Source: Daucus carota subsp. sativus (Eukaryota; Streptophyta; Magnoliopsida; Apiales; Apiaceae). From it: a DNA stretch of 64,000 nucleotides. The position numbers and the translations under genes are program-made. The notes under the pieces are model-generated. The model made no database searches, was not told where the DNA came from, and was given only the letters and a program-made list of their open reading frames with translations. How positions within the stretch are numbered: position 1 is the first letter of the stretch; each line of letters begins with the position of its first letter. The stretch lies in NCBI RefSeq assembly GCF_001625215.2, contig NC_030382.2:47457364-47521363 (forward strand), given 5' to 3'. Shown piece after piece: positions 1-64,000 of the stretch.

Positions 1-89
1 TATATGCTGTACTGTGACCTGCATGATTTTGTACTTTTTGTCTTCTATATGTTTGAATTTCCCACTGATATTTAAATTTTTTTCCTTAG

Positions 90-536
90 GCTTCAACTCT
101 CATAACCCAACTGTTTTTGGAAGGATTGAGATTCTTGTGAAGCCTTTTCACATGTACAAATATTCTTATGGGGTGGTAGGTGTTTTTTATGACAGATTTT
201 GATATAGCTTCCATTTTGTGTGGAATTTGGAGATGCTACTAAACTGTAATATAATGCATCTTGATAACCTTGATTCAGGACATTTCTACTGCCTATGAGA
301 GAATAACTGCATACTGGACGCGTCGAGATCACATAACAGCTTATCTGGGTGACAGAGCTTGGAAGCTTGAAGTAAAAGCTCGAAAGCCCAATCGCCAGCG
401 CAAAACCATTCTGGAAGGTTGGATACAATTGCGAGAAGATCTTGGCTTGGCTGTTGGGGATGTGTTGATTCTGGAATGTCCAACAAACTCTCGTCATCAT
501 TTCTCTCTACAGGTTATCAAACAGGCAGTTGCATAG
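90..536 (+). CDS. B3-domain protein (REM-like), 3' end only
   Basis: Last two exons of a gene that starts left of the window: 90-175 (after a TTAG acceptor) and 279-536 (after TTCAG), stop TAG at 534-536. The translation is the C-terminal B3 DNA-binding fold: a strand with FHMYKYSYGV, then AYLGDRAWKLEVK, GGWIQ-like EGWIQLREDLGLAVGDV and a final HHFSLQVI strand. The same two-exon layout and phase recur at 2973-3406, so the two genes are tandem paralogues. Likely a nuclear DNA-binding transcription factor of the plant REM group; the target is unknown. The N-terminal part is not in the window. Confidence 0.8.
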
Positions 537-1098
537 TGAGTTTGTTGGTGGTGTGTTCTTGAAAAAACATATGTGACTTTGTTATTAACTTTTGTCGTTA
601 TTTTGCTCAAACTTTTGGGATGCTTAAACAAAAGTCTGTGGTAATATTTAGAAAAGTATGTTTGGCTGATCTTTCGTGCTGTGGATATTATGAACTATTT
701 GAACTTAACTTTATTCGTAATATAATCTGGTACTTCAATCTTTCTCATGTTAATGTATGATTTTGTTTTAGTCTATCACTTGTTTGGAGGTTTGATGTTA
801 GCTAGCTTTGTTTGACTGCACTCCTTTGTGTTAAAGGGAATTTTGACATTAAGGTTTAATAGTTGCCATCCTGTTGTCCTGTATTTAGAGTTACAGGGTA
901 ACCCACTAAGATATATGTCATATGTTGACATTTTCTTTTGTACTTATTTTGTCGAGATGAATTTTTTTTTATTTCAACTCATCAATCATCGATACATTGA
1001 CAAAAATGAAACAAAATTTAGAACCGACTTTGTATTTTTAAAATCTAAATTTCAAACTTGTTTCCTTTGAAAAAAGTATATATTATAAAATTCAAATT

Positions 1099-1605
1099 CC
1101 AATCATCACACCCCTTGAAATAACTTATTTGATCAAATTAATGCTACAAAAATTTAGAATTTGACTATTTTTTCTCTGAACATGGTGGACAAAAGTTTTT
1201 AAAAGTCTTATGGTTCTAAGTCGTATGGTTTATTTGCACATAATCATGAACTTATTTGATCAAATTAATGCCACAAAAATTTAATTTTTCTAAAATTCTT
1301 TATATTTGTCAATTTTTTCTATGACCATGGGAGAAATGATCTATTTTTTCAAAAATACCAAAAAGATTTCCAATCATCACATCCCTTGAAATAACTTATT
1401 TGATCAAATTAACCCCACAAACATTTAGATTTTTTCTCTAAACCAGGGAGACAAAAGTTTTTAAAAGTCGTATGATTCTAAGTCGTATGGTTTATTTGCA
1501 CATAATCATTAACTTATTTGATCAAATTAACGCCACAAAGATTTAATTTTTCTAAAATTCTTTAAATCTGACCATTTTTTCTATGACCAGAAAGATAAAA
1601 TCTCT
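1099..1605. repeat. Tandem duplication of a ~271-bp AT-rich unit
   Basis: Two direct copies, about 1099-1369 and 1370-1605, both opening with CCAATCATCACA/TCCCTTGAAA. Each copy holds two occurrences of AACTTATTTGATCAAATTAA (near 1121, 1249, 1391 and 1509), so the unit is itself built from a shorter repeat. The copies differ by scattered substitutions. It lies in the 537-1934 gap between two B3 genes; I see no gene in that gap. Confidence 0.75.
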
Positions 1606-1934
1606 TTGCATAAAAACCATTCAATTTTTATTATTATTTTTAAAGGAACATATTTTTCAAGTATAATTTTTTGGGATATATTAGTTTAAAGACTGAAAAA
1701 TTGTGAAAAGAACAGACTTATTTCAAATTTCATCGTTACTTTTAAAAAAATAAATGTAAATGTTTTTTTAAAAAATGAAGAGGTTTTGAAAATGTTCTTT
1801 TTAGGCAACCAACACATCGTTATATGTGTCAGTTACTTTTTGACAGCTATTTAGAGTAGGTTATTTCTTCAACTTCTATTAATTTCATCTGTATTTCATT
1901 TCTCTTTTTCCCTTGCAACTGTGTATGAAAAACA

Positions 1935-3406
1935 ATGGCGATGGAGTACCTTTTCTTTGTCCCAGATTTCTTCAAGTTCCTCACTTGTGAGGATATTTCT
2001 TCAAACGATTTGGTGAGTTTGTATTATTTGTAAATACCGTGATTTCGACTTTGTATCTTATAACTAACATTATTTGTTTAAATTTCAGTTAATACCTGAG
2101 AAGATTTGTGACATGCAGCGTCCGATTCTTGATGCAAACTGTATAGTTTGCCTTAGGAATGGTTATAAGTTGCCTGTTTTTTATGATGCTGAGAATCGCA
2201 AGTTGGTTGGTTTTGCCGATTTATTTGCTGATTTTGGACTTGTTGGTGGTGAAGTTCTGCTCTTTGAATCTGAGGGCAATGGCAAATTCAAGGTTTATAT
2301 ACTGGGTGAAGATGGAGATGAGATTCAATATCCTTCTATTAAGCACGCTTCCCAATCATCATCTTCAATGGCTGGTAAAATTTTCCCTTTTTTCTGAGTA
2401 TGTATTTTTGCACATTAGATGAATGATATGAGCATGCATTGTTTGATTATTTGTAGTTGAGGGATTTGATGGAGGATGGAAATTTGCTAAGTTTCTTAGT
2501 TTCGCTCATCCAACATTGGATGAAATAGTGAGTGATTTTGATAATGTACAGGAGTATTTTTTTGATCTTATAGTATGTGTTATATAGTTATTACTTAATT
2601 TGGAAATGTGTTTTTTAGGTTCCCCCCATGTCGTTCATTCATAGATTTGGTTCGACAATCCCTGAGTGGGTGAGATATGTTCTCAAAAACCATGATATGT
2701 TTGGCGGTCGTTATGAGTTATTGTCGGGACAACTTTCAGGCTTAAGTAACGTAAGTCAGGGTCTGAGATTGCCGAATTTTGATAGGCTTGAATGCATGGT
2801 TTTCACTTATGATGGCGGCAATGTTTTTAAGCTCAGTCTCTTTGATGGGCGTAGCGTTGAAATTGATTTAAATGTTAATCATATCAGATGTGGTAAGATT
2901 TTATACTTGTGGTAATGTTATTTCATTGTAAATATATAGTTAAAATCTTACCTCAGAGTAATGAAATTACAGGTTCTCTATTTGTGACATTTCGGTATCC
3001 CTACCATTTCACCATATTGGTTATGCCATATCACATGCTGAACTATTGTCACGGTGTGGTAAGATTTATAGCATTATTGTCAAATGTGAGTGTTTGAATT
3101 TGGAATGTTTGAGAAAATTCTTAAATCTGATTGTATTTGATATAGGTTGTCCCTGTTGCTTTCAAGATGCTTACTAACATGTGGAAAAAGAATGACAAAA
3201 TCCATGTATACAAAGGTGGTGTTTCATGGGAGTTTGAAATAAAAAAGAGTCGTAGTGGTAATCGAACTACGATACATGGTGGATGGATTCAGTTTCGGGA
3301 CTATTTGCAGCTTAATCTTGGCGACCGTTGTTTCTTCAGGTGGATTGACGAATCATATCGTCACTTCCGAGTTGAGGTTGTCAAGGGAGATGTTGAGAAT
3401 GCTTAG
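1935..3406 (+). CDS. B3-domain transcription factor with three B3 folds (REM-like)
   Basis: Six exons: 1935-2012, 2089-2374, 2457-2527, 2619-2892, 2973-3058, 3146-3406. They sum to 1,056 bp, a 351-residue protein, and all junctions are GT-AG. Three B3-like units can be seen: about residues 5-105 (FFVPDFFKFL...LIPEKI...VGGEVLLFE), 125-215 (WKFAKFLSFAHP...IPPW-like IPEWVRYVL) and 236-345 (VPVAFKMLTNMW...GGWIQFRDYLQLNLGDRCFF). The DNA-binding loops of the middle unit are the least canonical. Family knowledge: REM proteins are plant nuclear DNA-binding factors, often in tandem arrays and often reproductive. The preceding partial gene is a paralogue. The start ATGGCGATGG is the first in-frame ATG and matches the N-terminal FFVPDFFKFL typical of B3 proteins. 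Confidence 0.85.
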
Positions 3407-3990
3407 ATATCAGTTATATTACCAATGTCTTCAACTATAACATTACTTTGTTAGCATTATGAACTTGTCTGTTTGAAGGATTATATTTGCAAGTGTTTAA
3501 GTTGTTATTGGGCAGAAATAATTTGAACATTGCTTTTGTATGACTATTTTGAAGTTGTGATTGTGCAGATATGATTATTGCTTTTATTTTTGATTGCTGA
3601 AGGTCAATTAGATTTTTGTGGGGGTAAATATTTTGAGGTAAATTTATAAATGGTAGAATAAATCTTTTTCCGTTTTCACTATAACATTTTCTTTGAAGTC
3701 CAATTTTATTTTTTAAATCACTTGCCCTGGACCCCTTTAATTTGTTTGATTTCAATTGTCCAACAGTCAGTGTCCTTTAGTCTAGTTTGGGTAGTGAAAC
3801 AACACGTCATAAACCAGAAAGCCTGTATGTGTAAAATATTCTGAATTGAAAATATGGTACAGTGAACATTCATTTGCATGGTACATAGGGGGGTGTATGA
3901 GTTTGTTATAAACCTTTTTTCAGGAACACTATATAAACATGTCATAGTTCAATATAATTCTTTATATTTTTCACATATATTCCTTGTACT
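3407..3990. other. Intergenic, 3' UTR of B3 gene and promoter of next gene
   Basis: No gene seen. The 3' part holds a TATA-like CTATATAAAC at about 3929-3938, roughly 55 bp before the ATG of the RNase H-fold gene. Confidence 0.5.
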
Positions 3991-4569
3991 ATGGATATGG
4001 GTTGGAAGCTGCCAAAAAAGGGGTGGGTAAAAGTGAATGTACACGGTGTTTACTACCAAACGCCATTGACCAATGGCACAAGGTCTGGTGTAGGAGTCGT
4101 AGTGAGGAATGAAGATGGCGATATCATTGTCATGGTGTCTGGTACCCTGAATTTATTGAATGAAAGGGTTAATGATCTATGGGCGTTGCTTATGGGTTTG
4201 AGGTGCTGCTTATATGCGGGAAAGCACAAAGTTATCCTTGAAACAGAAAGTGGTGATGCTGTTAGAGAGTGGCAAGATTGGAGGTGGTTCATTAATCCAA
4301 GTTACTCGGATGTCATCGAAAGTCTTGTGAAGAGAACAGATGATGAAAGGCTGGAGCTTGAGGTTTCTGTGGTTACTGAAAGCAGTAATCATCTTGCAAG
4401 ATATCTGGCCATCGATGGAGCTGTTAATCGTTCTGTTGCTGTGATGTTTACACGGCCATTTGGTCGAGTTCGAGACCTCTGGCACAGAGACATGGGGTTA
4501 GGAACCACTGAGTTTGGTTTTGATCTCTATACTGAAGAAGAGTACAGGAAAATGCAAGAAGGTGACTAA
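3991..4569 (+). CDS. RNase H-fold protein, probably non-catalytic
   Basis: Intronless 192-residue ORF. It matches the RVT_3/RNase H-like family of plants: opening GWVKVNVHG (usual form GW.K.N.DG), GVGVVVRNEDGDII, DLWALLMGLRCC, then KVILETESGDAV, and a late SSNHLARYLA. In the family the acids sit in DG, AE(L/W)AL, E(S/T)DS and N..AD..A. Here the first is His, the second Asp, the third Glu and the last Arg, so the active-site set is largely altered. Family knowledge: such domains derive from retroelement RNase H and many are free-standing plant genes. A TATA-like site lies ~55 bp upstream of the ATG, so it may be expressed. The cell role is unknown; binding to RNA/DNA hybrids without cleavage is an inference. 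Confidence 0.65.
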   Translation: MDMGWKLPKKGWVKVNVHGVYYQTPLTNGTRSGVGVVVRNEDGDIIVMVSGTLNLLNERVNDLWALLMGLRCCLYAGKHKVILETESGDAVREWQDWRWFINPSYSDVIESLVKRTDDERLELEVSVVTESSNHLARYLAIDGAVNRSVAVMFTRPFGRVRDLWHRDMGLGTTEFGFDLYTEEEYRKMQEGD

Positions 4570-5044
4570 AAAGAAGATATGGGTGAGTTGCGGTTGGATG
4601 ATAAAAATCCAAATTTAGGTTCGAGTAATGGATTTCTTCGTGGGTTTTTGAAAAAGTTTTATATCATGAATTGTTGCAGTTTGTTTTGATCATAATTTCT
4701 AAAGAACATAATATGAATTATTATTTTGTGTAAGTGCTTACCAGTTTGATTCTTTGCTATACTGTGTAGTATATGAATTATAAAGAAATTGTTACTACTA
4801 TGAGATTCACTTCACATGCAAGAGTATCAGTACTTAATTCAGTTACAAAATGATAATGATTGATGAGAAAATATTTAAAATTGATGGAACTATCGAATGC
4901 ATAAAAAAACTGGATGATGTATTCTAAAACATGCACTGAATAGTAAATTAACATGATATTAAACTTAAACAATTGCGTTGTCCTGAATAGAGGGAAAAGA
5001 TCTAAACAGACAAATTTAATTAAATATCATTGGAGAACATCTTT
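4570..5044. other. Intergenic between convergent genes
   Basis: Holds the 3' flanks of the plus-strand RNase H-fold gene and the minus-strand RPA-like gene. AT-rich; no ORF or structured repeat recognised. Confidence 0.4.
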
Positions 5045-7213
5045 TTAGTTGGCAGTTGATAAATCATCTCCTTCCATGGGGTTGCTGATTCCAGATAATG
5101 TCTCCAGATGGTAGGTGGATCCAGATGGCTATTAACAGAAAATAATAGTCAAGCTTAAGAAATTATACATTAGTGTGAAATGATTTATTTTAAGTTATTA
5201 CTTACTTGAGTGTCGTTGTGAAGAATTGGTTGTGGTACATCATCAGGTTCGCTGTCATACTGAATGTCAAAGCCATGCATTATGTCAGTTGCAAGGTATA
5301 TAGGGTATTTGTTCAGAATGTTTTCTTTTTGGATTAGAATTTTGATCGTGAAATCCTTGTTCTCAATGGACTTCATAATTCCAGGTATCATATTGGCAAC
5401 ACAACCCTGTGAGACAGAGATATTAAATTAGAGTTGGCACCTACTTCTGAAACATAAGTGTTTTCATTGAATGATTGTTTGAATTAGATATAAAGATAAA
5501 CCTCATCAATTAGATCAAATACTGTCTTCCCAATAAGAGTTTGAATTTCACGATTTTCCAGCATGATATCAATTGCACCCGATTCATCAGAAGCGAAAAC
5601 ACAAACTTGGAACCTAAAAAAATGTAAATAATATGATAGCATTTAGTAAAGAAGTTTCAGAATAGAGTAACCTGAAGACATGTTTATATCATACTTCTTA
5701 TCTGGATATGTAACATTCCTTTTACATTCCTCACACTTGAAGACATTGCCAACAGTTGAAACCACCTTGTAACAGGACGTGCAAACATAATCAAACCATG
5801 AATTAACTTGTTGGACTTTTTTTATGCTGACCTGGACCAGAAACTCAACCTGTGAAGTTAAAAGAGGCTACAAATTAGGTACAGAGTGAGAAGACCCTAC
5901 AAAAATGAATGCCAAAAACAATAAACTGACTTCAATGAATTCAGCAGTGGTTGTTTTGATTTCAGCAACCGTCAACAGCTTGGGAAAACGACTTGTCGGT
6001 ACATACAAATTTGATTTGTTGAAGCCAGGACTGTTTAACCTGAAATATTATAAAAACCTTTAAAGAGAGCACCTAAGTAATAAAACTCAATGGAGTTAGT
6101 GTTTAGTAAAATCCACAAACCTTTTTTTCATTTCATTCACACCGTGGTGTTTGATATTAATATGGACAGTGGTAGGACCAGCATTACCAATATCCAGTTC
6201 CTCTACAAAACAGGAACTTCACATATTAGGATGAAAACTGAGTATAGTAGTGTTCAAGCGTAAAAAAAACATTTGTGGAGTAATATTTCATACCATTCCA
6301 CTTGGTTACTTTGCAGCTTCCAATTATTATGATGAGAGGGTAATCAAATTTTTGTTTCAGCAATTGATCAAAATACACAGCAAACTCATCCCAAAAAGTT
6401 ACTTTGACGATGTTACTACAGTGAAGATAAATTATGTAAAGGAACATCTCCAAAATCTAACAATATTTAGTAACATTAAGTAGTTTGGAAAAAACAAACC
6501 TCCCATCAGTTATTCTGAATTTGAATTGATGCTGCAGCTGTCCATTCTTGTTCTTTATAAGGGAGAGTGGTTTCGGTTTTTCCACAATAATTCCAAGAAC
6601 ATCTTGTACAGAAAACAAAATAGGTAATATAACAGGTTTTTGAGTTTTATGAAGTAAAATCAGCAGCAAATAAGCAATAAATGAAGATATAGTTTGGAGA
6701 AGTACCAATGAGGTATTTCCGCTGTTTAGATTGTGGTTCTAGATCAGCCAGATCATAAAGATCAAAAACAAACTGGTCGATATATACTTTCTCTTCGTCA
6801 AGTTGTGTGATTCGGGTCTGATCGTCGAAAACAATTTGTATCTCTTTTGCAAATGGCCTGAAGATATCTGAGGCTTCGTAATCTTTCACAGTAAAATTCT
6901 CTATCAAAAATACTTTACCAACAGCAATATCTCTCTCAATACTCTCAGCAACAGAACCAGGAACAAAAGCATGAATGCGTCCACGCTGCAGCATTAGTAA
7001 TAATAACATTAGTTGTTTGTCACAGTTTTTTAAAATATATATGAATATGAAAACAAAACTTACTTTGTTGTCCACCAGCAAAAGATTGAAACTTTTGAAT
7101 GAACCTTTCAATCTGCTATAACCTCTCCACATAGTAAGAATTTTGGCCTGGACCTTCCAATCATACTTTCCCCTCCTCAGATTTTTGAAACTGTCTAACT
7201 TGATATTTGACAT
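5045..7213 (-). CDS. RPA70-like single-stranded DNA-binding protein, copy A
   Basis: About ten exons, first 7064-7213 (MSNIKLDSFKNLRRG), then 6706-6985, 6500-6602, 6294-6415, 6121-6202 and further exons to a stop at 5045-5047. Phases agree at each junction I checked. OB-fold segments in RPA70 order: N-terminal WKVQAKILTMWRGYS, middle FKFRITDG + VKVTFWDEFA, and a C-terminal domain with a zinc ribbon C-x2-C-x12-C-x2-C (VCTSC...FKCEEC) followed by FQVCVFASDESG. Role in the family: binding of single-stranded DNA in the nucleus. Same strand and same architecture as the gene at 7653-10075, and both lie downstream of the RepHel gene. RPA-like genes are known cargo of plant Helitrons, so this is probably an element gene rather than host RPA1. 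No break seen. Confidence 0.8.
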
Positions 7214-7652
7214 TATGTTTGAAAAACTTGTTTTACTGTTCAAGACAACTGTATGAAAGAGCAACACAAACAACTAATATATAGGCAGAAGGGAATCACA
7301 TTGATTTACAACACACATGTTAGGTTGGAATAATTAATATTGGTATTCCTATGCAGGTGCAAAGGAAATAAATAGGTTTGATAGTAATAGAAACAAAATA
7401 TTCGAAATATTTAAAGTAAGGAGTACTTCTGCCTTTACAGATCCAACCAAAAGGATGCTTCTGACAGTTTACAGTGTGTCATTGTCACACTTCAAACAAC
7501 GTTTGAAACCAAAATAAATGTTAACATGCTAAAAACAGAACTGATCATGGCAGTATTACATAATGAAACTTAGAAGGTTTCAACAAAAGGAGGGCAAACA
7601 TCTAAGAAACTGCCTTCTGAGAGTACTTAATTTATGGTCCTCAAATAGCAAA
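7214..7652. other. Intergenic between the two RPA-like genes
   Basis: About 440 bp holding the promoter side of copy A and the 3' flank of copy B. No gene or repeat recognised. Confidence 0.4.
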
Positions 7653-10075
7653 TCAAACCTGCAGCAGATGGACAATTAATAAGTTTACCAAACAGCTGGA
7701 GAAGTTCAGAAAATATAAATTGTGAATCTCCATTGAAAAAACATACTTTCTCCTTCTTGACTTTCAACATAGCTGCCATGGTCAAATTCTCATCCAGCTC
7801 ACAGTTAACAGGAGTAACTTGTCTTCGAGTTTTTGGGCGATTGGAGGACTTTTCAGTGGAAGGAGTATCACTGCTACGCTTCAACGGTTTGAGACTGTTA
7901 TCCTTTGAAAGGTATAAAACAGCAAGAACATATTTATTTAAATAGGTTTAAAGTATCATAAATTTTTTATAATTGGTAAATCAATATCTGCTCACCATCG
8001 TAAGAACATCGGGAACTGGTGATGTGTTGTTTTCGGAGGGATTGTGATCTCCCAACATCTCAGGAGGTTCTTCTAAAGAATGTGCAATATACACATTCGA
8101 TGATTTGTTAACATTCTTGTCAGCAATTTTCAAGCTTATAAGGAAATCTTTTCTTTCAAAAGATTTCAGAATTGGGGGAAATGGAAAGCTCTCTCCAACC
8201 TTGCAATACCATGAAGAGTTTTATACGCAGACATTATGACATTTGAGAGGGAATATAATTGAAAGTATGTAAAGTTTTTGTTATACTCACTTGAGTGTCA
8301 TCATTCTCAATATCAAAAACATCTTTACCGATTATACGCTGTATTTCTTCGTGAGGAAATAGAACAGCAAGACAGCCAGTAGAATCTTTGCATACAGTAG
8401 CAAGGCGGAATCTAAGTGCAGAATGTAGGATTAGATATTTCACATGAACCATAGGTTTTTTATTATGTATCCGGTGGTAAATATAGAAATATTTTTAAGA
8501 GTACCTCTTTTCAGGGAAAGGTATGCTTCTCTTGCATTCCAAACATTTGTATCTACCATCTAAAATGTCAACCTGCTTTTCACAACTGCTACAAACATCA
8601 TCATACCACATGTTTTTTTCTTCCACCTTTTTGACATTAAGTTGACAGCGAATAATCCTCTGAAGATAATGAAAAAAGCCTCATAATGGAAAACAACTTA
8701 GTAATCTCAGCAACAAATAAAACATGGTACATTAGTGTATGAATACCTCAATGTATGGCACACCAAAATCCTTGATCTCAGCAACAGTGTAAATCTTTAC
8801 ATCCTCCGGTTGTTCAGTTACCGCCATTTCTTCCACATAATTATCAGAAGCAACGGGTAGTTGTTCAACCCTTTTCAGATTTGGACCAATGTTAATTAGT
8901 TATTTAAGATGAAATTGAGGTAAAATCTTAATTTGGGGGAAAATTATACCTTTTCATGAGATCTTTGACACTGTAGTGATCAGGGTTAAGGTAGAATCTG
9001 GTTGCTGGATAATTGTTGAGACATGTAACCCCTGAAAAATATTCACAGGTTTATGAAAGAGTGTACTATACTGTTGGATTTAGTGGTGAATAATTACATC
9101 CAAACAGCTAAGAAAGTAATTGAAAGTACTGGATTTAATACAAATACCTTCATATTCATTAACTTTTGCACATGAAATTATGATGGAAGGTTCATGTCCT
9201 TTAAAAAGCTTAACTTGCTTTTCAAACTCTTCAGCAAGTTGATCAAAGAAAGTAACTCTAATGTTTTTCCTGAGATTGGTATGATAATGAAACATAAGCT
9301 TTTAATCTACATTGGAGTAGTTATGAATTTAACAACTAATTTCATACCTTCCATCACTAATTTTGAACTTAATATATGATTTTGACTTGTCATCGTTAGG
9401 ATGGACACGTTCAAGATTGGTGTCCGGTAAATAACCAACCACATCTGAAATATAAATGGATCAAATGCTCATTTAATCCCGGAAGGGCAAAAATCACAAC
9501 AAAATATATTTTTTTTTTTGAATTTATACCTATTAGATAACGCACATCTGAAGCAGACCTATCAACGTCCTCAAAATCAAACAGATCGAAGGAGAACGCT
9601 GGAATCTTGGTAAGGTTCTCAGTTTCAGCCACTATTTTGGTAAAGCTGTCAAAGTATATATGCTTCTGAAACCTAACAGACCTATTCTTTTCATCACCAA
9701 CATACTTCTTCACATGGAAGTTAGACAAACTATAAACATTGCCTTCTTTCAGGTCGCTTTTGAAAAAATCAGCAATTTTAGAACTGATAAATGCATGAAT
9801 CCTACAGCTCTGTATATCAAAGTAAGGGGGTTTCAAGTTAATTTACACAATCTTGAATCTTTAATGATCTGGTATAATAAATATTAAACTTAACAAAGGC
9901 ACAACCAACAAAGGCAGGTACTTACTTCGTCATCGATAAAGATAACATTCAAGCCACGAAATTCCTGTGTAGCCCTATTAATACCTTCCCAGATAGTCTG
10001 TGCTCGCACTCTTACACACCATTCAGTCTTATCAGTGGTAATATTGGTCAGTTTGTGGTACTTACCGAACAGCAT
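7653..10075 (-). CDS. RPA70-like single-stranded DNA-binding protein, copy B
   Basis: First exon 9926-10075 (MLFGKYHKLTNITTDKTEW), second 9530-9809 (SCRIHAF...RYLIG), then FKISDG|RKNIRVTFFDQLAEEFEK, a linker, a zinc-ribbon exon (DDVCSSCEKQV...YKCLECKRS) and FRLATVCKDSTGCLAVLF. This is the RPA70 order of OB folds plus a C-terminal zinc ribbon. The tail is basic (PSTEKSSNRPKTRRQVTP...KVKKEK) and may carry a nuclear localisation signal. The end is uncertain: splicing GAGAAA|GTATGT to CTGCAG|GTTTGA gives a stop at 7653-7655, while reading on unspliced gives one at 7627. It is clearly a diverged duplicate of copy A. Probably Helitron cargo, because it shares strand and neighbourhood with RepHel. 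It appears unbroken. Confidence 0.78.
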
Positions 10076-12541
10076 TTTTGGTAATAACCTGCGATGTAAT
10101 TAATTCGTAGAGTAGTCGGTATAAGTATTCAAGTATAGGCAGCATAAAATTAAAAGCTGTTGAAGAGAAAATGAAAGAATAAATACCTTATGCCTATAAG
10201 AGATAAGAGAGGTGAGATCTGGTGAAGAGAAGTAATGGAGTTTGGTGGTGAAGAAGAGTTATAGTAGAGTGTTTCTTTGGAGAAGCTCGGTCAACAGATG
10301 TTGAATCTGGGGGAATGGGAAAATAGATGTAAACACAATGTTTACAGCTATGAAGGGGATCTTGAAAGAGACGGATCAAGATTCTTTTTCCATTATTCGA
10401 GTTTTACCTGAGAATGGGACTGTATTCGTCTGTAACTTTATCTCCTTTTTGAAAGTGATTCCATATTTGATGCTTGTATATTCTGTATTCAGACAGCATT
10501 GACATTAGTGTTATTATATTTGCTTTAATAAGGATTGTAAAGATAAAACTGAAACGACAATTAATTTTATTATTAATATGTTCGATAATTGTAAATTTTG
10601 TGGATTTAGTCAAAAACACTCCTATGAAAAACTTAAAAATAAATATTTCAATTTTTACTTCTAATTTAGAAGAACAATATTTTAAAAACTTTATTTTGAA
10701 CATGCATTTTTTAACTTCGAATAGTGTGGGAATAAACCATACGACTTATATTTCAATCCTTTAGAGCATTCTTGACTCTTATAAGTGTTAATGATTATGT
10801 GCAAACTAATTTTAATATTATTTTTATTGGGCATAAATTTTAAGATCAATATGGATTTTTTTTTCATAATTAGGATTGTACGGGGAAACAATTCATAATT
10901 GTAAAAGACATACCAGGTTTTTCAAAAGTAATAGCGGTGTATTTGATTGGGAATCCCAATCATTTTTTGGCATTCATGAAATCCGAGGGTATTCGATTGG
11001 GATTCTTTGAAATCCATTAAAATCCAGAGTTATTCAATTGGGATTTTAAATTGTGCTACAAATTCTGGTGGTATTCAATTGACATTTTAAATTATGCTTT
11101 GAAATCCGATGGTATTCAATTGGGATTGTTATGCAATTTATTAAAATCTTATAGTATTGAAATGGTGAAGTATTTTTTGGGAATAACTTGTAATGGTAGA
11201 TTTTGTGGCATTCTTTAGTGTATTTAAAGTTTTTTGAAATATTATCATAACCAATGAAATTTTGAAGCATTGTACTCAAATCCCATCAACTCTGCGAAAT
11301 TTTATGAAGAAACCGCACTTAATCAAAATCAAAAACAATCCATTACAATCCATACACTTAAAAAAATATATTAAAATCCCAAAAAAATGCACCCCTATAA
11401 GAGTAAGTATAATACTCTACAATATTTTACAGCCTTCTGGAGTGATGAATTAAGATTAATTTTACAAATCAGATGGTTGATATAGAGAACTCCTTAGTAT
11501 TTTTCAATCATACTAAGCAGTGTCGTAATTGATATTTGCAACTATGATAAGTAAGATTAAAGTTATTTTGGTTGATATGGTTGATATTGAATAATAACAT
11601 ATATTTTGTTCAAACAACAAATGAAGGAAAATATAAAAACAAACTATTTGCTGAAGTAATGATTTATTTTATAGCTGATAGTAAGTATTGTTACTCAAAT
11701 AGTTCTATTTGAGCGGTGACATATAATTCTATGCGATGGTAAGGTTTCTGTTATAACAATCTTAAGAATTCAAATTTCACCCAGTACATGACTACACTTG
11801 GTCTTAACGTGCAAACTTTTGACAATATCGGTGTAACGTGCAAAATTATTTATAAATGCGAACCATGTGAAGATATGTTGTACGATTATTTGTCAACCTG
11901 TTATGGACACATATCATGGCTCAGGTAGAAAAGATAGTCCCGTCTGACTTATTTTTTTAAAAAAACCATTAGATTTACACATCAAAATGTCGGATTAACT
12001 TTGGTTTTATAAACGGATATGGTGTATGATGTAAGATAAATTAATTTAGATAGTACAGTTAGGAGAGTCTTATTTTTCCTCCTATATATACTTTATATTA
12101 CTATTACTAATATTGTGTGTTAGGAAAATTCTAGGATGAAAGGGCAAATTAAAATCTAAATTCCTTATATTTGGCATTATTAATAGACATTATGATACTG
12201 AAATTTATCTTCATCTTGGATTTTCCCCCCACAAAAGCTGAATAACAAAATTGTTTAAACCCATTGCCAGAACCTTTTTAATTTGATTAGCAAAAAAAGT
12301 TTTTGGGGAAATTTTGTAATAGAACATTGAAGCACATAGTTGGGATAAAAATGAAGAATAGTAAGAAAAATGGTAAACATGAAATATGTAACATGAAAAC
12401 TGCATAAAACATTTAAGTGCATAGCAGTATGAAAGTCAAATAATGTAACACCTTCGTAGACATCAAATCTCAGACTGACTTAATCAGATTACATCTTGTT
12501 TCCAAAAAATAATCCTTGATAAACCCAAAAAAGGAAGAAGT
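10076..12541. other. Non-coding stretch between RPA-like copy B and RepHel
   Basis: AT-rich, no credible ORF. It holds the MITE at 10934-11395 and the 3' flank of RepHel. Near 12075-12110 a pyrimidine-rich TCCTATATATACTTTATA run precedes TTACTATTACTA; it resembles some Helitron 5' ends but is not preceded by A. Confidence 0.4.
10934..11395. mobile_element. MITE with internally repeated GGTATTCAATTGGGATT motif
   Basis: Imperfect terminal inverted repeats: left GCGGTGTATTTGATTGGGA, right (reverse complement) GGGGTGCATTTTTTTGGGA. The inside is a run of four or five degenerate copies of GGTATTCAATTGGGATTTTA, each followed by a variant of GAAATCC. Flanks could give a TA target duplication but this is weak. 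No coding capacity, so non-autonomous. Superfamily not assigned. Confidence 0.6.
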
Positions 12542-15500
12542 TTACTGAACATCAGGCAAATTATAGAATACCTCTTTGTATACTATATTTTGCGTGATAT
12601 TAGTGGAACTTCCATTATCAGCATCAATGAAAATCCTAAGGCCTTGCGGTGAAGTGACTCTGCTGACAGCAACATAAAACTGTCCGTGAGTAAAAACAGG
12701 CTTAGGCAAGAATAAGCCAACACTCTCGAGAGATTGCCCCTGTGACTTGTTGATTGTCATTGAGTAGCAAATTTGTAATGGCATCTGTTTCCGTAATAAT
12801 TTGAATGGTAACTTTGATTCCGTTGGACATAGCTCCATTCTTGGAATAAAATGACGGGTGCCAACAAATGCACCACAAATGACTTCACACTGGACACAAT
12901 GCTTAAGACATTTTGTAACCATCATTCGGGTACCATTGCAAAGACCAAGTGTTTGGTTTAGGTTTCTCATGAGCATGACAGCAGCACCTACCTTCAACCT
13001 CAACTCATGCGGTGGCAATCCAGGAATGTTGAATGCATTCAAATATTCAGGTGGAAAAGCAAAGTTTAAGTCAGAAGCAGTACCGCCGAAGTCCTCAGCT
13101 CTGTCAATACTGTAGTAAGAGAAGATTTCGCCAGGTATTGAATCAACAATAACTGAATTCAGTTGGCCTACAGTATGATTAGTCGGTGTTAATATTGCAC
13201 GCTCGCTGAGGTATTTACTTTTCTGATAGTTTGTTGTGAAATCTGGATATGTCCATTTTATCATGTTGTCCACAGTATTAGACATCTGAGGATCACAGAA
13301 ATCAGCAGGAACAATAATATCATCTTCGTTCTCGCATAGTGATGAATCTGATGGAGGATCCAATTTGCCATTACCAACTTGAAGTACCCACTCTGCAAAC
13401 TTTCTCAAACTTTGAACTTCCTCTTGAGTCTTTCCTTGGGTGAGGCGCATGTTCTGTTTAAGGACGAAAATAGTTGCAGCACGCCATAACCTAGATCTTG
13501 TAATACAGGCAGAAACAATGTCACCTCTTGAGCCCATATCAATCACAGGGAGAATCTGACGAAAATCGCCGCCAAGCAAAACGGTTATGCCACCGAAAGG
13601 AATTTCAGCTTTTTCTGGACTGACTGATTTCATAATATCTCTGAGAGAACGGTCAAGGCACTCAAAAGCATAGCGATGCTGCATCGGAGCTTCATCCCAT
13701 ATTATAAGGCTGGTATGCTTTATGAGCTGAGCTATATCTGAATTATGAGCTATAGAACATGAAGAATCTTCATCCAGCACAATTGGAATTTTAAACCTTG
13801 AATGAGCAGTACGACCTCCTGGCATCAGTGTAGCAGCAATACCGGAGGAGGCAACTGGTAGTACAATCTTACCCAGCGAACGAAGCTTGTATATCAAAGT
13901 TTTCCATACATAAGTCTTGCCGCACCCACCACTCCCGTAAACAAAAAAAAGACCACCTTCACCTTTTTCAACTGAATTGAAAACAGCATTATATAATTCA
14001 AGTTGTTCTGCATTACAGTTTGGGAACAACTTGTTGAATTCTTCTTCCATTTCATTTATGTCATAACTTGTTTCATCCACAATTAAATTGTCAGAACCAT
14101 GTTCAAGAAACGCTGCAGGTGGTTGCGGTAGTTGCCCATATTGCTTTAATGATTTTCCTATAGATCTCAGAATCTTATCAATCTCTGGATTTAAGAAAAA
14201 ACTCTTGGTTAGATTAGATTTTGAAAAGGGTATGATATCTTAAAATTAAACATTATGTAATGAAAAGATGAATTTACCTGCAAGAGCAAAAAACTGAAGC
14301 TGCTTGTCACTCAAACTGCTTTCTGTTCCAGTTTTTTTCCTACGTAACATGATGATATCATCCGACATTGCCTTCCAGTGTTTCTTCCATAATGTACCAA
14401 GATCTGATACTTGACAGTTAACCATGATATGTACAAAAAGTTCTCGAATCTGGCCTGGAAAACCACACTTGGAGCACTCTTCCAGTACTTCGGTCCATTC
14501 ATTGTCATCATCTAGGAAACCATATTTCTGACATGCCTGCTTAAAGGTCTTATAGACAACACCATCTACAGTTTTCAACTTGTCAAATGAAGTAGGACCA
14601 CGTACTTTGGTAAGTAATAAACGCAAATACCAAATCTCACCAGAGCTGTGGTGGGTATATAGGAGCCGACCAATCTGGTTTCCTCTTTTACGCATGGTCC
14701 ATATACAATCAGATTCATTCCATACATAGTACTTTGGAATCTCATCATACGTATACTTTCTGGCATTGTGATCCCTTTGGTTCAACTCAAAAAAAGCTTC
14801 CAATTGGCTGCGCTTGTATTTCTCCCTCTCAACAACTTTCTGCAACTCATCATTTTCTCGAAATGTGACATTACGCTTTCCAGGCAGGTGGAATGAAAGG
14901 CGGGCAACAGAAATTGACCGGTAGTGTACATCATATCCAAAAATACGATATGCAGCCTCACAACCACATATATAACGTCCATCAAAGTACGCCTTTATTT
15001 CATCTACAGGAGCCTTTTCCATTGTAGAATCAGGATTGTCCTTTTTACTAACCTCAACAGTAGCACGGTCATGTCCTTTGAGACAGTATTTAAACAAATA
15101 CTTTAAACTACGCGCATGACAACAAATTTCAACGTTCATGTGACACTGGTATCTTACCAGCAAATCTCTATTGTATGGAACAACATATTGGTTGTCAAGT
15201 TCTGATTTGCCTTTCTTAACAGTTATTCCCGTATTTCTACGCTTATAGATGGGAAAACCAGATTGATCAAATGTTGTTTGAGAACAGTACCTGCGTGAAA
15301 AGAAAATGAGGCAACATCAGTAATCCATTTGATAAAATGGAAATTAACATGAATAATGATGTAAGCACTTACTTTTTCGGGAAATGCTTAGAACATTTAA
15401 AGTTCTTCATGCAAGGAGACTTGGTATTCTCCAATCCACATGGACCGTGAATCATGTGCTTTGCAACAGCTTTATAACCAGCAGGATCCTTTTCGGGATC

Positions 15501-18500
15501 AGGAATTTCAGCAGATACAAAACTATCCACATTTGAATTGAGTTTTTTCTTTGATTCCATGTCAAGCCATATCAGCATGTGCACGTGTGGGAGACCTCGT
15601 TTCTGGAACTCCACAACATACATTACTACATGAACAAATTTAGGTCAGGCACAAAACAATTTTATAAAGTAAAATAAAAAAAGTTAAATTCTTAAATACT
15701 CACTGGCTACGCATTCTCCAAAATATTTCTTGTTCTTTATGTCGTCCATAAGCTGATCAAGTTTGAGTTTAAAAACACGGGCAATAATATCTGGACAATC
15801 AACTGAAAGACAGCCTGGAAGAAGTTTCATCATCTCTGCTATTTCATCCCACATTGGGTTTGTCGTCATTGTAAGAAAAATGTCGGGGTGACCAATATGG
15901 CGACATACAGCAAGAGCATCTTGGAAGCATTGTTGCATATACCTCTTCGAACCAAGAAAACTGGCAGGTAGTACAAAACCTTTACCAACATTATTGGTAC
16001 TATTCTCTCCTGTCCTAAGACTTGCTTTAATATTACTGTAAAGATCATTACGCAGGGTAGTCTGGTGAGTTCGGAACCACCATAACCGAGCTTGTTCAAT
16101 TGCGGAAAAAGCATCAACGATGTATTGTTGGAAAAGCCTGCCACCAAGCCGAGCAGTGCAACCTAGAATTAAAAATTACACAAAGTCAATTAAATGGTGA
16201 TCTAAAGATTAAGGAGCAACAGAATATCAATTTCATAACTGAAATGTATGGATCAAACTTTATTACCTTCATTATGACGCACTTGGAGCCTGTAGGAATA
16301 ATACTCCTTCATTGTAACTTGCTTTCGCTTTTTGCCTTCGTAGTTTTTTGTTTTCTCATAAGGGATATCATCGTGGTATCCATCTTCACCGTTGGGGAAA
16401 AGAAGAGGATATTGTAATGCCATCAACTTGGGATGGATATCGGATATTCGTTCGAGACCACCAATCTTGCTTTCAATAATAATATCACGAGAACCACATG
16501 TATCTTCCAAGTCACCAACCATGATTGCTCCAACCTCATTGGATGGTCCAATAAAATTTTCACGACCACTTACAGCACGACAAACTTTCATGACTATTTT
16601 CAGGTCTTGTACAGGATCATCTTTGAAACGATCACGTGCCATACGGAAGAATGGAACTAATTCATTTGTAGCCTCAAGCATCTCCAAAAGACTGGTGACA
16701 ACATTGACATCTACTGCTTCACCATTATCAACCCTAACCCACTTCATTCGGTTCTCAACTTCATTTTCAGTATCGTATATATACAACTGACAGAATTTGG
16801 GGTCATCACCCTCGTTAGGCAACAAAGAACCAAAGACATGGTGATTCTGGCCGTGTAGTCGGTAGATGAAAGGACCAGATCCATTATTTACAGAATGATC
16901 AACCTTCCCACCCATGGATGTAAACGCAAACATCGTGTTGTACAAACGAATATTATTCTTGAAATTTTTCCCTTTTACTGGATCATTGTACAACTGTTGA
17001 AGATATAGAGGGGTAGGAGGAGCTTTTGGGAGCTTGATCTGACCCTTGCCACAACAAACATAAAATTCAGGAGTTCCTTTGGTGACATTCTTGTTCACGC
17101 GCTCTTCCTTCCACATTATAGATCCACATTTCAGACATTTAGAAGAGGGAGGTCCCAAACTTGCATAACCTGGGGCGAAATCATGACTTTTCATTATTAA
17201 TTATTAATGCGACATTAGTGGCAAATAATAGGTTAGGAGCAGTTTCAATACCAGAATCAGTAGGTATGCCTTCATCAGGTACAAAAATGTTGTCTTCAAC
17301 ATCATCATCATCATTAAGCAAATCTGCAGAACAAAATAAATATATATTACATCATATATCCTATATTTAAATTAAACCTACAAACAAAGAAATGACATCT
17401 TCTACAACTATATTACCGCCATCATAAAGAATGTCAGCATCCTGAGTTATATGAGTTTGATCACCTGAGATGTATGGTTCCAATTAACAATTTATTTAGG
17501 AAATTGAATATGCAATAATAAAAAATATGATATTGTGAAATTCCTACCAAAGTCATCATCGGTTTCCTCTATTGGCACTGATGAATCATTGCGTATATCT
17601 CCAAATAATTGAGAACTACACTGAGCGAGTTTTTCAGCATCAAACTTTTTACTCTTCCGAGATATTATAGGGTCTTTTTTTCGAGGGGGAGCTCTAATTT
17701 TGGTAGTTCTACTCTGTTTATTAACAGGAGTAGCCAATGTCTGAGATGTGACATTAGAACTTGACATATGAACATCATAATTGTTGCAATGCAAAGATGT
17801 ATTGTTTCCTGTAAAGATATCAACTATTATCATGAAAACCTTTGTACAGATCTATATATTAGTAGAAATATGTATTAACAAAGACATACCTTCTTTGTTC
17901 AAGTTTGTAATATTTGATAGAGGAATTCTTGACTCAGAAGGTCTTTTAAAAGCTGTTCCTTTCACCAGAACATCCTCAATCCTTGGATGATAAGGTGTGT
18001 TGCTCCCTGTGCTTTTGAAAGGACCAATCCCAGCTCTGCTTAATTTATTAACAGAAGGACCTTCTGGCTGGGATTGACCATTACTCTCAGACATAAGAAC
18101 ATCGTCATTATTGAGATGCATTGTAGAATTCATTCCTGTTCATATATAAAATAACAATCAATATTATAAAAATCATAATTAACAAAAAAATTTGGCATTA
18201 CTGTTAAGGTTCGTAACATCACCTGGGCTGTTGAGGTTGGTAATATTTGATAAAGTAATTCTTGAAGAAGGTGTACTAAATCCCATGCTGGTGTAATTTG
18301 GACAATTGGAAGGAAGTGTCCTTGAAATTGTTGATCTTTGTTCAATGCTGCTGAAATTAGTACTGTGGGACATAGGTGTTCTTGAAGAACCTGATCTTTG
18401 TCCCTTACCAGAACTATCATCATTATTGCCATCTACTTGTCCTAACAGTAATATATGAGAACATTAAAAGGGTATAAAAATGGACATATTGCTAAAGAAC

Positions 18501-18943
18501 AACTACTCAAGAATCTTAAAAATGCAATAATCTTAAATCATTTGCTAAAGAAAACAACTACTCAAGAAAATTATAAAAGGGACCTGTAATGTTCTCCTTA
18601 AAAACTGGTATTGCTGAATTTCCTTGAGATTGTAGAGTATGCCTTCTTCGTTTTGAGGCAGAAGCTATTCAATAATTATATCAAAACAAAACAAACAAAC
18701 AATCATGAATAACAAAGAATCAACAAATAAACCAAGCAAGCACAAACACTGAACCTCAAGAACACTAACATCAAGAAAACAAACAATCAAAACTCACCAC
18801 AATCTGAAAGTAGAGAGGTAAAATTATCAAGTTTCAAGTGATTGTAATTACCCTGTAAACACACATGCAACAGGTTAGATAATGATGAATAATTGAAATT
18901 TAACAAATAAACCAAACAAGCACAAAAACTGAACCTCTTTCAT
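12542..18943 (-). CDS. Helitron RepHel: HUH replication nuclease plus Pif1-type helicase
   Basis: Thirteen exons read by eye: 18935-18943, 18798-18852, 18584-18664, 18202-18441, 17890-18135, 17548-17808, 17417-17464, 17252-17323, 16267-17169, 15704-16162, 15373-15625, 14278-15290, 12542-14184. The sum is 5,283 bp, exactly 1,761 codons, with no internal stop. The N-terminus is Ser/Asn-rich with repeated RI(T/P)LSNITNLN boxes. A Cys zinc motif follows (KCLKCGS...WKEERVNK), then the Helitron-like N domain. The Rep nuclease has HUH in LPHVHMLIWL (near residue 805) and paired tyrosines in SLKYLFKYCLKG (near 940 and 944). The helicase has Walker A GSGGCGKT (~1300), Walker B LIIWDEAP, GGDFRQILPV, INKSQGQSLE and YVAVSRV. 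It should nick and unwind DNA for rolling-circle-like transposition. The three-codon first exon is the least certain part. Confidence 0.88.
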
Positions 18944-20401
18944 GATATCAGCAATTCAAGAATTTGAAAGAGGGTTTTTCAAATTCGACGAATTGAAATG
19001 AGATGCTTAAATGATATAGTTAGATCTGGAAGAAAAAAATACAAAAACGAAAATGGAAATGGAATTTGAATCAACAATTTGTAATACCTTAAAGCAGTCA
19101 CCTGAAAAGGAAATGAAGCTGGAATATTTGGAATACTCTTCAAAGGTCAACAGACGAAGACAAATTGAAATCTGGGATAAAGTGCAGCCCTGGGCAGATC
19201 ATGTGCTACTGAGAAGTGAGTTACCAAAATCGGGAAGAAGCCATCTGGAGAATCAACTGGACAATAAAGTTTTAAGCTAGTAGTAGTATACAAACAAAAA
19301 GGATGAATGGCAAGAGCTGTAATAATGTTACAACTTTTAAAAGGAAGGTCAGTAAAAAAACTCAGAAGGTAAGATGTGAGAGTGGCATGGGGTGTAATTA
19401 TGTATGAACTCTTGGGGTAGGGGGTGTAAAAAAAACGCCCAAAAGGCAACAGGATTTATAATCTAAAGGATGATGAATTTCAATTAAATTCACCCTCTTA
19501 TTTTTTTGTTCTTTTTAGACATTAGAGACTTGTAGATAACCAACAAGCATAGGAACAATTTGATTACAACTGACTGTCAGTTCCGATAGCTAGAGAGTCT
19601 TGTCGTAGTAATGGCGGAAACATTGAAATACATATTGAGACAGCGAATTTACATGAAAAATTTGAAACGCCACTCAATCAAAATATTGTAGATCTTCTAC
19701 ACCTATATTTTAGAAGTATAAATATTAAGTTCGAAAAATTAAAATAGTTTTTTTGATAAAAAAATTAAATGAATATCATTTAACGAAGATAATATATCAA
19801 AAATTAGATAAAACACGTCGGTAAGGATCGAACACGGGCGGCTTAAAAATAAACACCCTCGTATCAGGTAAGCTACACAAAATTATTGGATTTGGGCCGC
19901 CGTACAGGTAATTGATTCGTTGGACCAAAGTATTTACAAAGTCTTTAAAGGCTGAAACTCAAGTCTGGGGTGTGGCCAAGGCCTAAAGCCAAGTCTCAAA
20001 CTCAAGTCTGGGTGAATGTGTGCACGAGTGTTACTCTATTTCTGTCGAGGATTATTTTGTAAAAATACACAGTAACATGCAGAAGAGTGAAGACTGAAAC
20101 AGCACTATCCAACATTACACAACCAGAAAATACAAAATTGAAGTAAAGATCTCACTTCTCTCGATTCAGGCTCAACTCCTTTTCTATTTGAAAACACTGC
20201 TTCTCCTCAACTAATTAAAGGATAGCAAGAGGTTCCATAACACTGTTAAACAACAATGAAGTCATCTGCCAACTGCTCCTACAATATGTATTTTGGAAAA
20301 TGACAAGAGATGCACTGTAAACCTGTTCCATGTGCTAAAAAGACATACCATTTTCACCAGGGTTCCCAAGGCCAGCTTAACTTATATGAGGGACTGTTAT
20401 T
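18944..20401. other. Intergenic: RepHel upstream region, SINE-like piece, MYB 3' flank
   Basis: No ORF supported. The part near 19380-19445 holds GGGGTGTAATTATG and GGGGGTGTAAAAAAAA, two related strings of unknown meaning. A SINE-like piece lies at about 19803-19885 and the MYB 3' UTR occupies the right end. Confidence 0.4.
19803..19885 (-). mobile_element. tRNA-derived SINE fragment (possible)
   Basis: On the minus strand GTGTAGCTTACCTGATACGAG fits a pol III A box (TRGYNNANNNG), and CGTGTTCGATCCTTACCG about 35 bp later fits a B box (GGTTCGANNCC form). It does not fold into a full tRNA that I can see. No poly-A tail or target duplication was located. Confidence 0.45.
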
Positions 20402-21464
20402 TCAAGTGGCACCTACCCCAAGAAAGTCTATAAATGGAGGTGCTGTTGATGTTTCTTCCACATGATACTTTGACTGTGATTCTTGCACTTCATTTGAACT
20501 CATGACAGAGACAGGGTACAAACCAGGTGCATGTAATGCAGATTGTCTTGAAATGCTACTAGTAGTATGATAAAATGGTTGTGAAGATGGTTTTTTCAGA
20601 GTGCTGGTTGGCTTTTCTTGAAATCCCATTGATTTGGTGCAGAAAGCAGTGAGGCTCAGCTTCCCCCTCCTGGAAGCACTGGACTGTTCTCTATACTTCC
20701 TGGCCATGGCAACATGCCAATGGTTTTTGACAGCATTGTCTGTTCTTCCAGGAAAGAACCTGGCTATTAAAGCCCACTTGTTACCATACATTCTGTGAGC
20801 AGCCATTAGCCTCTCTTCTTCTTCTTCATTAAATGCTCCTCTGTTTATCCTTGGATCCAGCTGGTTGAACCATCTCAGCCTGCAGCTCTTACCTGATATA
20901 TATAGTTCAAACCACTATCAACTAATAATTTTAGATTGAATGAAAATGTCCAGACAAAGTATATTTATTACCTGATCTTGCTTCCATCTTCTCTGCTATA
21001 AGGTTCCAGTTTTGTGGACCATACAGAGCTACAAGATCCCTGAGCTTCTTATCTTCTGCAGGCCTCCAGTGGCCTCTAGAGCACATCTTTGATTGTCCAC
21101 ATGAAGAAGAAGAGTCATGAAAGCCATTTCCCTCCAAGTTGTTTCTTGGAGTGCAACTTTTTTTGCCCATCATATTAGGAGAATAGGAACTTGCTCTGCC
21201 ATCTTCAAACTGGAAAGAGCTCTTGGAATTACTAATGGAGAGAGCATCCATATCATGAAGAATGATTCCCTTGGATGATGATGAAGAAAGAGAAGGATGA
21301 TAATAAACTGAAGAAGCACCTATGTTGTTTGTATTTGGTGCACGTACAGGAGAAACATGAGCAACACACTTATTGGCCATATGTGGTTTGCAATAGTATT
21401 TTATGTGCTTTGCATTAATGTTTGGCCCAAGCTCAGAGTAATTACCAAACCATCGTCTAGACAA
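20402..21464 (-). CDS. R2R3-MYB transcription factor, subgroup 21-like (MYB52/54/56/105/117 type)
   Basis: Two exons, 20972-21464 and 20402-20892, joined at [12 protein letters not shown], total 984 bp and 327 residues. R2 is [20 protein letters not shown]...[10 protein letters not shown]3 is [20 protein letters not shown]...[20 protein letters not shown]. The regularly spaced Trp residues are present, with the R3 first Trp replaced by Phe as usual in plants. The [11 protein letters not shown] opening, [11 protein letters not shown] linker and HWHVAMARK ending are typical of subgroup 21, nuclear regulators of secondary wall, organ boundary or ABA responses in Arabidopsis. The long N-terminal Ser-rich region (~115 residues) before R2 fits the group. 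An alternative start is [12 protein letters not shown]. The exact orthologue cannot be named. Confidence 0.88.
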
Positions 21465-21535
21465 TCATAATGACAAGCAAACAAGTTGGTAATAAGGAGT
21501 ATTCTTTTATATTTATGCAACAAGAAGAAGGCCGA

Positions 21536-21556
21536 TATATATATATATATATATAT
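21536..21556. repeat. (AT)n microsatellite upstream of the MYB gene
   Basis: About ten AT units roughly 75 bp upstream of the MYB start codon; probably within its 5' UTR or promoter. Confidence 0.8.
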
Positions 21557-21931
21557 GGATGTGAAGGAAGGCCAATAATGGAAAGGCAGAGCTTTTCCTT
21601 GTGAACAAAAACAAAAAAGACCACAAGTGGGGAAGTGAAACCTTTTGACTTATTATCTCACTTCTCATAAGAGAAACTATGCTTCAGTTCTAAAGCGGTC
21701 TGTCTGAACAAAGACTCACAAGTCACAAGTCACAAATCCACTTCTCAGACGACACATGCATTATTGCATTAAAATTTTTGAAATTCACTTGCATGACAAG
21801 AAATTATATTGGTAATTGTTTGCTGGATAAGTTGGTAGAAACATTGTCAACAAGTTAGATTTTCTTAGTAAATGGAAAGCGGTCACTGGATTTACATTTA
21901 CTGCACACACATACTGTATACTAATTAATTA

Positions 21932-22233
21932 CTCCCTCCGTCTCAATTTATAGGTCATTTTGGAATAAACCCGCATATTAAGAAAAAGGTTGGTTAGAAA
22001 GAATCTTATCTCATGTATCATTAATTAGTGCATTGACAAGTGAGAATATAGTTGAGTTTCAAAAAAATCACAATAAATATAAGGAGTTAGTGCATTGAGA
22101 AATGAGAATGATGTTGAGTTTCAAAAAAGTCACAATTAATATGTAGATAAATTTGTATTGAAAGAAGAGAGGGACAAGTATTTTGGAACAAATTTTTTTT
22201 CCAAAATGGACCTATAAATTGAGACGGAGGGAG
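21932..22233. mobile_element. Stowaway-like MITE, TA target duplication
   Basis: Terminal inverted repeats of ~33 bp starting CTCCCTCCGTCTCAATTTAT, matching the other end except for one inserted base. TA lies on both sides (21930-21931 and 22234-22235). The interior holds two copies of a ~65-bp block (TTAGTGCATTGA...GTTGAGTTTCAAAAAA). No coding capacity. It lies ~470 bp upstream of the MYB start. Confidence 0.88.
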
Positions 22234-22489
22234 TACCATTGTAAAAAAGACTCCTACTCAACTCAGATCTTGAGGATGGTAAGAAATCATCAAACAAATA
22301 AAGCCTGTTTACAGAATTACAGTAAATTTCGAGTATCATTCAGCTTGAGTAGTACGAGCTAGTGTTCTTAGGGTTTAATAAGCTCATCTCGTACACTGGG
22401 CAACGCCAATCCATGCATGCATTTTGTACTAAGGGTTACGTCATTACTTTATTGTTGTTTGTACCCTTCAGTCTTTGAGTAGTTAGTTA

Positions 22490-22691
22490 CTCCCTCAGTC
22501 CCTCTGGGATCTATACATTTGTATTGGGCTTAATATTTAAGTGATAGATTTGGAAAAGTAGATGAAGTTAGTGGGTGGGTGGGATTTTTATATTATAAAA
22601 GTTTACTATTTTGGGAAAGTTTTGAAATGTATAGAATTGAATGGGACATCCCGAAAAGGAAAGTGTATAGAATTCAAAGGGACGGAGAGAG
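22490..22691. mobile_element. Stowaway-like MITE, diverged ends
   Basis: Left CTCCCTCAGTCCCTCTGGGA with ATCTATACATT; right end reverse complement CTCTCTCCGTCCCTTTGAAT with TCTATACACTT. TA flanks both sides. About 200 bp, non-coding. Confidence 0.75.
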
Positions 22692-22804
22692 TAATTAGTT
22701 ATCTCTCAGATGTCATCTCAGATTCAACCCAGTAACTGAGATCTTACTGGGAACTTGTGAAAAGATTTACTCCATGCCTCTTTAATCAAGCCTGTACCTG
22801 CTGC

Positions 22805-24297
22805 TAGGGGAGAGCATGGGCCGGTTCGGCTCGGTTTTCGGATAAAACCGGAACCGGAACCATATATCCTCGGTTTTTAAAATCAAAAACCGCAACCGCC
22901 GGTTCGGATTCGGTTTCGGTTTCGGTTTAAAAATCCCGGTTCGGTTATAATCGGTTCGGTTTCGGTTACAAAACCGACATAAATCGAAAAATAATATGAA
23001 GACCAATTGAAGCTCACAATCCAGAAATAATAATTAATAAGCAGTGGCTTAACGAACGATTACTGTGATCTGTGGCTAAAATCAGGGGTGTAAAATGATC
23101 CGGGTGATCCCGGGTACCCCTCTGCTCAAGTACCGGATCATATTATTTTTAGCTTGTCCAGATTTGGGTCCGGGATCGTTTTATTCGGATATAAACCGAT
23201 CCCGGGTATTTGAGATTCGGATCTGAACCGAATATGATCCAGTATCGTATTTTCTATTTTTTAACCGGGTAGTTTATGATCTATCAAATATGAGCCGAAT
23301 ATGATCCACTAACATTTAATATCATCATTATTTTCAATTATTCAAATTATTATTATTTAGTCTAAGTGAACATAATATTATAAAATATAATAATTTTAAA
23401 TTAAAACTTATAGTTATATGTTGGTATATATCATTTATTAAATATATATGAAGATAATAAGCATGATCCTATTAAATAAATCATATTTTATGAAGATATA
23501 AACTTAAATAAGATATTAAAACTTTATAAAATGATGACTATTTACTTACAAATGTGATGGATTTAAAATATAATATGCATATGAGTTTGAATCGAATATG
23601 AACCGTGGATCATATTCGGGTATTCGGGTAGGATCATATTATCAAAAATTATATGAGACCGAATCTGAGCGGGTATAGGTGTGCTCGGATCCGGGATCAT
23701 ATATTATACGAGCTTAATTTTTCCGCCAGATTTGGATCGTTTTAAAAACGGATATGAGACATGTATCATATTTTCAAGCCGGATATGAGCCGAGACACCG
23801 GATAGTCCGTATCGATTTACAGCCCTAGCTAAAATACAAGCATAATTTCAAAATATTATTCACTCTGCAATTCAGTAGATATAAACTTGTCGACATCTAT
23901 TAGTAAATGGACAGAAAGAAGTTCATGCTCTTGCTCTTCATCTCTGAACTGAACACAGGAAAACAAAATGAAAGATAGTTTACTTTCTCTTCTGCTAATT
24001 CTTATAACTAAAGCCAAAACATTACTTATTCAATACTACTAGGAGACAAATGGTATACAATATAGATTATATATTTTATTATATATTATATATATAATAT
24101 TTATTATTTAATAATCGGTTCGGTTCGGTTTTTATCGGTTCGGTTGGGAGATATAACCGGAACCGAACCATTTAAATCGGATCGGTTTTTAATATTTCGG
24201 TTTCGGTTTCGGATCGGTTATATACGGATCGGTTTTCTCCGGTTTTTCTCGGTTTCGGTTCGGTTTCGGTTTCAAATCGGTTTTTTGCTCAGCCCTA
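22805..24297. mobile_element. Non-autonomous hAT-like element, interrupted by a second hAT element
   Basis: Ends TAGGGGAGAGCATGG and (reverse complement) TAGGGCTGAGCAAAA. Both ends continue into dense clusters of CGGTTCGGTT/CGGTTTCGGTT subterminal repeats over 120-180 bp, as in hAT elements where the transposase binds repeated subterminal sites. A target duplication is fuzzy: CCTGCTGC left against GCTGCTGC starting two bases past the right end. No transposase ORF. Removing the nested element at 23083-23827 leaves about 740 bp. Confidence 0.75.
23083..23827. mobile_element. Nested non-autonomous hAT-like element, 8-bp target duplication
   Basis: 745 bp. Ends CAGGGGTGTAAAATGATCCG and (reverse complement) TAGGGCTGTAAATCGATACG. 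Exact 8-bp duplication GCTAAAAT at 23075-23082 and 23828-23835. Subterminal repeats of GATCCGGG/GGATCATATT type replace the CGGTTCGG boxes of the host element, so the two belong to different hAT families. No ORF. Confidence 0.88.
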
Positions 24298-25280
24298 CGG
24301 CTGCTGCCTTTGCTTTAATTGGTATTTAAATGTCCCAATTTCAAACATTTATGTGTGTTCAATAATAATAATAGTGAAAAAAGAGTACTAAATCGAAGTA
24401 AAGCAAGCACTTGGGTATAAATAATTACTGTAAATATGATCAAAATTTTATTTTTTACCTGTATATGATGACATGAGTGCAGTACTCCACAGCAAGCAAA
24501 GAATTAATGCAGGGCAGATGAAAATATTATCTCGTGTGACCCAAGTACATGGCAAAGATATGTAGAACGCGATAGCCCAATCAAGATTGTGACTTCTGGA
24601 TTACAGGCATATACTAATACTACAATGGGAGTAAAAGGGAACTAGCATACAGACATAGGTAAAACAGACAGTAATAAATTAGATTATATCACTGCAGAGA
24701 AAAGATGCTCTTCCCTTGCTTGAATTCAGATGACTTGTTACAACTCATCTTGTACTTGCAGAGGGAAGAATAGGTCATTACCAGAGGGTAATATTTGAGA
24801 CGATTGGGTTATTTATTGGCAAGCCTAATGTTTCAAATGTTACAGTTACATAAACAGAAGAGAAAGGACTACTTATAAATAGGTTTTAATGAGGGTGTTT
24901 GTAAACTCTGAGGGGCACAGTGAATAAAAGTCTCAGGAGTAATCTAATTAAAACACTTCTGTCAGGAAGTAGATAGGAGGGGAAAAGAGAGGGAAACGGT
25001 TGGGTATGGATAATCTTTGATACACTATTGTTTCAGAATTCTGTTCACTCGTCAGTGATCAGGGATTGAATTCACACATTTACTTGAGTACTCCGTCGAT
25101 GGTTTGAGTAAAACATGTTTGGGCTTTAATTATTTTTTAGAAATCGTAATTTTAAATTTGTAAATAAAAAAATATAATAATTATCATAAATATTTAAAAA
25201 AATAAAAATAATATTTGGAGTACCTGTCCAGTGCGACAAACGCCAAACCACGAACACGGAGGGAAGTAGTTAAGGTGTTA
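24298..25280. other. Intergenic, nothing recognised
   Basis: AT-rich; no ORF above noise, no inverted repeat or tRNA-like feature seen. Confidence 0.4.
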
Positions 25281-25645
25281 GGTACTGTTTGGGTTTGCTG
25301 TTGTTGCCAGCAACAACAGTTTTTTTGCTGAAAAGCAGGTGAAAAACTGTTTGGTAAATCTGAAAACAGTTTTTCTGAACAACAGCTTTTAGCTGAAAAA
25401 CTGCTTTTAGAAAAAGCAAATCCTCTTATGCTTTTAGAAAAAGCTGTTTTCAGATTTTGCAGAAAGCTGTTACAAATTTTATTATCAAACCCCACCAAAA
25501 AAGTTATTTTTTATATATTATAACTCAAAATAAAGCAAATGTCAAAAAATTATCAAACAGTTATCTGATTTCTGCAACAACACTTTTTTTACCAGCACTT
25601 TTCCTGACCGCACAGCAATTTTTAACAGCACTTCCAAACAGACCC
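25281..25645. mobile_element. Tourist-like (PIF/Harbinger) MITE, TTA target duplication
   Basis: 365 bp with ends GGTACTGTTTGG and (reverse complement) GGGTCTGTTTGG, flanked by TTA at 25278-25280 and 25646-25648. The interior is rich in GCTGTT/AACAGC and CTTTTAGAAAAAG hairpins. TIR and 3-bp TTA duplication are those of Tourist MITEs. Confidence 0.85.
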
Positions 25646-25865
25646 TTAGTATCATTCTGGAACTATCTTGTTCCAAATGTTGTTTATTTTTACTTTACAC
25701 TTATAAAATATAGTCTCATAATATTTTATTCATCTATTTATTTTTTTAAATAAAAATTTAAATATCAAGTTTTTATTTAGGAAAAATTAAAATAAAATAT
25801 TATAAAAATATATTTTATAAAATTCTGAAAAATCGTGTCAAAGTAATATAAAAAATAGGAAAATT

Positions 25866-26389
25866 TAATTCTAAAGTCCCTGAACTATAGACACTTTTTT
25901 TTTCTAAGACCCTGAATTATAAATGTCAATTCATAAGTAATTCAACTCTTAACTTTTTCTTACCTGGGTCCTTCCGTTAGATCTGGTTTGACGCCGTTAG
26001 TTATTTTTAAGTTCATGAGAATCAAAGATAACTTTGAAGAGTGATTCTGGTATACCATCAAAATTTAGTTTGGTAATTTTCGAATTTTGAGTTGAATATT
26101 AATTTTCATTTTAATAACTTTTATTCGAATTATAACGATGTAGATTGATAGATCGTGTGATTATGGGCATGTTCATATAATTTTCGTGATTTTTAATGTT
26201 CAAATAGCCTTATCGGAAAATTCGAGCTCACCGGATTTGAGCTTTTCTGATAAGTTCGTCGGAAAAACTAACGACGTCAAATCAGATCTAAGAGAATTAA
26301 ATTATTTATGAATTGATATAATTCAGAGACTTAGAAAAAATGTGTCTATAATTCATGGACTTTAAAATTAATTTTCTCTAAAAATATGA
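25866..26389. mobile_element. Fold-back element with long inverted arms
   Basis: Left arm TTCTAAAGTCCCTGAACTAT, right arm (reverse complement) TTTTAAAGTCCATGAATTAT. The match continues for ~130 bp per arm, ending at GTTTGACGCCGTTAGTT against GATTTGACGTCGTTAGTT. The centre is ~250 bp. Non-coding; superfamily not assigned (a Mutator-like MITE is possible). Confidence 0.7.
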
Positions 26390-26525
26390 TGAGAGGTTCT
26401 CTCCTCTGGGGTATTTTAAAGTGACTGCACAGTCTAAAGTCTGAACCAGTACACGTGCACAGAACACCATGTGCCATCGCTCTGCTAGCAGGAAATAGAA
26501 CACCGCAAGTGTCCCCACTTATCAA

Positions 26526-26894
26526 GTACTCCCTGGTTTTTTATAGGGTTTTTGAATTTTTTATTAGATAATTAAAAAAATTATCTTTAAAATAAAAATA
26601 TATAATTAAATTTTAATATATAAAATAATTTAAGAATGTGTGTTGCAGATCCTAAATTTGAAAGCTAGGCAAAAATAGTATACACGGGGACGGGGCGCGG
26701 TACGGATTTTAATACTTCAATATAATATATTTCTGTAAATTATTTTTAAGATTTTTTTTTATAAAAGTATAACATATATGTTTTTTATAAAAAAAAGAAA
26801 ATTTTTAAAGTAAATTGTAGAAATATGTTTTATGTGAGCCTTAAAAAGAAGCGGGAAAAAGAAACGTATATAATTGACTGGGACAGAGAGAGTA
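26526..26894. mobile_element. Degenerate Stowaway-like MITE (possible)
   Basis: Starts TACTCCCTGGTTTTTTATAG; ends with AAACGTATATAATTGACTGG then GACAGAGAGAGTA. Its right end is similar to that of the element at 36374-36574. The arms match poorly and the GC-rich patch near 26692-26704 is odd inside it, so this may be two fused pieces. Confidence 0.4.
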
Positions 26895-27041
26895 TAAGTT
26901 TAACAAATATGAATTGAAAATGGGATCGCATAGCCCCAGCCCCCAACCTCTGTTTCTCCCAGATTTGATTACTTATCAGTATTCAGGAGGACCAAGACTA
27001 TGCCGCCACAGTTATTTAGCGAATCTGGGGTATAATTTGAA

Positions 27042-27242
27042 GGGTCCTGTTCCCTGACATATGGTTGTCAGGGAACGATTATTTAACAAACGACTTCCCA
27101 GCCGTTGGATGGACGATCCAACGGCTGGGACAAAAGAAAACATTTTTTCCATTCCGCGCTTAAAAACCGCGGACACTGTGTCTATCCGCGCTTTTTTCCG
27201 CGGAGACATACCCTTTCCGCGGTAAAAAACCGCGGACATTCC
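27042..27242. repeat. Left terminal inverted repeat of the MULE with palindromes
   Basis: Pairs with 35708-35907. The outer ~95 bp match the right end with few differences. Inside it are hairpins at about 27050-27074 and 27097-27128, then three CCGCGG/CCGCGC palindromes separated by A/T runs (27151-27238). The transposase ORF starts 178 bp further in. Confidence 0.9.
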
Positions 27243-27419
27243 AGATTGTTTTCGACGCACACTTTATAACCTAGGTGATCAACTTCACTTGTGTTCATCT
27301 TGTTTTGGAAAGTGCAGTGGTGATTTTGTTGATCTTTGGCAAGAATCTGATCCATCTTCCATCTTTGTCGTGGTAAGCTTAATTTGTAGTAGTGTTTTGT
27401 TGATTTTGTTTGTACAATA

Positions 27420-29864
27420 ATGGATAAAATGTTTGCAAGATTTGAAGGTAGAAAAAGTTTGAAAAAAACCAAGAATGTTGATGTACATGATGATAAGGTT
27501 GAATGTGGTCATGATAGAGACAATATTAAGTATGTTGAAGTTGTTGATAGTGATGATGAGGAGTTAGTTAGTGAAGAATTTGATGAAAGTGATAAAATGT
27601 ATGATGATATAGGTAGTATGCATGAAAGTAGTGGTAATTTGCATGATCATGGTGAGGATAATGTTGATGGAGATGACCCTATTATTATTCCCCACTTGAA
27701 TCAACAATTTCCTAATTTACAAGCCGGGGAGAATATGTTTAGGGCGTATGCTTTAAAGAATGGTTTTGCAATTAAGATACAAAACACACAGAAGCGTGCC
27801 AAAGATAAATCCATATATGGTCGATTGTATGTTTGTAATTTAGCGGGAGAAACTCGTGGGAAAAACCCCGTTGATGACGATGAAATTTTGATTGGTAGTC
27901 TTGGTAGTGTTAAGGGCAAACGGCGTAGAGATGTGCTTCCTAGGAGTGGATGCAAAGTTAGAATGTACTTGGTTAATAAGAAAAAAACAAGTCATTGGGA
28001 GATAACCGGTTTGGAATTAGAACACAATCACCAAGTTGTTACGCCTTCTAAGATGAGTTTGATAAGGCGGGAGAAACGTGTTAGCGCGGCACAAAAAAAT
28101 TTGATCAAGAGCTTACATGTTTCGGGTGTCCAACCAAGACAACAAATGAATATATTTGGTAAAATGCACGGTGGAGCGGAACAAGTAGGTTTTAACAGCC
28201 AAAATTTAAGAAATGTCGTACGTGATTTTAGGAAGGACAACATGGGAGTTAATGATGCTCAAGCCGGTTTGGATTTGTTGTACCGTTTGCAAGAAGAGAG
28301 CGGCGGTAAGTTTTTCATCAAGACTCTCCTCGATGACGAACAAAGGTTGAAGTGTCTTGTATGGGTTGATCCCCGCTCTTTGATGGCGTACAAAAACTTC
28401 GGTGATGTGGTTGCGTTCGACACCACATATCGAACTAATAGGTATGCTATGCCGTTTGTGCCTTTCACCGGAGTGAACCATCACTATCAATCAATACTTT
28501 TTGGTTTTGCACTCGTTCGGGATGAATTGAAGACAACTTTTGAGTGGGTTTTGAGTACTTGGCTAGAAGCAATGGAAGGCAAAGAACCCTTGGCTATCAT
28601 AACCGATCAAGATCAAGCTATGGCCGCGGCTATTGAATCACAACTTCCGAACACATCACATTTGTTATGCTCATGGCACATTAGCAACAAATTCCCCGAG
28701 AAACTTGCAACATATTATTCGAAGGAAGGGTTTAAATTTGATTTCAACAATTGCATATATCACTCTTTGACTGAAGATGTGTTTGAAGATCGTTGGAATG
28801 CTTTGGTTTTGAAGTACAATTTGGAAGGCAACACATGGCTTGAAGGGTTATATGCTTTGAAGCATAAGTGGGTCGAGGCTTACACAAGAAACACTTTTTC
28901 TGCGGGTCAAAAGACCACATCAAGAAGTGAAGGAATGAATGCATATTTCGATGCCTATGTTGGTTCTTGCACCGGTTTGAAAGATTTTGTAGAGGGTGCA
29001 CAAAAAGCTTTGGAGAGGCAATTCATGCGTGAGAAAGACGAGGATTATGTGACGTTTCATAGAAGTCGTTGCATGCAAATGAAAACCGCTCTGGAGCACC
29101 ACGCAGCTTCCATTTATACGAAAGAAATGTTTCGAAGATTTCAGGAACAATTGGTTGAATCATCTAAGTACTTTGTGGAGAAAGATAGAGATCGGTCCTT
29201 GGAAGATGTTCAAGACACGTTCTACAAATGTTATAGACCGTTGATGCATGCTTCTCAGAGAAACACGTATCTTGTATCATTCAACAAGGCGTCATTATGG
29301 GGTTCATGCATTTGTAGAATGTATGACAATGTTGGCATACCATGCCGTCACATTATTGCCGTCTTGACGAAGAGGTGTGTGGCTGAACTACCGGCACATT
29401 TTGTGAAACGGCGTTGGACTAGGGACGCCAATAGAGTTGATGGCAAGTTGCCATATCACACGTCCGAATTTCAATCACCATCTCATGAAATGACTCCCAC
29501 GGAAAGATTCAACCACATGACATTACTTACCATGGCGTTTAGTCATAGTTGCATGGCATCGAAAGAGCGGTATGAGTATGCCGTTGGGGTTATTAATCGG
29601 GAAACAGAAATACTTGAGAGCATGCCCGTTGACGGGGTCGAAAACGAAGGAGGTGAATTAAATCCAAAAATAACTCAAGAAGGTGGTGAGAAATTGCATG
29701 AGAGTATCCTTGACCCCTTGGTGTCGAAAACAAAGGGACGGAAAAAAGAGCACCGCTTTAAAAGCCCCGTTGAGGAACTTACAAAAACAAAAAGAAAATG
29801 CCGATATTGCAATATGTTGGGACATGATGTTAGGACGTGTCCCAAAAAAAAGAAGATGATTTAA
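27420..29864 (+). CDS. MURA-type (MULE) transposase with FAR1 domain
   Basis: Intronless 814-residue ORF. Order: acidic N-terminus (~1-85); FAR1-type zinc DNA-binding region (~95-205, NMFRAYALKNGFAIK... ending in ELEHNHQVV); MULE catalytic domain (~310-440) with AFDTTYRTNRY for the first Asp, IITDQDQAM for the second and CSWHISNK; an SWIM zinc finger C-x-C...C-x-H in SCICRMYDNVGIPCRH; and a C-terminal CCHC knuckle CRYCNMLGHDVRTC with basic tail. It should bind the terminal repeats and catalyse cut-and-paste transposition in the nucleus. Domain order also fits the domesticated FAR1/FHY3 family, but its position inside TIRs with a target duplication shows a transposon gene. No break seen. Confidence 0.93.
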   Translation: MDKMFARFEGRKSLKKTKNVDVHDDKVECGHDRDNIKYVEVVDSDDEELVSEEFDESDKMYDDIGSMHESSGNLHDHGEDNVDGDDPIIIPHLNQQFPNLQAGENMFRAYALKNGFAIKIQNTQKRAKDKSIYGRLYVCNLAGETRGKNPVDDDEILIGSLGSVKGKRRRDVLPRSGCKVRMYLVNKKKTSHWEITGLELEHNHQVVTPSKMSLIRREKRVSAAQKNLIKSLHVSGVQPRQQMNIFGKMHGGAEQVGFNSQNLRNVVRDFRKDNMGVNDAQAGLDLLYRLQEESGGKFFIKTLLDDEQRLKCLVWVDPRSLMAYKNFGDVVAFDTTYRTNRYAMPFVPFTGVNHHYQSILFGFALVRDELKTTFEWVLSTWLEAMEGKEPLAIITDQDQAMAAAIESQLPNTSHLLCSWHISNKFPEKLATYYSKEGFKFDFNNCIYHSLTEDVFEDRWNALVLKYNLEGNTWLEGLYALKHKWVEAYTRNTFSAGQKTTSRSEGMNAYFDAYVGSCTGLKDFVEGAQKALERQFMREKDEDYVTFHRSRCMQMKTALEHHAASIYTKEMFRRFQEQLVESSKYFVEKDRDRSLEDVQDTFYKCYRPLMHASQRNTYLVSFNKASLWGSCICRMYDNVGIPCRHIIAVLTKRCVAELPAHFVKRRWTRDANRVDGKLPYHTSEFQSPSHEMTPTERFNHMTLLTMAFSHSCMASKERYEYAVGVINRETEILESMPVDGVENEGGELNPKITQEGGEKLHESILDPLVSKTKGRKKEHRFKSPVEELTKTKRKCRYCNMLGHDVRTCPKKKKMI

Positions 29865-29992
29865 GAAAAGCTCAAACTGGCCAATTGTAATTCACATTTT
29901 AGAAAAATTTCTCTTATGTTTTACTTGTGGTTTATTTGTCCTTCGTATGAGTTGGTGTAACTAACTTGTTCTTTGTTGGATTTGTAGGTGAA

Positions 29993-30817
29993 ATGGCCGA
30001 CGGTTCGGATGATGAGTCAGTGTCACACGTCAGCAACTCAATCTCGGACTCGGAAGAAATGTGTGATTCACCTAGTTTTAGCTTCTTGGAGGACGCGATT
30101 CGTGAGCTCGACGAACTTGCAGAAATGTACGAACCACCATCCCACTCAGAAGAAATGTGTGATTCACCTAGTTTTAGCTTCTTGGAGGAAGCAATTCATG
30201 AGCTAGACGAATTGGCACAGATGCACGAACCACCTCCCCAATTGGAGGAAGAAGACACCGAGTTGTACCCGCCTGAGGAAGCGGCCTACCGGTCAACAAA
30301 TTGGACCGAAGCTTGTCAGTGGTGTGCAAGCGATAACATGTTCGAGAGGGTGGCTTATAACTTGACCCCATATTTTCTACCTATTTTGAACTTGGGTAAG
30401 GACTATCCCGACGGGCCAAACAAAATATCGTTGTGGGATGGTGGTGATATTGTGACGTGTGATAGGATAGCCGACATTATGAAGTTGAGGCCTCGCCCGG
30501 GTTGCACGCGTGACCAAATGCGAATTGAATATGTCAAGGGGTGGGTGTCCAACCTTCGTGGTGATGATACGGGAAAATGGATAACGCGCAAAGAACCATG
30601 GAGCAAATTTCGTCTCTACGATGGGTCTAATAGCATTCATGTCACACTATGGAATGATCACAATACGCATGCCAATGTGACCGAAGGTGTGCTCCGTGAA
30701 GGTTGTGTTGTTGTGCTCTATTGGGTGACATGCTTCATTAGAGCCGATGCGACGCCCGGGCATTCCACACACCGACTATCGGGAGGCTTCTCCAACATTT
30801 TAGCAGTGTTTAGTTAG
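29993..30817 (+). CDS. Second MULE gene: repeat-containing protein with an OB-fold-like C-terminal half
   Basis: 274 residues from MADGSDDESV; an in-frame ATG 27 bp upstream exists but MADG follows a TTGTAG that could be a splice acceptor. Residues ~20-85 are two 32-residue tandem repeats, SEEMCDSPSFSFLE then AI(R/H)ELDELA(E/Q)M(Y/H)EPP, from a 96-bp DNA duplication (30053 and 30149). Residues ~145-250 show the alternating pattern of an OB fold: KISLWDGGDIV, RIEYVKGWVSNLRG, WSKFRLYDGSNSIHVTLWND, LREGCVVVLYWVTC. The FRLYDGS-x-SIHVTLWND piece is like strands 2-3 of RPA-type OB domains. I do not recognise the family. It follows the transposase by 128 bp on the same strand and may share its transcript. 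An accessory ssDNA or end-binding role is inference. Confidence 0.7.
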   Translation: MADGSDDESVSHVSNSISDSEEMCDSPSFSFLEDAIRELDELAEMYEPPSHSEEMCDSPSFSFLEEAIHELDELAQMHEPPPQLEEEDTELYPPEEAAYRSTNWTEACQWCASDNMFERVAYNLTPYFLPILNLGKDYPDGPNKISLWDGGDIVTCDRIADIMKLRPRPGCTRDQMRIEYVKGWVSNLRGDDTGKWITRKEPWSKFRLYDGSNSIHVTLWNDHNTHANVTEGVLREGCVVVLYWVTCFIRADATPGHSTHRLSGGFSNILAVFS

Positions 30818-31795
30818 TTAGCTTCCCCGTACCTGATTAATGTTGATTTCAGGTTTTATATGTATTTTTGTGTAATCGCAACAAAATAGACACCGTTCGA
30901 TGTATTATTGACATTGAAATGACAATATTATGTAGTAATTTCTTTGTTAGTGCTAACATTGTCAAAATGGTACGAGGTTTTGTCATTACTTCAATTATGG
31001 TGTTTCTAGTCTATTGTAATTTATTTATGATTTTTGAACGTGTCTATTCGCAGCAATATGCATGCAAAGTTCACAAAATTGTTCAAAGTGGTCATTTTCC
31101 AAACAAATGGCAATAGGTAATGAAAACATATTGTACGAACTTTTAAAAGTCATAATGTGGTTAAGGGGTCCTAGAAGAGCATATATGAGCATGAAAGCAT
31201 GTAAGAGGAGCTGAAAAAAAAAAAATTTCCCACTGGAATATCCGCGGTAAATAACCGCGGACACTCCAGTCCATCCGCGGTTTTTTACCGCGGATACTCC
31301 AGTGGGAACAGGTGGAATGTGCAGTCTGTTTCTGCACATTCCCACCTGTTTTCAACAGTGTCAAACAATTTTTACTACATAAAAACCTAAATGCAAAGCA
31401 TTCCAACAACAATCTCCCAAAAAAAAAATTCACCAAATTTTGCGAAGCCTTCAAATATACCCCAAAACGTCAAAAATTCTCAAACATCCAAAAAATGACC
31501 ATACTCAAAAAATTCTCAAATTTAATCACAAGATAGAGGTTGACATTCCTAACAATATGCAATAAAGGGGCGGGGGAAACTCAAACGAGAAACACATAAA
31601 CAAAAATTGAATGACGGGGGTCGGGGGGTGGACACGGTCGATAAATGACCGATATAATCAACAACCAAGATATATTGAGATTGAAATAAAGTAAACTACA
31701 TCGTTCAACTTGAATAAATATAACGTAAATGTCATAAACTACGAAAATGTCATAAACTACGAGACTACGAAAATGTCATAAACTACGAAAATGTC
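30818..31795. other. MULE centre between convergent genes
   Basis: Non-coding. It contains the hairpins at 31229-31350 and otherwise AT-rich 3' flanks. Just outside the stop of the PMD-ULP1 gene ATGTCATAAACTACGA is repeated about four times in tandem (31728-31794). Confidence 0.5.
31229..31350. repeat. Central double palindrome of the MULE
   Basis: First palindrome 31229-31306: arms starting CCCACTGGAATATCCGCGG, each arm holding its own CCGCGGTAAA(T/A)AACCGCGG hairpin. The second follows at once (31307-31350): AACAGGTGGAATGTGCAG against CTGCACATTCCCACCTGTT, one base short of perfect. The CCGCGG boxes match those in both termini, yet this copy sits between the 3' ends of convergent genes. Confidence 0.88.
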
Positions 31796-34700
31796 CTATT
31801 CCTTTGCTCCTGCTAGCCTTTGCCGCATAAGATGACTAGGGATTCTCCTCGCTCTCCCTTTCTGAAGCTCTTTGGCAATCCTATAGCGGAATAGGTCAAC
31901 ATCCGAAGTATCCCACGTCAAGGTGGAGAGGTCATAACCTTGCAAGGTGTAGTCCATGTACTTGCAGACGAAGACCCCGCAATCAAAATGATTTTGCTGC
32001 TTCGGCATCTCATCCCAAACATGAACTAGAGGGTCCTCTTTCGGGAACTTTTGACCCTTGGCAAGAAAGCGAAGCATCCCTCCAAGTACACCGACCTACA
32101 AACGACAAAAAAAATGAAAACAAACATCTAAATAAAACCATCATGTATATTAGTAGAAGAGGAGTGAAGGATTTAGTACCATTGCTTCTTCTTCTTCTGG
32201 ATATTCAGCCTTATCATTGAATGGATCGAGAACCATGATTGCCCACTTCTTCACAGCAAATACCATGAGAATCCAGTGATTGTCATTGACATTTGCGGGA
32301 ACAAATATGTAGTCCACCAGGTTGATTGGTGGACCAACCCCACAGCTTCCCCACTTCACATAAAAATGCTTCACCCTCTCCGTCAAATTTTTGTAGTCCA
32401 ATTCCATGGCCAACGGGATGAAGAAGGGATCCATGAAGTAGTACGTAGGCTCCCTAGGGTGGATGCCCTCTGCAGCAATTGCTTCCTCCCGATCACGTAA
32501 CAGCCACTGCATCAAATTATCATATATACATAATTAAACAGAATTATACAAATACAAATATAAATGAACGTACAACATTGGACAGAATTGTACAAAGACA
32601 AATACAGAGACAACATGAACAGAAATTGTACCATGTATGTGTAGATGATCCGATCATCCAACCATGCACCGGGGGCCAGACTCTGCATTGAGATAGGGGC
32701 AAGCGTGAACATAAGATCATGTCTTATACCACCCTCGATACCCACTGTCATACCCCTCCCCCATCCCCAGTCTCTCCGGATAGTATCCATCTTCTCCTGT
32801 GTCAACCTTTTGCTAATCAGCCATTTCTGTTCCGCGGGGCGGCGAACAGTCATCTTCTGGGGCCTCGAAGAAGAAGGCTCTGTAAGGTCTGCAGAGATAT
32901 GTTGAGACGGCTGAGTCATATCAACGACATCGTGTGAAAAGCTGTCTGCAACTAACGGCCTCTTGGCAGAAGGAGAGAGATGGACATGCTCCAACGCCGG
33001 GGGCGTATATGCCGGGCCCCTAACCGTCTGCATGAATCGGCAGTACGGCTCAATGAATATAGGAGCAATCCTGCTGAACTCGTCATGATACTCTGGCGGT
33101 ATGGTAGAGTCCATCCTCTGCAGGCATTCCAGACCCTTCTGGATCTGCATATAGTTTTATGAAATGCAATCAAAAAAGTGACAAACTTGAATACAAATGA
33201 AATGGGAGATAAACTTGAATACAAATGAAATGGGAGATAAACTTACAAGCTGATAGGCCTGGAAGTTGTCAAACAACTCCCGAGTAGAGTACTTAGGCTG
33301 CGGCACTGGCTCTGGCTTCCCGACTCGCAATCGAGAAATCTCCGTGTACCAATGCATGTATCCGGTGTCATCCACTAAGTGAGAACGGTGAGCAACTACA
33401 ACCTCAGGATGCTCCACGAAACGGGACCACTCACCAATCTCCGCAAACCATATAGCACGCCAATCAATGGGATTCCAGGGCAGCTTAGGCTGCCTGTACT
33501 CTGTCATCGAAACTGGGGGTGGTGGGATGCCCTGTGGCAGTCCGAACTGTCTCAACACTCGCTCGGGATGCTGGTACTCCACAATATCATAACAGAGCAA
33601 TGGTACCCTAGCTAGGCCAGCAAAATGTGCCTCCCAATCCTCAGCAGAAATATCATGATCCCCATCTGAATCCTCCTCTATCTCATGAAAATGAGCATAG
33701 GGCATCCAACTAACAATATCGCCAGCAACTCCATCAAACTCGCCTCTGTAATGTGGCAAGCTATGATGAGGAGCCGCTGAACTATCCCGCCTCCCACGTT
33801 TCCTCTTGCCGCCCACAATCCAACCCTCTTCGGTATCCTCCTCCACGGTCTCATCCAAAATATCATCCTCCTTTCCCTTCCCCTTCCCCTTCCCCTTCCC
33901 CTTCCCCTTCCCCTTCCCCTCTCCCTCCTCCTCCTCGTGACCCTTCCCCGTCTTACCCTTACTCCCCTTCCCCTTACTCCCCTTCCCCTTCAACTCCTCC
34001 TTCCCCATCCCCGTCTCCTTCCCCTTCTTCCCCTTCTTCTCCGTCTCCTTCCCTGTCTCCTTCCCCTTCTTCCCCTTCTTCTCCGTCTCCTTCCCCGTCT
34101 TCCCCTTTTTCCCCTTACCCTGGACCTCAACTACTTCCTCCTCTACCGGCTCCTCCTCAATCTCATCAGGCCTGGACCAAAACTCAGCTGCCGGGTAACT
34201 ATCCCTGCTAGGATCCGGGATCGGTCTCCCGATATCAAACCTCTCGTAACTCCACAACATCAGCAACCAGACGCAGCAGGATATCTTCTTTGACCCCTTC
34301 TGTGCAGCTGTAGTCAGACCCCTGTACAGATATGAAAGGACTGCTGATCCCCACGACCATGTACGCACATGGCTCAGTGTGCGAAGATGCCTGATATAGC
34401 GTGGATGGACAACATTCCTACTACTAGTAGGAAATAGGATAGAGCCTACCACGAAGAACATATAGGCCTGTGTGTGAATAGCAATACGCCTCGGATCAGG
34501 ACCTGGATCAGCACTGCCATAGGTCTCAAACAACCAAGTAAGCCTCACCCCTCCTCTAGTAAAGCCATCCTTCACCTGCTGCTCAGTCAACTCCTCAAAC
34601 CATGCCCTCTCGAAATATGACTGGTTACCGTCAATACCATCTCCGACTAGTGGCCGCCCCACAACAGGTAATCCTAGTATGTAGCCGACATCCTCTAAAG

Positions 34701-35004
34701 TGACTGTCATCTCCCCCTGCCTCATGAAAAAGGTATTGGTCTCGGGCCGCCACCTCTCCACTAATGCACTAACAAGCCTTGTATCATTCTGAAGAACAAT
34801 CCTAGGGTTGGCAAACACGCCAAATCCAACCATATGCAAAATCTCCCTCTGCGCGTCTGAAAGAACCCAATGCCTTAACGCCCGGTTACTAGACATACAC
34901 TCCAAAGGACCACGCTCGACTCCATTCCAAACATCTGAACTCACATGGTATGAGTTATCCACGATAACTGCTCCACTAACAGGACCCGGCAAAATATCAT
35001 CCAT
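31796..35004 (-). CDS. Plant mobile domain (PMD) fused to C48/ULP1 protease, MULE-encoded
   Basis: Four exons: 33247-35004, 32632-33144, 32180-32506, 31796-32095, all phase 0, sum 2,898 bp, 965 residues. Residues ~40-270 are a PMD (aminotransferase-like, MAIN/MAIL1 type): HMVGFGVFANPRIVLQND, LVSALVERWRPETNTF, MTVTLEDVGYILGLPVVGRP. A Lys/Gly/Glu repeat of ~100 residues follows (KGKGKG and EKKGKKGKETG). Exons 3-4 form a ULP1-type cysteine protease with the full catalytic set: His in NDNHWILMV, Asp in MVLDPFND, Gln in MPKQQNHFDCG and Cys in FDCGVFVCKY. So it could cleave SUMO or a related modifier in the nucleus. The start MDDILPG follows a TTTCAG acceptor, so a 5' UTR intron is likely (donor near 35537). 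No break seen. Function in transposition is unknown. Confidence 0.88.
33870..34117. repeat. Long polypyrimidine tract inside the PMD-ULP1 exon
   Basis: About 250 bp of nearly pure C/T on the plus strand, made of (CCTTCC) and CCTTCTTCCCCTTCTTCTCC units. On the minus strand it encodes KGKGKG and EKKGKKGKETG repeats. Length changes in multiples of six or three keep frame. Confidence 0.85.
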
Positions 35005-35707
35005 CCTGAAACACAAATACCAATCCAACAATCAATAAACTTAGCATGCATACTAACCGAAGCATACCATGAATTCACAATTTACAATCTATAAACTTAA
35101 CATACCATGAATTACACTTAACAAATACCATGAATTACACTTAACAAATACCATCAATTACACTTAAAATACTATCAATTACACTTAACAAATTCCAATC
35201 CAACAATCAATAAACCACAAACCAACAATAATTTACTATCAACTACACTTAGCATACTATCAATATCCAACAACAATTAGCACTAAAAACAGGAAATTCT
35301 AACTAAAATTTCCTTTGAGGCATTTTCACGAACACTTTACTACGAATAACACATCATCCATAACAATCCATTTATCAAATTAATACTAACCAACAATCAA
35401 TTACACATAATTGATTACATACATACAATCACAACATCCCAATCCAATCAAAACTATAAAATTTATCGATTGCAATACATACATAGAATTCGAAAAAAAA
35501 ACAATGTATATACACGCGAGGATATATATACACGCACCTTTATACGTTCGTTTGAAGCTTGATTGGATTGTAGTATCGGTTGGTGGCAGTTGTGAGAGGA
35601 TGAGAGTGCGAGAGGGTGAGTGTATATAGAGTTTGTGTTAGTGTTTATGTTTGAATATGTAACCGTCCCTGATATATACGTTCGTTTGCGCGTTTTAAAA
35701 CTCACTG
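35005..35707 (-). promoter_or_regulatory. 5' leader and promoter side of the PMD-ULP1 gene
   Basis: Contains a probable 5' UTR intron (acceptor TTTCAG at 35005, donor GTGCGTG near 35537). Within it AATACCATGAATTACACTTA is repeated several times with variations (35105-35200). The right side borders the terminal repeat. Confidence 0.45.
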
Positions 35708-35907
35708 TAATGTCCGCGGTTATTTACCGCGGAAAGGGGGAGTGTCCGCGCACAAAGGCGCGGAAAGGGGGTGTGTCCGCGGTTTTTAAGCGCGGATACT
35801 AAAAAAAGGGATCTTTTGTCCCAGCCGTTGGATCGATGATCCAACGGCTGGGAAGTCGTTTGTTAAATAACTGTTCCCTGACAACCACATGTCAGGGAAC
35901 AGGACCC
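35708..35907. repeat. Right terminal inverted repeat of the MULE
   Basis: Pairs with 27042-27242. It carries CCGCGGTTATTTACCGCGG, a CCGCGC...GCGCGG variant and a CCGCGG...GCGCGG variant, then CAGCCGTTGGATC and CCCTGACA hairpins, ending AGGACCC. Confidence 0.9.
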
Positions 35908-35916
35908 TAATTTGAA

Positions 35917-38292
35917 ATAAAACAAACAATTTTATCATTGTGAAAATAACAGAGGTCTCTTGAAATAACACAAACAATCCATCTGAGATTTAGTGAGAGA
36001 GCTGAAACAGAAGAGGCAAAGCTTTTGTCCTTTGTTTTAGCAATGGCTCCACTCACAAGAAAAGCTCACCATACGTACAGCTTAAGCAATGCAGGGAAAG
36101 TCATGTGGCATTTTCTCCTCTCTGCCCATTGCCTGCCAATGTCTTCAATTCACTGCAACAAGATCTCAGACATTAGGATGTGTTCGTGTGGATCTATCAC
36201 TATTAATAATATATACACACCTCAATTATTGTGTATCCAAATAGGCAAGACACGTTTAAAGCCCGGCCAACGAAATTAGTTTGTTTCTTGCCTCAACACT
36301 ATCAGGTGCGCTGAGTTGACTTGGTAAATTGAAAAGGAAAAAAGTTAGTTAGCAGAAGTTAAAAATATACGAAACTTCCTCCGTCCCGTGAGTAGTATAC
36401 ATTGGGGACAGGATGTTTTATTTTTAATTTTTTTTCTAAATTAAAGTTTAGATTTTATATTTTTATTCAGGAAAAAAACTCAAAAATAAGTTACAGAACT
36501 ATATTTTATAAGCGCATTGAAATGCGTGTCGAGCAGTTGAAAAAAAACGTATACAATTAAATGAGACAGAGGGAGTACGAACTAAAAGCGCATTTATTTT
36601 GTCATCCGATAATCATAAACAAACAAGGGATTATACTGTAGGTCCGCGAATGTGTAATTGCTGAAAAAAAAAAAAAAAAAAACTTCTTCTTCGAGCAAAC
36701 CACGTATCTGGTTATTAGCCACATTATTCAAATTGAATGGCTTAGATAGAAGACAAGATTCCCTAAATGTTTACACGGTAAACATAGAATATGAAAATAA
36801 GCTCATATGTTAATAGAATATTAGGATTGGCGCGGGAAACACAAAAACTGAAAATATGCTCATTTATTCAACAGTTCATGCTAAATTATAATAATCAATT
36901 ATATGTATAATCGTAGTTGGATATGATTTTTTTTATCATTTCTATTTATATATTTATTTATACTATTTATATATTTATTTATATAATAATTAAATATATT
37001 CATAAAAATGTTTACAGTTCAACTCCCACCAATAATGTATTAACTTTTACTGTTCTTATAACATTTTATTTATTCTATAAATAAATAAATATAAAATCTT
37101 GATCACTATATTATCTTTTTTGGTAAAAATATAGAAATATAATAAATCAACAAAAACAATATTTAAATTAATCCATGATATCTAATCGTTTCAAATAAGT
37201 GGAAAAGTACTGGATTTTTTTATTAATTTTTTAAAAAGTAACTAACAGCATCTTGTGACTTATGGGCTGATAAGCCCACTTAAGTCATAGGTTCCCAAAC
37301 AATGCATAGGTCAAGTCTCTCGGCTTTTTTGATTTGCCAAAGGGGCTCTGGAGTCCTAGATATAGGACTAATGCTACTTGCCACAAGTAATTGTGAAAAT
37401 GTAAATAGAAACTTCATTCTCTATATCAGTCAATCACTCGTCTTCAGCATCTCCGACGGATGACGAGTGGAATAATTCCGATGACTCAGAAACCAATTTC
37501 ATTCTTGTGAGTAGTTGTATCATGTAAGTCCTTGTACTCCTGTTTTCCATTTTGTAAGTCATTTTTTCATGAATATTCAACGGTCAAAAATATTTTAATT
37601 TTATTTTTTCAATAAAAAAACATTTAAGTTTTATTCTGAAAAAAGATAATATCAGTTTTAACTATCTAGTCTTTTTCTCAAACAAACTTATTTTATTATA
37701 AAAATCCAAAACCAATCTGTTAGTATTTGTCAGCAATTACAATGCATATTCTTGTCAGCGATTTACTTCACTTTTTTGCCATTTGTATTCGATTGCTGAT
37801 AATTACCTAAATTTTAAACCAAATGTCTAAAATTTAAGTTGTGTGTAATTTTTTTCACAAAATAAAGAAAAGGTTGATTTTGTTTCAGACAAGAAAGCGA
37901 GAATTTCGTTCCAAATTAGTGTCCGAGTTTGTCTCTTCTCCCACGGTCTTAAAGAGCGACATCCATGCAAAATCACCTCTCTATTCTCTCTTTAAAGATG
38001 TGTGCAATGGCGCCATTTCACTTGTCCCGCGTTTCAGAGGGTTGGACTTTGATTTTCTTCTTTGATCCAACCTTACCTTCTCTTCTTCTGGGTAATCTTT
38101 CTTCGAATTCACATGTTTTTCTTTTACTATATAATGCTTAGTTGCAAAAACTTAACTATTCTATTGAAGCTCGAATTATCGACATCTTGTTATGGGACAA
38201 AATTTGGTTTTTGTTAGGCTTCAATGCTAAAAAAATTGCTGCAATTACAAGAAAATGTACAAAACATAACAATTTGGTGATGGAAATGCAGA
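35917..38292. other. Intergenic and upstream region of the MADS gene
   Basis: Includes a weak ORF from 36043 (MAPLTRKAHHTYSLSN, 78 codons) that I cannot match to a family, the MITE at 36374-36574, a poly-A run near 36664-36680, AT-rich sequence, and from about 37.4 kb probable 5' UTR of the MADS gene. Confidence 0.4.
36374..36574. mobile_element. Stowaway-like MITE
   Basis: Left CTTCCTCCGTCCCGTGAG with TAGTATAC; right (reverse complement) CTCCCTCTGTCTCATTTA with ATTGTATACG. About 200 bp, non-coding. Its right end is like that at 26860-26894. Confidence 0.65.
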
Positions 38293-41200
38293 ATGGGGCG
38301 GGTCAAGTTAAAGATTCAAAAGCTGGAGAATAGTACAGGCCGCCAATCGACTTATTCAAAAAGGAAGAATGGTTTAACAAAAAAGGCTAAGGAGTTGGCT
38401 ATTCTGTGTGACATTGATCTTGTTCTTCTCATGTTTTCACCTAGTGGCAAACCCTCAGTATATAAAGGACAGCGCAGGTATATTTACATTTCTACGTTTC
38501 GTTAATGGTAAATCTCACGAGTTTAAATATTCACACTCTCATGCCTCTACCGAGTACAATGCGAGGCATGTCATGTCTCAATATATACATCCCACATTCC
38601 GATTGCTTCATTTGATTGTTATTTCTATATTTATAATTCATAAATTACATCAGTCGTAAATGACACAATCTTTTTTCTACCTTTGCCAGTAGTATTGAAA
38701 AGATCATAGAGAGGTATTCACTTCATACGCCACAAGAGAGAGCAAGAAGGTATCATTTATGATCAAACTCCTAAATCTTGCTTATGTACAGTGCCTGTAA
38801 CACCGGAACTAACTCTGTGTTACTGTTGGTTCATCTTGAACAGGAAACTGGAAAGCCTTGAAGTACGCCAATATTCTACAACTCTATTTTTTGTTACTAT
38901 AATAATTATTAGTTGGTTAACGAAACAAACTTAATATATCCTTTATGATGTTGATCTTAGTTCTGAAAGTGATGCTTATTATTTGAGAATTTAGGCGTTG
39001 AAGAAGACCTTTAAGAAGTCTAATCATGATGTGAAGATACAAGATTTTTTGGGTCCAAAGTAAGTGCAAACTACTTTCATCAATAAAATCTTCAGCATTT
39101 TCTTTAGTGCTCCGTATTAACTTAGTACTATCTTTTTCTCTTATGTTGCAGTTACATATCCGTCGAGGTATGAAGCTAACACTTTTTGAGAAGTATTCTA
39201 ATAGTTAGTTATTGTTATCTTGAGTCTTGCTCCTTCATCCTTGTTTTGGACAGGATTTGAGATCCCAAGCAGAGTCTTTGCATATTCAACTTTCTGAAGC
39301 TCAGAAGAAATTGAGGTGAGCATTTCAAGGTATTTAATAAAGCGAACCTCTCTGTCATTCTGTGTTTAGCATGCATGGTTGTACTTTAATGATTTATCAT
39401 CCCCTTGGTTTGACACTTGACAGTATTTTTTACCAACAATAGTATTCATTTACAAAAAAAAATGTATTCTGCAGTAACTGGACTAGTGTTGATACCATGG
39501 ACAGCATAGAAAATCTGGGGCAAATGGAACTCTTTCTTCGTAATTCCCTTGATCAACTTCAAACACAAAAGGTATTGCTTATATTGAGTATAGTTATGGA
39601 ACACCTAGGTTTTGTGGATCAATTGTCATTCTTTACTACTACCAAAAGGTCCAAAACTAAACAATTGACAACATTGATATGTAAGAATCTGAGGAAAACA
39701 ATGGTTGAATGAACTTTATACTACTACGTGGTGTGGGATTATCTTGAAATTGTTAAACATGAAGTCTATACAGCAGCAGATGTTGTGATATCTGCCCAGC
39801 TTAAGCTCGCAAGAAATGATAGATGTCGAAATTTCAAAATAGGAGGCTGAGTGCTAGAGAAGACCCAGATTTGACAACCATTCTGCCTGAATTTTATATG
39901 TTTATAGTTGTTTTGGATGTCTTTCCTTGCATGTGGTTTGAGTGATTCTGTACATTGTTTGGGTCAGTTGAAAAATATGTTAAGATAGTGTGAGCGCTTG
40001 GATTGCTTGACCTTCTTTCAATTCATGTTAATTGCACATGTGAGAGCAACTATCAACATATGGATTTTATACAGCACAGACACTTTCCGTGTTAAATAGT
40101 GAGGCTCCCCATTACTGCTTGATAATAAATAAGGGTTACCTACAGTTTCTAAGTATGATTTGATTATAATGTCAAGATTTTTTATTTATCAGGTAAATCT
40201 TGAGAAGCAACAACAGATGGATATGCAGTACTTTAACAAGGTATTTTATGGCAACTATCTTTAGATTTGATGAAAATTTTAATGAAGATACTCATGAGAC
40301 AGGGTAGCTTAATTTAAGTCAATAATGCAGTTTCAAGATGATTGGCATCCACCTTCGACCTTGGGTTACGAACAGCTTCAACCTTTGCAGTGGGTACCTA
40401 ATAGTCACCGTCAAGAAATCACACCAAACAACTTGACCTCATTTCCTCCAAGGTAAAGTGGTCACTTAAATGTGAACCTTTGCTTAATTATGTTGAAGGT
40501 TGTATACTCAGTTCACTCTTTTGAAATCAAAGATCATATTATCCGAGGCCACACTTAATGAACACTGAGATAATCTATATGTGGCTACTACATATATGGC
40601 TGTTGAAGAATAAATAACAATATTTGAATCCTTCCCTCATGATATATGTGCCCAGCTTGACAACATCGGGTCTTTGCAGGGAACCGGAGTGCTCTGTGGG
40701 TACCTCCATTGAGAACTATAAGAATATAATCAACAGGGGAGAAGGGGTAGTCACACCTAAAGAGTGGCAGCAAGACAACTTTCTAGCCGAGTTGAACAGC
40801 AGGGGATCTATGAATTTACTGCCGAATAACCAATTCAATTTTCAAGTGCATGAACAGCTAATACACCCATCAAGCAACTTTGATTTGTCAAATGATCAAG
40901 ATTTTTTACCAGTGGAACAGATCAATATGCAAGCAAATGCTATGGAACCTCTTCCTTATAGCAAACTCGAAGTTCCTCAATCTGTCTATGATCCCTTTCA
41001 CAATAATTGGGATTCTAACACCGCAGGAACTTGTGGAACTGAAACAATTGAAAAGCACTTGCTTCCACAGGCAAGTTCTTAGACATTCACATCTAAATTG
41101 CAAGATTTATTTTGGCCACTTCCCTGTAAGATTGCTTACATTTTTTTGTTTGGTAAAAGTTAAATTAGCTCTACTTCTGTACAATGAAGGAAGATGAAAG

Positions 41201-41536
41201 AAAAATTACTATTTTTCCAAACTCCCACCTTTCCTCTCGCGGATCTTAGAGTTTGCATTTTACACGATCTTCTTTTTCTTGCTGAATAATCAGTAATAAG
41301 TCATGAACATATCTGTAAATGATTGTGCATACTACTCCATTGAATTTGTTAAATCTGAATCCTGGTAGAAAAAGTCTCTTATCAATTTTTTTGAGGGTAA
41401 CTTCTTTGAGTTCTCACAAGCAATGTGTGTTTATGCTTTGCAGTTCCATTTTTCATCTGAAGACAATTGGATGAATGACCTGGACTATATGCTTTTGAAA
41501 GCTGCCCCTCATTCCAGCTTAATAAACCAACTTTGA
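38293..41536 (+). CDS. MIKC*-type MADS-box transcription factor (AGL30/65/66/104-like)
   Basis: Eleven exons: 38293-38477, 38690-38749, 38844-38862, 38995-39059, 39152-39167, 39254-39315, 39475-39571, 40193-40240, 40331-40452, 40680-41070, 41444-41536; sum 1,158 bp, 385 residues. The MADS domain (1-60) reads [43 protein letters not shown]. Then [20 protein letters not shown] and [11 protein letters not shown], the signature of MIKC* proteins, and a K-like coiled coil (~120-190). In Arabidopsis these factors form heterodimers that control pollen maturation. The last intron starts CAG|GCAAGT, a GC-AG intron; without splicing the protein would stop four codons later. Many short exons fit the MIKC* gene layout. 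Confidence 0.88.
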
Positions 41537-42992
41537 TAGTGTCACTTGTACATATATGTGAAAGCATCTCATATTTCAGCTAGGCAGATGGGTGACTTTT
41601 GTCAATAACTTCCATGCAAATATAGAACATCTACATGCTGCAGCTTACAATGTGGTCACAACCATGGCAATGCATGCAAGATAGTCAGTACTGAGGCTGT
41701 TATGCGGTCTTCTTTCATGGGTAATGCCATTTCTCGCTGTTTCATGAGAAGGCTGCTATTTTCATCAATATAGGAATTTTTTTTAAGGAAATAAGACGTT
41801 TTTAGTTATATAGTAGATTGAATTAGAATCAATCACCTTCTTTGCAAAAGTGTTTGATATAGCAGAGCTGGTTATTTTGAAATCAGTTGTTGCTAAACAT
41901 TGAAGATGCCAAACTGAGGCAACAGATATTAACCCTCTCTTTTTCATTTTTCCTTTTTGTTGCTAAATATTTAGCATTTCTCCCTCTATAGACCTAGTTT
42001 AATTTGCCTGTTCTTTTAATTTCACGTTATATTTCATACTCACATATACCAAGTGAGTGATCCTCCTGTATATGTACACACTGTACAACTTTAACATTTT
42101 TGGTAATTATAAACAGAGAATGGATTTACACATACAAAGCTACATTTTCAGTACAGAATTGCTTATGTTTTCTCATCATGCATGATGCATTTGTTCATTT
42201 ACTTGTCAGGGTCACTTATACGTATACGGTTGTATATGACAAATATTTATCCACCAAATCCTGTTCATCTATTGTTCGAGATCTACCGTGGAGAAAAAGA
42301 TCATCCGTGGCTTAATGTCACGGAATGAGTGACTTAATGTCACATTATTTTTTGTCATTTGCACATATTGTTAAGCCATGCCATCCGGGACATGCAGTCA
42401 CTGAAAGTGTGATGATAGTGTCCAACCGTGTATGTTTAGTTTAATTTTCTTTAATTTTCCCCATACTTGTTGCATCCAACTCATTTGCTAGATACTGCTT
42501 GTTTGCCAGCCCAGACTCTGCTATGGGCCTGAGTATGTTATTTACAGTGAAGTGTAGTTTTCAAGTTGCAACAAAATACTCCTACTGCAAATAGGATATG
42601 AAAACACTACCTTCATTTCCTACTGCAAATAAACAGTCTTCCATTAATAAGTAAATCACCATTACAAATCAGGTAGAAAAAAGAGACCCCATGACAAACA
42701 CAATCCAGGCGGGTGGTAAAAAGTTAAGTCCACCGCTGCCATCTTCTGCCTCCAACCACACAAACAAATCAAGGCCACAGATTTAAAGGGTCCCCAGTTC
42801 ATTTTCTAGGGTACCCTTTTACAATAATAATATGAAGAAGGGCTATCAAAATAAGCCCATTCTCATATAAAACCTAGCTACAATATACTGATAAAGTACC
42901 AATAGTAGTCACAATACTAATACTAGTGACAATATTAGTTGCAGAAAATAAATAAAACCATAGCAGCTTCAAATTAGATGAAGCATTTGTGG
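41537..42992. other. Intergenic between MADS and expansin genes
   Basis: 3' flanks of two convergent genes. No supported ORF, repeat or RNA gene. Confidence 0.4.
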
Positions 42993-43969
42993 CTAGGTGA
43001 ACTGAGCCCCAGTGAATGTTTGGCCAAAGGACCAACCAGCTGGGACAACATTGTCTGAGACCACAGTTCTACCATCACTTGTTGTCACCTTAAAAGACAG
43101 AGCTTGGCCATTAAGGTAGGTGTTGCTTTGCCAGTTTTGACCCCAGTTTCTTGACATGGCTTGCCATCCTGTCCTGGAACCTTTGATGGACACTGCATGA
43201 ACATCTCCAGCACCCCCAACGTTTGTTATCAATACCAAGTTGAAGTAGGAGTGTCCATTTATTTGAAACCTTATGCCACCTTTCCTCCCACATGGAACCC
43301 TACCCAAAATTATAAGGAAAAAAATACCAAGATTAATTTTAAATGTCTAATAAAAGATTACATTCTGAGACCTTATGTAAGATATTAGGTACTACAAGAT
43401 TTGGTACCTTCTGTAAGAAACAGGGACAATGCCAGCTTTGTATTGAGCAATGTGTTGAAAAACAGGCTGAGAAAGATCAAAATGCTGCTGAGGAGGGTTG
43501 CACCAGCCCCCTGCATTGTTTGGTAATGCATTGTTGGGTGGGCAGAAATTAGTGGCTGTGACTTGAATGGATCCAGGCAAGCACCATTTGGGGTCATCCA
43601 CACACTTGATCTCATAGCAAGAACCACAGCTCAGACCATTGTTGAACAGAGCTGTACTCAGAGCTGCAGTGTTTGTACCATACCCTTGGCTGTAAAGATT
43701 TCCATACCCACATGCTCCCCCTGTAATAAAACAACATTGTTAGTTAACTTTGAAGCCTTGGCCTAATAGGTCAAGCAAATCTTGGGCCTTTTTAAAAATT
43801 AAAAATCTTGGATCTGTAAGTGTGTGTACACATGCATACCCATTGTTCCAGAGGCATCACCACCACCATAAAAGGTGGCATGAGCATTTACCCAACCTTC
43901 ACCACCATCCCCAAGAACAGAGGAGGTCATTGCAAGAAAAGTCACCAAGAAAATCCCACGCATACCCAT
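42993..43969 (-). CDS. Alpha-expansin
   Basis: Three exons, 43840-43969, 43408-43720, 42993-43299; sum 750 bp, 249 residues, usual for EXPA. Signal peptide [20 protein letters not shown]. Then [26 protein letters not shown] region, six-Cys domain 1 ([27 protein letters not shown]) with HFDLSQPVF carrying the conserved HFD, and domain 2 (CBM63) with [33 protein letters not shown] and the final [13 protein letters not shown]. Secreted to the cell wall, where expansins loosen cellulose-xyloglucan contacts without hydrolysis. The start was chosen at MGMRG; an upstream in-frame ATG (43984) adds five residues. Intron positions are those conserved in EXPA genes. Confidence 0.95.
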
Positions 43970-45095
43970 TTTTCTGTACATCAAAGAAAGAACCAGTTAG
44001 CACATTATAGAAGAAAGAAGGTGAAATAAGTAGCCATTATTATAGAAAATATACTTGAGTTTTCTTGTACTGATTCTAAGTGAAAAATTAGGTGGAGAAG
44101 AATGGAAAACAGAGGAATGTGAGCAGCTAGACAAGATGGGAGCTTACTGATTTGGATAAGGCAAATGATGAGATGGGAAGGAGAGAAGAAGAGGAAGAGG
44201 ATGATGGGGAGTGAAGGAAGGAAGATGATGGGGAAAATGTGGCATGATATGCTGCATATAAATAGGAAAAACTCTAGACTTTGGGTTCAACCTCCTTTTC
44301 ATCTGCTTTTACCATTTTTTTCAACCAGGTAATGCTCTCTAATCTCTATCCATGAGGACCATGACCAAAAAAGACAAGTGTCATTTTATTTTTGTTTTTT
44401 ATTATTTCTAATTCTATTAATTACTTATAATGGTCTAGCACGAAAATAATCATCAATTATAATCTTTTGTTTGTGTGTGTCTATAGACACAGTTTACTTT
44501 AGTTTTTCTAGTTTTGTAAGAGTTTGTCTAGTATGTGCTCATTGACACATGTTAATCGCAGAATTTTACATGTTTGAGAGATTTTTATTGGTGTAATGGT
44601 TGTATATGCAGCGAGTTCCATCATTATTAAAATACGAGAGTTGATAAAAATGAGTCAAATCTATAAAATTCCGCGTTTAACATGTACCCATTGACCGACG
44701 CTAGAAAAATCGGATTTTGTAAAGGTGTAGTGCTAGTGTATACACGAGAATGTTGGAAGTTTGAAGACGGAATGCAAGGTGGAAGCGGTGAAGAGGGTCA
44801 TAATGGCGAAATGGTAGGAACCGATATTCTAGTAAATTCCCTGTCTGTCTCTTCGTGTTTTAAGGCTTTGAATTGATTCCATTCAATACCAACTCTGTTT
44901 TTTCCCGGTGGGAGACTTTAATTCTGGGACAGTTGAATTAAAAGCACCCCTTGAACAACCAATGTTTTTTCTTCTCCAGTTTCATGTGCATTGATTCATC
45001 ACACAACCAAAACACCTACTGCCGGCACGTTGAAACCGGCCTCCCCGGCTAAACAATACTCCTAGCTACCCTCATTTTACGCATCAATATATTTA
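43970..45095. other. Expansin promoter and intergenic sequence
   Basis: No ORF supported. GA-rich stretch at 44155-44235 (AGGAGAGAAGAAGAGG type) fits a plant 5' UTR or promoter. Confidence 0.4.
44254..44264 (-). promoter_or_regulatory. TATA-like site of the expansin gene
   Basis: Minus strand CTATTTATATG about 285 bp upstream of the ATG; leaves room for a long 5' UTR. Confidence 0.4.
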
Positions 45096-45287
45096 GGGAT
45101 TTTCTATGGTGTGCCCAAGGGCACACAATAGTCCCTAACTCCAATAAAAATAGTTCTTTTTGATTGGTGGATGAACAATAAATGATGATGGCCCCCCTGC
45201 ATTCACATCAACTCCACCAATCAAAATAGGCCATTTTTATAGAATTTAGTGTTTATTGTGTGCCTTGGGCACACATTAGAAAGACCG
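45096..45287. mobile_element. Mutator-like MITE, copy 1, 9-bp target duplication
   Basis: 192 bp. Ends GGGATTTTCTATGGTGTGCC and (reverse complement) CGGTCTTTCTAATGTGTGCC. Just inside each end is a short palindrome GTGTGCCCAAGGGCACAC. Exact duplication ATATATTTA at 45087-45095 and 45288-45296. Same family as 49825-50017. Confidence 0.88.
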
Positions 45288-47512
45288 ATATATTTATCCA
45301 CTTTTTGTTGAATGTTTTTTTTGTTTTTGAAACTACTTTTGTTGTATGCTTTAATATTTGTAATTGTCATTATATCGATGTCTGTGATCTCGGATTATAA
45401 AACACTTGAATCGGATAAACAGAATATTTCTAGTCGGATTTGAGTTTCAGTTTCTTGTTCGAGAAATATATTCAGTTGGATTTGAATTCGTTTATAAAAG
45501 TGGAAAAGTGATAGTTTGATTATTTTTGATAAATTTTGGATTAAATGGAACATCTCAAAAAATAAACCGTATTAAGTCAGTTTTCTATGTTTTACAGTAA
45601 ATTTCGTAAAATTTGGGCCATTCCGTGATAACAATGAGCCAATGAGGAGTATTCACCAGGTCTGATGTAGGTTTCGTAGTTGCAAATTTATTATCCAACG
45701 GCCAATAACCGCTTAATGCGTTCAAACTAGTACTGACAAGGCGACAGAATTTCAGCCATTGCTGGCGCCAAAGTAGCTTTGTAAGCGTTGTGTTCAGAAA
45801 TCATCTCAACCATCAGTTTATTACACTATTTTTATTTTATTTCTGCCTGTTTTAATCCCCCACCACAAACCAGGTGTATGATTCTTTTCAGCATTCTCTG
45901 TTTTTTGCTTTTTCACTCTTCACTCTTCAGTAGTTCCTGTACGGTTACACCTCTCTCCATCACATGCTGCTATAGTGCTATGCTACTCAGATTTCAAATT
46001 AAATACTTTTTTTGATTAACAGATTCTTTACATTATTTTTTAGCTCAGGCTTTAAACTTCTATATATGTATAGTTTCGTATTATTTTTGTCTCTAAATAA
46101 AAATTTAATGTTTAAATTTTTATTTAAACAAATAATTAAAAAATCTTATGAAGCTGTATTTTATATAAGTTCTTAAATACGTATAAACAAACAGTAAACA
46201 TAAACGACCTGTTGCTAAGAGTCTGAGACCAAGGAGTATCCTATTGTATCGGAGGTGGGTTTGAACTTGATTCGATTCTTCTGAAATCTAGAATTTTTTA
46301 TTTTAGAAAAAAAGGAGCTAAAACTACAGTAGCGTTCAAATTACGAACAAAAATAATTAACTGGAGTCTGGGATGATGTTAATGTTTAGAAGTGTCATGT
46401 TTCCTTTTAATATGACCTTTTAATGATAATAAGTTAACGACCGTAAGGTAACCTAACTGCACTAGTCGAGTAGTTGAATGCTTTTAGTTTATCTTTCAAT
46501 TCAGTATTGCACTTAGAGAATTTAAAATTCAAACAGTTGAGACCTGCACTTTCTTAAAGCATATTCAACTACCTATTGGGATTTGCAGGCAGCTTTTTGT
46601 AAAGACTTGAAGAAATACCAGCAGCTAATTCTAATCTTCGAACACAAAAAGGCGTTTCTTTAACATGCTCATTGCTCCACTCAGGGGGCAAAGAATAATC
46701 AAAGTCATTTGGATGATTTAGTGATAATTGGGACAGTTAGCAACAGAAATGATACATAAACAACGAAAGAATTAATAATTGGATGTGGGTACCTAACATG
46801 TGTGTTAGCAGCATACGTTTAGCCGGCAAAAAAGTGTTGGAGGTATTAACTCTAAGTTTGTGACGCATATAAGGAGGTGTTATAGTATTATTTAGTAAAA
46901 AATTGTCTCATTTAAAAGATTTTCACGTCCAGCGCAGGGTTCATGTCTAACGTCGGATATGTCTTAATATCATTCTTATGTTATGTAACAACTTTCATAA
47001 TAAACTTTAAATGAAAACTACTTGCTACCTAAATTTATGAAAAGCTTCAGTTGCGTGCATGCATGAAGTCTTTGCATTGGACTAATCTTAATTGCTATCG
47101 TGTTTAAGTTGAATTGGAATTCTAATTACAGGGATTAGTATTTTTATCTGTCACGTACGTGTTTATCGGAGGTATTAATTCGAAAGGAAGCAAGCACATG
47201 GAGCAGAAGGATGAAAATAGCAACACTGAAGTTGATTGCTTCACTGCCCCAGACAAAAGCATAAATGTATTTGGTGCAAAACGGCCTGTTTTAGCATGCT
47301 TCTTTACGTTTCTCATTCAATGGATAGCCTTGCCAATTTCAACTGATGCACATGTGGTGATGTAGCTAAACAGAAGTTGTTGCACGTCAATTTTGGGCAC
47401 CATTGTAGAGCATAAGTGTCATTTTGCTCTGCATTCCTAATGCGTCTTGTAGGGCAATTTCATTTAGCGAATTAGACGATTAGACAATTTTTCATAAATG
47501 GGTATATTATAA
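45288..47512. other. Intergenic, no gene recognised
   Basis: AT-rich with several short ORFs that look random. Around 46040-46200 there are degenerate pieces similar to the inside of the Stowaway-like element at 36374. Confidence 0.4.
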
Positions 47513-47638
47513 GTCCGGGGGTATTCACCGAAACCGCATCTCTAATTTAAGGGTAGGGACAGGGCTGCGTACATTTTATCCTCATCAGACTCTGCTCAAA
47601 GCGAGAATACTGAGTATGTATGGTATGGTATATTATAA
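47513..47638 (+). mobile_element. SINE 3' fragment (TS/SolS-like tail)
   Basis: GGGGGTATTCACCGAAACCG, then TAAGGGTAGGGACAGGGCTG, CGTACATTTTATCCTCATC and AGACTCTGCTC, ending near GAGAATACTGAGTATGTATG. This order matches the 3' part of plant TS-type SINEs (GGGTAGGGGTAAGG, TGCGTACA, ACCCTCCCCAGACCC, ACTGGGTATGTTGTTG). The tRNA-like head is missing. Confidence 0.7.
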
Positions 47639-48285
47639 ACTAGGATGAGCGTCAAGATTTAGCAAGGTTTTTTTTTTTTTTTTTTTGCGAATTGTATAAT
47701 TTCTCATGATCAATCGTAGAATAAAATGTGTAGAGTACATATTAGGATGAGCGTCAAGATTTTTTAAAATAAAATTTGAATTCTACTTTTTATCATCGGA
47801 GCAAAAGAGAAAAATTTGTATCGCTTATTATTTGGACTATTGAATCACACTAATCAGAGCTTATTTCAACATACGTCGTAATCGTATCTTCTTAAGCGAA
47901 GAAATATTGAAAAGATAATATAGTGAATTAATGGCGATGAGACATGAATAGAAAGAAAATGAAAGAAGGTATGCGTTACTGAAAGAAGAGGGAGGATATA
48001 TGGAGGGAAGCAACAAGTCACATGGAAGGCCCGAGTTTGCAACATGTTGGGGGTACTTTTCTGAGACGTTGAAATGAAAGGGGTGTCCCATTTGACTCGT
48101 TCTATTTACACCACCCTTATAACCAAAATACCGAACAATATGTAGTTGGTCCCGGCTTCACATGCGGACCGAACCTACTTTTTACATGGACAATCTGGAG
48201 CCACCAAGTACACTGTTGCTCTATTTCCTGATACTGTTACCCCACGTTAATGGAGGAGGACAGGATTCACATGATACCTCTCTTT
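47639..48285. other. Intergenic with a T-run
   Basis: A run of ~22 T at 47667-47688 and AGGATGAGCGTCAAGATTT occurring twice (47642 and 47743), a ~100-bp spaced direct repeat. No gene. Confidence 0.5.
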
Positions 48286-48570
48286 GTTTTCTCTCGTTCA
48301 AATTCTCGTTGTACTGAATATTTGCATATGCATCGTCTTACTGTGTAATTTAGATTTTTTTAGAAATTACGAATATCATAAAACTTTCGTGGCACCACAA
48401 ATCTAGCTAGATTGCATCAGTTATTGCCGATGTAAAATTGTAAACATTGTAGTAGTCATTTTGTTAGTAGAAGCATCTGGAGGGCTGAGTTTGAGTTAGA
48501 TAAGTGCCCACAATTTCAAATCACTCTCTTGCAGAGCATCGTTTTGTGCGGTTGATTTTTTATACGTATG
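48286..48570. repeat. Segmental direct duplication, copy A
   Basis: Pairs with 48840-49475. Shared: CTCGTTGTACTGAATATT, CGTCTTACTGT, AGCACCACAAATCTAGC-type stretch, AGATTGCATCAGTT, TAGTAGTCATTTTGTTAG, GTTTTGTGCGGTTGAT. Copy A lacks the MITE of copy B but has ~65 bp more near 48476-48540. Confidence 0.8.
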
Positions 48571-48839
48571 CTGAAATATTTATGTATAACTTTATTTTGT
48601 AATAAAAATTTGTATTTAATTTTGGTAAAAAAGTAGTAAAATTTTCAAGAACACAGTAGCATCTCCAAAGTGATGACTTTGTTGATATAGATTAATGCCC
48701 GTCTAAATTTGTTGTAATTCAGTAAAATTGATTATAATAAGTGGTTGAAAATATTAATTTTATTATTATTTAAATAACTATAAATATAATATATTATTTC
48801 AACATAATAAATATAATAACTTTTGGTTGCATATTATTC

Positions 48840-49475
48840 AATCTCGTTCAAAATCTCGTTGTACTGAATATTTTTGCATATGCTTCGTCTTACTGTAATT
48901 TAGATTTTTTTAGAAATTTACGAATATCATAAAGCTTTCGTAGCACCACAAATCTAGCAAGATGACCCGTGAGATTGCATCAGTTGTCGCCCATGCAAGA
49001 GCATCTCCAGTGGCGTTCACTATAATCGTTCGCTAAATTGAATCTGTAAAATTTGCCGAATCGACAATGTGCTTCAATGATGTTGGCTATATTGTTTGGT
49101 TATAATTTAAAAATAGTATATTATTAATATTTAGATTGTTATAAATAGAATATATCAGTTTAATATGGTAATAAATAATATGTAATCAGTCGGAAGGAGG
49201 AAAATAAATTGCGGGAGATGACGTGGAATTCGTACAGATCTGTAGCGGATCGACAAATATAGACATACATAGAGGGTTGGCTATAATTATACACAAAGGA
49301 TTGCTGACATTTGCTATGGTTGGAGTTCTATATTTTGTGAACATTGATTATAAATTTTAATTTTAAAAAGCCACATGGACTTTTAGCTAAGGGGTTTGTG
49401 AGTGTTGGAGATGCTCTAAACATGGTAGTAGTCATTTTGTTAGTAGAAGCATAGTTTTGTGCGGTTGATGTTTTA
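48840..49475. repeat. Segmental direct duplication, copy B, with MITE insertion
   Basis: Same order of blocks as copy A with the 418-bp element at 48999-49416 placed between CCCATGCAA and TAAACATGG. Confidence 0.8.
48999..49416. mobile_element. MITE with GAGCATCTCCA ends
   Basis: Ends GAGCATCTCCAGTGG and (reverse complement) GAGCATCTCCAACAC. Non-coding. Copy A (48286-48570) provides a paralogous site without it. A clean target duplication was not visible. Confidence 0.75.
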
Positions 49476-49824
49476 TATGTAAAGTGTAAATTAAAGTTAA
49501 TTTGAGTTGCAAATAAAAAAACAACTCGTGCAACAAAAAGGGATTTCAAAATCTTAAATGCAATTACATGTTAAATTGAAGAGGTTATAAACCGGTTCAA
49601 AAAAAATAATTCGTAAAACATTGATTCTGAAGGAAAAAGAATGATAAAAAGAGTTTAAGCAAATAATATGTCAATAATTTGCCACGTGTAAATATGAATC
49701 CGTAAGACGATATATAGAAACGAAATCTTTCAAAAAGTAAATTAGTATTTTGTAAAATAACCAAATAAGTGAAGACAAGCCCCAAAATATTTAGGAATCT
49801 TATTATTGTTGCGGATAAATATAA
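49476..49824. other. Intergenic, nothing recognised
   Basis: AT-rich; no supported ORF or repeat. Confidence 0.4.
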
Positions 49825-50017
49825 CGGTTTTTCTATGGTGTGCCCATGAGCACACATTAAGCACTAACTCCTATGAGTTTGGTGCATTTCTATTGGTCAT
49901 CTAATCATAAATAAAGATGATCCCTCTGCATTTACACCAAGTCCACCAATTAAAATCTACCAAAATTATCAAATTTAGTGTATAATGTGTGCCCATGGGC
50001 ACACACTAGACAAACCC
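49825..50017. mobile_element. Mutator-like MITE, copy 2, 9-bp target duplication
   Basis: 193 bp. Ends CGGTTTTTCTATGGTGTGCC and (reverse complement) GGGTTTGTCTAGTGTGTGCC, with the palindrome GTGTGCCCATGGGCACAC near the right end. Exact duplication TAAATATAA at 49816-49824 and 50018-50026. Similar to 45096-45287 in length and in ends, with a diverged middle. Confidence 0.88.
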
Positions 50018-51015
50018 TAAATATAATTATACTTATCCACGGATAATCATGTGTTGTCCCTTTGATAGTCACGGTCCAATACGGGGTCCATTAGCACATG
50101 CGGGAAGCCTCGTGATTGTCATGAAAGTGTAGTACATGTGAGCGCACTTTGAAATTTTGAATCTCTACTTTGGGTCCAAATCCATTTTAACAAGACAGGT
50201 CATAGAAGTTATAAAGGCCCACTCGTATGGTTTGAAAATGGCGAGATTAAAGTATTTTTTTTAATTTCAAATTAATATATATATATATATATATATTTAT
50301 ATGTGTGTGTATAATTTATAAATTGATATTAAATTAGAAAAATTTGAAGTTGGTATAAGATGTTTTCTAAACAAACTTATATTCATTTTATATTTTTAAT
50401 ATGAGATTTGATTTATCATCAATAAAAATATTTTTGTTGAGTGGCTGATTAACAATTGCCCATGAATATATGCTGGACACCAAAAAATTCAAGGTTTCGG
50501 AGTCCGGTCCGGTGCATGTCAATGCATTTTTATTTTATATTTTTTTGATGTCACGCATTTCCAGCATTGTATAATTATGATGTTTTTCGAAAAATATATT
50601 ATTTTTAATTTTCGACAACAACACGTTTTTATTATGTTTTTATGGGGTTTTTCACAAATAAAGATTTATAACTTCGCAACAAAAATTATTTAAAATCAAT
50701 CACAAATAAAATTTAATATCCTAAAAGTAAATCAAATCGATTTGTCATGTCTAACTTAAATATTATACTTAGAATTAGAACAATTTAACCCACTATCAAC
50801 GTAATTATCGAAATCATACTTCAGTCGATTAATGAGTATGATTAATGAAAATCATAATCTTAATCCCGTGTTACAATATTTGGATTAGCAATTCTTAGCG
50901 TAAATTATTCCCTCCATGTCCATTTGGATTCTACATGAATATGGTTTCCATCCACCTATATCGCCATGCACTCCGAGCATTTTTAACAGATTAATTATAT
51001 GATATCCTCAACTAA
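50018..51015. other. Intergenic with (AT)n run
   Basis: Alternating AT of ~24 bp at 50274-50297 followed by GTGTGTGT. No gene. Confidence 0.5.
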
Positions 51016-51718
51016 GAAGCCTTTGGCCAACTCCAAGCATAGATCCAAATTTGGATCACCAAATAATCCAAATTTAGGACGAGATTCAAATTCTATTCCA
51101 ACCATGTAATCCAAATATAGATCCAAATTCATCCATCATTATAATATTCATATACTTTGATTTTAAATATTTCAAAAAATGATTAACTAATTTCATCATT
51201 AATTATAATAATACAACTAACGACTAGACAAAGATAAAATATTATAAAATAATTCGAAAAAGTTAAAACGGTACATAAAAATAAATTAAAAATATTAAAA
51301 TATTACATTAAAATACTAATTCTCAGAATTAGTATATTTTCCCCACAAAGCTCAATTGGTGCATTTCGAAATTCAAGATGGTCAATATTTATTTTTGATT
51401 TTTCTGTAGCGATTGATAAATTATTGGAATTTTATGTATTCTGAAATTTTATGTATTTTGAAATTTAATTTATAATTAAGCATTGTGTTAATTATATTCT
51501 ATTCTTAATTAATCAATCTTTAATAATATTAAGAAAATCATCAAATAATAAAAATAATAATATTTTAATGTTAAAAAGATTTGGATCAGTGAATAGCAGT
51601 GATCCAAATTTGGACCAGTATTATTCACTGATCCAAATTTGGATCACTCTTTAGTCAGTGGTTTGGGACAGAACTGCCCCAAATTTGGATTTTTGGATCA
51701 CGGTTGGAGATGCCTTCA
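51016..51718. mobile_element. MITE with repeated ATCCAAATTTGGAT palindromes
   Basis: Ends GAAGCCTTTGGCCAACTCC and (reverse complement) GAAGGCATCTCCAACCGTG, followed on both sides by runs of GATCCAAATTTGGATCA. The GGCATCTCCAACC end is the common plant type also seen at 48999-49416. About 700 bp, AT-rich centre, no ORF. Target duplication unclear. Confidence 0.7.
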
Positions 51719-51786
51719 GAAAAATTAGCACGCTTTTGCCAGCAATTGGAGTTTTGATTATTGGCTAGCTAAGGTATATTTTATAA

Positions 51787-52087
51787 GGGTGCTGGTCCCT
51801 GGCGACTGCCAGGGCCGGCTTAACCAACATTTGGTTTTTTAATCGTCGGATGTATATCCAGCGGTCCAGATTATAACAAATTTTTCCTATATGTTTAGCG
51901 CTTTTTAACCGTTAGACGGGGCTTCTCTAGCGCTTTTTAACCGCTAGACGTAATAGAATTACCCCGTCTAGCGGTTAAAAAGCGCTAGATGTACTAAAAT
52001 TTTGTTATAATCTGGGCCGTTGGATGCCCATAAACCATATGTTGGTTAACAGCGTCCCTGGCAATCGACTGCCAGGGACCTGGACCC
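51787..52087. mobile_element. Mutator-like MITE with TIR layout like the large MULE, 9-bp target duplication
   Basis: 301 bp. Ends GGGTGCTGGTCCCTGGCGA and (reverse complement) GGGTCCAGGTCCCTGGCAG; arms run ~100 bp. Exact duplication ATTTTATAA at 51778-51786 and 52088-52096. In order from the end: a CCCTGGC...GCCAGGG hairpin, a TTAACCAAC block, a CGTCGGATGTATATCCAGCGG-type hairpin, then TAGCGCTTTTTAACCGCTAGACG palindromes. No ORF. Confidence 0.9.
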
Positions 52088-52096
52088 ATTTTATAA

Positions 52097-52816
52097 TATC
52101 ACATTATGTCACCAGAGTAGTTTGAATGTCGAGTTTATATTTGGGAGAGGATGGATGGTTGTTGATTGAATCAAAGAATCATAAAAAGTAGTAATAGATC
52201 GAGGACAAGGAGTCCTGTCTAGCGAAAAAAGAGTATAAGTCCATCAATAACTTGTAAAATGCAGCTCAGAACTAGAATTCTGAAGCGCCCATGCTTCAAT
52301 TACTTTAGACACCAGACCTTCCTTGCTATTAGCGATAAATAAATTTATAACTGATGGAATTTTTTTTGATTACACATTATCTCATTTATTAATACATAAT
52401 ATATGCACCTACATAAATCACCCTCAAGCTCCCACTGATTTGTGTTGGTTGAAATTCTAGAGAGAAAAATTTAGAAGAATCTACTGTTGCCAGAGATGTA
52501 AAAAAAAAACAGAAGCTACCAGTATTAGGCCTAGCTTAGTCATGTAATTCTGCTTTAAACACTTGTGGGTTATGCTTGAATTTTGTAGAGTGAAATGTTT
52601 CATGTAAACCTTTGTTGTTTTCAGGAACTCCCATTTTGCACACGGTTCTTGAAACTCGATGCTCAATATGATGATTTTCCAACTTTCGCATAAGTTTATG
52701 AGTATGAGTTAGTTTCGCCATTGATCCTATAACTGTTTCTTGTAATTGTAATACTAGAGTTGCAAGATACATGATAGTTATTTCATGAAATGTGTAACAA
52801 AATGATGTTTATGCAG
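52097..52816. other. Intergenic; short unassigned minus-strand ORF
   Basis: A 78-codon minus-strand ORF (52772 to 52536, MYLATLVLQLQETVIGSMAK) has no recognised match. Nothing else seen. Confidence 0.3.
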
Positions 52817-53252
52817 GTTCTTTGTTTTGGTGAAATGCTCTAATGTGCGGATACTTGGCTTTCTCTATTCCACTGTCAATATTGACCATTGCCAGAAGCA
52901 GAGCAGAAAGAAGCAGGATTATCTTGATAATTATAGATTCGGTAAATATAGGTCATTTGTGATGTTTATCATATGCCTAATTACAAAACCTTTATACAAC
53001 TTAACAGGTCTTGGAACTTAATTTTTGGTCATTTCTAGGTAATGCTGGGACTACTTCTGCAGCTTCTGCAACGACGTCTATTTTGTAACTAACACATACA
53101 GGGAATGGTTCGTCTAATTGGCTTGCAGTCTGTCAGCAATTCAATGATTTTTGCCACCAAGCTTCTGGATGGTTGATCGGCTCTTTTAATGCAGTTGTCT
53201 TCTTATGTTGCTGGTTATCATTCAAAGGACTGCATTGTCACGACGACACTAA
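52817..53252 (+). pseudogene. CASP-like membrane protein, 3' part, broken
   Basis: Pieces in the order of a CASPL gene: after TATGCAG, FVLV then NALMCGYLAFSIPLSILTI (52820-52890) and RIILIIIDS; after an intron AGTTSAASATTSIL and [25 protein letters not shown] with SFNAVVFL, and [15 protein letters not shown] before a stop. These match transmembrane helices 3-4 of the CASP-like (DUF588) family, plasma-membrane four-helix proteins. Breaks: a one-base frame change at FVLV/NALM, a TAA where the family has Tyr before L(T/A)HTGN (near 53087), and another frame change near 53210. The first exon was not found, so the gene is also 5' truncated. Confidence 0.7.
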
Positions 53253-53658
53253 TATTGCATTCGTTGGAGGACCATATGTGAAGGAGGTGCAGTCCAAAGC
53301 ATCTGTTGTGACATCGATTTCTGCTCTAATTTGTACTAGTTTATTTTTGTGTTTATGTGCTACATAGGTATTCTGATGATCAGATTCGAGTTTGTATTTC
53401 GTATGTCTGTATGTAACTCGGAACTAGTATTTGAAAAAATTAATCAGACCAAACAATGATATGTTCATTCTAATAATCACAATCTCAAGCCTTGAACTGA
53501 ACATGGAATATCTGATAGCCATAATAGCTGCGTTTCTTTAATAGCTTAACTACACAACATGCTTTGTTAACCAATTGGATCTCATAAATTCGCCAGACAT
53601 GTAGATCAAGAATTTCAAAATCTCTATGTTCTTACCAGGACTTTGAGCTGCAAATATG

Positions 53659-54326
53659 TTATGCTAGTAGTGCCACAAGTTCATCAATCGACTTCAATGT
53701 CTTCTCATAATATAAATACGATTCGTATATCTTTGGTGTCCTAACATATTTATCAAACTGAAAAAACAAGAAAATTCACCAGTTAATCTTTACTCTAATC
53801 CATAAAAACAGTAGAGTATAGGATGGTGACATACCTCAGACATGTTATCCACCAATTCATTAGCTGTTTTAACATAAGAACTTCTTAGATTTTGTGGCAC
53901 CATAGTCATTGCATTGGTCATGTCCTGGGAAAGATAAGCAGCTTTTAGCCTAATGTAAAACAACACATACCTCCATGACAAGGTTTCCAACATGTTCCTA
54001 ATACTATGCAGTCCTTGAGCAGTCTGTCGAATTCTAGCAACTGCATCCTCCGGTGATAGCCCTGGCTCGAAAAAGTGTTCCTTTAGGAATGACCTTGTGC
54101 CCCAATTCTCAGCCTGTGCTACTGGAGTTGCTACACTATTTAGTCCACCTATAGCAATTGATGTCGCCACCAATGATGTCAAGAACTTCCGTCGTTTTTG
54201 TGTCGTGTTTTCTTCTCCAGAAAATGTAGCTTGGATTATGGTTGGGGTATGCAAGCGGCGATGGTGCTGCTGATGTTTTGGTGCAGTGATTTTGGCATGA
54301 TTGAAGTTCGTTAAGGTTGCCATCAT
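53659..54326 (-). CDS. PNSL2: PnsL2 / PsbQ-like 1, lumenal subunit of chloroplast NDH complex
   Basis: Two exons, 53835-54326 and 53659-53757, sum 591 bp, 196 residues. N-terminal chloroplast transit region, then a twin-arginine lumen signal QKRRKFLTSLVATSIAIGG ending VAQA before ENWG. The mature PsbQ-like four-helix part has ENWGTRSFLKEHFFEPGL, SPEDAVARIRQTAQGL, WRYVLFYIRLKAAYLSQDM and the final VRTPKIYESYLYYEKTL. These match PnsL2 (PQL1) closely by memory; PnsL3 is the alternative. In the family it sits in the thylakoid lumen in subcomplex L of the NDH-PSI supercomplex for cyclic electron flow. Nuclear-encoded. Start at MMATL or the second Met. Confidence 0.88.
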
Positions 54327-54694
54327 TGGAAGAGGTGAAGGATTGTTAATGTAGCAGCACAGGGGAATATATCTGTCCTCAGGCCAACATGGACCTTTGC
54401 TTTTAGTGACGTGGCGGATTCATTATCTTCATTGGGTGATTATAAACCAGAAATTAAACAAATGCAAGGGACCAGGATAAAATCTAAGTGGTAAAGTCAT
54501 ATTTTCTTTGAGTGAATAAAAATTGCAAACAATCTATTAGAGAATAATGGCTTTAGTGTAAAACAAACTTCATTAGATAACCCTCATATTGTTCAAATAA
54601 TCAGACAATTAGTATTCTGCTCAAGAGAAACTTGAACAATCCATAGCTACTATAAAATGAAAAACTGCCAGCAAGTTTTCGAAGAATTTTAGCT
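54327..54694. other. Short intergenic, PnsL2 promoter and TPR-SET 3' flank
   Basis: 368 bp, no further feature seen. Confidence 0.5.
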
Positions 54695-56308
54695 TCAACT
54701 TTGTGTAATAAGCTCAAGTATAGACTTCATTGCTTGTTTCTTCATTACCTTTCCATATGCTCCTCTTCCTAATTTCATCGCTTTTTCCATCTCCACAACT
54801 CCACCTCCACCACCATAGGCAGCGCCATTTCTCTTCATCCCCTCCATGAACACCTTCAAAATTCTGCCATCACCGCCTACTCCATCTACAATACTCTCCA
54901 CCAGTGCCTCCATTGCTGGAATTCGCCTTCCCCATTTCCTCATCAACTTATCTGATCCGAAAACTTCTGAATAGGCCACCCAAAACGAGGCCCTTAGATG
55001 CCCTTTTGCCTTTCCTCGTACCATCCATCTTCTCATACATTCCTCCAGTTTATAGACCACACCTCCCAAGTCTAAGCCTCTCTCGATCCCTATTTCCATT
55101 TCTTTCATCTCTTGCTTACTGCATAATCCCTCCTCATACTTGCATCTCTTACAATTACAATCGAAACCCCAACTTGCAGCCATTTTTTTACGGTTACACA
55201 AAGGCGAAAACACATCAAAATATCCAAATGTGAGCTCTTCTCCTGCTTTAACATCTCTAGAAACATGAACAATCACATAATCACCAATGTGGAATCTCTT
55301 GGCATTAGGATAACAAGAATGATTTATAAACGAAGAAAGCACCCATAATCCAACACCGTAGTAATCAGTACTACTCTTACCCAAGACTTTAGTAGAAATC
55401 ATGTCTTCAGTAAGAGAATTCACATCTAATATACTCAATAATCTACTCTTAACAACGTTTTCATTTGAAAATAAACTCTCATCTGCATCAGGCCTAAACA
55501 GATCTATATCAGGAACCTCCAGACTTTCCTCTTCATCACCAGTCGACAACTTGCATAGAATATGATAAGTTCTGTTGCATTTCCCAGCTGAATCAACAAC
55601 TTTGTCAACCAAATTCTTCCACATTACTAATTGCCCCGCGTTATCAATATCGGATTGAGGCAAGATACCTCTCTCCACAGCAATAGCCTTTGTAACCAAC
55701 AACAAAGTCCCACTATCAAGATTCTTTGTTGCAAATAAACCACGCCCACTAATCTCAGATTTCTTGATTTCAACTGGGCCAGTGTACTCTGCTAGTTCAG
55801 GCAACTGGCCTCGAAACCCCGAAAGTATCCAATCAGAGAAATCAAAACCTCCAGTTCTTGATAAAGATTCCATCTTTTTACATTTCTCCAAAAACCCATT
55901 TAGCGCGTCAGAATTTACACTAGCCTGAGGATCAAGAACTGCAATCTTGAAACATTGCAAAGCAAGATTGTACCTATCAAGATTAAGCAAGATCTTACCT
56001 TTACATAACAAAGTCTTGAAATGGGCATTTTCAATATCCAAAGCTTCATCACAATCTTTTAAACCTTGGTTGAAATCTCTAAGACGAAACCGGGCCTCTG
56101 CCTGATTTGAGTAAGCCAAGCACATTGACTTTCGAAGCTTCAAGAGGCGATCCGTGTCGAGTTGATTTCGAGCATCTGAAATGTGGTTTTGACAAAGAGA
56201 GATGAACTGAGAGTAGACTTGTATAGATTCTTTCCATTCTTCTCTGAGGAGAAGATCCGTTGCTTTGGATCTCAGGAACTGCATTTTCTCATCTTCTTCA
56301 GTTTCCAT
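54695..56308 (-). CDS. TPR- and SET-domain protein (SMYD-like methyltransferase)
   Basis: Intronless, 537 residues. TPR-like helices over ~1-145 (RSKATDLLLREEWKESIQVY, CLAYSNQAEARFRLRDFNQG, ALDIENAHFKTLLCKGKILL). The SET domain begins ~180 with GPVEIKKSEISGRGLFATKN, and its second half holds SSFINHSCYPNA (NHSC cofactor motif), GEELTFGYFD and a post-SET CNCKRCKYEEG with the zinc cysteines. No MYND finger is seen between the SET halves. It should methylate lysine of a protein using S-adenosylmethionine; the substrate is unknown. Arabidopsis At1g33400 has the same layout, recalled from family knowledge. Confidence 0.88.
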   Translation of the reverse strand: METEEDEKMQFLRSKATDLLLREEWKESIQVYSQFISLCQNHISDARNQLDTDRLLKLRKSMCLAYSNQAEARFRLRDFNQGLKDCDEALDIENAHFKTLLCKGKILLNLDRYNLALQCFKIAVLDPQASVNSDALNGFLEKCKKMESLSRTGGFDFSDWILSGFRGQLPELAEYTGPVEIKKSEISGRGLFATKNLDSGTLLLVTKAIAVERGILPQSDIDNAGQLVMWKNLVDKVVDSAGKCNRTYHILCKLSTGDEEESLEVPDIDLFRPDADESLFSNENVVKSRLLSILDVNSLTEDMISTKVLGKSSTDYYGVGLWVLSSFINHSCYPNAKRFHIGDYVIVHVSRDVKAGEELTFGYFDVFSPLCNRKKMAASWGFDCNCKRCKYEEGLCSKQEMKEMEIGIERGLDLGGVVYKLEECMRRWMVRGKAKGHLRASFWVAYSEVFGSDKLMRKWGRRIPAMEALVESIVDGVGGDGRILKVFMEGMKRNGAAYGGGGGVVEMEKAMKLGRGAYGKVMKKQAMKSILELITQS

Positions 56309-56661
56309 CTTTCAAATAGATTTGGTGATTCTTTAAAATATGCAATGGTGATGTGGGGTTAGTTTGGTTGTTCAGTTAAATTTATTGGGGGTCAGAAAAT
56401 TTGAAATTTTGGAAATGTAACGGTCATGTTTAATGTATTTACCTTTATTTGTTCTGTAACGGTTGCTAAAATTTAGCTTCATTGCACATTTTTTTAAACT
56501 TATTTTTACATACATGATCTTCAAATGAATGTTGAACTACAATCTTGGAAATATAACGTTTCTGATATTCATAATTTTCGTTAAGATTCATATTGTAGTA
56601 CAAACAAACAATGTTCATCATCAATCCTCATGTCATTTGAAAAATTACTTGAAACATCATC
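56309..56661. other. Intergenic between TPR-SET and propeller genes
   Basis: 353 bp, promoter of the TPR-SET gene and 3' flank of the next. Nothing else seen. Confidence 0.5.
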
Positions 56662-58101
56662 TTACAAATGAAAGCCTTGGCATCGTCTAAAACTTGTAAT
56701 GTCACTTCCTGAAGACACTGCCATTCCGATTCCTATTTGCCCTGCTTTGCCGATTCCTCTGTAGTACAACTTCCATTCATCTTTTTCGCCATCCATTTCA
56801 ACGAGACACGGTGATCCAACTCCTTTATCATCCCATCCATCTTCTTCGCTGCACTTCAGCACTGGACTATCTTGAATCTTCCAATCCTTTAAACCATCCG
56901 TAGAAACTGCCAGTCCGATACTCCTCTTCCCATCTGCAGCAACGCCTTCATAAGCCATCACATATGTTCCATCTTTCTTATTCTTCACAACCTGTGCATT
57001 CACCGCACCAAGTTCATTAAAACAGCCACTTCCTCCTCCTCCTATTATCCTCCCTAACTTCACCCACCTCATCCCGTCTCGTGATCTTGCCATCCCTACA
57101 GCAAAATGCCCCGTCTTCAGATCAAATGAATGATAATACATCCTCAGGTCACCACTCTTGTGAAACACCACTTGTGGTGAAGCAATGAACAAAGAATCCC
57201 AATCCCCATCTGGGCCTACATCAAACAAAGCCCCACTGTGATGTTCCCCTTCAATTCTAGCCCAATGCCTGCCATCTTGACTCATAGCCAAACCAGGCAA
57301 TGACTTGTAAATCTTGCCAATTCCACCATTTTCATTATTCTCGCCAAAACAAGTGAGCAATCTCTCTGGATTTTCTAATTTAAATTTCAGTAAAGCATCC
57401 GATACCTCAGCCTCTTCGGAACTAAATCCAGTATAGTAAAGCCAGTAAACAGCACTATTCGCTCTAATTTTTGAGCTAGACATAACTACCACCTCACCTG
57501 GCCTAATACCCCGAGTATCGAATGCCCACCAATCTTTACTGCAATTCATCACCAAACCCACATCAACACTTGATTGCACAGCTCCTTCACCTCTCTCCCA
57601 GTGAATCCCATTACTCGAAACAGCCAACCCAATATGATCCGAACCTGGATTCTTACCCGAATTCCCATGATACCACATATACCATCTTTCTTCCTCATCA
57701 CTTAAAAACCTTCTCACTACAGGAGACCCTACTTCAGCACTATCCCAAGCATTCTTTTGGCCTAAATCAAACACTAAACCTCTCGAAAACAATGAATTCA
57801 CAGAGGAAAGAGCTTGGGTTGAAGTTGGTACTGGTAATTTTTGTATACTGGAACTCAAATTGGGATCATCAATTGAACTCGGATCAGTTACATTATCTTT
57901 GTTAGTATCTGGTTTTGTGGAGCAGCTGGTGAGAAAAGATACAGAGTTTTTGTATCTACAATTATATTTAGGGGATTTTTGTGAGTTGATAGAGGTGTAA
58001 CAGGGATAAAGATGATGCCTTTTGATGACAGAAGGTGATGAATTTAAGTTAGTGATTGAAGCTGCTAGTGCAGTTTCCATGGCTATTGGGATATTACTCA
58101 A
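56662..58101 (-). CDS. Plastid-targeted five-bladed beta-propeller protein (GH43/GH32-like)
   Basis: Intronless, 479 residues. N-terminus (~1-60) is Ser/Asn-rich and acid-poor like a chloroplast transit peptide. From ~110 five related blades appear, each with a turn of type WDS...GSP: NAWDSAEVGSPVVRRF, DWWAFDTRGIRPGEVVV, DWDSLFIASPQVVFH, CFNELGAVNAQVVKN, GWDDKGVGSPCLVEM, and strands like RWYMWYHGN, YWLYYTGFS, LRMYYHSFD, YVMAYEG, WKLYYRGIG. This is the fold of the arabinanase/levansucrase/invertase superfamily. The acids at the blade tops (Asp, Asp, Glu in ELGAV) are possible catalytic residues, but the substrate is not known. A start at MSNIP or the internal METALAAS is possible. Confidence 0.8.
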   Translation of the reverse strand: MSNIPIAMETALAASITNLNSSPSVIKRHHLYPCYTSINSQKSPKYNCRYKNSVSFLTSCSTKPDTNKDNVTDPSSIDDPNLSSSIQKLPVPTSTQALSSVNSLFSRGLVFDLGQKNAWDSAEVGSPVVRRFLSDEEERWYMWYHGNSGKNPGSDHIGLAVSSNGIHWERGEGAVQSSVDVGLVMNCSKDWWAFDTRGIRPGEVVVMSSSKIRANSAVYWLYYTGFSSEEAEVSDALLKFKLENPERLLTCFGENNENGGIGKIYKSLPGLAMSQDGRHWARIEGEHHSGALFDVGPDGDWDSLFIASPQVVFHKSGDLRMYYHSFDLKTGHFAVGMARSRDGMRWVKLGRIIGGGGSGCFNELGAVNAQVVKNKKDGTYVMAYEGVAADGKRSIGLAVSTDGLKDWKIQDSPVLKCSEEDGWDDKGVGSPCLVEMDGEKDEWKLYYRGIGKAGQIGIGMAVSSGSDITSFRRCQGFHL

Positions 58102-58698
58102 GATTGCAAGAACTATCAGCTTGGATTTGAGAGGTTATTGACCAATAGAATGTTGACAAGTCTAAGTACATGAATAAATACAATGCAAGTTGCAAATTTT
58201 TCTTCTGAATGCTACTTCAAGATTTCCAAAATAAAAATAAAGGCAGACAGGAACAAAAGAGCAATATCTTCTGAGGAAAAAACAAGAGGAGAAGGAATAT
58301 GTGTGGCTGTAAATCTCAACAAGTAAAAGTTGATACAGGGATACAGATTCTTATTTTCATTTACAAGTTTCACATCGTAAATTACTAGAACACAATCTTT
58401 ATTCTGCAGTAAGCACTTTTTTAGTCCTAATTAACTCTTTCTTGGACTATCAGGAAGTATAAAATTGTACGACAAAGCAAAGAACAATCTTTAACAAAAG
58501 AAAGCCGAAGAAGATACGTTCTTACCTCCAAAGATAAAGAGCATTACGAAACATGTAGCTAGTTTGACAAAAGGTTTTTGGAAAGACTAAGTGACAGGCT
58601 TGATGATTTCATTCCTTAAAGAATGGAAAAGAAAGAATCCTACCAAAACAATGTGAACACTATATATAACATACATTAAGAACTCACTGCTGCTGATG
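58102..58698. other. Intergenic between propeller and fucosyltransferase genes
   Basis: About 600 bp; promoter of the first and 3' UTR of the second. Nothing else seen. Confidence 0.5.
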
Positions 58699-61190
58699 CT
58701 ACTGTTGCAAATGGTTATCAGCTCCAACCAATTTAAGTCCCCAGCTCATATCCTCACAATGTCTGACATGAGGTACAACTAAACCCGTGTCGATTCCTTT
58801 TTTTGCCTTGCAATCATAGAATGGAGGAGCGTGAAAGCATGGTTCCATTGACATTGCTATGCGGCAAGGTGGATTTGGAGCAGATCGGTTCTCAGGCTTG
58901 TATAGAATCCACGCCTTTGAACCTGCAAGACCTTGAGCCACATAACCAAATGTTGACCAGGAGCTAGTGACTAACACATCGGTCAAGCTCAGGAGAAACA
59001 TTTCTGCCCATGCCTTGCGGTTGTGGTTCTTCTTTTCTGTCTGTTGGTACTCTTCATGGCTTGGCTGGAAGAAGGATATAACCTCTCCAGTCACTGTAGG
59101 GTGTTCCCAATACATGTTGCTCAAATTCTCATAGTATCCAGAATCTAATGATGTTACTAAAATAGCTTTTGATCGTTGATTTCTAAGTGGGGTTATACCA
59201 GATTCTTTCATACTGAGTTTTGGAAGTAATTTAGAGTTTAAGGCGCAAGCTACTATTTGATCCATAACATATGGAAATGGTCCTTTACCAGTATCAAACA
59301 CTCTTACTTGGATACCAATCCGCTCATCTGCCTTTGCTAGATAAGCTTGATAGTACCTGATTATCAGACCCCACACTTGATTTGTTGGATGGAACAAGTA
59401 CCGACCTAAGTGGTGAAAAACAGTTTCTTTTTCAGGAAACAATTTGCTCAATTCTTTCTCAAAAGATAGTATGAGAAAGAGTGATGGGACAAAGTAGTTG
59501 TTAGTTTTCATAATCAACCAAGGGACTCTCTTTAGAAAGGTTTGATCTTGATCACAGAAGAACATCTTGTCATGATCCTGATAATCATGAACCAGATGGA
59601 GATACAAAAATGAGGGCTTGGACTCTTTTGTTATGATGTTATTCTTCAGCATTTTTCCATAGCAACTGGGAGAATTCTGATTAAAGCTCTCAAATTGATT
59701 CGTAATAGGGAAGTCCAAAGGCAGTAGCCATGACATGTCTGGAAATGGCTCACAAAAGAGATCAGCCATGTCTTTCCCTCTATCAACAAGCAGGACCCGG
59801 TTTGTAAGAAGAGCATATAAAAAAGCTGAAGCTAGGGTCAGCATTCTGTTTCCTAAGCCGCTAAAAGATATCCATACAATATAATTACATTCCGTAGAAG
59901 ATGCAACAGTATTGCCAGCCTTGATTTGTTTCAGTGTTTCGTTATAGGATTTGGTATGCGGACCACATTGTCTATGCAGATCCTCATAACTTCTGAGTTT
60001 GGAAAGAAGATGGGAAGAAGGCATATACCGTGACATTTTCCGATAAGAGACAGAATGGTACCTGCTTAAACAGGATTTCTCATCAAAACCAGGAGCAAGA
60101 AGTCCACCAAGCAGTTTGTGTTGAGTCATGCCAATCTCTTGAGAGGAAATATCTCCCGATACTGCAATAAAAGAAAAGAGGAGGTGACCATATTAGCATA
60201 GAATTCAATCGTCTCACTTATACTCACCTTAGTTCTTCTTACTATCATTTCTGAATTTAGATTGCCCTGCCAAAATAATTTACTCTGCCAAAATTAGACC
60301 TAAAACCCTCTAGATATTGGAATTTAAAGGATATTAGATACCGATGTACATTACTGAACCATCAAAGTAGGCCGAGGCCGTACTTGTGGAGAAGGATGAA
60401 TTGACAAGTTACTGGGAGGGGGGGCCGTTGAGTCCATACACCTGACAGTTTGTTACTGACTCTTCTTCTAAGGTGGACATAGTTATGGACATTACACACT
60501 TACCTTAGGCCAAAAAAATCAAAAAATTTCACAATATTGTCATGTCTAAGGCCGACATTGGACACTTTCAGCCTAGTCCGGGTAGCTGACACTCAAAAGG
60601 TTCACTAACTTTATACAAATGCAAACAGAAGTCATGACACTTCATCCTTCTGATCTGTTCAGATGTACATAAAGCCAGAACTCTGAAGGGATCCGGTATA
60701 AACTCTTCAAGTTACAATTTGAAGAGGCATAATCAATAAGCAATGTAACAAAAATGAAGCCCTAATAAATCTTTGCTTGCAGGAATTATAATATTCATAA
60801 TTATGTAATTAACTAACTTTGTAAACCTGTCAAAGCTTATAAAACAAGAAAAACAAGCCATTATGGATCACATTCCGGATAGTCTCATTTCATGCAATCA
60901 TGTCCACTGCATTTTATCCAAGTCTAGTTTTACCCAGTGAAAGAAAAGTATCTAGTACATGTGATATGATATGGGTAGAAAAAAAATAATTATTTTTCGA
61001 AACACAAAAGTTAAAGAAAAAGATAGTGCACAATGCATTGGCATATGTATTCACCTGATTGTATATTTGCGCTAGGAAAAACCCTGGCTTGTGCAAATTC
61101 AGCGCGATCGGTGGTTATAGGGTGTCGAAAAATGAACCAGACCGTGAATACAAGTGGGAAAGCTAACAAAGAAGCTGCCAAGAATTTCAT
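58699..61190 (-). CDS. Galactoside 2-alpha-L-fucosyltransferase (GT37, xyloglucan FUT-like)
   Basis: Two exons, 61055-61190 and 58699-60161, sum 1,599 bp, 532 residues; intron 893 bp. Type II membrane protein: short N-terminus and a signal anchor FLAASLLAFPLVFTVWFIF, so Golgi lumenal. Catalytic part: NYIVWISFSGLGNRMLTLAS, RVLLVDRGKDMADLFCEPFP, IGIQVRVFDTGKG (GT37 motif, GDP-fucose site), SKAILVTSLDSGYYENL, and TSSWSTFGYVAQGLAG. Conserved C-terminal Cys. It adds fucose from GDP-fucose to galactose on xyloglucan side chains or related glycans; whether the acceptor is xyloglucan or arabinogalactan protein cannot be told from this. The FUT intron after the membrane anchor is typical. Confidence 0.93.
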
Positions 61191-61934
61191 ATTAGTGAGT
61201 GTAGCTTGTTTATTAATATAATTACACGTACATGTAAACCAGTGGATCGTCTGTTGGTGCAAGAAGAAGAAGATGCAAATTGTGGGCGATTGTTTTAACA
61301 TTTAATAATTATTTAGGGAAATTATGATCAATAAAGGTTGTTATACAGAAGATCATATTCCACTACAAATTAAATATAAACCGATATAATTACGGAGAAC
61401 GGTAAGGATTTGAGGTCAGGGATGGACATCTAGGGTGGATAATGACGTGATGACATGTAAGGGTGGATGAGTGATGTCATATAGGTCTACTTTCTCTTGA
61501 TTCACAGTTAACTGTTTGTATTTGATCATTAACTTATCCCTATATAAATATGGGCATATATTTATAATTTAATATGTACGTAATTTACAGGTTTTGAACC
61601 TAATTTAACAGTATTTTAGATATATATTACAATATAAATATCTTAATATGTTGTTTAACATGATCAAAACCTTAGACCTTTAGCACTACCATACATAATG
61701 CTACAGAAATTTTAGTTTAGTATTTTTAATCAATTTGATTCAAGTGATTCAATGGTTATAATGTAATGTCCCGAGTTAAAAATCAACGAGAAAATATTTA
61801 CATTTTTTGCTTTATTAATATAGTGTGTGTATATATATTTATAGATCTAATTTTTCTAGACTCATCGCAAATAGGACGGCTTGGGTCAGGGGGTAGTGGG
61901 GTACTTGCCTCCACTGACCTTCATAATACATAGA

Positions 61935-62205
61935 CTCCATCCGTCCCTTTTTACGTGTTCATTTTGATTTTTGACTAGTCAAATTGACTAGTCAAATTGA
62001 CTATATTTTTGACTAAAATCTACATGTATCATATAATTGAGAAAGATAATAAAAATTATACCATTAAAAAGTATATTTAGTCTATTTTAATATGCAACTT
62101 TCGGATCTTAAAAATAATGAATGGATAATTTTAATGTTTAGTAAAAAATTGGCCAATTTGACCCCTCAAATATTAAAATGGACATGTAAAAGGGGACGGA
62201 GGGAG
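61935..62205. mobile_element. Stowaway-like MITE
   Basis: Ends CTCCATCCGTCCCTTTTTAC and (reverse complement) CTCCCTCCGTCCCCTTTTAC; arms match for ~35 bp. An AGTCAAATTGACT direct repeat lies inside the left arm. TA follows the right end. Confidence 0.82.
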
Positions 62206-62570
62206 TATATTTCTACTATCATTTTCATCAAATAATTTATTTGCCCCCATGGTTGAGGTGTTCCATACTACCCTAGTAAATATATGGTCATTAGACATCT
62301 CTCTTAAAGGAAAAACAAATACATGAGAAGAATGCTTATCTTGAATCTTCTCGTTTTTTTAAATGAAGAAGTAAAATAAATGTAGTGTTTATCATCAACA
62401 TAAGCAAATAAGTTAGCTAGTTCGCCACATATATTCTAACTTTAGAAAAAATTTGAATACATTTACATATTTCATGTGACCAACTTTGTTGTGTATGGCG
62501 AGTTTGAGTTTATCACAAGTTCGAAAACATCACTTTTACTCGAATAATGATAACTATTAAACAAAACTAG

Positions 62571-62672
62571 CCACGTGGTAGAAAAACTTAAACACTTGTA
62601 ACAAACACTCGTGCATGTGTGCCACGTGTTCATCTTTACATGTCAAGCTAGCATGTCTATGACACTATAAAA
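62571..62672 (+). promoter_or_regulatory. G-boxes and TATA box of the Gln/Gly-rich gene
   Basis: Two CACGTG cores, in GCCACGTGG (62570-62578) and GCCACGTGT (62621-62629), 51 bp apart, and a TATAAAA at 62666-62672, about 100 bp before the ATG. ACGTG cores are bound by bZIP/bHLH factors, so ABA or light control is possible. Confidence 0.65.
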
Positions 62673-62770
62673 AGGACACACTATTATATACAAACCACCA
62701 TCAAAGAAAACAAGATTTCCTTTCTACATAAAATACTCTTTTAGTACCCGTGCTAAGTTCTCAAAGGAAA

Positions 62771-63633
62771 ATGTATTTCAAGATCCATCTTTTATTCCTA
62801 CTAATTTCCTTGCTTGCTGCAGATTTCTTGCATACTACTTCAGGTACACACATCATAAAGGATCAATAGATATATAATATCATTAATTATAAGTACATGT
62901 ATACAGTATAATATGTTAGATGATCTAGATTTTTTTATATTATAATCTTATTTAAAATAACATTATATAATTATTTGTGTTTTTAAATGATACAGGATCC
63001 CAACTGCTTAATGAAAAGCAATTTGAAGACCAAGCATGCGTAGTAGTTGGAGGACAACAAGTTTGTGGCCAGCCTTCAAGACGTCAACAACCTGGTGGGC
63101 GACAAGTCCAACAACCAAGTATCCCTAAACGACAACAACCTGGTGGACAACAAGGTAGTCAATATGGAAGGAACCCACATCAATGTGACAATATAGTTGG
63201 AGGACAACAATCATGTGGCCAACAACAAGGACAACTAGGTGGAAGTCAACAAGGACAAGGACAACATGGTAGCCAACAAGGACAACTAGGTGGAAGTCAA
63301 CAAGGACAAGGACAACATGGTAGCCAACAAGGACAACTAGGTGGAAGTCAACAAGGACAAGGACAACAAGGTAGCCAACAAGGACAATCACAAGGACAAC
63401 TAGGTGGAAGTCAACATGGAGGAGACCAAAAACAATGTGGCAATATAGTAGGAGGACAACAACAATGTCAGGGACAACAAGGTAAACAAGGACAAGGACA
63501 ACAAGGTAGCCAACAAGGTAAGCAAGGACAAGGACAACAAGGTAGCCAACAAGGACAAGGTGGAAACAACCCATGTCAAGATGGATACCAACAAGGTCCA
63601 TATGGTCAACAACCTTGTCATAAACATGAGTGA
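62771..63633 (+). CDS. Secreted Gln/Gly-rich repeat protein
   Basis: Two exons, 62771-62843 and 62996-63633, sum 711 bp, 236 residues. Exon 1 encodes a signal peptide MYFKIHLLFLLISLLAADFL. The mature protein is dominated by QGQ/GGSQQGQG repeats, including three tandem copies of QGQLGGSQQGQGQHGSQ. Three spaced Cys boxes stand in between: CVVVGGQQVCG, CDNIVGGQQSCG and CGNIVGGQQQC, and the end has CQDGY and QQPCHKHE. It is probably extracellular or in the cell wall; the Cys boxes suggest disulfide bonds. I do not recognise the family; a glycine-rich or storage-like protein is possible. Clear TATA and AATAAA (~63690) support expression. Confidence 0.82.
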
Positions 63634-63848
63634 GCACAAAATTAAGCAAGTGATACTGTGTCAATTTCCGGTTTCAATAATGTTTACCCTAATAAAACAC
63701 GAACATATATGATTATATGTTCAGAATAAAGAATGTTATAAGTAATCACTTTTTTCTTAATAAAATGGTATGTTTGTATGAAAGTATGTTTGTATGAAAG
63801 TTTTTGTGATTTTAATCTAATTTTGATAGTGGAAAAAATGAGATTATG
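63634..63848. terminator. 3' UTR and polyadenylation region of the Gln/Gly-rich gene
   Basis: AATAAA near 63690 and further AATAAA-like sites near 63725 and 63760; AGTATGTTTGTATGAA is tandemly repeated at 63765-63800. Confidence 0.5.
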
Positions 63849-64000
63849 CCCGCAAGGGTTGGTTCAGCTGGTTAAAAAGGGGACTTGTATCCTCCTAGTC
63901 ACAGGTTCGATTCCCGAAATGAGGAGAATTTGTGATTATGCCTCCTGGATCAAAGTTTGTCGCTTAAGTGCGGTTTACCTGATTCACGTAGTTTGCAGCG
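63849..64000 (+). mobile_element. tRNA-derived SINE, runs off the window
   Basis: Head GCCCGCAAGGGTTGGTTCAG with A-box region TGGTTCAGCTGG and B box GGTTCGATTCC about 45 bp on. The 3' part GCGGTTTACCTGATTCACGT then AGTTTGCAGCG resembles the tail of plant Au/TS-like SINEs. The 3' end and target duplication lie outside. Confidence 0.75.

Follow-up and report, generated by a model that had tools for sequence, protein, structure and literature searches.

In the stretch of carrot DNA analysed here (Daucus carota subsp. sativus, contig NC_030382.2; 64,000 nucleotides, hereafter the window), an open reading frame of 274 codons lies close behind a Mutator-like (MULE) transposase. The question raised by this locus is whether the reading frame is a gene of the transposon and, if so, what its protein would do there. 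The initial annotation had described it as an OB-fold-like gene inside a Mutator-like element and had proposed a nucleic-acid-binding helper, analogous in role to the RPA proteins of Helitrons. Coordinates of the features are collected in Table 1, in positions of the window.

Table 1. Features of the Mutator-like element in the window, with strand and basis of assignment
Feature	Position	Strand	Basis
Left 9-bp target site duplication, TAATTTGAA	27033..27041		
Complete Mutator-like element, 8,866 bp	27042..35907	+	inverted-repeat scan, ends and target site duplication
Left terminal inverted repeat, first letters GGGTCCTGTTCCCTGACA	27042..27252	+	inverted-repeat scan
Candidate 5' splice site G/GTAAGC, 47 nt upstream of the MURA ATG	27373..27378	+	predicted
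MURA transposase, 814 aa	27420..29864	+	Pfam
Alternative candidate 5' splice site GTAATT, 22 nt past the MURA stop	29887..29892	+	predicted
Candidate branch point (GTAACTAAC) and 3' splice site TTTGTAG/G, ending 5 nt before the second-gene ATG	29957..29987	+	
Second MULE gene, 274 aa: acidic N-terminal part and OB-like C-terminal domain	29993..30817	+	ORF, ATG to stop
Two tandem 32-residue acidic repeats, residues 18-49 and 50-81, 27/32 identical	30044..30235	+	
OB-like domain, residues 175-274; PF01336 match at residues 181-241	30515..30814	+	
Cargo gene pieces: plant mobile domain (PMD) and Ulp1-type cysteine protease	31796..35031	-	Pfam
Right terminal inverted repeat	35697..35907	-	inverted-repeat scan
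Right 9-bp target site duplication, TAATTTGAA, perfect copy of the left	35908..35916		

The element around the gene is a MULE: it has a MURA transposase containing the MULE domain, terminal inverted repeats (TIRs) and a perfect 9-bp target site duplication (TSD). The TIRs measure about 211 bp, and the inverted-repeat scan gave 85% identity over 212 nt, a length that counts one flanking base per side. MURA matched PF10551 (MULE transposase, E 7.2e-30), PF03101 (FAR1 DNA-binding, 4.6e-14) and PF04434 (SWIM, 6.1e-5) and has a CCHC knuckle motif at its C-terminus. The cargo gene matched PF10536 (E 2.2e-63) and PF02902 (E 6.9e-9 in one ORF piece and 4.5e-8 in a second, separate one).

Other sequence features were observed in and around the element. 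A 35-nt inverted repeat with a CCGCGG motif, which recurs in the element ends, lies between the second gene and the PMD-Ulp1 gene (31227-31308), and a low-complexity Lys/Gly/Glu repeat (KGKGKGK, ETEKKGKKGK) is found in the cargo gene behind the PMD (33880-34110, minus strand). Outside the element, the start of a gene, presumably MADS-box-like, was judged by eye from the sequence at 38290-38480 on the plus strand.

The second gene begins 128 bp past the MURA stop (29864), on the same strand, and sits between MURA and the opposite-strand PMD/Ulp1 gene. Its length, strand, spacing to the transposase and two 32-residue acidic repeats were all confirmed in the sequence as first described, and the strand-like stretches that had been quoted for the C-terminal half are present in the translated ORF. 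Residues 1-100 contain 31 D+E against 2 K+R. The number of repeats differs by subfamily, with two in A, one in B and a different repeat in C. Among four representatives the N-terminal part was strongly acidic in all (net charge -33, -22, -30 and -16), and the positive charge of the C-domain was weak or none (+4, +2, -3 and +6). Positions invariant among eight aligned C-domains include R...VKG.V..L, F..YD.S..I.V and LS.G.S..L..F. The tryptophan of the 'TLW' strand, which we take to be at the position of the residue that stacks on DNA in RPA, is replaced by glycine in loci L037, L038 and L045 and is absent in L036; it is not conserved in subfamily C.

Relatives were searched for in the window's own genome (441 Mb, 11 contigs). 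Using the second-gene protein as query, tblastn returned at least 65 matching stretches, which were merged with those of two divergent queries into 57 places (copies or fragments), after secondary pieces of one copy were dropped. By coordinates, and among the MURA matches listed, 44 of the 57 places have a MURA match within 6 kb upstream on the same strand; three more (L016, L019 and L038) show MURA in the fetched DNA, which brings the count to 47/57. No MURA was found in the 2.2 kb fetched at L046 (C8:17853203), and another search for MURA, which scored 61 of 1004 candidates, set none beside the nine remaining places, which are known by coordinates only. In 25 fetched loci of at least 5 kb (20 from the top of the ranked list and five divergent ones that were picked), MURA homology was present upstream and on the same strand for 26/26 copies of the gene, amounting in L038 to 71 residues only. 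A PMD or Ulp1 match was detected in 20 of these 25 loci. An ends scan of 20 loci identified both ends in 11, with identical 9-bp flanks in ten; the eleventh, L010, was paired with an inner site. Even at L039, where MURA is 42% and the second gene 31% identical to the window copies, the two are still paired.

The claim that the gene is MULE-encoded is therefore borne out, by MURA upstream at 47/57 places and by the 9-bp flanks at 10/11 loci with both ends. The proposed search for homologues in 9-bp-TSD elements beside MURA, run within the own genome, found them so placed. The opposite case, homologues occurring only as host genes, was not encountered: no host-gene relative was recognised in the own genome among the matches listed, nine of the 57 places being known by coordinates only. 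Scans of viral contigs and genome contigs returned no prokaryotic or viral relatives. Three copies, the one in the window and a pair from a single palindromic locus, encode 100% identical proteins, and no stop interrupts the eight best tblastn rows; both observations indicate that the family moved recently.

The palindromic relative (L009 748-10000 with L051, G000:C1:5617940-5627497) carries the MURA-OB and OB-MURA pairs tail to tail, with arms 99.7% identical and the 9-bp TSD AACTAACAA on both sides; no PMD or Ulp1 match was found at L009. It may have moved as a unit, may result from aberrant gap repair in place or may be an assembly error.

Selection was estimated from pairs of copies. Between the window and L022 (subfamily B), dN was 0.123 and dS 0.408 for the second gene (dN/dS 0.302), and dN/dS was 0.277 for the C-domain and 0.251 for MURA. 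The second gene is under purifying selection, similar to MURA. Deeper pairs saturate at synonymous sites (window versus L037, pS 0.83 and pN 0.39; window versus L039, pS 0.80 and pN 0.48). Between L039 and subfamily C, the C-domain is 45-48% identical for most members and MURA 43-45%; divergence is thus about equal in the two, which agrees with co-descent. Given its many copies, its divergent subfamilies beside MURA and a dN/dS of about 0.30, the ORF at 29993-30817 is a real gene of the element and not a chance ORF.

Not every MURA is followed by this gene. Among the MURA matches listed, 21 of 66 MURA places have no OB place downstream, and ten of those 21 form one group, 44-48% identical to the MURA of subfamily C. 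Members of this group are mostly 58-63% identical to the MURA of L039, a locus that bears the OB gene, and are closer to it than A, B or C are, which makes them the nearest MURA relatives found for L039. In about 2 kb behind MURA at four loci of the group, an OB ORF was found in none (0/4), so the gene would be dispensable for some related MURAs. The simplest reading is that it was present in the common ancestor and was then lost in the L039-like group; later exchange may also explain the distribution. At three of the four loci (L047, L048 and L050), MURA is followed by a short, extremely acidic ORF of the same orientation, preceded, as judged by eye, by a TATA-like box. The idea that it is a shorter homologue was set aside, as it has no OB part and no similar acceptor by eye; it may be the own, independent second gene of a different group of MULEs.

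Whether the C-terminal half is an OB fold was addressed with profile and structure searches. PF01336, an OB family, matched the window protein with E 0.001 at full length and 1.8e-4 for the C-terminal 115 aa, and L039, the most distant intact copy, matched PF15072 (HROB, an OB family) with E 0.02 at full length and 0.0038 for the C-domain. At E<=10, four of eight C-domains matched PF01336 (best 4.8e-5) and four PF15072 (best 0.0038), with no other Pfam family found; the eight include close relatives, so these outcomes are not independent, and which member matches which family is resolved for L039 only. Curated cut-offs were not reached (PF01336, 19.4-21.8 bits among the rows shown versus 27; HROB, 17.6 versus 30.8). 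As a control, ten shuffled C-domains were searched: two matched any family, one of them an unrelated family at E 0.0015, and none matched an OB family (0/10). Because one shuffle reached this value, matches near 1e-3 are weak on their own. L037 at full length matched nothing in Pfam, and NCBIfam returned nothing relevant to the second-gene protein.

Structural comparisons were less informative. AlphaFold models of the lone sequence, computed without an alignment, reached a pLDDT of 37.8 for the whole protein and 38.4 for the C-terminal 115 residues; both are too poor to use, and a Foldseek search with the latter was uninformative, placing Ran-binding domains on top (E 0.11, rmsd 14 A). Against the PDB no significant OB match was found, either with the full-length protein (one chain only, an actin-depolymerising factor, E 1.9) or with the C-domain profile, which retrieved four chains, the best two from Replication factor A (E 0.26 and 0.46) and the others from SMURF. 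The C-domain of L039 alone matched MUS81 chains from E 0.0066, by name not an OB protein. Profile-profile comparison with DBD-A, B and C of host RPA (RPA1-like L029 and L030) stayed within column-shuffle noise. The OB-like pattern first noticed in the C-terminal half stands in part: its Pfam matches go to two OB families only and its shuffles to none, but the scores remain below the cut-offs. Judged from these profile matches, it quite probably folds as an OB.

Splice-like signals surround the gene; site scores come from an approximate matrix. Among 183 AG sites between 27042 and 30100, the candidate acceptor TTTGTAG/G has the top score. TGTAG/G directly precedes the ATG in subfamilies A to D, although by eye the rest of the spacer differs widely between A or B on one side and C or D on the other; variants are TGTAAG in L016 and TATAG in L017. 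For the donor, the candidate in the leader of MURA ranks 5 of 204 GT sites, and the four higher-scoring sites lie inside MURA. G/GTAA or G/GTTA occurs 25 to 108 nt upstream of the MURA ATG in 23/23 leaders, with a mononucleotide-shuffled expectation of 0.25 each, the leaders amounting to about four lineages since they are related. In 22 of the 23, the part of the 110-nt stretch that precedes this donor contains no ATG; for the far donors this part is only a few bases. The alternative donor, GTAATT or GTAACT about 20 nt past the MURA stop, is seen by eye in A, B and C, and the window site ranks 12 of 204. A spacing of 128 bp leaves little room for a promoter between the genes. Together these signals suggest that the second-gene protein would be made by splicing past MURA. 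Fusion of the ORF to MURA by splicing is ruled out in L036, L037 and L040 (TGA) and in L039 (TAG) by an in-frame stop between acceptor and ATG; L038 has none, and such a fusion may occur there and in subfamilies A and B.

On balance, we read the ORF as probably the conserved second gene of a three-gene MULE, encoding a stand-alone accessory protein with an acidic and an OB-like part, translated from its own ATG after an intron and likely a cofactor of MURA. The mRNA would have an intron ending 5 nt before the second-gene ATG, at which translation would start. Its donor could lie in the 5' leader, in which case the whole of MURA would be skipped and a separate mRNA made, or about 22 nt past the MURA stop. 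The protein would then assist its own MURA in transposition as a cofactor. During cutting and joining of the ends, insertion or gap repair, the OB domain might hold single-stranded DNA, dock to MURA or host repair proteins, or bridge the two, and the acidic tail might be the tether. As the element keeps the second gene with MURA, a role together with MURA is the simplest reading. Splicing, DNA binding and the cofactor role are all inferred from sequence.

Plant Helitrons offer one point of comparison, as they carry OB-type proteins that are recognisable homologues of host RPA. The second-gene protein resembles these as an OB-like, probably OB-type, protein on a transposon, but differs from them in that profile-profile comparison revealed no significant similarity between it and host RPA. 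By analogy, an RPA-like role is possible.

Compared with the excerpted parts of published descriptions, the gene order is familiar. Barley Hvu_Abermu (8,176 bp, 9-bp TSD) has ORF1 as MURA, an ORF2 in the same direction and an opposite ORFR; the function of ORF2 is given as 'not clear', with a Ka/Ks of 0.60-0.77, below 1, and type I is reported only in Triticeae and Poeae (PMC9168764). The window's element is like Abermu type I in its MURA, same-strand second ORF, opposite ORF and 9-bp TSD, a likeness of layout. It differs in its TIRs, about 211 bp against 138-145 bp, and in its opposite ORF, which is a PMD-Ulp1 gene here, and ORFR is given without such an assignment in the excerpt of PMC9168764. 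Since it was already published for Abermu, the three-ORF layout is not new (PMC9168764). In KI-MULE / KAONASHI elements an Ulp1 gene likewise stands in reverse orientation to mudrA (PMC2528002) and is one of three coding genes (PMC13317346), as in the window's element, where Ulp1 lies opposite to MURA; unlike KI-MULE, described as non-TIR, the latter has TIRs of about 211 bp. In the MUDR group, most members are reported to have the PMD in antisense (PMC6446971). MuDR also carries a second gene beside its transposase, mudrB / MURB (PMC6446971, PMC9168764), described as of unknown function and said to be required for insertion (PMC6446971). It is set apart by layout, as mudrB lies opposite to mudrA and the window's second gene on the strand of MURA. 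Os3378 and Muta1 are reported as MULEs that move with one gene (PMC9168764). VANDAL elements have three genes including the transposase (VANA, VANB and VANC), as here, and differ in that VANC carries DUF1985 and DUF287 (PMC5735166, PMC10398659).

What is new here is the OB-like domain, the depth of its conservation and the splice-like signals. No OB domain assigned to a MULE protein was found in the open-licence literature searched, which lacks most subscription journals.

Several other explanations have to be weighed. Many OB domains serve in protein docking, and the protein might be an adaptor that contacts MURA or host factors through its acidic tail and OB domain without touching DNA itself. 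The strongly acidic N-terminal part of all four representatives, the weak or missing positive charge of the C-domain and the lack of conservation of the TLW tryptophan in subfamily C would all suit this, but the same evidence fits DNA binding equally and the binding partner is only postulated, so we hold it to be possible, with the odds leaning against it. Rather less likely is that the C-terminal half adopts a different, beta-rich fold and resembles an OB by chance; the poor lone-sequence models (pLDDT 38), weak Pfam scores, mixed PDB matches and the one shuffle at E 0.0015 against an unrelated family speak for it, and against it stands that members of the family match no Pfam family beyond two different OB ones.

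Capture of host sequence is frequent among MULEs, and the gene could accordingly be a captured host fragment, a passenger in the manner of Pack-MULEs with no part in transposition. How common such capture is, the OB-family genes present in the own genome and the absence of the second gene from a related MURA group would agree with a passenger; we nevertheless consider it very improbable, given that no host-gene relative was recognised in the own genome among the matches listed and that the gene was kept over divergences saturating synonymous sites, under selection like that of MURA. Improbable, if somewhat less so, is that the protein is the counterpart of VANB or an anti-silencing factor, keeping the element expressed rather than moving it. 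The three-gene layout parallels VANA, VANB and VANC, and in the excerpts of the relevant papers VANC is linked to anti-silencing and some VANC genes have an Ulp1 domain (KIU; PMC5735166, PMC13317346). The likeness is, however, one of gene layout, and a construct without VANA and VANB still gave sequence-specific hypomethylation, for which reason anti-silencing belongs to VANC (PMC5735166).

The reading as an accessory protein of MURA could be extended, speculatively, to an old three-gene MULE lineage that encodes an OB-fold cofactor of its own with no detectable relationship to host RPA. Splicing from leader to ATG would let one promoter serve both products, with unspliced RNA giving the transposase and spliced RNA the cofactor, and Abermu ORF2, perhaps also other MULE second genes, would be the same protein. 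An OB-like second gene kept with MURA over deep divergence would provide a handle on single-stranded DNA binding, MURA binding and a need in insertion. Since the OB gene is missing from the examined loci of a MURA group near L039, a single genome offers elements that have the helper and elements that lack it for comparison.
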